DNA of 28,679 nucleotides from a virus, in IMG/VR virus record IMGVR_UViG_3300025769_000607, positions 1-28,679 of that record. One strand, 5' to 3'. The notes beneath the pieces are model-generated. The model was not told where the DNA came from. It did not search any database and saw only the letters and a list, made by a program, of their open reading frames with translations. The translations under genes were made by a program, and so were the position numbers. Positions 1-28,679 of this stretch are shown one piece after another; the stretch's first letter is position 1; every line of letters starts with the position of its first letter.

Positions 1-240
1 TGTTTCTTGATATACTACTCTGTCCTCTGCTTCGTTATCCTCTGCGTAAAACGTAAAACTAAATTTAGTGTTTCTATCGTTAGCGTAGTCTTTTGTTAAT
101 ACAACGGCTCTGCTCACGTTTGTTTGGAGATTCGTAACATTCAGCAGAAAGTAGTTTGAACTACTCACTACGTCATAATCTAACTGAACATATAATTCAG
201 CATTGTAATCAGTATCGGATGTTACGCTAAAAATGTACAT
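1..240 (-). CDS. Unknown structural-region protein, 3'-truncated by the window edge
   Basis: This is the first 80 codons (ATG at 240-238) of the gene that is complete at 28076-28492. It is cut by the contig start, not by a mutation. The two copies differ by a few residues: in this copy Ala replaces Ser just after NVSR, and Asn replaces Thr in the DYxAELY segment. The ATG overlaps the stop of the preceding gene as TAATG, so translation is probably coupled. Function is not recognised; see the full copy for description. Confidence 0.85.
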   Translation of the reverse strand, partial: MYIFSVTSDTDYNAELYVQLDYDVVSSSNYFLLNVTNLQTNVSRAVVLTKDYANDRNTKFSFTFYAEDNEAEDRVVYQET

Positions 241-427
241 TATTCTCCAGTATTTTCTTGTACTAAACTAACTGCTTCATCAGACGTAAGTAGTGTATTG
301 TTTGGGTAAGCTAATCCCTCGCCCAATCCAAGCAAGTAAGATACTTCTCCATTTAACCAACTTGCAGAAAACTCTAATATGTAAAAGTTCTCTCCGTCTT
401 TTTGAAATTCTAATACTCTACCATATT
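1..427. repeat. Left copy of the contig terminal redundancy
   Basis: The first 427 bases align without gaps to 28253-28679, with 15 substitutions by my hand alignment (about 96.5% identity). The match runs exactly to both contig edges, as expected for an assembly of a circular or circularly permuted genome read past its start point. Most differences are silent in the two overlapping genes; three codons change an amino acid (Ala/Ser, Asn/Thr, Asp/Asn). Strain variation in the source population is the simplest explanation. Unique length is then about 28,252 bp. Confidence 0.9.
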
Positions 428-587
428 GACGTCTGTTATCCTCTCCCATTTCTGCGAATGTTGTCGGTAGGAGTTGCACCAAAGCACCCTCCTCGTCAAA
501 CTCTGCTCTTTTATAACGAGATAACAAGTCTGGTATTTCAGAATTGTACGTTTCTTCGTTTAAACAAATGTATATATTTCCTATCAT
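240..587 (-). CDS. Small unknown acidic protein between the head-spike genes and the portal
   Basis: A 115-residue ORF starting 4 nt after the stop of the large head-fibre gene and ending in a TAATG overlap with the next gene. It is acidic, has no signal peptide or membrane segment, and looks globular: the middle is rich in aromatic and beta-type residues (GRVLEFQ, FYILEFSASW). I do not recognise a family. Its place between the spike fibre and the portal across the contig join suggests a small virion or virion-assembly protein, but that is only inference from position. A second, 5'-truncated copy lies at 28492-28679 because of terminal redundancy. Confidence 0.75.
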   Translation of the reverse strand: MIGNIYICLNEETYNSEIPDLLSRYKRAEFDEEGALVQLLPTTFAEMGEDNRRQYGRVLEFQKDGENFYILEFSASWLNGEVSYLLGLGEGLAYPNNTLLTSDEAVSLVQENTGE

Positions 588-591
588 TTTC

Positions 592-3243
592 TTAGTTGTT
601 ATGTCCTGACTTTGTTGCGTTAAAGTTTTGCTCTATTTCAGTAAGTGATAGTTCTCTGTCGTAGAATTTAATATCGTCAATACGTTCGTGGTAACGTCTA
701 TCATTAGTTGTACCATCCCACCCTATTGTTTTATTATCACTATTTGTTAAAGAATCAGTGTTAGTCGCCGTACCGTCTAACGCAACAACCCACTCCCCGT
801 TGCTATCTATCCTGCTTGTGTAAAGTTTACAAGAGCCAGTACTTACTTCTCTTGTTAAAGCAAAGTAAAACCATTCGCCTTGCGTGTAAGTTGTTGAGCC
901 ATTTAAAGGAGTGCCACTAATAAAAGCGTTTGCTATATTATTTCCAGATTCTAAACTAGCATTAATTGAAAAAGTATTATTCTGTGTAGCCCTCAATCCA
1001 TTATTATAAATAGTGTTAAGTGTGCTTTGATATTGTGGCTGTACAACATATTTCCACTTCGCCCAACCACATATAGAAAAAGCACCACCATTTTGCGTAC
1101 TACTTGCTGGTATATCAAAAACATTATCATCTAAAACCTCTGCATAACCAGTACCGTCTAAATTAAACCCACTTCCTTTTACCCTTACTGCGTTGCCTAA
1201 GATGTCTTTCTGTGAATCGGTAGCAGACGATATAAGCGTTGCGTCTGTAACGGCAGCTCCGTTTGTTCTTCGGTAGGCAGATACAGAATCAGCATCTTCT
1301 AATTGAGCACCCCAAAGAATAACCTCATCCAAATTACCACCCCTAAAATCAGCTACATAAAAATAATCTGGTAAGCTATCAGATGAATTTATAGTAAACC
1401 TTTGCCATTCATTTGTAATTGTAACGACAGAACCAGTGCTATCATACCTCGTAAGCAAACTAAGTGTACCAGTACCCGACGTAGTCTTTGCCCATATAGA
1501 CCTATAATAGCTACCTATACCAGAAAATTGTCTGTTTATTACACTTGTAATAGTATCGGCTGATACTTTGTAAGCTGACAGAGTACCATCTGGTGCAAGA
1601 TAACCACCAGCTAAAGTAATGTCAGGCTTAGACCAATAACTACTACTAAAGTCCTCACTATACTCAATCAAATTACTTCCCTTACTCCAGTTCATCATAC
1701 CTAATTGTGGTATTCTCTCTTGTGCATCTACATAAGAGGCACCTAAAGAAGAGCCGTCGTAAGTTTCTCCGTCTATGTTGTAGACTTCTTTTACGGACAC
1801 GTTTTCTATTGAGCCAATAAAATTATCTATTGCTTGAAACCTTACAGTTTCTGTATTAGTAGAAACTTGATATTGAGTGTATGTGCCATTAGCAGTAATA
1901 TAAGTTGAAGATGATTGACCTGCTCTAACTCTTAATCTACCTTGAACATAATCAGAAACAGTAAAAACAACTTTATACGTTTTACCTACAATAGATGTAT
2001 AAGCAGAATTTATTAAATAATCATTACCACTTAAACTTCCGTCGTTTGATGCTCTACCATTAGAAATAGTCCACCCACTACCTGCGCTCTCTGTCCAATC
2101 GCTATCCGTAGAAAAGTCTCCATTTACAACCAACTCTTTACCAATCAAAGGTGCAGAATCAAAAGCAATAGTTCCGTCGCCCTCGCTAAGATGCCACCAC
2201 GCTTTTAGATTGTCAAGTGTAATACTTGTATCTTCGTTATCCGTTACTAACTTTTGAGGGTTAGCGTAATCAAAAGCAATATCATCGGTAGTCCAAGCCT
2301 CGTCATATATTTGCAAGTCTGACATTATAAATCTTCCGTCAGAGCCATATAATCCACTTCCTATGTCAAAGGTATCACTAACAACAGTAAAGCCAGTAGA
2401 TGACGTTAAAACAACTCTCTGCCACTCGTCTTGTGTTAAGGTAGCTGGAGTACCATTGTAAGTAACTCCCTCTAAAGCACCATTAACGTGGGTAGACATA
2501 GTTATATTACTGTTGATTGCTTCGAGTTGTAAATGGTCTAATCTTAATTCTCTTGTACCAGCCATTGCACCACCACCATAGAATACAACTTCGTTAGTAG
2601 ATGAATGCGTAGGATTAATCCAAAAGGCTATTGTCTTAATCGTGTAGCTTGACGGAAAAGATGTTTGTACTGAATCGTTACCAGTGAATTGTAACGCTTT
2701 ACCAGTCTTTAAAATAGCATTGTTATCGTTGCCCGATATGTCTGGGGTTTCTTGTGCGTATTCTTCAACGGATACGCTATTAATTATTGCACTTGTAGAG
2801 CTTGAGCCAGTATAAATCTCAAATTTACCATGCGTTGTAGTTGGTGTAAAATAATGAATATATAACCCCCCAGCAGTATAATCTGGCGAGTAGGTACTGC
2901 CGTCAGCACCAGCCACAACTTTAATAAGACCAGATGAAACGCTTTCTATATCTATTTTTACAATGTATCTTTTTCCATTCTCTAAGATATAATCATTAGA
3001 TTGAACGTAACCTAAACCATTAGTAAATACTAAAGTATCATCGTTGGTGTTAATTGATGCACCACCACCAGTAACATTGGTTAAGTTCCAATCACTATCA
3101 GTAGTAAAATCCCCATTTACAACTAAGTTCTCTCCCAAAGGCTCTGCCTTAGTAAAAGGCAACCACATCTTTAGACCAGCCCTTACAACGCTTTCTCCAA
3201 CCCTACGGATTGCTCCTATTGTATTTTGAATTATGTTTAACAT
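592..3243 (-). CDS. Large head-spike fibre / receptor- or glycan-binding protein with LamG-like and CBM-like domains
   Basis: An 883-residue beta-rich protein that probably projects from the capsid and binds cell-surface glycans. Domains as read: a short N-terminal anchor (1-30); a CBM-like jelly roll opening with LVVNGDF (about 36-160); a LamG/concanavalin-like domain (about 165-325); a second CBM-like copy with the same LVVNGDF opening (about 366-486); a segment typical of phage head-spike fibre domains (about 520-665), with an NLIEYSEDF opening, an APDGT turn, an NEWQR strand and a terminal WGAQLE; and a last LamG-like domain (about 690-875). The gene immediately upstream encodes a spike-base-like protein, the partner of such fibres in the Rhodobacter gene transfer agent. 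No chaperone or catalytic residues were recognised. A tail or free receptor-binding fibre remains possible. Confidence 0.75.
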   Translation of the reverse strand: MLNIIQNTIGAIRRVGESVVRAGLKMWLPFTKAEPLGENLVVNGDFTTDSDWNLTNVTGGGASINTNDDTLVFTNGLGYVQSNDYILENGKRYIVKIDIESVSSGLIKVVAGADGSTYSPDYTAGGLYIHYFTPTTTHGKFEIYTGSSSTSAIINSVSVEEYAQETPDISGNDNNAILKTGKALQFTGNDSVQTSFPSSYTIKTIAFWINPTHSSTNEVVFYGGGAMAGTRELRLDHLQLEAINSNITMSTHVNGALEGVTYNGTPATLTQDEWQRVVLTSSTGFTVVSDTFDIGSGLYGSDGRFIMSDLQIYDEAWTTDDIAFDYANPQKLVTDNEDTSITLDNLKAWWHLSEGDGTIAFDSAPLIGKELVVNGDFSTDSDWTESAGSGWTISNGRASNDGSLSGNDYLINSAYTSIVGKTYKVVFTVSDYVQGRLRVRAGQSSSTYITANGTYTQYQVSTNTETVRFQAIDNFIGSIENVSVKEVYNIDGETYDGSSLGASYVDAQERIPQLGMMNWSKGSNLIEYSEDFSSSYWSKPDITLAGGYLAPDGTLSAYKVSADTITSVINRQFSGIGSYYRSIWAKTTSGTGTLSLLTRYDSTGSVVTITNEWQRFTINSSDSLPDYFYVADFRGGNLDEVILWGAQLEDADSVSAYRRTNGAAVTDATLISSATDSQKDILGNAVRVKGSGFNLDGTGYAEVLDDNVFDIPASSTQNGGAFSICGWAKWKYVVQPQYQSTLNTIYNNGLRATQNNTFSINASLESGNNIANAFISGTPLNGSTTYTQGEWFYFALTREVSTGSCKLYTSRIDSNGEWVVALDGTATNTDSLTNSDNKTIGWDGTTNDRRYHERIDDIKFYDRELSLTEIEQNFNATKSGHNN

Positions 3244-3253
3244 AATCCTTTAT

Positions 3254-3511
3254 TTAGAATAATGCGACAATATCAGTAGCAGTAGTGTTCGCAGCCTTTA
3301 CTCTTGTAACTTGAATAGGCATAAATGTACCAGTCGGTACGCTATGGAAAACAACAGTATCTCCGTTCAATGTGATAACCTCTACATCTCCACCATTACC
3401 AACGTATAACGCTGCTGGATTGTTTGCATCTGCACCAGTAATATCAGTTGAATCGCTTGGTGTTACGTCTATTGCTTTAAAGCCTTGTCTTACGATATTA
3501 TTTGTAGGCAT
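3254..3511 (-). CDS. Head-spike base-like protein (RCAP_Rcc01079 family resemblance)
   Basis: An 85-residue protein with the pattern of the small spike-base family named after Rhodobacter capsulatus Rcc01079: PSDSTD near residue 18, then ALYVGNGGDVEV, a VVFHSVPTGTFMPIQV core and a terminal TATDIVALF. In the gene transfer agent this protein sits on capsid vertices and carries a fibre. Here the very next gene is a long fibre with a head-spike-type segment, so the pair forms a plausible spike module. It begins after the strong terminator downstream of the tube-like gene. I recall the family from its motifs and have not run a profile search. Confidence 0.7.
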   Translation of the reverse strand: MPTNNIVRQGFKAIDVTPSDSTDITGADANNPAALYVGNGGDVEVITLNGDTVVFHSVPTGTFMPIQVTRVKAANTTATDIVALF

Positions 3512-3569
3512 TTTCTTTGTTTTTAAATGTTATATAATTAAATAGGAAATAGATCAAATTGTTTTATAT

Positions 3570-3596
3570 AAAAAAACCCCCACTATTTGTGAGGGC
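3570..3596 (-). terminator. Rho-independent terminator after the tube-like gene
   Basis: Read on the minus strand, a 7-bp GC-rich stem (CCCTCAC / GTGGGGG, one wobble) with an AAATA loop is followed at once by seven T. It lies 23 nt after the stop of the 188-codon gene and 59 nt before the spike-base start, separating capsid/tube genes from the spike genes. Confidence 0.85.
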
Positions 3597-3618
3597 TTAA
3601 TTATATTGAATTATAGTA

Positions 3619-4185
3619 TTAAGATGCGTTTTCAGTTGGTGGGTTTGTTAACCCTTGTAAAGCACCAGCAGTTGTACCAGCAGTACACAATAGTGCTGCT
3701 CTCTGCTCTCTACCAGTTAATGTAAGGTTATATCCGTTCATATCTCCAAACGCTTGACCTCTACCTACATTACCACCCGTTACTGTCATACCATTGAAAG
3801 CACCAGCTAAATAAACCTTTCCTTGACCAGTTGCTTCATCAATATTATTATCTTCAACGTAAACTTGGAATCTACCTTGACCTAAAATTTTAAGAGCCTT
3901 TAAAGATGCACTCGTTAAGTTAGGCAAAGATAAAGTCAAAGTCTGCTCGTAGAATACCGTACCATTTTCTTCAGATACTGTAACAACCTCGTCAAAACTT
4001 GAGCCTTGAGGAATTAACTCGTATTTATAAACATCTGACGAACTTGTACCTAATCCCGTTAGGTCGCCGTCAGCGTCAATAGTTAATGATCCACCAGCCC
4101 CATTGTTTGCGAAATATACGTTACGAATACCACCGATTGATTCTTTGCATTCTAACGCTCTTCCATTTGCTATATCACAAGCCAT
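3619..4185 (-). CDS. Probable tail tube (major tail) protein
   Basis: A 188-residue soluble protein with no membrane segments, rich in beta-forming residues and Gly, Ala and Thr. The middle (VFYEQTLTLSLPNLTSASLKALKIL) and the later GRGQAFGDMNGYNLTLTG segment resemble tube proteins of Bacteroidota siphophages, where one strand pair is followed by a helix and then the closing beta-sandwich. It sits directly after the major capsid gene and has its own terminator on each side, which fits a protein needed in many copies. A head decoration protein is the main alternative. The start at 4185 is the only ATG near the 5' end. Confidence 0.55.
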   Translation of the reverse strand: MACDIANGRALECKESIGGIRNVYFANNGAGGSLTIDADGDLTGLGTSSSDVYKYELIPQGSSFDEVVTVSEENGTVFYEQTLTLSLPNLTSASLKALKILGQGRFQVYVEDNNIDEATGQGKVYLAGAFNGMTVTGGNVGRGQAFGDMNGYNLTLTGREQRAALLCTAGTTAGALQGLTNPPTENAS

Positions 4186-4200
4186 ATTATATAGGGTTTT

Positions 4201-4227
4201 AAAAAGTAGGGGCTATTACACCCCTAC
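4201..4227 (-). terminator. Rho-independent terminator directly after the major capsid gene
   Basis: On the minus strand GTAGGGG pairs with CCCCTAC around an 8-nt loop, followed by five T. It starts 13 nt after the capsid stop codon and ends 16 nt before the next start codon. No promoter was recognised in the remaining gap, so the downstream gene probably depends on read-through. Confidence 0.85.
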
Positions 4228-4239
4228 CTAAATTATTAA

Positions 4240-5136
4240 TTATGCGTTGTAGTAAACGATGTCTCCAGATGTTGCATATCCAACACCAGCGTTGTACTTC
4301 ATTACTAAGTGTACATTGTCAGAACCGTCAATAGCAGTTTGGTCAATCAATTTAACCTCTGCCATATCAGATACCAAGTCAGTAGCGAAGAACAAGTTAG
4401 ACTTACGAGCAGCTACCATTTTGTCAGCACCCATTCCTGGACACCAGATTAATTTGATACCCTCGAAGTTAGCCTCTGTTACTCCAGCGTGGTACTGGTT
4501 AAGGTAACCTAATTCTGCTTGTGCAGAAATGTAGAATCTGAAAGCAGCAGTTCCCATGTAGATAGCCAAGTCCTCTTTTCCGTAAACAGAAGATGGAATC
4601 GCATCTCTTACTTTTCCTAATTCAGCAACGATGTTAGCAGCAGAAAGTGTAGTAGCAGCTACATCAATAACATCTCCGTCAGCTAAAAGTTGTACTTGGA
4701 ATCCGTCAAACTGCCCACTTGTAGCAGTAGAACCAGCCCAGATAGACTTCTCTACCTCTTGACCTACCAACGCACCAGCGTGAGAGATTACATACTCTTG
4801 GAAGTTAGCTGGAAGCGTACCGTCTACACCTACTCTCATAGATGCACCAGCGAATGTACCAAGCCAGTCGTTCTTACATAGCTTCTTATTCAATTGGAAT
4901 TTTTCTGGAGCAAGTGCTTTTTCAACGTAAGTTACATCTCCAGCATCAGTAAAATCACAAGTTGCATCAGCAACAGTTGAAGTTGATAAATCGAAACTTT
5001 TTAAGTTTACTTTGAATGATACGTTTGGAAGAACGGTAATGTTCCCTTTTCCTAAAGTTTCTCCAGATAATAGAGATGCAGAAATGAAACCAGCTGCTTC
5101 TTCTCCAACGTATAGTTTAGTTAATGAATCTGCCAT
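4240..5136 (-). CDS. Major capsid protein (HK97-fold type)
   Basis: A 298-residue protein in the order protease - acidic scaffold-like protein - capsid, which is diagnostic context. The sequence has the usual features of Bacteroidota phage capsid proteins: an N-terminal extended arm, a conserved QLNKKLCKNDW segment, an EVEKSIWAG helix in the middle, and a C-terminal stretch (KLIWCPGMGADKMVAARKSNL) leading to a beta-rich P-domain and a YATSGDIVYYNA end. Length fits a small capsid suited to a 28-kb genome. It starts 1 nt after the stop of the upstream gene and is followed by a strong terminator, as expected for a highly expressed gene. I saw no insertion domain. Confidence 0.85.
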   Translation of the reverse strand: MADSLTKLYVGEEAAGFISASLLSGETLGKGNITVLPNVSFKVNLKSFDLSTSTVADATCDFTDAGDVTYVEKALAPEKFQLNKKLCKNDWLGTFAGASMRVGVDGTLPANFQEYVISHAGALVGQEVEKSIWAGSTATSGQFDGFQVQLLADGDVIDVAATTLSAANIVAELGKVRDAIPSSVYGKEDLAIYMGTAAFRFYISAQAELGYLNQYHAGVTEANFEGIKLIWCPGMGADKMVAARKSNLFFATDLVSDMAEVKLIDQTAIDGSDNVHLVMKYNAGVGYATSGDIVYYNA

Positions 5137-5137
5137 T

Positions 5138-5758
5138 TTATTTGTTTTTATAAATTAAATATTGTACTTTTTCTTGTGCCGTTAGTTTGTGAAAGTCTAC
5201 CTCTTGCTTGAAAGATTGAACATTCCCCTCTGGGTTAGGCTTGATTTCTTCGCCTACTTTTTCAAACTCTTCTACTTTAGCAGCGTTCTCTTTAGCCTCT
5301 GCTTTGATAGATGCAAACTCCTCTTTAAGTGCGTTGAATTCTTGCAATAGGTTTTCCATTACTCCAATAGCTTGGATAATAGCCTCTTTAGAATCGTCAG
5401 CAGATTGCTCTACTACTTCTTCTGATTGCTCTACTACTTCTTCTTCGACTTCTTCTTCTGTTTCTTCATCAGCAGCCTTAATCTCTGCAATGATACCCTC
5501 TTCTTCTACTACTAAAAGAGATCCGTCTGCCATTGCATACTCGCCTACTGGTAAAGGTTGTTGTTCTTCTTCAACAACTATAAATACTGCGTTGCCCACC
5601 TCAAAAGCCTCTGCACTAATAATAGTACCATCCTCTAAAGCAGCATCCTCAAATTTAAGTTGCTCTTTTGCTTCTTCCAACTCTTGTGGAGTAGCTTCTT
5701 CTACTTGTGGAGTTTCTTCCATTCCAAGTAGGACTTTGATTTTGTTTAGTGTGTCCAT
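5138..5758 (-). CDS. Acidic scaffold-like head assembly protein
   Basis: A 206-residue, strongly acidic protein. Residues 40-90 hold short beta repeats (DGTIISAEAFEVGNAVFIV and similar) that occur in head proteins encoded next to XkdF-like proteases. Residues 95-125 are a Glu/Val low-complexity run (EETEEEVEEEVVEQSEEVVEQ). A predicted coiled coil follows (about 127-175), and a basic end (KLTAQEKVQYLIYKNK) could be the capsid-binding tail. Placement between the protease and the capsid gene fits a scaffold that is removed during maturation. A decoration or minor head protein cannot be excluded. The Glu run contains a short in-frame direct repeat (VVEQSEEVVEQS). Confidence 0.65.
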   Translation of the reverse strand: MDTLNKIKVLLGMEETPQVEEATPQELEEAKEQLKFEDAALEDGTIISAEAFEVGNAVFIVVEEEQQPLPVGEYAMADGSLLVVEEEGIIAEIKAADEETEEEVEEEVVEQSEEVVEQSADDSKEAIIQAIGVMENLLQEFNALKEEFASIKAEAKENAAKVEEFEKVGEEIKPNPEGNVQSFKQEVDFHKLTAQEKVQYLIYKNK

Positions 5759-5791
5759 TGTGCTAATTTATATTTGTAAATAGATTATTCC

Positions 5792-6385
5792 CTAAAGTGT
5801 TTTATTTTCATCCTCTCGAATGATTTGTCTAATCTGTTCAAGAACACTCTCTTGGCTCATATTAGTAGGCTTCTCGTCAAAGTATCCCTCAATAGAGAAA
5901 CCTTTTACAATACCCTCTTTTACATAGTTCTGCCATACGTCCTCGTTGTCAATCTTCATACAAGCCACCCACGTACCTACTGGGTACTCTAATCCAAAGA
6001 CTTGTGTTTTATCTTTCTTGCTATCAGACACAATCCAACTCTCTACGGTAGTTATTCCGTTCACTACTCTTTCGTGTTCAAGCGTAGCGTTCTTGTGCTT
6101 AGATTCAAGCATATATAACTCACTTACTCGCTTGATCGTTTCCTTACTGAAAAAGCATTTATACTGATTGCCATCTTGATCTATGCGTAGTATCTGGATG
6201 TCTGGTATCATTACTGCACCCATTACGATACGTTTGTCTTTGTCTACCGTTGCAAAGTTTTTCGGTCTACCCTCTTTTGAAAAGTATTTAAAGTTCTCCT
6301 CTATCGCTGGTTGCTCTACCAAACTGATAGCGAAAACTCCGTAATCTTCTGCTTCTTCGTCTATTGTAAATTCTACTACTTTCAT
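5792..6385 (-). CDS. XkdF-like prohead maturation protease
   Basis: A 197-residue protein with the family pattern of phage XkdF-type proteases: an opening FAISLVEQPAI segment; a V-x-G-A-x-M-I-P-D strand (55-62); a conserved His at 104 (LEHERV); ESW at 115-117; a VGTWV strand near 136; and GFSIEGY with Ser164, the likely nucleophile. It would cut the scaffold and other head proteins during prohead maturation. Its start overlaps the tape-measure stop as TAATG and the scaffold gene follows after 33 nt. The C-terminal 25 residues are charged and helical. Catalytic residues are assigned by analogy to His/Ser prohead proteases, not demonstrated. Confidence 0.75.
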   Translation of the reverse strand: MKVVEFTIDEEAEDYGVFAISLVEQPAIEENFKYFSKEGRPKNFATVDKDKRIVMGAVMIPDIQILRIDQDGNQYKCFFSKETIKRVSELYMLESKHKNATLEHERVVNGITTVESWIVSDSKKDKTQVFGLEYPVGTWVACMKIDNEDVWQNYVKEGIVKGFSIEGYFDEKPTNMSQESVLEQIRQIIREDENKTL

Positions 6386-7785
6386 TATAAAGTCTTTTGG
6401 TTATTTAAGTATGCTTGTGCCTCTTGGCTATCTGTTACGTCTTGACCTATTACATAGGCTCTAACTGGTTGCTGATTGCTCTGACCTATTCTTGAAGCAA
6501 CATCAGATAGAGTTGCTTGTCTTGGTACGTTTGCTGAGATAGTTGCCCCAGCACTTGGTACACTACCACCCCCAGCATTAGGTACTTCTGTGTCATATAT
6601 CTTTTTTACGTTAGCTAAACCAGTTGCTATAATTGTAGCAGCCGAAACAATACCTATAATACCACCTTGAGCAAGAGCCTTATTTGCCCCAGCGTAGGTG
6701 TCTATAATCGCACTTGCAGCAGCTAACTCTTTATTATCTCCAGCTAAAGAACTCAATGCACTTGATAGACCACCAAATACTCCAATACTCTCTGCAACTC
6801 TTTCGTTTTGCTCTTTCAATAAAGAGTTTGAGTTAGTAAGTTGCTCTGACCTTTGCCCAGTAATTCGTTCTTCAATATCGACTAACTCTGTTTCTGCTTG
6901 AATTAAGGCAATCTGCAACTCGTGATTATCCTTATTTAAGTCTAATTCTTTTTGAGCTAAATCTACTTTCTTTTGTGCAAGTGCTTGTTCCGTTGCAAGT
7001 TGCTCGTCTAATATTCTACCTAATTCTTCGTTAGCTGCGATACGTTGCTCAAACGTAAGACTTTCGTCATCCCTTATTTGTCTTTGTATCTCTGCTTGAT
7101 TCTGATAACTAAGCATTAATTTCTGTTGCCCAGCATCTAACAACTCAACTTCTTTGCGTTGCTTGGTTAATTCAGTTGCCGTATCAACAGATGCTTTTGC
7201 GTTCTCTACAAAAGCGTCAGTAGTTTCTTTTACCTTTGTGGTTACGTTCTCGTAAACATCGCTTACATCTTCTGTAAAGTCTTGAAAGTCCCCTTTTATC
7301 TCGGATAATCCAGCTTTTATTGTATCTATATCAAAAGTAAAAATACCATTTAATATAGTTCCTACCCCACTAAATTTATCTTTAATGTAGTCTCGTATTT
7401 CTTCAAACTTTTGCCCTAACTTGGCAAGTGTCTTTTGTGGCTGCTGAAAAGCATTAAATATCTTCTGCCCTACCTCTACTACTTCATTTCCTATTTCTCT
7501 GAATATCATCCCCAGAGCAGTTGTCGTAGTGCTTAATGTGTCTATTACTACTTGATTCTGACCTATAATGTTTTTAAGGAAATTGAACGCCTCAATAATA
7601 AGACCTATTCCAGCAGTTTTCATCGCCAGACCTAACCCCTTAAATCCATTAGCTAACCCCTTTGTAGAACGTGCTGCTTGTTTATTGGATTCAACTACTT
7701 GTTTTAACTCATCCTTTAACCCAGCAATTTCCTCAATCGCCTTATCTACTTTTGCTTCTAAAGGTATAATTACTTTTTCAGCCAT
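6385..7785 (-). CDS. Tail tape measure protein (short)
   Basis: A 466-residue protein with an N-terminal heptad region (KVDKAIEEIAGLKDEL), a Gly-rich hydrophobic segment (about 47-75, GFKGLGLAMKTAGIGLIIEAF), a Gln/Glu-rich coiled coil (about 205-335) and a second hydrophobic stretch near 375-395 (GIIGIVSAATIIATG). This layout is usual for tape measures of Bacteroidota siphophages. If it spans the tail at about 1.5 angstrom per residue, the tail would be near 70 nm; that is inference. The gene lies after the two large tail proteins and before the head protease, an unusual place. A small ORF upstream overlaps its first 16 nt in another frame. Confidence 0.7.
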   Translation of the reverse strand: MAEKVIIPLEAKVDKAIEEIAGLKDELKQVVESNKQAARSTKGLANGFKGLGLAMKTAGIGLIIEAFNFLKNIIGQNQVVIDTLSTTTTALGMIFREIGNEVVEVGQKIFNAFQQPQKTLAKLGQKFEEIRDYIKDKFSGVGTILNGIFTFDIDTIKAGLSEIKGDFQDFTEDVSDVYENVTTKVKETTDAFVENAKASVDTATELTKQRKEVELLDAGQQKLMLSYQNQAEIQRQIRDDESLTFEQRIAANEELGRILDEQLATEQALAQKKVDLAQKELDLNKDNHELQIALIQAETELVDIEERITGQRSEQLTNSNSLLKEQNERVAESIGVFGGLSSALSSLAGDNKELAAASAIIDTYAGANKALAQGGIIGIVSAATIIATGLANVKKIYDTEVPNAGGGSVPSAGATISANVPRQATLSDVASRIGQSNQQPVRAYVIGQDVTDSQEAQAYLNNQKTL

Positions 7786-7916
7786 ATCTCCGTCTTAAAT
7801 TGTTTCCATGCTTGTTTTATTGTCTTAGGGTATTGATCTAAGCCAAACGCAAACACATTACTTTTAGTTTGTTTTATCTTCCCAGTTGTCAATCCTTTTA
7901 TTACCTCGCTAATCAT
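7770..7916 (-). CDS. 48-residue basic ORF overlapping the tape-measure start
   Basis: Translation from ATG at 7916 gives MISEVIKGLTTGKIK... and ends ...KTEIWLKK, with TAA at 7772-7770 inside the tape-measure gene, read in another frame. It fills the 150-nt gap between the 975-codon and tape-measure genes, and the upstream stop is 20 nt away. It is basic and aromatic (FGLDQYPKTIKQAWKQF) with no membrane segment. The 16-nt overlap with the next start would couple translation. I do not recognise it; conservation in relatives would decide whether it is a gene. Confidence 0.5.
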   Translation of the reverse strand: MISEVIKGLTTGKIKQTKSNVFAFGLDQYPKTIKQAWKQFKTEIWLKK

Positions 7917-7935
7917 AAATAGTAAAATTAGATTT

Positions 7936-10863
7936 TTATAATGGATTATTCCAATCTAAAACTAATACGGCAGTTGCAACGGCATCGTGCAACTGTCCAG
8001 AAGCGTTCATACTAATCATAATAACATCTCCAGCGTTAAAACTGTTAGAAACACCCGATTGGTTTACGAATGTATCCCATTTGTAAGCCACATCATCACT
8101 ACTCATATTTACTATACCACCAGCGAATGAGCCTGGACCTAATACTGGCACTTCAATATGAGGTCCAGCTACGCTTATAGCAACGCTTGTGTTACCTCCA
8201 GCATTTTCGCCTCTTATAGTTATAAACTCTACATACCCGTCACAAGGAGCAATAAAGCCACCATATTCTAAATAACCAGAACTGGATGTGCTATCAAAAA
8301 TACCTCCGTAACCAAATGGTAAATATACATTACTCGTAGTAGCGTGAGCAAAACCACAATGGATTACGTGTCTTGTTCCAGTCCATTTTACTTTCCCCTC
8401 TGTCGCATCCCAACTAGCTACTTGCCCACTTGTTGCGTTCTCGCTATCTGCAAACTCTGTTACATCTCCTTTTATCTTAGTCTTTCTTGCAGTTCGACCT
8501 AAAGTAGTATCAATGTTAAATCTATTTGTTTTTGCAGTCGGCTCTTTTGTATTTATCCTTGCTCTTGTTTTTCTAACACAATTAGACGTATAACCATACC
8601 AAGTAAAACCGTTTGCTTCACAACAGACTTTATTTCCACTTGACGTTGTGCCAGTAGTCGGGTCTATAAACGTAACTATACCATTAAGACCAGATGTAGA
8701 AACTCTTAAATCACACCCAGCTATTGCAAGAGTATCGAAAAAGTCTAATATCTTAATTAATTCAACTCTTGTAGATACATCTTTACCAAAAGCGTAGTTG
8801 CTTACTTTGTTTACTCTGTAATAGCTATCTTTTACAAATATCTTATCATTGTATTTTAAGTTTGCTATATCAACAGAATTTAGCTTAAAATTTCCTATTA
8901 ATACTCTTGCATCCTTGTTAAATATGTTATCAAGGTATTGTTTCCAAAACTTAGAAAATGTATCTTCTTTTGGTTGCTTGTGTATCAAACTTTCTTCTCC
9001 TACTGCGTACCCACTTTTAAACCTTATATCTGTATCAGTTTCTTGTATTGTATCTCCAGCCATTATATAATGAGAACAAAAAGGGTATTCCTTTTTATAA
9101 GTAGAATTTGCACTACTTAAAGACTCCCACAAGTGATAACCCCCACAATCTTTTAAACCGTTATAATAAAATATTTTAGGCTTTGCGTCTATCTTCTCTA
9201 TCTCATTATTATTGAATTGGTAAATACGAGATATGCTCATACCGAGTTCCACAATCCTATCGGTTATAAATGATGAGAATATACTTGGTAATTCTAAATT
9301 TGTACCCTTCTGTTTAAAGTCTGAATCTATATTAACCTCATAATAGTTATAAGGATGTCCATAAACATTCTGGTAATCTTTCCCAATAAAATCTTCTGAA
9401 TCTAAATCCTTAAATATAATCTTGTCTTTTTGAAACTCGTATGTAGGTTTTATAGTTATTGCCTTTGAGTTATCTATCTTATCAGTCCAATCCTTAGATA
9501 CTCCGTCATCAAAATAGTCTTGTATTGGCTCTACCACAACCAAAGAACTTGAAAACTTACTCGGCACCATAACTAAGTTATACCTTGACAATATAGATTT
9601 TAAGAACTCTATTTGTGTAATGTCTGGCATTATATTATTTCCAGCGGCAAAATTAACAGTACTTCCTATTGAAGATGTCGGTGCTTGGACTAATTCTAAT
9701 TCAGATTGCTTATATTCAGCAGGTACAGATGCCAAAACTGTGAAAGTACCAACATTCGCCTCTTGATAACTTGCTTGAAATTTGACAACGGTATTATCTT
9801 CTATATAAGTCGTATCTGTATATAGTTCAATAAAAGCATCTCCAGTAACGTCAGAGCCAACCCTTTCTTTTGGTGTCCAGTCGGTATAGGTTGGATCTAC
9901 TCCGTCATCTAAAAGCATTCTAATTCTTACATTGTGGTATGATGAGCCACTTGCCGTATAATTTAGTCTTATTTTAAATCTATAATAACCGTCCGACTGT
10001 GTGGTATAAAATCCGTTAGAATCAAGATTCCCACCCTCATCGTAAAAATCAAATTGCGTGGCAGATGTCTGTCTGTCAAATATCAAATTTTGCAGAGTTG
10101 TTGTTAAAGTTTGATTGCCAGTCTTACCAACCCTAAAACTATCTTCTATTGCGTTATTTGTAAATTCTGAACTTGTGCCAAGTGTCATATACTGATTAGT
10201 GAAAAAATCAGTAATTTTAAATTCAGATACTACAGAATTGTAACCAATATTGTTTAATATTTTCTCAAATACAGTTCTTATTTTTATAGCTGGTTTTAAT
10301 CTTTCGCAAGTCAATATATTATCACTACTCGAGGCAATGTTTTTATCATACCCATAGCCGTAGTCAATTATAGGGTATAGTATCTCATCTCCAGTTTGAC
10401 CACTTGTGTAAGTTATTGCACCATTCCAAGAATCTATTACGTTTGTTTCGTTGAGTACGTGGTTAAACTCTGATAGGTCTAAATCCGTAAGTTTTGAATC
10501 CGATAACTGATTTACAATATTAGCCACTAATCCGTAAACAATAACCTCATAAGTTTGGCTCGTAGTGTTTACCGATAGCAGTTGTAAATATCCCTCAATA
10601 ACTTCTATACTATCTACTAATATAGACGCTTCTGTTTTTTTGTTAGGGTTAAAATCTCCAGTTGCAGTAACATCGTAAAAGTGTGAAAAAAAATTATTGT
10701 TTGTCTGCGTAAATGGTAGCGTAAATGTTTGCGTATTCTCTGACTTTCTTTTAGTAATGTCTTGTATTTCTAATACAGAAAAGTCTGCCTTAATACTCAC
10801 TTCCCCTAAATCAAGAAAATGCGTAGTATTGTCCGTTTGATTTTTAACTTGTAACTGTACCAT
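7936..10863 (-). CDS. Large tail tip / baseplate-hub-like protein with C-terminal jelly-roll-like domain
   Basis: A 975-residue protein, the largest in the genome. The N-terminus (about 1-130), with ITKRKSENTQTFTLPFTQTNN and a following EVIEGYLQLL strand, resembles the first domain of tail-hub or distal-tail proteins of Bacteroidota phages. The middle is beta-rich with long aromatic linkers. A Cys cluster lies near 745-775 (CCEANGF...SNCVRK), then SGQVASWDATEGKVKW, a repeat-like strand common in tip and fibre proteins. The last ~135 residues form a Gly-rich beta domain (HVIHCGFAHAT to the end) that could bind a receptor. Its start overlaps the upstream stop as TAATG. Exact role is inferred from position and size. 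Confidence 0.55.
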   Translation of the reverse strand: MVQLQVKNQTDNTTHFLDLGEVSIKADFSVLEIQDITKRKSENTQTFTLPFTQTNNNFFSHFYDVTATGDFNPNKKTEASILVDSIEVIEGYLQLLSVNTTSQTYEVIVYGLVANIVNQLSDSKLTDLDLSEFNHVLNETNVIDSWNGAITYTSGQTGDEILYPIIDYGYGYDKNIASSSDNILTCERLKPAIKIRTVFEKILNNIGYNSVVSEFKITDFFTNQYMTLGTSSEFTNNAIEDSFRVGKTGNQTLTTTLQNLIFDRQTSATQFDFYDEGGNLDSNGFYTTQSDGYYRFKIRLNYTASGSSYHNVRIRMLLDDGVDPTYTDWTPKERVGSDVTGDAFIELYTDTTYIEDNTVVKFQASYQEANVGTFTVLASVPAEYKQSELELVQAPTSSIGSTVNFAAGNNIMPDITQIEFLKSILSRYNLVMVPSKFSSSLVVVEPIQDYFDDGVSKDWTDKIDNSKAITIKPTYEFQKDKIIFKDLDSEDFIGKDYQNVYGHPYNYYEVNIDSDFKQKGTNLELPSIFSSFITDRIVELGMSISRIYQFNNNEIEKIDAKPKIFYYNGLKDCGGYHLWESLSSANSTYKKEYPFCSHYIMAGDTIQETDTDIRFKSGYAVGEESLIHKQPKEDTFSKFWKQYLDNIFNKDARVLIGNFKLNSVDIANLKYNDKIFVKDSYYRVNKVSNYAFGKDVSTRVELIKILDFFDTLAIAGCDLRVSTSGLNGIVTFIDPTTGTTSSGNKVCCEANGFTWYGYTSNCVRKTRARINTKEPTAKTNRFNIDTTLGRTARKTKIKGDVTEFADSENATSGQVASWDATEGKVKWTGTRHVIHCGFAHATTSNVYLPFGYGGIFDSTSSSGYLEYGGFIAPCDGYVEFITIRGENAGGNTSVAISVAGPHIEVPVLGPGSFAGGIVNMSSDDVAYKWDTFVNQSGVSNSFNAGDVIMISMNASGQLHDAVATAVLVLDWNNPL

Positions 10864-12479
10864 TAATATACCTTTTTAAGTTTGTGAGCATATTCAAACG
10901 TAAACGAATATTGTACTAATTTATCTTTTAAATTTGTTTTATATGTAATACTTGTATCTACGATATTAACTGGAATAGGTACTTGCTTAACGTCATCATC
11001 GCCTTTCTTAACTGGAGATAATAACATAACTTCATTAGACATAAGCAATCCATTAAAATAATCATTATACTCATCAGTTATATATCTGGTATTTATTGTT
11101 GTCTGTTTAACTCCCTCAATCTTTTGTACCTTACCTCTTTCGTATGAATTTATCGTAAATGATGCACCAGCATAATCTCCAGCAATACGTTCGTAGTCAT
11201 CTTCTCTTGTATAGTTTCTTACGTCTGTATGTTCTCCGTCAAACATATAGTAATCCCATACTCCGTACTTGTTTTTCCAAGCTAAAGTGTACTCGTCAAA
11301 CCTTGTGGCATTGCAGTTATTTTCGGATGCTATCTCAAACATATATAATTTAGATACTGGTGTTGGAAATCTCTTATAGTAAGTTCCAGTTCCAGTAGTT
11401 GTACCAGTAGCATAAAAAGATGTTGCAGCCGTATTATTGGCTGCACCTATACTTGTGTAATCTATTTCCCCAGCACCAGTACCACCGTCAGTAACTATCA
11501 AAATATTATCGCCTTGCCTTATGTCTGTACCATTAACATAAACATTATCACTAGTTGATGTACTTGCATAATAAACAGTATAATATTTTACGTTAGATGT
11601 GTCAAGTAGCTGATACCCCCCTTTGTTTGGATATTTTATGTTTTTAACATTTGCACCACCTACTCCAGCATAAAGTAAATACTCATCATCTTCATTTGAC
11701 GTATCAGGCTCAATACCTCCATTGTCAGTATCGTTATCAACTGAAATCATCCCAACATGATTAGTAGGTATTGATTCTCCTTGTACATCTTCAAATACTG
11801 GTACATCATCAAAGAACATATATACAAGCCCCCCATTTTCTGTGTCGAAATATGTATTATATTCATTTAGCCAAGCAAAGGTTTTATAATCGTTGTAGCT
11901 TGTTAGGTGTGGTATTTTGTTTGCAGTTGCGTTATTACGATTAGTATCGTAAGGCAGTAAACTTAAAAACCTACCGTCTAAGGCGTTGGTTAGACCGAAT
12001 AAATCTTCTTCAAAATTCATTAAATCTTCCCACTCATTAGCGTAGTTTATAAACGGATAGCTTACAACTACTGGAGTTTGTGGGTCTGCAGGTCCGTCTG
12101 GTGTTGTGCTATATTCCTCAAAGCAGTCAAAAGTAAATGTAATAATGTCTTTATTGTTTTTACTTATCGGATAATCTTCTATGTCTGGTGTAGATGCAGT
12201 ACCTACGTCTGTGGTATTCTGTGGCATCAAATGAATAGAATCATAATCAACAGAACCAGTTATAGTATTGGCGTGTTTATGAGTTATATTAAAGTAGTTC
12301 TTAAGTATCTTTTCTACATTAAAATGAGCATTCCCTAAAGCATTTTTTGACTGCCTTAAAGTTATTTGTACTGAGCCACCAATTTTTACATTTACAACAT
12401 ATTTAAACTTATATTGCGATGTTTGGTCTGAATCTAAAGTTATAGTCCAGTAATTAGGTCTTGTTACTGTTAGTGCCAT
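10863..12479 (-). CDS. Tail-associated structural protein, unknown exact role
   Basis: A 538-residue beta-rich protein, rich in Asn, Thr, Asp and Tyr with no membrane segment. The start (LTVTRPNYWTITLDSDQTSQYKFKYVVNV) and the Cys-containing segment SENNCNATRFDEYTLAWKNKYGVWDYYMF recall a family found next to the tip protein in Bacteroidota siphophages. A loop region (about 245-350) is rich in Gly, Asp and Thr. It sits between the tail-completion proteins and the 975-residue tip protein, with TAATG coupling to the latter and a 26-nt overlap with the gene before it. A baseplate or distal-tail role is likely; I cannot name it further. Confidence 0.5.
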   Translation of the reverse strand: MALTVTRPNYWTITLDSDQTSQYKFKYVVNVKIGGSVQITLRQSKNALGNAHFNVEKILKNYFNITHKHANTITGSVDYDSIHLMPQNTTDVGTASTPDIEDYPISKNNKDIITFTFDCFEEYSTTPDGPADPQTPVVVSYPFINYANEWEDLMNFEEDLFGLTNALDGRFLSLLPYDTNRNNATANKIPHLTSYNDYKTFAWLNEYNTYFDTENGGLVYMFFDDVPVFEDVQGESIPTNHVGMISVDNDTDNGGIEPDTSNEDDEYLLYAGVGGANVKNIKYPNKGGYQLLDTSNVKYYTVYYASTSTSDNVYVNGTDIRQGDNILIVTDGGTGAGEIDYTSIGAANNTAATSFYATGTTTGTGTYYKRFPTPVSKLYMFEIASENNCNATRFDEYTLAWKNKYGVWDYYMFDGEHTDVRNYTREDDYERIAGDYAGASFTINSYERGKVQKIEGVKQTTINTRYITDEYNDYFNGLLMSNEVMLLSPVKKGDDDVKQVPIPVNIVDTSITYKTNLKDKLVQYSFTFEYAHKLKKVY

Positions 12480-12990
12480 TGTTTATTTCGTCTATTGTAA
12501 AATTCAAAAAGTTTTCTAAGTCTAACGCAAAGGCTTTCGTCAATGCTTTTGGTAGTTTCTTGTAGCTTTGAGCAAAGGCATCATCAAAGAAATTAGTACC
12601 CTTGTAACCAAATCTATGTATTTTTCTTGTTACAACGTAAGCTATGCCTCTTTGTTGCTGAGCCTTATTTCTCCAAGCCTCATATTGCCCTTTACTATTT
12701 CTTGGTCGTAGTCCTTTGCGTTTAACCCATTCTAATATTTTAGGGTATAAAACGCCAGAGCCACCACCAGATTTTCCTCTACCCTCATTGATCGCAAGAC
12801 CATAATCTTCCATTCGTATTTTAAGGCTTATCGAATTAGCTGCAACTCCTAAATCATAATCAAGTGATTTCATTAATCGCCCAGTATCATACCCTCGTTT
12901 CCTTGTTTGGAGATATGTAGCTGCCTTAATGATTACATCTTTACCAAATTTGGATAAGGCTTTTTGCGTTGCTTCTAATTCTAACTTCAT
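12454..12990 (-). CDS. Tail completion / HK97 gp10-like protein
   Basis: A 178-residue basic protein. The N-terminal helix, the GYDTGRLMKSLDYDL strand-turn, an SISLKIRMEDYGLAINEGRGK segment, and a later IAYVVTRKIHRFGYKGTNFFDDAF motif match the general pattern of HK97 gp10-like neck proteins, in which the fold closes with a C-terminal amphipathic helix. Such proteins sit at the head-tail joint or tail terminus. Its start overlaps the previous stop as ATGA, and the next gene starts 26 nt before its stop. Family assignment is by pattern only. Confidence 0.6.
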   Translation of the reverse strand: MKLELEATQKALSKFGKDVIIKAATYLQTRKRGYDTGRLMKSLDYDLGVAANSISLKIRMEDYGLAINEGRGKSGGGSGVLYPKILEWVKRKGLRPRNSKGQYEAWRNKAQQQRGIAYVVTRKIHRFGYKGTNFFDDAFAQSYKKLPKALTKAFALDLENFLNFTIDEINNGTNSNKT

Positions 12991-13442
12991 ATAGGGCTAT
13001 TACAAGCGTTGTTATGACTTGGTACTGTTATACTGATTGTTCCTTTCCACCCAGCGAGTAAGTTCTCGAATCGATCTGTAAACGGCTCACAAGTAACGCT
13101 ATCATTTATTGCGTAGCTTCTTGAATCAATTATAGGAGTGTTTCTACCTAATCCGTTTTTAAACTCTCTGTAAATGTCAGCCATTATAAGAAATGTGTTA
13201 TTAAGTACGTCTGTTTCATTTGAGCCGTCTGCTGCAACCAAATCCATAACCAACAAATCAAAGGTAAATACAAAATCTCTGCTATTGATCGTTGAGGGTT
13301 GTTCTATTAAGTGAGCCTTTGCAAAGTCCACCTCGTTAGATAAGTCTACCTCGAATATATCTCCGAATGTAAACGAATTGAGTTGCTTGTGTGCGTTGCA
13401 AATCTTCTCGAATTGCTCAACTATACTTTTAAATGATTTCAT
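12987..13442 (-). CDS. Probable tail terminator / head-tail joining protein
   Basis: A 151-residue protein placed between the tail chaperone pair and the gp10-like protein. It has an N-terminal helix (SFKSIVEQFEKICNAHKQLNSF), a beta core (RDFVFTFDLLVMDLV), and ends with a strand pair (LLAGWKGTISITVPS). This helix-then-sheet layout and length suit a tail terminator. ATGA overlaps join it to both neighbours, and its ATG overlaps the TGA of the frameshifted chaperone extension, evidence that the shifted frame is really translated. The last residues (NNACNSPI) are probably disordered. Confidence 0.5.
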   Translation of the reverse strand: MKSFKSIVEQFEKICNAHKQLNSFTFGDIFEVDLSNEVDFAKAHLIEQPSTINSRDFVFTFDLLVMDLVAADGSNETDVLNNTFLIMADIYREFKNGLGRNTPIIDSRSYAINDSVTCEPFTDRFENLLAGWKGTISITVPSHNNACNSPI

Positions 13443-13663
13443 TTCTTAGCGTTTTCTTTATCCTTTATATATGCTAAATAGGTAAAACATTTGCCTATCC
13501 CTATTTCAGTTGCTTGGTCTATCTTTAAAACATCATCGTTGGCTAACACCATTAGGATTGAATACCAACCCCATTTTTTGCTAAACCTTTGTTGTTTATC
13601 GGTGCTTTGCCCTCCAGCGAAGATTGAAGAATATTGCTCAAATAATCTTTCCCTAAAGCCCAA
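13439..13663 (-). CDS. Tail assembly chaperone C-terminal extension, reached by -1 frameshift (gpT-like)
   Basis: This frame overlaps the 3' end of the upstream chaperone gene by 112 nt and begins at a TTG codon inside a run of nine T. No ATG exists between the nearest upstream in-frame stop (13691-13693) and that run, so independent initiation looks unlikely. A -1 slip on the run would fuse the first 163 residues of the upstream product to these 74 residues, giving about 237 in total. The C-terminal stretch (WGWYSILMVLANDD...FTYLAYIKDK) is helical and looks like conserved protein. The stop overlaps the next start as ATGA. This is the layout of lambda G/GT, inferred here. Confidence 0.6.
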   Translation of the reverse strand: MGFRERLFEQYSSIFAGGQSTDKQQRFSKKWGWYSILMVLANDDVLKIDQATEIGIGKCFTYLAYIKDKENAKK

Positions 13664-14151
13664 AAAAAAACCATTGCACCATTCACTACATTAGCTGGTA
13701 GCTTATCCTTGAATAACTCTGCTCTCTCTCCAGCACCTTTGTATTTTTCTATATCATATTTACCGTACTTCTCTTTTACGACTGGTCGGTACAATACTGC
13801 CATTACTTTGTGGAGATTCTTGTTTAGTTCCTTGCAGTATGTATCCAAATCTGCAAACTCTCCAGTAGTTATCTCCGATAGGTTAGGATGGAATCCGTAT
13901 TTCACTCCCTCTAACGTAACGAATTTAATCAGCCTATTGTCTTTCTTAGACAAACTCAATAACTTGTCGTAGACCATCTCTAAATCGCTTAGACGGAATC
14001 TGTCAAGTGTTTCTCTATCTACACCAGTCAATAACGAGATACTTCTTTTCTGCCGTTCTAACGTATCTATGTCAGCCTCTTGTATATCAGCCAATCCTTG
14101 CAGTTGTCCTAATGTAATCTCGCTTGTATCTGTCGGTATAATCAACTTCAT
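13552..14151 (-). CDS. Tail assembly chaperone (gpG-like)
   Basis: A 199-residue helical protein that would coat the tape measure while the tail tube assembles. It opens with MKLIIPTDTSEITLGQLQGL, followed by helices that include a DRETLDRFRLSDLEMVYDKL segment typical of Bacteroidota tail chaperones. The gene lies 36 nt downstream of the terminase gene. A T-run (13662-13670) at codons 161-164 lets a fraction of ribosomes shift to the -1 frame; the rest read to 13552 and add the ending GKAPINNKGLAKNGVGIQS. The tape measure is about 6 kb downstream rather than adjacent, which is atypical. Confidence 0.65.
   Translation of the reverse strand: MKLIIPTDTSEITLGQLQGLADIQEADIDTLERQKRSISLLTGVDRETLDRFRLSDLEMVYDKLLSLSKKDNRLIKFVTLEGVKYGFHPNLSEITTGEFADLDTYCKELNKNLHKVMAVLYRPVVKEKYGKYDIEKYKGAGERAELFKDKLPANVVNGAMVFFWALGKDYLSNILQSSLEGKAPINNKGLAKNGVGIQS
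13663..13669 (-). promoter_or_regulatory. Putative -1 ribosomal frameshift site (T_TTT_TTT)
   Basis: On the minus strand, the zero frame reads GTT-TTT-TTT-TGG across nine consecutive T (13662-13670). The heptamer T_TTT_TTT allows both tRNAs to re-pair after a one-base backward slip, and the next codon is then TTG at 13663, the first codon of the 74-codon frame. No Shine-Dalgarno-like enhancer or clear pseudoknot was established by eye. A sequencing error in the homopolymer is the alternative. Confidence 0.6.
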
Positions 14152-14187
14152 ATTATTAAATAGTAAAATGTGTAATATGTATAAATA

Positions 14188-15354
14188 TTATCTAATCGAG
14201 TATCTACCTACGTTTGGTTTGCTCTTAACCATAGTAACGGCATAGCGTAAAGCATCTATTCCGTGATTGTTATTATCTATTGGCTTATTAAGTAGGTAGC
14301 CGTTCTTATCCTCTTGCCATTTGTAGCCGTTGAACTCCGATATTAGATTAGTGCTTTTTGTTGTTACGCATAGCTTAAATCGTTTGAGTAGGTCTATCCC
14401 TATGTTGATTGAATCCTTACCCTTTACGCAAGGTTTTACGTTGTACCCTAATCTATATAATTCTTCGATTGATTTAGGCTCTGAACTGTCTGCAAATACA
14501 ATTCTTCGCTTATCAGACCAGAAAACATCCATTCGGTTAGCAATGTCAGAGTTAGTAAGTCCTCGTTCATATAGTAATTCGTTAAATATTAATTTGTCTT
14601 GCAATTCGTAAACCTCTACTAAAGCACTTGGATCGTTTGTATATCCAAAGTCTAAGCCAGTAGATATGAGTTTAGCTTCTTCTGGTATCTTGCTCATTAT
14701 CTCAACTCTTGGAAATATGATTGACTTAGAGAATCCTCTCTCTCCTAATCCGTATATCTTCCAATAGTCCTCATCTGTATCTCGTAGTCTTTCAATCTCC
14801 TTTACCAATTCATCTGGTAGGAATGGATTATCCTTGTACGTTGATTTAATGAATGTGCAATCCTCTCTGTTTAGTATCTTATCATATAGCCAATGATGTG
14901 TTTCAGATGGGTTGTAATCTATGTATATCTTTTCTTCCGTTCTTACGAGCAGCTGGAAGAAATCTTCCCACGTTAATTCGTTTGCCTCGTTACAAAATAG
15001 ATAGTGCCGTTTAGCACCTCTCTTTTTCTGTGGTTGGTCTAAAGATATAAACTCAAATGTATTGCCGTTTAGGGTGTAGGTATGGTCTGATTTATTGTGT
15101 TTTGTTTCATCGTATAAATCAAGGTTGTTAAGTATCTCGAAAAAATCTTTCATTACCGATAGCTTCAAACTTGGTAGCGACTTCCTTACGATGCTAAACC
15201 TTTTACCAGTATTCTCAAAAGCCTTTACAATAAGCAACTGACAAAGTGAGTAAGTTTTCCCACTTCGCGTACCCCCTTGATTAACTACCAGCTTTGTAGG
15301 TGCATTGTAGTTTCTCTCGAATACATTACTCGTCTGTATCTTTAGGCTTGACAA
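14188..15354 (-). CDS. terL: Terminase large subunit (Terminase_3 / PBSX-T4 type)
   Basis: A 388-residue ATP-driven DNA-packaging motor and nuclease. Walker A is GGTRSGKT at 27-34; the Walker B region is HYLFCNEANE at 117-126 with the catalytic Glu at about 123; a coupling segment follows (IDYNPSETHHW, 145-155). The RNase H-like nuclease domain holds Asp235 in GLDFGYTND, Asp289 in IVFADSSEP and Asp367 in GIDALRYA. Length is on the short side but both domains look complete. The gene overlaps the small subunit by 29 nt. Terminase_3 proteins are mostly linked to headful packaging, which agrees with the permuted contig ends. Confidence 0.95.
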   Translation of the reverse strand: MSSLKIQTSNVFERNYNAPTKLVVNQGGTRSGKTYSLCQLLIVKAFENTGKRFSIVRKSLPSLKLSVMKDFFEILNNLDLYDETKHNKSDHTYTLNGNTFEFISLDQPQKKRGAKRHYLFCNEANELTWEDFFQLLVRTEEKIYIDYNPSETHHWLYDKILNREDCTFIKSTYKDNPFLPDELVKEIERLRDTDEDYWKIYGLGERGFSKSIIFPRVEIMSKIPEEAKLISTGLDFGYTNDPSALVEVYELQDKLIFNELLYERGLTNSDIANRMDVFWSDKRRIVFADSSEPKSIEELYRLGYNVKPCVKGKDSINIGIDLLKRFKLCVTTKSTNLISEFNGYKWQEDKNGYLLNKPIDNNNHGIDALRYAVTMVKSKPNVGRYSIR

Positions 15355-15685
15355 TCTCTATCTCTATTTTGTTAATCTTTTCTCCTTGCGTTGTTACATC
15401 TATCTGTTGGCGTTCACTTAATCCAAGTTGTGTTTTGGCTGCGTGAATTACAACGCTTGGCACTTTGTCTTTTATACATTCGTAATACTTAGACCGAATA
15501 AAATCGTGTTCTATTTGTTCTATCTCTTTGACCTTATCAGCAAACTCCTGGTCCTCTTTGAGCCACCTGTAATAGTTTGTTCTTGATAGATCTGTCATCT
15601 TTAGAGCCGTTGAAACAATACCAAGCGATTTTTCTAAGGCTTTGAGCATTCTCTCTTTAGCTACCTTTGTTCTATTTTGTTCCAT
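15326..15685 (-). CDS. terS: Terminase small subunit
   Basis: A 119-residue DNA-recognition subunit that positions the large subunit on the genome. Residues 19-50 form a helix-turn-helix (SLGIVSTALKMTDLSRTNYYRW), followed by charged oligomerisation helices and a conserved VIHAAKTQLGLSERQQIDV segment common in small terminases of Bacteroidota phages. It overlaps the large subunit by 29 nt and the HNH gene by 14 nt, so all three are probably co-translated. I chose the ATG at 15685 because it is the first in frame and overlaps the previous stop. Confidence 0.85.
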   Translation of the reverse strand: MEQNRTKVAKERMLKALEKSLGIVSTALKMTDLSRTNYYRWLKEDQEFADKVKEIEQIEHDFIRSKYYECIKDKVPSVVIHAAKTQLGLSERQQIDVTTQGEKINKIEIEIVKPKDTDE

Positions 15686-15935
15686 ATATCTGCATATATT
15701 TTAGGTGTATCTTCTTTAGCATATCCTTACAATACGTTATATCTCCGTACTCAATATGGCAAGTTCTACACAATGCTTGTAAGTTTTCTATGTTGTCTTT
15801 TGTTTTACTTCCACCCATACCTCTGGCTTCTATGTGGTGTATATCTGTAGCTTTTGCCTCGCATACTTCACAAGGTATAAAATCGGTATCATTGAATCCG
15901 AAATAATCAAGATATATTTTAGTATGCTTTTTCAT
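15672..15935 (-). CDS. HNH endonuclease next to the terminase
   Basis: An 87-residue nuclease with a compact zinc-bound HNH fold: Cys22 and Cys25 (PCEVCEA), His33-His34 (DIHHIEARGMGG), Asn51 (NIENLQALC), and Cys56, Cys59, His60. The pair HNH plus terminase is frequent in phages, where the nuclease assists packaging cleavage. I place the start at 15935 rather than the upstream ATG at 15959, because 15935 makes an ATGA overlap with the end of the ParB-like gene and the preceding eight residues are not family-like. A free-standing homing nuclease is less likely given the location. Confidence 0.85.
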   Translation of the reverse strand: MKKHTKIYLDYFGFNDTDFIPCEVCEAKATDIHHIEARGMGGSKTKDNIENLQALCRTCHIEYGDITYCKDMLKKIHLKYMQIYGTK

Positions 15936-16381
15936 ATCGGAGAGCCACAACACTCGCAAACGTCTTTTGTAACATCTTCCAGGGTGTTATCTTCGTACTT
16001 GTCTATATTGATGTTCAAATCGTTTACAGTAAACCCTACCTCAAACAATACTTCCTCATCAAAATAATTCAGCAGTAGGTCATCGTCAAATTTACCACCG
16101 TTCTTGTTAAGCCTAAGATTGAGTTTCATTTCTTTTTCGATAGGCAAATCAACTGCATAAGTTAGTATGTGGTCGTTACCTAAATCTTCCCATGCTCTTG
16201 CTCTTTGATGCCCACCTATAATTACGTTCTTTCTATCCTCGCTTGAATTAATAACAATAGGCTTTACTAAACCAAATTCTTCAAGGCTTTTTTTTAGGTC
16301 TTTAAATTGCTTCTTAGATATTTTGCGAGGGTTATATTCAGCAAATCTTAAGTCCGATATTTTAACGCTTTCAATCTTCAT
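15932..16381 (-). CDS. ParB/Srx-like nuclease-domain protein with C-terminal Cys tail
   Basis: A 149-residue protein with a ParB N-terminal-like domain: DLRFAEYNPRKI near residue 10, the LEEFGLVKPIVI strand, and the phosphate-binding GGHQRARA at 56-63. The C-terminal tail adds a Cys cluster (VCECCGSPI, Cys141, 143 and 144). Phage proteins of this type lack the partition domain and often occur near methyltransferases and terminases; their function ranges from DNA nicking to NTPase activity. There is no ParA nearby, so plasmid-style partition is unlikely. It is coupled by ATGA to the HNH gene. Confidence 0.75.
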   Translation of the reverse strand: MKIESVKISDLRFAEYNPRKISKKQFKDLKKSLEEFGLVKPIVINSSEDRKNVIIGGHQRARAWEDLGNDHILTYAVDLPIEKEMKLNLRLNKNGGKFDDDLLLNYFDEEVLFEVGFTVNDLNINIDKYEDNTLEDVTKDVCECCGSPI

Positions 16382-16745
16382 AGCTTTTTAATAATTCAGT
16401 TAAATCCTTTACCATATCTCTAACGCATCCACCACAAGAAGATACGTTTTTACGCATTCCAAAAATCTCATTATACAAGTTAGTCAATCCTACGTTCTGT
16501 TCGTGTGTTACCTTACTCCCCTCAATGCTATTTACAAGCCGTTTAAGGATAGATAATTGGTCTGGGGTAATATCCTTTTCTCTTTCCCATTTTCCGATAG
16601 GACATCGAGTAAAAGCAATCGCACCTTTTATCTTCATAAAGCATCCACATTTTTTGCATTGTGCAACCGACTTTCTAAAGTGTTCGCATTTGCGACATAT
16701 CTCCATACGTTCATTGTACGTCTTATTGCTTGTCTTTAATTTCAT
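16371..16745 (-). CDS. Zinc-binding protein of unknown function
   Basis: A 124-residue protein with an N-terminal cysteine set at 17, 20, 30, 33, 35 and 48 (IC-KC, QCKKCGC, RCPIGKW) that can bind one or two zinc ions, then a helical middle and a later Cys pair (SSCGGCVRDM, about 107-112). The N-terminal CPIGKW type of ribbon recurs in phage genomes near packaging and sigma genes. Its last 11 nt overlap the ParB-like gene. DNA, RNA or protein binding is possible, and I cannot choose among these from sequence. Confidence 0.7.
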   Translation of the reverse strand: MKLKTSNKTYNERMEICRKCEHFRKSVAQCKKCGCFMKIKGAIAFTRCPIGKWEREKDITPDQLSILKRLVNSIEGSKVTHEQNVGLTNLYNEIFGMRKNVSSCGGCVRDMVKDLTELLKSYED

Positions 16746-17250
16746 CCTTTATATAGTTTCTTACGTTTTTTATTGTATTGAATATTGATGTGGTGCTTAT
16801 GTTGGTTGATTCCGATAGGCTTCTGATTGAGTGGTCGGATTCGTAGTAAATCTTAAACAAGGTCTTATCGTAGAAATGCAAGTCTTTCATTACTTCCTCT
16901 ATCTGTTGTAGCCGTTGCTCAAAAAGTATTTTGTCTTGTATTGTTTCTTCGCTATCATCGTGGGCAAGGTTGCTCACTACTGCGTTGGCATCTTTAAGGT
17001 AGGAATGATGCTTTTTCTTGAATGGGGATGTGCTTCTGATATACTGGTTGAGCATCACTCTTGCTACCCAGTATTTAATATGTCCGTTGTCGTATATCTG
17101 CTGGAGTTTTTCTTGATCGTACTCCAAAATAATAACATAGATTTCTTGCGTTAAATCTTGTGCATCTATATCGTTGCCCTTTGTTATCTTTAGGGCTATC
17201 TCGTATATGTTATTGTACTCCTTGCCGAGCAAATGCTTTAATTCGTTCAT
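16723..17250 (-). CDS. Phage sigma-70-like (ECF-type) transcription factor
   Basis: A 175-residue protein arranged like a short sigma factor: a region 2-like part (about 13-75) with IDAQDLTQEIYVIILEYD and IKYWVARVMLNQYIRS, a charged linker, then a region 4-like helical part (about 113-170) with a HTH-like SIRSLSESTNISTTSIFNTIKNVRNYI. It likely redirects host RNA polymerase to late phage promoters, matching its place at the head of the packaging/tail operon. Region 4 is less canonical than region 2, so a non-sigma regulator is possible. The start overlaps the preceding 57-codon ORF by 41 nt. Confidence 0.65.
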   Translation of the reverse strand: MNELKHLLGKEYNNIYEIALKITKGNDIDAQDLTQEIYVIILEYDQEKLQQIYDNGHIKYWVARVMLNQYIRSTSPFKKKHHSYLKDANAVVSNLAHDDSEETIQDKILFEQRLQQIEEVMKDLHFYDKTLFKIYYESDHSIRSLSESTNISTTSIFNTIKNVRNYIKDEIKDKQ

Positions 17251-17383
17251 ATCTATTCTTTAGAGCCTTGTCGCCTATGTTAATCCCATGACACATATAT
17301 AAATAGCGTTTTATGACATTTATTTTTTTGCCTCGTCTTACTGCTTTCAAAATTAATCTGTTTACTAATCCTCTTCCTAACAT
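17210..17383 (-). CDS. Small basic protein ahead of the sigma-like gene (57 aa)
   Basis: Translation from ATG 17383 gives a 57-residue, strongly basic protein (MLGRGLVNRLILKAVRRGKK, then INVIKRYLYMCHGINIGDKA, then LKNRYERIKAFARQGVQ). TAA is at 17212-17210, so it overlaps the sigma-like gene by 41 nt in another frame. The INIGDKALKNRYERI part could be a small HTH. It is the first gene after the terminator at 17396-17434, so it may start the late operon. A nucleic-acid-binding role is inferred from its charge only. Confidence 0.6.
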   Translation of the reverse strand: MLGRGLVNRLILKAVRRGKKINVIKRYLYMCHGINIGDKALKNRYERIKAFARQGVQ

Positions 17384-17395
17384 AATTATAAATTT

Positions 17396-17434
17396 AAAAA
17401 AAAAGTGGAGTAAAGATTTTACTCTCTACCCCAC
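17396..17434 (-). terminator. Rho-independent terminator between the early and late units
   Basis: On the minus strand the stem GAGTAAA / TTTACTC (7 bp, 3-nt loop ATC), extended by partial GTGG / CCAC pairing, is followed by nine T. It ends the early unit after the 67-codon gene. The late operon's own promoter was not identified in the remaining bases. Confidence 0.85.
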
Positions 17435-17474
17435 CCAAAACTAACTAATGAGAAAACCTATGCACTAATATAGG

Positions 17475-17678
17475 TTAAATTTTATTTTTTTGCTCTTGTG
17501 TTAATAACTCCAGAATCTTCTCTAAATATACGGCTAAATCCATAGCCTCTTCTTGTGCGTGTTTTATCCAGTCTATTGTAGAAAGGTCTGTACGTTCCAT
17601 AGTCTTGCCGTACTTGTTCTCTCCGACCTCTGCTCTGTCAAGTATCTTTATACATACTTTGTTCTCTACGCTACTCAT
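17475..17678 (-). CDS. Small MazG/DUF-like phage protein
   Basis: A 67-residue helical protein with VCIKILDRAEVGENKYGKTM and WIKHAQEEAMDLAVYLEKI, a pattern seen in small phage proteins related to MazG-like NTP pyrophosphohydrolases, including an acidic EEAMDLAVYLEK helix that could hold a metal. It is too short to be sure of activity. The start at 17678 is preferred over the ATG six codons upstream because it forms an ATGA overlap with the preceding 41-codon gene. A terminator follows 41 nt after the stop. Confidence 0.6.
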   Translation of the reverse strand: MSSVENKVCIKILDRAEVGENKYGKTMERTDLSTIDWIKHAQEEAMDLAVYLEKILELLTQEQKNKI

Positions 17679-17800
17679 GAGCCACAATTCTCGCAATCTG
17701 GGTTGTCAATACTACACGCTTCTGGTTGTTCTCTGTCTGACATATCTTCAAGCCAAGCATCCCAGGTTGTGTCTACGTTTTTTTCTTTCTCGTCTTTCAT
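17675..17800 (-). CDS. 41-residue acidic protein with a CxxC tail
   Basis: ATG at 17800 opens a 41-residue acidic protein (MKDEKEKNVDTTWDAWLEDM...) ending NPDCENCGS. The TGA overlaps the next start (ATGA), good evidence of translation. The Cys tail resembles the CECCGSPI end of the ParB-like protein 1.7 kb away, at the nucleotide level too. It lies just downstream of the tRNA. Function is unknown; a zinc-coordinating tail is likely. Confidence 0.6.
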   Translation of the reverse strand: MKDEKEKNVDTTWDAWLEDMSDREQPEACSIDNPDCENCGS

Positions 17801-17823
17801 TTTATTTAGATTTAAAGGTTTAG

Positions 17824-17916
17824 CAGTAGGGGTACGATTCGAACGTACAAGAGGGTATTTCTACAATCCTCGCCCACCAGACAAGTGGGTGTGTCTGCCA
17901 GTTCCACCACCCTACT
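17824..17916 (-). tRNA. Class II tRNA with Leu-like D arm but GUC anticodon
   Basis: The minus strand folds as a complete class II tRNA: acceptor AGTAGGG / CCCTACT (7 perfect bp), TG at 8-9, D stem GTG/CAC with a Leu-like loop (GAACTGGCAGA), anticodon stem CCCAC / GTGGG, a variable arm with a GAGG / CCTC stem, and T arm GTACG-TTCGAAT-CGTAC. The discriminator base is G and CCA is not encoded. The anticodon loop is TTGTCTG, so U33 is present and positions 34-36 are GUC (17882-17880). That anticodon decodes Asp codons, which does not suit a Leu- or Ser-type body. Position 37 is T instead of the usual purine. The tRNA call is firm; identity and function are not. Confidence 0.8.
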
Positions 17917-17992
17917 TGGTATTATAATACATTCCCAATATATATACTATCGGGAGTAGTATTGCGACTGCATAAATGTAAGTTTCTGCCAT
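17912..17992 (-). CDS. 26-residue single-span membrane peptide ending inside the tRNA gene
   Basis: ATG 17992 opens 26 codons (MAETYIYAVAILLPIVYILG...), mostly a single hydrophobic span, with TAG at 17914-17912, which lies in the tRNA acceptor stem. Tiny membrane ORFs of this type are common in phages but also arise by chance in AT-rich DNA. No Shine-Dalgarno-like element stands out, as usual in Bacteroidota. If real, its mRNA would be processed within the stop codon. Confidence 0.3.
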   Translation of the reverse strand: MAETYIYAVAILLPIVYILGMYYNTK

Positions 17993-18029
17993 AGGTATAA
18001 ATAGGTTTTAGTTTGTTTTGTTTGAGTTA

Positions 18030-18049
18030 GGGGAGTTCCCACACTCCCC
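18030..18049 (-). other. GC-rich hairpin in the longest non-coding gap
   Basis: On the minus strand GGGGAGT pairs with ACTCCCC around a GTGGGA loop (7 bp perfect). No T-run follows, so it is not a standard terminator. It sits in 17993-18116, the longest gap in the genome (124 nt), after the 106-codon gene and upstream of the tiny membrane ORF and the tRNA. It may be a processing signal or transcript stabiliser; no other feature was seen in the gap. Confidence 0.5.
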
Positions 18050-18116
18050 CTCTCAACGCTGATTTCCAATCTAAATAATTGAAAATAAATTGTAGCACTC
18101 TCGTAGCTTACTCACG

Positions 18117-18437
18117 TTATCCAAGTCTTTCGTCTGGGTAGTGTCTTAGTTGCATATCGCACCTATCATCCATAGGTCTATCCCATATACCTTCTTCCGG
18201 CTCCCAGTCGCATCGCCCAGCTATAAACACATTCTTTAGTTCTCTAATAAGAATGCTCTTATGTGGGTTATCTGATGCCTCTAATTCTTTTATCCTATTT
18301 TGATATACTTTTAAAAGATGATCAAGGTTTTCTGCTCTGTCTATGTAGTGATTCATTAAACCTCTAATATGACCTACTGGAAATTTACCAGTCATATCTA
18401 TAAAGTCCTCGCAGTTTGTGTCAATAGTTACTTTCAT
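18117..18437 (-). CDS. Unknown protein, 106 aa
   Basis: A 106-residue soluble protein with an N-terminal VTIDTNCEDFIDMTGKF segment, a helical middle (IDRAENLDHLLKVYQNRIKELE) and an acidic, Trp- and Cys-containing end (RCDWEPEEGIWDRPMDD). I do not recognise it. It has its own likely promoter motif 22 nt upstream, starts 35 nt after the VRR-NUC gene, and is followed by the hairpin gap, so it may be transcribed separately from the replication genes. Confidence 0.65.
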   Translation of the reverse strand: MKVTIDTNCEDFIDMTGKFPVGHIRGLMNHYIDRAENLDHLLKVYQNRIKELEASDNPHKSILIRELKNVFIAGRCDWEPEEGIWDRPMDDRCDMQLRHYPDERLG

Positions 18438-18459
18438 AGTTTGTTAGTTTTAGTTTCGT

Positions 18460-18467
18460 CAAATATA
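18460..18467 (-). promoter_or_regulatory. Bacteroidota-type -7 element (TATATTTG)
   Basis: A TAnnTTTG match 22 nt upstream of the 18437 start codon, placed to give a leader of roughly 15 nt. No good TTTG was seen at the -33 spacing, so this is weaker than the element near 20974. Confidence 0.45.
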
Positions 18468-18472
18468 AAAAA

Positions 18473-18889
18473 TTATTGTAAATTATAATAATCATCTATA
18501 AACTTTTTAGCATCATCAAACCCAGTACATACCTTTGCTAAGTAACCTCTCTCGTTTAATCTCTTGATCCAGTTCTTTTGCTTCTGACTTGCGTAGTTGC
18601 CTTTGACCTTTAACTCTAATGCAAGACCGTGGTAGCCACCTCTTGCATCGTAACAAAACACATCGGGGAATCCAGCTACATAGCCGTTACGCTTGGCTTT
18701 CATTCTTTGCGAGTGATAGCGTTGATACTGCCCACCTAAAGAAGCACAATACAATGCTTTCTTTTCAAGCCGTAAGTATGTTATTACTGCCGTTTGTAGC
18801 TTGTCCTCTAATGCTTTCAATTCTGTGCCTTTATTACTTTGTAAAAATCTGCATCCAGTTCTCGTATTTCTTTTTGTATATCTATCCAA
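18473..18889 (-). CDS. VRR-NUC-type nuclease
   Basis: A 138-residue protein with the VRR-NUC pattern: an EDKLQTAVITYLR helix, GYVAGFPDVFCYDARGGYHGLALELKVKG with the metal-binding Asp and Glu-x-Lys, then QKNWIKRLNERGYLAKVCTGFDDAKKFI. Phage members act as structure-specific or Holliday-junction nucleases in replication and packaging. The only ATG gives a 73-nt overlap with the upstream gene, unusual here; a TTG at 18820-18818 that overlaps the upstream TGA (TTGA) would start at residue 24, just before the conserved helix, and is a credible true start (115 aa). Confidence 0.8.
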   Translation of the reverse strand: MDRYTKRNTRTGCRFLQSNKGTELKALEDKLQTAVITYLRLEKKALYCASLGGQYQRYHSQRMKAKRNGYVAGFPDVFCYDARGGYHGLALELKVKGNYASQKQKNWIKRLNERGYLAKVCTGFDDAKKFIDDYYNLQ

Positions 18890-19020
18890 GCCTTTCTAAA
18901 CTCTCCTTTTGTTTTTAAATCATACTTGCTACCAGTTTCAAAATTGGCTACGTTTCTTGCGTTTTGTTCAAGTAGCTTGTCGATTTTTTTGCGTGTGCGT
19001 TTGTCTGTGTTGTACTTCAT
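18817..19020 (-). CDS. Small basic unknown protein, 67 aa
   Basis: A 67-residue Lys/Arg-rich helical protein (MKYNTDKRTRKKIDKLLEQNARNV...) with an amphipathic second half (FRKAWIDIQKEIRELDADFYKV). ATGA coupling to the upstream 222-codon gene supports translation. No motif was recognised; it might be an accessory to the neighbouring nuclease or replication protein. Confidence 0.65.
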   Translation of the reverse strand: MKYNTDKRTRKKIDKLLEQNARNVANFETGSKYDLKTKGEFRKAWIDIQKEIRELDADFYKVIKAQN

Positions 19021-19685
19021 AATAGTTTATTTACTTCCGTTCTTAAATCAAAATTATCTGCTCTCCATTTGCTAAAATATGTCATCAATGTTTTTTCTCT
19101 ACACATTACTACTGGATGAAACTGTTTGCGTTCATTGTGTACAAACTTTTTCTTTTGTTCTATCTCCTCTTGTACCTCATCCCACAATTTCTGTTTTTCT
19201 TTTAAAGTTAAAGAAATTAATCCAACGCTTTCGCACCAGTTAAAAACTTGGCTCACTCCTTGAAACTTAAACTTCTCTCCAGCTACATACTGCTCATATA
19301 CTTCTACCAAGCATAACTCTATAAACTCTTTTAGTATCTCTTTCTTATCTACCTCTTTGCACCTTTGCTCAATTTGTAGCCTTTCGTTCTCTTGGCTTTT
19401 CTCTATCCGTTTAGCGTTTACTTTTAGCTTCTGTTTGTTTAACCAGTTGTACCACGTTCTTGGATTTATAGCCATTTGATCAAACTCCCTTACTCCGTTA
19501 TGAAATGCCTTTGATACATCTTCCATAGTAAGACGATAGAATTTATCGTTTAGGTCGTTCATTAAAATATTAGCTAATATCTTTCTATCTTCTTCGGCTT
19601 TCTTTTGGCTCATCTCAAATAAAGCCTTGTTGATTGTAACGTAGCAGAAACTTAATAGTTCTTCGCTTGGCTCTTTCCCTATCAT
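19017..19685 (-). CDS. Unknown replication-region protein, 222 aa
   Basis: A 222-residue helical, charged protein. It opens with an SEELLSFCYVTINKALF helix and has a NPRTWYNWLNKQKLK segment near residue 78, which recalls a Bacteroidota phage family found beside replication genes, followed by a Glu/Lys-rich coiled coil and a C-terminal MTYFSKWRADNFD segment. It lies between the methyltransferase and the nuclease genes, with ATGA junctions on both sides. A replication accessory such as a helicase-loading factor is only a guess. No helicase or primase was recognised anywhere in the genome. Confidence 0.65.
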   Translation of the reverse strand: MIGKEPSEELLSFCYVTINKALFEMSQKKAEEDRKILANILMNDLNDKFYRLTMEDVSKAFHNGVREFDQMAINPRTWYNWLNKQKLKVNAKRIEKSQENERLQIEQRCKEVDKKEILKEFIELCLVEVYEQYVAGEKFKFQGVSQVFNWCESVGLISLTLKEKQKLWDEVQEEIEQKKKFVHNERKQFHPVVMCREKTLMTYFSKWRADNFDLRTEVNKLL

Positions 19686-20320
19686 AATATCCTTAGTTGT
19701 GCTTTATGCTGGTTAATACGTTTCATTGCAGAAAGATAATAATCTTTATCCAATTCACAAGCAGTCAGATCATAACCCAAATTATGACAAGCTATTGCTA
19801 TTGAGCCACTACCTAAATGAGTATCAAGTATTTTATCGCCCTCTTTAGCGTAGTTCATTAAAAGCCACTCGTATAATTTTACTGGCTTTTGAGTTGGATG
19901 TATTCTGTCTTTTCCTCCTCTTGTATTATGAAAAGCACTTACTGAAAACATTTTTAAAGACTTTGTAAAAGTTGTGTAGGCTAACTCTCCATCTGCAAAA
20001 TGAGAACCTTCTCCGTTCATTTTATTCCAAAAAATCCAACTACCACTAATTGACAATAAATCACAAAAATATTGTCCTCCCCAAATAATTTGATTTTTAG
20101 AAACTCTTTTTAATTCTTTAAAATATTCTCTGTTTGGTCTATTATTATCATTAAACCCTTTGTGTTTAGGTTTTGTTTTGTAAGAGTTAGGTCTGCTTGG
20201 TTTTGTAAATTTTTGCATTTTAATTCCAATACCATAAGGTGGGTCTACAATAGCAAGGTCAAAGTAGTTATCTTCATACCTTGACATTAATTCCATGTTA
20301 CACTCGTTTGTAATTTTCAT
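19682..20320 (-). CDS. Solitary DNA methyltransferase (beta class, N6-A or N4-C)
   Basis: A 212-residue methyltransferase. The catalytic DPPYG is at 26-30 and the AdoMet-binding DTHLGSGS at 166-173; catalytic motif before cofactor motif marks the beta class. HPTQKPV at 141-147 is typical of this group, as is IIWGGQYF near 78-85. A target-recognition stretch lies around 100-135. No restriction partner is visible, so it probably protects the phage DNA from host restriction or tags it. DPPY allows either adenine-N6 or cytosine-N4 methylation. It overlaps both neighbours by 4 nt. Confidence 0.9.
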   Translation of the reverse strand: MKITNECNMELMSRYEDNYFDLAIVDPPYGIGIKMQKFTKPSRPNSYKTKPKHKGFNDNNRPNREYFKELKRVSKNQIIWGGQYFCDLLSISGSWIFWNKMNGEGSHFADGELAYTTFTKSLKMFSVSAFHNTRGGKDRIHPTQKPVKLYEWLLMNYAKEGDKILDTHLGSGSIAIACHNLGYDLTACELDKDYYLSAMKRINQHKAQLRIL

Positions 20321-20961
20321 GTTAGTTGGTTTTGATTGTTAATACTAAATCCATATTGAGAAGCTAAACCTTTATTTTCTTTTGGCTTGTAATTTCGCAT
20401 CCAACGATTAGCAGCGAGTTTCCATTTCTTCATTTTGTTCTTGCCTTGCTTCCAGCCGTTGTTCTCATAATACTCAAAGAAATTAATTGCTTCTGACAAA
20501 TCAAAATTTTTCTCTATAAAATAATTATTGACCTCATTGAGAGAGGAGGGTTTACCCTCTATATTATTATTACTTGTAGTATTAATACTTGTAATATTAT
20601 CCTTAACATTTTTGTTAATAGGGTGTTTAATTTTTTTGTTAAGACCCCCCAAATCATTTTCATTTACCCTATTAACATTTTTGTTAATGGTTATAATTCG
20701 CTTTTCAATCTGCTTAGTATTAGCTACATATTTCATAGTAATAGATATGTAACCCTTTTTTGCTAATTGATTTATAAGCCTTGAAATAGTTATAGGACTT
20801 ACATTATAAAGTTCAGCAAAGTAGCTGTTTGATGCCCAGCATTTTCCGTTCTTGTTTGTTAGGCAAGTTATCTCTGAATAGAGTAATTTAGCATTCGGAG
20901 TAAGGTCTTTATCATATCTGACCTCTGCCGTTAAGATTGAGTAGTAGTTAGGTTGTTCCAT
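20317..20961 (-). CDS. Winged-helix replication initiator-like protein (lambda O / DnaD-like)
   Basis: A 214-residue protein with an N-terminal winged helix (about 15-80): LTPNAKLLYSEITCLTNKNGKCWASNSYFAEL, then VSPITISRLINQLAKKGYI. A low-complexity Asn/Lys/Ile linker follows (about 85-130), then a C-terminal part (FFEYYENNGWKQGKNKMKKWKLAANRWMRNY) resembling the DnaD/DnaT-type C-terminal of phage initiators. The linker DNA holds palindromic repeats, as in lambda O where the origin is inside the gene. A consensus promoter lies 13 nt upstream. The alternative is a plain HTH regulator, which the C-terminal part argues against. Confidence 0.8.
   Translation of the reverse strand: MEQPNYYSILTAEVRYDKDLTPNAKLLYSEITCLTNKNGKCWASNSYFAELYNVSPITISRLINQLAKKGYISITMKYVANTKQIEKRIITINKNVNRVNENDLGGLNKKIKHPINKNVKDNITSINTTSNNNIEGKPSSLNEVNNYFIEKNFDLSEAINFFEYYENNGWKQGKNKMKKWKLAANRWMRNYKPKENKGLASQYGFSINNQNQLT
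20571..20687. repeat. Candidate replication origin: palindromic iterons and direct repeats within the initiator-like gene
   Basis: Two perfect 16-bp palindromes (TTAACA-TTTT-TGTTAA) at 20603-20618 and 20672-20687 flank a degenerate third (TTAATTTTTTTGTTAA, 20627-20642). Beside them are two 14-bp direct repeats (TACTTGTAGTATTA and TACTTGTAATATTA, 20571-20584 and 20586-20599) one base apart. The region is AT-rich and codes for the variable linker of the protein, so the DNA is free to hold binding sites. That matches the arrangement in lambdoid phages. No function has been shown here. Confidence 0.5.
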
Positions 20962-20973
20962 AGTTTTTTATTT

Positions 20974-21004
20974 CAAATATAAAAAAAGGATTGGGAGTTA
21001 CAAA
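20974..21004 (-). promoter_or_regulatory. Consensus Bacteroidota promoter TTTG-N19-TATATTTG
   Basis: TTTG (21004-21001) and TATATTTG (20981-20974) are exactly 19 nt apart on the minus strand, the best match in the window to the Bacteroidota -33/-7 pair. Transcription would start a few bases before the initiator-like gene's ATG at 20961, giving a very short leader. The -33 part lies inside the terminator hairpin of the gene before. Confidence 0.75.
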
Positions 21005-21016
21005 ACCCCCAAATCC
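20981..21016 (-). terminator. Rho-independent terminator overlapping the next promoter
   Basis: On the minus strand GGATTTGGG pairs with CCCAATCC (8 bp with a bulged T), followed by seven T. It ends the unit containing the SSB-like gene 11 nt after its stop. Its T-run forms most of the spacer between the -33 and -7 elements of the following promoter. Confidence 0.8.
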
Positions 21017-21026
21017 AATTTATCAA

Positions 21027-21347
21027 TTAGAATGGCAAGTCGCCGTTTTGCTCTTGCTCGTTTCCCTCTGCAAGTGCTTTCTCCATTTGTACACTATGTA
21101 CTCCGTAGCATCTTAACGAAACAAAGTATTTGCCTTTCCATTCTCTACCTTGAATATTAATAAGAAAGGTTTTGTTCTGCCCTACTTCTAATTCTGGTAC
21201 TACGTTGTCTATTTTCTGATTTACAAATTCAATCGGTACAACGGCATCAAACTTAGTTTCTTGCTCAACAAGTACAACTTGCTTTCTGAATTTTTCGCTG
21301 ATAATTTCAACGTCTCTGATTTCCTTGATCTGACCTTTTAACTGCAT
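21027..21347 (-). CDS. DUF3127-like single-stranded DNA-binding protein
   Basis: A 106-residue protein matching the small SSB-like DUF3127 family common in Bacteroidota and their phages: KGQIKEIRDVEIISEKFRKQVVLVE, VVPIEF, a GREWKGKYFVSLRCYGV core, and an acidic disordered tail ending GDLPF, which resembles the SSB C-terminal peptide that recruits replication proteins. It would coat single-stranded DNA during replication. It overlaps the DnaA-C-like gene by 10 nt and is followed by a terminator. OB fold is inferred from family, not modelled. Confidence 0.8.
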   Translation of the reverse strand: MQLKGQIKEIRDVEIISEKFRKQVVLVEQETKFDAVVPIEFVNQKIDNVVPELEVGQNKTFLINIQGREWKGKYFVSLRCYGVHSVQMEKALAEGNEQEQNGDLPF

Positions 21348-21808
21348 AATGATTTTAGGTTTTGGGTTAAAAATTTACTTGTTTTCTTAATCGTTTCTAA
21401 CTGCCTTTTCAAGGTTATATTTTCTCCTTTTAAGTTAGCAATTTTTTCGTGTAAGGTATTTACTTTTTCTCTGTACTGGTTAAGTATAAAAGAATCCGTA
21501 TTGCTATCGCTATCGTTAAGACCTAATATGTACATTATAGAATCGTAAGTTTCTTGATAGTAGTTAAATGTAAGGTAATTCCTTTCGTGTAGTTTAAGGC
21601 TATGCAAAACGGCTGCGTGATGCTTATTAAATATCTTGCCTATCTCTGCAAGTTTATAGCCGTTATCTCGTAGTATCTTATAGCACATAATACGAGCCTC
21701 TAATACAAATCTTGTACGGTCTTTAGATTTCATTCTACCGACTGATGTTCTGTTTTCTCTTGCGACCAGTTCCAGGAGTTCTGGAATTTTATCTTCTGTT
21801 ATTCTCAT
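21338..21808 (-). CDS. DnaA C-terminal-domain-like DNA-binding protein with coiled coil
   Basis: A 156-residue protein whose first half resembles DnaA domain IV: an LEARIMCYKILRDNGY helix (about 36-51), then LAEIGKIFNKHHAAVLHSLK (53-72), in the position of the DnaA signature where the domain binds the box. The usual D-H-S/T-T-V core is H-H-A-A-V here. There is no AAA+ ATPase part. The second half (about 105-150) is a coiled coil for self-association. A role in origin recognition or as a decoy of host DnaA is inferred. It overlaps upstream and downstream genes. Confidence 0.75.
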   Translation of the reverse strand: MRITEDKIPELLELVARENRTSVGRMKSKDRTRFVLEARIMCYKILRDNGYKLAEIGKIFNKHHAAVLHSLKLHERNYLTFNYYQETYDSIMYILGLNDSDSNTDSFILNQYREKVNTLHEKIANLKGENITLKRQLETIKKTSKFLTQNLKSLCS

Positions 21809-22032
21809 AGTAATGATATTAGTTTGATTATACTTGTGTTGCTATCTTTCGCTATCGTTTTCAGTTGCTTGTAGGTTATATGTTGCTCATCCCTTAGTAA
21901 CTTCATTAAGGTAGGTTGAGATATTTCTAACTTGCTACTGATTAACGCTTTTGTTTCATAGGTATCTAATAAGACACCTTGCAATTTTGTTCGGGGTTGC
22001 CACCCTCTTCCAGTTTTATTCATCGTTTTCAT
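21805..22032 (-). CDS. Small HTH (Cro/C1-type) DNA-binding protein
   Basis: A 75-residue protein with an HTH in the second half: TKALISSKLEISQPTLMKLLRDEQHITYKQLKTIAKDSN, the xre-like pattern. A basic N-terminus precedes it. ATG at 22032 or 22023 (Met4) could be the start; the latter leaves an 8-nt overlap with the upstream 43-codon gene. It may repress early genes or control the origin. No integrase accompanies it, so lysogeny control is not supported. Confidence 0.7.
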   Translation of the reverse strand: MKTMNKTGRGWQPRTKLQGVLLDTYETKALISSKLEISQPTLMKLLRDEQHITYKQLKTIAKDSNTSIIKLISLL

Positions 22033-22147
22033 CGTTTAAGTATACTACTTCGCAATGCTCCCCACAAGCAGAGCATATTTTAGTTTCGCCCAACACAATA
22101 GCTTCGCAGCAATGACTTGCTTCTATGTTCATTATTTTGTGCAGCAT
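22016..22147 (-). CDS. 43-residue Cys-rich zinc-finger-like protein
   Basis: ATG at 22147 opens a 43-residue protein (MLHKIMNIEASHCC...). Cysteines at 13, 14, 25, 28 and 32 (CC, then CSACGEHC) suggest a small zinc ribbon, and the acidic end NDENDE is disordered. It fills the gap between the 124- and 75-codon genes, starts 1 nt after one stop and overlaps the next start. It is too short for usual gene-finding. Confidence 0.6.
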   Translation of the reverse strand: MLHKIMNIEASHCCEAIVLGETKICSACGEHCEVVYLNDENDE

Positions 22148-22148
22148 A

Positions 22149-22523
22149 TTACTTTCTGTTAAATTCATCTGCTTCATCTTCTCCATAGTGTCCTAACTCA
22201 TAAAAGCCAGTTAGTTTTAATACGGCTCTACTCATTGCTCTCTTTTCTGCAATTGCAACTGGATAAGAGGCAGTAGTGTTTTGTGGGTTTGCTTCTCCGT
22301 AGGTCTGTATTACCTTGTCGCCATATTGAGCCGTAGCTTTTATGATAACGCTTTTGTGATCTTCTGACACCCTTTCTAAGTTGTAGTCGATTACGATATT
22401 GTTCTTGGCTTGTATTTTGTCAATACCATTTCTTTTTATGATAGTGAAAAATTTGTGCTTAAATACATCGTCTTTAGTTAAGCCGTTCTTTATATACAAC
22501 TCGTTTAGTTTACTTGCATCCAT
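22149..22523 (-). CDS. Possible recombination (single-strand annealing) protein
   Basis: A 124-residue protein with an FTIIKRNGIDKIQ opening, a VIIKATAQYGDKVIQTYGEA strand pair, and a C-terminal helix ASYPVAIAEKRAMSRAVLKLTGF followed by GEDEADEF. The last motif is frequent in phage single-strand annealing or Rad52/ERF-like families that sit near SSB genes, as here. The protein is shorter than most members, so an accessory role is equally possible. It overlaps the upstream gene by 14 nt. I did not confirm the family. Confidence 0.4.
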   Translation of the reverse strand: MDASKLNELYIKNGLTKDDVFKHKFFTIIKRNGIDKIQAKNNIVIDYNLERVSEDHKSVIIKATAQYGDKVIQTYGEANPQNTTASYPVAIAEKRAMSRAVLKLTGFYELGHYGEDEADEFNRK

Positions 22524-22710
22524 AGTTTAGTTTTTTAACGTATTCAAATTCTTGTGTCGTACTATTCAAGGGTGTACGTTTACCCTCTTTCCATTCTTGT
22601 AGGTAACTTGTTTGCTCATTGTAGTGAGCATTAAGTTGCATCTCTAACATACGTTCCCTATCTATCTGTTGATCTCTACGACCTAATAAAAGTTCTTTTA
22701 GTTTTCCCAT
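22510..22710 (-). CDS. Small unknown helical protein, 66 aa
   Basis: A 66-residue protein with an N-terminal LKELLLGRRDQQIDRERMLEMQL helix and a Glu/Lys-rich second part (SYLQEWKEGKRTPLNSTTQEF). It starts 1 nt after the 55-codon gene and overlaps the annealing-like gene by 14 nt, so it belongs to the same early transcript. No motif recognised. Confidence 0.6.
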   Translation of the reverse strand: MGKLKELLLGRRDQQIDRERMLEMQLNAHYNEQTSYLQEWKEGKRTPLNSTTQEFEYVKKLNYGCK

Positions 22711-22711
22711 T

Positions 22712-22879
22712 TTATGCGTTTTTTAATACTATGTTATTTTGCTCTAAAGTAATTATAATCTCTGTTAATAACAAACATTTTTCATGTTTATATTTATCAA
22801 TAGCCTTGCTACGTTCTTCTCTTAGCTTGTCAATTAGCTTTTGATTTTCTTGTACTTGTTCTTTTGTTACTTCTTTCAT
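22712..22879 (-). CDS. First gene of the early unit: 55-residue helical protein
   Basis: Hand translation from ATG 22879 gives 55 residues (MKEVTKEQVQENQKLIDKLR, then charged helix to ...NNIVLKNA) and TAA at 22714-22712. It is almost certainly a coiled-coil helix (Glu/Lys/Gln-rich) and lies just under the size of most gene-calling cut-offs. The promoter-like TATATTTG is 22 nt upstream, and the next gene starts 1 nt after the stop. Function unknown; an early host-takeover protein is conceivable. Confidence 0.6.
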   Translation of the reverse strand: MKEVTKEQVQENQKLIDKLREERSKAIDKYKHEKCLLLTEIIITLEQNNIVLKNA

Positions 22880-22901
22880 TGTTTAGTTATTTTGTTTGAT
22901 A

Positions 22902-22935
22902 CAAATATAAAAAAGTTTTTTAGAATAATAACAAC
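22902..22935 (-). promoter_or_regulatory. Likely early promoter (TATATTTG with upstream TTTG/TTG)
   Basis: A TATATTTG -7 element at 22909-22902 with a T-rich TTTTTGTTG box 22-25 nt upstream. It lies between the terminator of the metallophosphoesterase gene and the first early gene, which is where the early promoter is expected. Confidence 0.6.
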
Positions 22936-22953
22936 AAAAACAAAAAAATAATC

Positions 22954-22983
22954 AAAAAAAAAGCACCTAATTAACTTAGATGC
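22954..22983 (-). terminator. Rho-independent terminator after the metallophosphoesterase gene
   Basis: On the minus strand GCATCTAA pairs with TTAGGTGC (8 bp, one wobble) around a 5-nt loop and is followed by nine T. It marks the end of the head/lysis transcript and separates it from the early promoter about 20 nt downstream. Confidence 0.85.
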
Positions 22984-23005
22984 TTAATTTTCAATGAGTT
23001 AAATA

Positions 23006-24085
23006 TTAAAAAAAGTGTGTTAATCGAGCAACTTGTCCGTTGTCGTAGTCGTGAATAAAGCCCTCTACGGCTTTTGGAGAGCCAGTAAAACCCTTTCGGT
23101 TGTGCCAAGAATCGGCTGCACTTGGACTGCGTAGGTATTCAACTGTAACACCTATAAAATCCTTTGCATCTCTCCACTTGTGTTTTACTTTGTGGTGTAA
23201 ATGATGTAGATACCAATATCTATATTTAGTATCTGCCCAGTCTTGTGGTCTTTCTTGTGCCATTAGTAAAGGTAGGTTATCCATTTTAGCACCATCTCCA
23301 TGCTCAAGACCGATCAAGTTCTTTCCAAACTTATAATACTTACGATGATTTACAGAGGCATCTACATAAACATCTTCTGCCTTTCTAAACCAACTCTTTA
23401 AAGCGTGTGCTAAATGGAATCCACTTTGATAGTCGTGATTACTCATGGAATGCACACAATCTACTGGAGCAATCTGCCTAAGCATCTCTACGCATTTGAC
23501 ATATAATTGTAAAGCTACCTCGTAATGCTCCCACCATTTGCCGTCGCAATCTTGTGGTGTTCCTTTTGTTGTAGTATTATAAACATTGTCAATATGCAAA
23601 ACATCGTTTCCTATGCAGAATAAAACCTTATCAATAGAAAACCCTTTGGCTTTTGAGATAACGCCCTCTATACCCTCCAAAACGCGTGAAACTGCTAAAG
23701 AGATATTATATTCCTCTCCAGTTTCTTTTTCGTTAGCGTATTTACCAATATGTATGTCTGCTGGATTGATAACAAGTAGGTGTTTACCACCCTTGCGCTC
23801 TATCTTTGGGTAGGTAGGTGCGTGTTCGGATATAAACTTACTTACCTTTTTAAGTAGATCGTTATCACTAAACCCTTGCCCCTCTTTTGTTACTACCGAA
23901 AAGCGTAGTTCTCCGTTCATATTCTGCCAATGTTTGACAGAAACAACGTCTTTCTTTTTAATACCTCTTTCCTTTAGATGTAAATCTAAGGCAGTATTAT
24001 CGTTTAAGTTGTCAAGTGATTGCGCCCGATGACGTTTAATAAGTTCTAACTCTTCGGGATTCAGTCTGATTCGATGATTAGGCAT
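23006..24085 (-). CDS. Metallophosphoesterase (calcineurin-like)
   Basis: A 359-residue enzyme with the full metal-binding pattern: ADIHIGK (109-115), GND (159-161), SNHD (215-218), EHGDG (261-265) and HLHHK (295-299). Residues 1-90 are a helical basic extension (MPNHRIRLNPEEL...). The conserved TTTKGTPQD after GND is typical of phage members. It likely cleaves phosphodiesters of nucleic acids or nucleotides; the substrate is unknown. Its ATG lies in a 6-bp inverted repeat (GGCATA...TATGCC) that could hide the start. It is transcribed with the lysis genes and ended by a terminator. Confidence 0.85.
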   Translation of the reverse strand: MPNHRIRLNPEELELIKRHRAQSLDNLNDNTALDLHLKERGIKKKDVVSVKHWQNMNGELRFSVVTKEGQGFSDNDLLKKVSKFISEHAPTYPKIERKGGKHLLVINPADIHIGKYANEKETGEEYNISLAVSRVLEGIEGVISKAKGFSIDKVLFCIGNDVLHIDNVYNTTTKGTPQDCDGKWWEHYEVALQLYVKCVEMLRQIAPVDCVHSMSNHDYQSGFHLAHALKSWFRKAEDVYVDASVNHRKYYKFGKNLIGLEHGDGAKMDNLPLLMAQERPQDWADTKYRYWYLHHLHHKVKHKWRDAKDFIGVTVEYLRSPSAADSWHNRKGFTGSPKAVEGFIHDYDNGQVARLTHFF

Positions 24086-24121
24086 ACTTATTTGTTTTGG
24101 TTATGCCCTCTAATATATAAA

Positions 24122-24337
24122 TTATTTTTCAAAAACAGAGAAGCATAAAGGCAATACAGAAATAAATGCTAACAATAAAGTGTTAATATCTAACCCATTA
24201 GCCTCTATCTGTACTACACAAGCCGTAGCAAGTAAACCCGATACCGTTCTTTTACTGCTCCATTTCCCTTTGGAATCTTTAAACATTTCGGGTATAATTG
24301 CCAAAACACCCTTTGCTATTGTCGGAGATATTGGCAT
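24122..24337 (-). CDS. Small two-span membrane protein (holin-like)
   Basis: A 71-residue protein with a basic cytoplasmic part (KDSKGKWSSKRT), then GLLATACVVQIEANGL and LLLAFISVLPLCFSVF, two likely membrane spans. That is a class II holin-like layout. It starts in a TAATG overlap with the 53-codon gene and belongs to a group of tiny membrane proteins downstream of the endolysin. It may be a holin or an antiholin; which of the small proteins is the true holin cannot be settled here. Confidence 0.6.
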   Translation of the reverse strand: MPISPTIAKGVLAIIPEMFKDSKGKWSSKRTVSGLLATACVVQIEANGLDINTLLLAFISVLPLCFSVFEK

Positions 24338-24498
24338 TAGTTTGTCTTTTTGTCTTTGATAAAGTAGTTTACTAAGTCATCTAAGTAGCCAAACATTTTA
24401 TTGTCTTTCTCTGTTGGCGTTACGTTAGCGATAACCTTAAAGAATGCCATTGCTCCGATCAGCAACTCTGCCCAGTTTGATTTTAAAATCTCAATCAT
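24337..24498 (-). CDS. 53-residue small protein in the lysis cluster
   Basis: ATG at 24498 gives MIEILKSNWAELLIGAMAFF, then a polar part (VTPTEKDNKMFGYLDDLVNYFIKDKKTN). The first half has one short hydrophobic span. TAATG overlap with the next gene and an 8-nt overlap with the previous one support translation. It resembles small proteins beside holins in Bacteroidota phages; role unknown. Confidence 0.6.
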   Translation of the reverse strand: MIEILKSNWAELLIGAMAFFKVIANVTPTEKDNKMFGYLDDLVNYFIKDKKTN

Positions 24499-24628
24499 AA
24501 TAAGTATTTAATTCGATGAATACAAAAGGTAAATATAAACAATGCTGGTAGCCGTTCTCAAACTTTGATGTCCAGATACCAACTAAAATACCGGTATAAG
24601 TACCTAAACTTAACTCCCAACCAGTCAT
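24491..24628 (-). CDS. 45-residue membrane protein after the endolysin
   Basis: ATG at 24628 starts a 45-residue protein (MTGWELSLGTYTGILVGIWT...), with a first hydrophobic span, a polar middle around a Cys, and a second aromatic stretch (LYLPFVFIELNTYY). The start is 1 nt after the endolysin stop and the end overlaps the next gene by 8 nt. A holin-related or spanin-like role is possible. Confidence 0.55.
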   Translation of the reverse strand: MTGWELSLGTYTGILVGIWTSKFENGYQHCLYLPFVFIELNTYYD

Positions 24629-24629
24629 A

Positions 24630-24980
24630 TTAATAAGTCCAAATTACACAATCAGTAAGTTCCTCATCTACGTCAGCGTGTACAAAATTAGATGCTATTC
24701 CTATCCTTGTAAATCCAGCATCCATTAACCCTTGTACGATCTTAAATCTATGGTAACTATTCTCGCAATGTATATCTACTGCGTTACCTCGTAGATGAGA
24801 GGAGTTTTTACTACCCCCTACTTTCTCGTTTGTCAACTTATCTCTGTATGATGATGTTATAAAAAATGGTACATCTGCAATACCTCTCGCTAAATCCAAA
24901 CGCTTTAAAAGTTCTGGATTCATCAAGTCAATGCAGACCTCTCCGTTACATTTAAACTCGTAAGGCTGAAAGTATTTCAT
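24630..24980 (-). CDS. M15-family endolysin (peptidoglycan peptidase)
   Basis: A 116-residue single-domain lysin without signal peptide. It carries the M15 signature: Arg46 in SYRDK, SHLRGNAVD with zinc-binding His62 and Asp69, and a later VHADVD with His101 as third zinc ligand and Asp103 nearby. It should cut peptide bonds in the peptidoglycan stem, probably between L-Ala and D-Glu or the D-Ala-D-Ala bond. Its ATG overlaps the TGA of the preceding holin candidate, and the next small membrane gene overlaps closely, a classic lysis cassette. Confidence 0.9.
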   Translation of the reverse strand: MKYFQPYEFKCNGEVCIDLMNPELLKRLDLARGIADVPFFITSSYRDKLTNEKVGGSKNSSHLRGNAVDIHCENSYHRFKIVQGLMDAGFTRIGIASNFVHADVDEELTDCVIWTY

Positions 24981-25114
24981 TTTACCAATCTTCTTATGTT
25001 ATAAATCAATGCAGTTACTAATACTAAGGTAGTCAATACTGCATCTATATCTGCAAAGGTAACACCCAACGCAGCTACATTGATACTATTTAGTTCTATC
25101 AAGTCGCTTTTCAT
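24977..25114 (-). CDS. 45-residue holin candidate, coupled to the endolysin
   Basis: Hand translation from ATG 25114 gives 45 residues: a short amphipathic opening (MKSDLIELNSINVAALGV), a hydrophobic stretch (VLTTLVLVTALIYNI), and a basic end (RRLVK). That is a single-span holin layout. The TGA (24979-24977) overlaps the endolysin ATG, so the two are co-translated. It is short for a holin but within the range of small single-span ones. The other candidate is the 71-codon gene downstream. Confidence 0.6.
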   Translation of the reverse strand: MKSDLIELNSINVAALGVTFADIDAVLTTLVLVTALIYNIRRLVK

Positions 25115-25178
25115 CTTTCAATTTCTTTAAATATACCTTTAGCTTTTTTATATTATTTTGCTTTGGCTTATATCTCAT
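25086..25178 (-). CDS. Possible 30-residue basic leader ORF overlapping the holin candidate
   Basis: ATG 25178 overlaps the stop of the connector gene as ATGA and opens 30 codons (MRYKPKQNNIKKLKVYLKKL...), ending at TAG inside the holin candidate. It is mostly Lys and may simply be a chance frame; its value could be in delivering ribosomes to the holin start, which sits 64 nt downstream. No start signal other than the overlap was seen. Confidence 0.3.
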   Translation of the reverse strand: MRYKPKQNNIKKLKVYLKKLKDEKRLDRTK

Positions 25179-25681
25179 AGTTTTATACCAGTATAATATG
25201 CGTTTGGTATTGGATTCATGTCAGCACCAGTATTGTTAGAATACTCTGGAAATAAGCTACTATTATGACAAAGGTATTCTACTATTCTTTGTCCGTAGAA
25301 CTCTGCTGAATCTCTTTCTTTTTGTACTAAGTAATCCACATCTTGACGAGTAGCTGCCGTTCCGTTCTCGCTATTCTTTTGTGTGATGCTTCCGTTCTTT
25401 ATTTGGAATGATATAAAAGGCAAAGCCTCTACAAGTGCGTAGTGAATTATAGCGTCTTGTATATAGTCATCAACTAATATCTTATAATTTCCAGTTAAAC
25501 TCGCACCCTCTACTCCAGCAATATCGTCTTGTAATTTATCGTATAGCTTAGTACCTAAAATTATTTGTAGGTGCTTGTCTTGTGCTATCTTTAAAAAAGG
25601 TAACAAGAAAGCCGTATCAACATTGTAGTTGATTGCCGTTGAACTCTTTAATTTATCTTCGTTTACAAATAATACTGCCAT
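25175..25681 (-). CDS. Head-tail connector-like protein (DUF6712-like)
   Basis: A 168-residue helical protein directly after the portal gene, where connectors (adaptors) are found. It opens with AVLFVNEDKLKSSTAINYNVD, then helices (LPFLKIAQDKHLQIILGTKLYDKLQDDI), YKILVDDYIQDAIIHYALVEALPFISF, and an ERDSAEFYGQRIVEYL helix near the end, the pattern of all-alpha connectors in Bacteroidota phages. It starts 1 nt after the portal stop and overlaps the next small ORF. Family name is from memory of pattern. Confidence 0.65.
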   Translation of the reverse strand: MAVLFVNEDKLKSSTAINYNVDTAFLLPFLKIAQDKHLQIILGTKLYDKLQDDIAGVEGASLTGNYKILVDDYIQDAIIHYALVEALPFISFQIKNGSITQKNSENGTAATRQDVDYLVQKERDSAEFYGQRIVEYLCHNSSLFPEYSNNTGADMNPIPNAYYTGIKL

Positions 25682-25682
25682 T

Positions 25683-28079
25683 TTATTTCTTATTTACAAA
25701 TCCTTTATTCGGCATGTCCTTTGGCTTAATAGCTACGTTTCTTGGATTACGAACTCTATAACCTTGTCGGTCTGCCTCATTTGTTGAAACGGTTGGTGCT
25801 AAAGGACTTTTGGTGTCAATCTTAGTTAACGATCTAAACGTCTTTCTTCGCCATTTGTGATGACAACCCCCACCACCTTTGAACTCCCAAATAGAGTAAG
25901 TGTCTGCACCATTTAAACCCCAACCAGCATTTACGGATTTATCTCCCATAGCTATGATGTCCTCTTTACGGTATAGCTTATCAGCTGCTACCATTTTACG
26001 ACAGAACTCTCTGGAGTTCTTGCTTACTTTCTTAGGGTAGTATTCGTACCTTACTTTGTACATATAACCACCAATAGTAGCATCTTGCTCACTCTTAGAG
26101 TTAGGTCTTGCTACTCCAGTAGATGCGAATTTATACGCCTCTAATTCTTCATGTGTTTCAGCATCTACATCTTCGATAACTTCCCACTCGTCAAGATTTA
26201 ATTCTTCGCCTAAATCAATCAGAGCATTTGCGACTATGATGTCGTTCTTCTCATCCTCTTTAGAGTAGTTTTGACAAGAGCATTTTCCACCACTACATTT
26301 CTTCTTTTTGCACTTCTTAAAATCTTCCTCTACTGCTTCTATTTCTTTAACCTTGCGTGATGCCCAGCTAAATCCAGCATCGCCACCCCAAAGTAGCCAA
26401 GCTATCTTTCCAGCACTTGGATAACCCTCATCGCCTCTATTGTAGCCTTGCCCACCTTTGGTAGCCTTTTCGTGTCGGCTAAAGAATGAGTACATTCTCT
26501 TGATAGTTTCAATGCTTAGATTCTTGCCGTTAGATATATCTCTTGCTCTTGCAACTCCGACTTCTGTACCACCTCTGCCGTATTCCTTACGCAGTTTAAG
26601 ACCAAGTTCTGCCTCTTGCATCATTTCATTAGTAGGAGTAGTATCTATGTCGTCAAGAGTTTTAAATGTATTTGACTTTTTCTTTTTAGCATTCTCCTTA
26701 GACAAAGCAATCTTAGAAAGCAACTGCTCTGTACCACCACTAAAGAAACCTCTCGCTACTTCTTCTGGTAATTGTAAGAACTGTACAAGGAATACAATAG
26801 CTTGTGCCTCGTTAAGAATACCCTCTTTTACTTTAGCCACAATATCAATCGCAGAACTAATCTGTGCACCGTTATATGATGCATCTACTTTTTCTATATC
26901 TTCTTCTACAACTTCTGTATCTGGCTCAATACCTACTACATCTTCTTGATCTACTCCAGTTTCTTTTTCAATCTCGTCTGCATCTAATCCGTCTGTATCT
27001 ACAAACTCAATCGGTTGTAGCGTCTTAAAGTATGTATCTAATACAATACCATTAACTGCCAACACCTCATTGATAGCATCCAATATCATATTTTGATATG
27101 GTCGTATAACTGTGTTATCCCATAGTTGAGATGCAGTCTTTATCTCTTCGGCATTGTTACCTAAGCCAGTATTATCTTTAATACCGAATAATATAGGACT
27201 TGTAACTTTATGACCGATGAGTATCTTACGAGTAGCTTCCTCGCTTAAAAACTTATATTGTTCACTTGCTTCTGATATTGGTAGGCTCTCAATAGTTGTA
27301 GCGTTAGTAGTATCATCGTTAAATGATATGAGCCACTTCTTACCTTTTGCACCCTCTAACTTTTGCGTTACCTTTCTCTCGATATGATTCTGCTCATCTT
27401 CGGTAGGTTGCCCATTGTTAAAGTTAATCATCATCGTAGGTGCAAAACCATTCTGTATATTAGTCAAGTGATACGTTCCGATTTCCTCGTCTATCTCTGC
27501 CCATTGTAAAGCACCAGCGTAATCTACTGGACTAAAGTAAAAGTAGCCAGAAGCATAAGGTTTGATAACCATTATTTGAGTTTCCTCTCCCTTTGCACCA
27601 GTAAAAGCCTCTATTCTTCTTGGTGCATATCTTTCTTTTCGATATTGCGACCAGTCATCAGAGTAGTAATAAGCCTTAATTTCGCCCTCTATCGCTTTCT
27701 CTGGTCTAAGGTTTTGCATTGGTATATGCTTTGCCTTTAAAATCTGCGTTCTACCCTTGTTCCAAACTATGTTAAAAGCACCTTGACCTAACAACTTCAA
27801 ATCATGTGCTACTTTTTTAAGGTCATCTGCCCTAAAAATAGTCATCATTTTAGCGTGGTCTAACGGCTTTTTATTGCTATCTGTACAAGATAATCCCTCT
27901 CCGTAGATTTGGTCGCTTACAGATGAGATAATTGCGTTATTTACGGCACTACCGTTATACCTATCAATAAGGTACTCAAAGTAATTGTCGTCATCTCCAT
28001 AAGAAACCCAATCTCTTGTGTTAGATTCCTTTGCTTTTGGAGATTTCTCTGCTGCTAAATTTACTATTCTTAAACTCAT
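25683..28079 (-). CDS. Multidomain portal protein with C-terminal head-protein domains
   Basis: A 798-residue protein in at least three parts. Residues 1-355 are a portal core (WVSYGDDDNYFEYLIDRYNGS; AFNIVWNKGR; TSPILFGIKD; NTVIRPYQNMILDAINEVL), continued by the C-terminal portal helices at 402-446. Residues 487-580 form a conserved domain (GVARARDISNG, GYPSAGKIAWLLWGGD) usually found in phage head-morphogenesis or protease-linked proteins. After a Cys cluster (590-602) comes a MuF/XkdF C-terminal-like domain (640-755) with EFCRKM and CHHKWRRKTF. Such fusions would put head-assembly activity on the portal ring. The gene couples to both neighbours and lies far from the capsid gene. Confidence 0.8.
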   Translation of the reverse strand: MSLRIVNLAAEKSPKAKESNTRDWVSYGDDDNYFEYLIDRYNGSAVNNAIISSVSDQIYGEGLSCTDSNKKPLDHAKMMTIFRADDLKKVAHDLKLLGQGAFNIVWNKGRTQILKAKHIPMQNLRPEKAIEGEIKAYYYSDDWSQYRKERYAPRRIEAFTGAKGEETQIMVIKPYASGYFYFSPVDYAGALQWAEIDEEIGTYHLTNIQNGFAPTMMINFNNGQPTEDEQNHIERKVTQKLEGAKGKKWLISFNDDTTNATTIESLPISEASEQYKFLSEEATRKILIGHKVTSPILFGIKDNTGLGNNAEEIKTASQLWDNTVIRPYQNMILDAINEVLAVNGIVLDTYFKTLQPIEFVDTDGLDADEIEKETGVDQEDVVGIEPDTEVVEEDIEKVDASYNGAQISSAIDIVAKVKEGILNEAQAIVFLVQFLQLPEEVARGFFSGGTEQLLSKIALSKENAKKKKSNTFKTLDDIDTTPTNEMMQEAELGLKLRKEYGRGGTEVGVARARDISNGKNLSIETIKRMYSFFSRHEKATKGGQGYNRGDEGYPSAGKIAWLLWGGDAGFSWASRKVKEIEAVEEDFKKCKKKKCSGGKCSCQNYSKEDEKNDIIVANALIDLGEELNLDEWEVIEDVDAETHEELEAYKFASTGVARPNSKSEQDATIGGYMYKVRYEYYPKKVSKNSREFCRKMVAADKLYRKEDIIAMGDKSVNAGWGLNGADTYSIWEFKGGGGCHHKWRRKTFRSLTKIDTKSPLAPTVSTNEADRQGYRVRNPRNVAIKPKDMPNKGFVNKK

Positions 28080-28492
28080 ATTTTCAGATATACGGAATTA
28101 GTCGGGTTTGCCTCTGCTTGTTTAACGTAAGTAACTTGGCTCTCGCCACCAACCCAAAACTTTCCAGTTTCTCTCTTTGCTACAATAGACGAATCTGTGA
28201 TGTCTATGTTTGACGAACTTGTTTGCTCGTATATTTCGTACTTAAAAAACGATGTTTCTTGATATACTACTCTGTCCTCTGCTTCGTTATCCTCTGCGTA
28301 AAACGTAAAACTAAATTTAGTGTTTCTATCGTTAGCATAGTCTTTTGTTAATACAACTGATCTGCTTACGTTAGTCTGGAGATTCGTAACATTCAGCAGA
28401 AAGTAGTTTGAACTACTCACTACGTCATAATCTAACTGAACATATAATTCAGCAGTGTAATCGGTATCGGATGTTACGCTAAAAATGTACAT
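28076..28492 (-). CDS. Unknown structural-region protein, 138 aa (complete copy)
   Basis: A 138-residue beta-rich protein with alternating polar and hydrophobic strands (AELYVQLDYDVV, YFLLNVTNL, SVVLTKDY, KFSFTFYAE) and a C-terminal KFWVGGESQVTYVKQ. It looks like an Ig-like or jelly-roll fold of a small virion protein. The start overlaps the 115-codon gene as TAATG; the stop overlaps the portal start (ATGA). The 5' 240 nt are repeated at 1-240 with some substitutions. I do not recognise a family. Confidence 0.75.
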   Translation of the reverse strand: MYIFSVTSDTDYTAELYVQLDYDVVSSSNYFLLNVTNLQTNVSRSVVLTKDYANDRNTKFSFTFYAEDNEAEDRVVYQETSFFKYEIYEQTSSSNIDITDSSIVAKRETGKFWVGGESQVTYVKQAEANPTNSVYLKI

Positions 28493-28679
28493 TATTCTCC
28501 AGTATTTTCTTGTACTAAACTAACTGCTTCATTTGACGTAAGTAGTGTATTGTTTGGGTAAGCCAATCCCTCGCCTAATCCAAGCAAGTAAGACACCTCT
28601 CCATTTAACCAACTTGCAGAAAACTCTAATATGTAAAAGTTCTCTCCGTCTTTTTGAAACTCTAATACTCTACCATATT
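28253..28679. repeat. Right copy of the contig terminal redundancy
   Basis: The counterpart of 1-427, co-linear and ungapped, with 15 substitutions. It ends inside the 115-codon gene at the last base of the contig. Because of this repeat, the coding features at both ends are duplicated in this linear representation and should be counted once. Confidence 0.9.
28492..28679 (-). CDS. Small unknown protein, 5'-truncated second copy
   Basis: The 3' part of the gene that is complete at 240-587; the start is beyond the contig edge. In this copy Asn replaces Asp in the TSDEAVSL segment. It is a redundancy artefact, not a duplicated gene. It ends in the TAATG overlap with the following gene. Confidence 0.85.
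   Translation of the reverse strand, partial: YGRVLEFQKDGENFYILEFSASWLNGEVSYLLGLGEGLAYPNNTLLTSNEAVSLVQENTGE

Follow-up and report, generated by a model that had tools for sequence, protein, structure and literature searches.

A family of tRNA-shaped RNAs with aspartate identity nucleotides in Bacteroidota chromosomes and phages, frequently encoded beside an AsnC-type regulator: a candidate carrier for asparagine synthesis

A phage-borne tRNA-like RNA whose class II cloverleaf carries the GUC anticodon of aspartate raises the question of what such a molecule is for, and whether it is a remnant of another tRNA, a means of misdecoding, or an RNA with a function of its own. The locus lies in a virus record (IMG/VR IMGVR_UViG_3300025769_000607) that was analyzed over its full length of 28.7 kb (28,679 nucleotides; hereafter the window) and that carries terminase, portal, replication, and lysis genes; the sole tRNA call made by ARAGORN in it is at 17916..17823 on the minus strand, with the anticodon GUC. 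The initial annotation had described a class II cloverleaf with a GUC anticodon, U37, and G73, all of which are confirmed by the letters and by ARAGORN, the latter also supplying the strand that had been left unstated. The acceptor, anticodon, and T stems comprise 7, 5, and 5 bp, respectively, and the D arm (GGAACUGGCAGAC) is of the Leu type (Table 1). The cloverleaf is the minimum-energy fold of the RNA, with a folding energy that is in itself unremarkable (z -1.2 to -1.4). Relative to the family described below, the window copy has non-consensus nucleotides at two of the elements on which our argument turns, namely the first acceptor pair (A1-U72) and position 38 (G38), and it is devoid of the promoter motif present in hosts. 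The mini-ORF that ends within the acceptor stem encodes a membrane-type peptide, and relatives conserve its protein sequence despite numerous silent changes.

Table 1. Coordinates of the tRNA-like RNA, its parts, and the adjoining mini-ORF in the window.
Feature	Position	Strand	Remarks
tRNA-like RNA, nt 1 to G73, 93 nt	17824..17916	-	ARAGORN; covariance model R1 (built from 19 sequences, the window element among them) 101.6 bits, E 2.6e-26
Acceptor stem, 5' strand AGUAGGG	17910..17916	-	First pair A1-U72, where the family consensus is U1-A72
Acceptor stem, 3' strand CCCUACU	17825..17831	-	G2-C71 invariant across the family
Discriminator G73	17824..17824	-	102/102 family members; C74 at 17823, as in examined host tRNA genes
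Leu-type D arm, 3-bp stem, loop GAACUGGCAGA, A at 20a	17891..17907	-	
Anticodon arm CCCAC/GUGGG	17873..17889	-	Compensatory changes among relatives
Anticodon loop UUGUCUG	17878..17884	-	U33; G34 U35 C36 = 17882-17880; U37 = 17879; G38 = 17878
Variable region, 24 nt, 4-bp stem GAGG/CCUC	17849..17872	-	
T arm GUACG-UUCGAAU-CGUAC	17832..17848	-	
26-aa mini-ORF MAETYIYAVAILLPIVYILGMYYNTK	17912..17992	-	UAG stop within the acceptor stem, nt 3-5

Starting from a neighboring phage protein, we identified six related viral contigs. In each of them, the RNA occupies the same position, with flanks 82-99% identical over 300 nt, and among these close relatives the anticodon, T, and variable stems show compensating changes. 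Loop conservation in related phages, which the initial annotation had singled out as informative, is evident here, the U33-G34-U35-C36-U37 core being the same in 6/6. A wider search with a pattern of the D arm and the loop matched about 45 viral contigs, with carriers ranging from small phages like that of the window to a 117-kb phage with 22 tRNAs (L002-L007, the matches of an early viral pattern with the wrong spacing, were set aside as chance matches). In genome contigs, the same pattern falls mostly on Bacteroidota chromosomes (Pedobacter, Chitinophaga, Marivirga, Litoribacter, and others), and, of 395 genomes of that phylum sampled with a covariance model, 40 contain the RNA, in one to five copies that are often in tandem. 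The tRNA-like RNA of the window belongs to what is mainly a chromosomal gene family. Members score at least 96 bits with the covariance model, as against at most 66 bits for ordinary tRNA-Leu, with a single outlier at 76 bits. Pedobacter sp. SYSU D00535 (L062:3983-5600) has five tandem copies, and the DNA read there contains no AsnC gene.

The pairing pattern of the family is well maintained: among 19 diverse members, 98.9% of the paired cells are standard, with 86 two-sided changes versus 21.8 in shuffles, and among 85 distinct members these values are 98.8% and 297 versus 61.6. Hence, it is conservation, rather than fold energy, that exceeds chance for this RNA, and we regard the family itself as solid. 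The sober alternative offered by the initial annotation, a decaying tRNA-Leu relic, has the Leu-like body in its favor; it is refuted by the GUC loop in all six close relatives, by conservation of the loop over about 100 members, and by the combination of compensatory change with conservation across many viruses and hosts, so that we give it virtually no credence. The variable region spans 19-123 nt in the family and usually includes an inner structured domain; in the long forms, there is an inner helix and the flanks are conserved. A group I intron or GOLLD/ROOL RNA was considered as the source of the long variable arms and dropped, there being no Rfam match. Outside the Bacteroidota, a second phylum yielded the RNA in 1 of 141 genomes; this member (L063:2616-2709, genome G005), seemingly from outside Bacteroidota, has a simple variable hairpin and, given the single occurrence in that phylum, was possibly acquired horizontally.

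The available tools largely pass over these RNAs. ARAGORN called none of them at the 16 host loci tested, and no Rfam 15 family matches the window element or the host elements over its curated threshold; among the viral members, one (L023) clears the threshold of the general Rfam tRNA model, with 40.8 bits. BLAST searches of the phage collection with the window element returned no match, and those with a generic 5' half retrieved four records, three annotated as tRNA-Leu and one unannotated. We found no published description of the RNA in the open-access papers searched and, with novelty judged against Rfam and those papers only, the tRNA-shaped RNAs of Bacteroidota and their phages apparently make up a large family that has hitherto gone undescribed.

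In 41 of 58 host loci, a regulator gene starts 120-214 bp upstream of the RNA and is divergently oriented every time; the remaining 17 have no AsnC neighbor within the DNA read. The regulator scores 157-178 bits with the NCBIfam model for AsnC, short of the equivalog cut-off (227), as compared with about 50-71 bits for other Lrp-type models, and the closest solved structure is that of E. coli AsnC (2cg4). In E. coli, asnC and asnA form a divergent gene pair, and the loci described here share with it an AsnC-type regulator that diverges from the neighboring gene; they differ in that the partner is an RNA gene and in that asnA is absent from 27 of 30 RNA-positive genomes. The Bacteroidota promoter motif TAnnTTTG lies within 60 nt upstream of 37 of 56 first RNA copies versus 2.9% of random windows and, by eye, several host RNAs are followed by hairpin and T-run ends, indicating that these RNAs are independent genes in hosts. 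Both Rfam and ARAGORN have missed this widespread structured RNA family, which adjoins a conserved amino-acid regulator. At five host loci (L073, L076, L124, L157, and L162), a gene that by eye resembles trmB, coding for a tRNA methyltransferase, follows the RNA in the same orientation at a distance of 92-331 bp.

Position-wise comparison of 102 distinct members points to the amino acid with which the RNA may be concerned. U35, C36, G73, and G2-C71 are invariant, and C38 and G34 are each kept in 99 members, G34 being replaced in three. Aspartate identity is specified by G73, G34, U35, C36, and C38, with a minor contribution from G2-C71 (PMC9976931), a correspondence that the initial annotation, though right about the anatomy, overlooked; the window copy deviates from this set by its G38. 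Part of the constancy of the loop is ascertainment, since the first pattern search required the loop UGUCU; U35 and C36 were constant even though the covariance model let through changes at positions 33, 34, and 37. The hallmarks of a decoding tRNA, U33 and a purine at position 37, are not maintained across the family: 10 of 102 members have A, C, or G at position 33, while at position 37 there is U in 96 members, C in four, G in two, and A in none (U33 and U37 in the window). The variants come from several host genomes. This variation supports the earlier suspicion that the RNA is something other than an ordinary decoding tRNA.

These features bear directly on the possibility of an additional tRNA-Asp with an unusual body, charged with aspartate and decoding GAC/GAU. 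The family shares G34, U35, C36, C38, G73, and G2-C71 with tRNA-Asp, GUC is kept in 99 of the 102 members, and the tRNA detector names Asp. Nevertheless, it differs from tRNA-Asp in its class II body, in having U1-A72 and A20a where tRNA-Asp has G1-C72 and U20a, in U37, and in an unfixed U33; moreover, the losses at positions 33, 34, and 37 described above are at odds with decoding, and a normal tRNA-Asp is already present in all six hosts tested and in the 117-kb phage. We consider this explanation improbable.

The constancy of the UGUCU loop could alternatively be due to base pairing, either as a switch with AGACA in the D arm or with a target RNA, in which case aminoacylation would be irrelevant. 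In the window, the D-arm AGACA (17897-17891) is complementary to the anticodon-loop UGUCU (17884-17878), and this complementarity also extends across the family. RNAalifold run on 17 long-arm members favors the pairing of the D arm with the anticodon loop, and all five pairs are possible in 62 of the 102 members; however, the pairing is broken in the other 40, the loop changes are unmatched by changes in the D arm, the anticodon stem itself covaries, and the window RNA folds as a cloverleaf. The switch is weakened by the 40 members that break the pairing, and base pairing as the reason for the loop appears very unlikely.

A further option is suggested by the body of the RNA, through which it might be charged with serine (or leucine) and then misdecode Asp codons or donate serine elsewhere. 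A long variable arm together with G73 is recognized by SerRS, and it is on this basis that allo-tRNAs, GUC being among their anticodons, have been discussed (PMC7609411); the family has both of these SerRS-type features. Its resemblance to the tRNA-Leu of Bacteroidota includes the D-loop GGAAYUGGyAGAC, the spacing of the variable arm, and the 7+5 helices, from which it is set apart by G73 rather than A73, U1-A72, C20, an Asp-type loop with U37, and a variable region of up to 123 nt. The delivery of leucine to Asp codons, as proposed in the initial annotation, is unlikely in that the sampled tRNA-Leu genes, which come from four host genomes, all have A73 versus G73 in 102/102 members, none of which has a Leu anticodon, and in that neither LeuRS nor SerRS needs the conserved U35, C36, and C38; the strictness of these positions is equally unexplained by seryl identity. 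Likewise, the family has in common with allo-tRNAs and other non-canonical class II tRNAs (PMC7609411) the long variable arm, G73, and an anticodon that mismatches the body, but it differs in its acceptor/T branch of 7/5 helices supported by covariation (8/4 or 9/3 in allo-tRNAs), in a near-fixed loop in place of diverse anticodons, and in being a chromosomal gene adjoining AsnC. A further point against charging through the class II body is the outlier mentioned above, a 76-nt member-like RNA (L143:1501-1576, genome G080; 76 bits, between the family and tRNA-Leu), which has a short variable loop, yet has the same ends and D arm as the family and a similar anticodon loop (CUAUCUC). Taken at its most general, serine or leucine charging has in our view a small probability.

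The end of the acceptor stem and position 20a may point to an amidotransferase. The 1-72 pair is U-A in 97 of the 102 members and A-U in five, the window and its close kin having the latter, and 20a is A; the combination of G1-C72 and U20a that is seen in host tRNA-Asp genes is absent. In the known system, amidation of Asp-tRNA-Asn by GatCAB is specified by U1-A72, with G1-C72 and U20a blocking tRNA-Asp (PMC9976931), and 97 of 102 members have this U1-A72 feature of GatCAB substrates together with neither G1-C72 nor U20a. Thus, with the Asp nucleotides, U1-A72, and A20a and without the antideterminants of tRNA-Asp, the family unites aspartate identity with the amidotransferase element. We accordingly look upon a dedicated, non-decoding carrier, charged with aspartate that is then amidated to asparagine, as the leading explanation, one that is plausible while falling short of probable. 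Under it, the RNA, which is tRNA-derived and probably non-decoding, would be produced and processed like a tRNA; AspRS would charge it with aspartate via U35, C36, C38, G73, and G2-C71, as expected from the identity rules; and GatCAB would convert the aspartyl form to the asparaginyl form via U1-A72, making the RNA a dedicated carrier for the tRNA-dependent supply of asparagine, which would be released or used thereafter. The altered U33 and purine 37 would prevent the Asn-charged RNA from inserting asparagine at Asp codons and, in hosts, the adjoining AsnC-type asparagine regulator may control the system. Against this explanation, the G1-C72 of bacterial tRNA-Asp helps to seat the 3' end in AspRS (PMC9976931), and the long variable arm might hinder this enzyme. 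The more encompassing proposal, in which the Bacteroidota RNA serves outside translation as the carrier on which AspRS and GatCAB, controlled by AsnC, turn aspartate into asparagine, and phages have the RNA too, is a tentative one.

The U1-A72 pair and the AsnC neighbor together led to a prediction, written before testing, that RNA-positive genomes should retain GatCAB. We found gatB in 30/30 RNA-positive genomes versus 24/30 RNA-negative ones. The former have AsnRS in 30/30 and GlnRS in 26/30, and where both of these enzymes are present, GatCAB would be dispensable for translation; among genomes with AsnRS and GlnRS, gatB occurs in 26/26 of those with the RNA versus 7/13 of those without it (p=5e-4, uncorrected for kinship and with genome completeness unstated). 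At E values up to 1e-20, close AsnC homologs are found in 5 of 30 RNA-negative genomes. In just one of these (G010), the homolog shares 72% identity with the AsnC of Pedobacter; there is no RNA beside it (L192), and the genome has asnA and no gatB, a natural contrast that points the same way as the gatB association. The asparagine synthetases bear out the idea less well. Loss of asnA was also tried as a marker of the RNA and gave no signal (asnA in 3/30 RNA-positive versus 1/30 RNA-negative genomes). An AsnB-type synthetase scores over the cut-off in 26 of 30 RNA-positive genomes and, consequently, the RNA cannot be the sole source of asparagine in most of them.

A precedent for such a route exists in Deinococcus radiodurans, Thermus, and Bdellovibrio, where AspRS and GatCAB make asparagine on tRNA-Asn despite the presence of AsnRS and GlnRS (PMC4206432). 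RNA-positive genomes have the same set of enzymes (AsnRS, GlnRS, and GatCAB), and the family shares U1-A72 with the tRNA of that route. In the tRNA-Asn route, the carrier is the decoding tRNA-Asn itself and a non-discriminating AspRS is required (PMC4206432), whereas the carrier proposed here would be a separate RNA of Asp identity, probably non-decoding, and encoded beside AsnC. If the carrier idea is correct, tRNA-dependent amino-acid synthesis would be separated from decoding, and the retention of GatCAB by many Bacteroidota despite AsnRS and GlnRS, which the earlier survey left open (PMC4206432), would have an explanation.

The main competitor of the carrier is an RNA that lacks a metabolic carrier role and works as a decoy, sensor, or regulator by binding AspRS, GatCAB, or a nuclease directed at tRNAs; in hosts, it could report Asp/Asn charging to the AsnC circuit and, in phages, act as a sink for a defense nuclease or titrate AspRS. 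Binding would fit the Asp identity nucleotides, the AsnC adjacency, and the lost decoding positions equally well, and many phages, some of them with large tRNA arrays, have captured the RNA. On the other hand, neither the intact acceptor end (G73 and C74) nor the replacement of both amidotransferase antideterminants would be needed for it, and chromosomal copies adjoining a regulator are atypical of anti-defense genes; we therefore judge it rather unlikely, though worth keeping in sight. An uncharged state, also raised by the initial annotation, is conceivable as well. Returning to the asparagine carrier, phages might, more speculatively, use the RNA to add to or redirect the supply of asparagine in infected cells and, if the carrier idea is correct, could influence host amino-acid supply via a single RNA. 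The neighbors of the RNA in phages were considered as clues to function and set aside, as the recurring ones seem to track phage relatedness. In the 117-kb phage (L054:2-5040), whose 22 tRNAs include a normal tRNA-Asp, the copy with the long variable arm lies between tRNA-Ser and tRNA-Leu genes.
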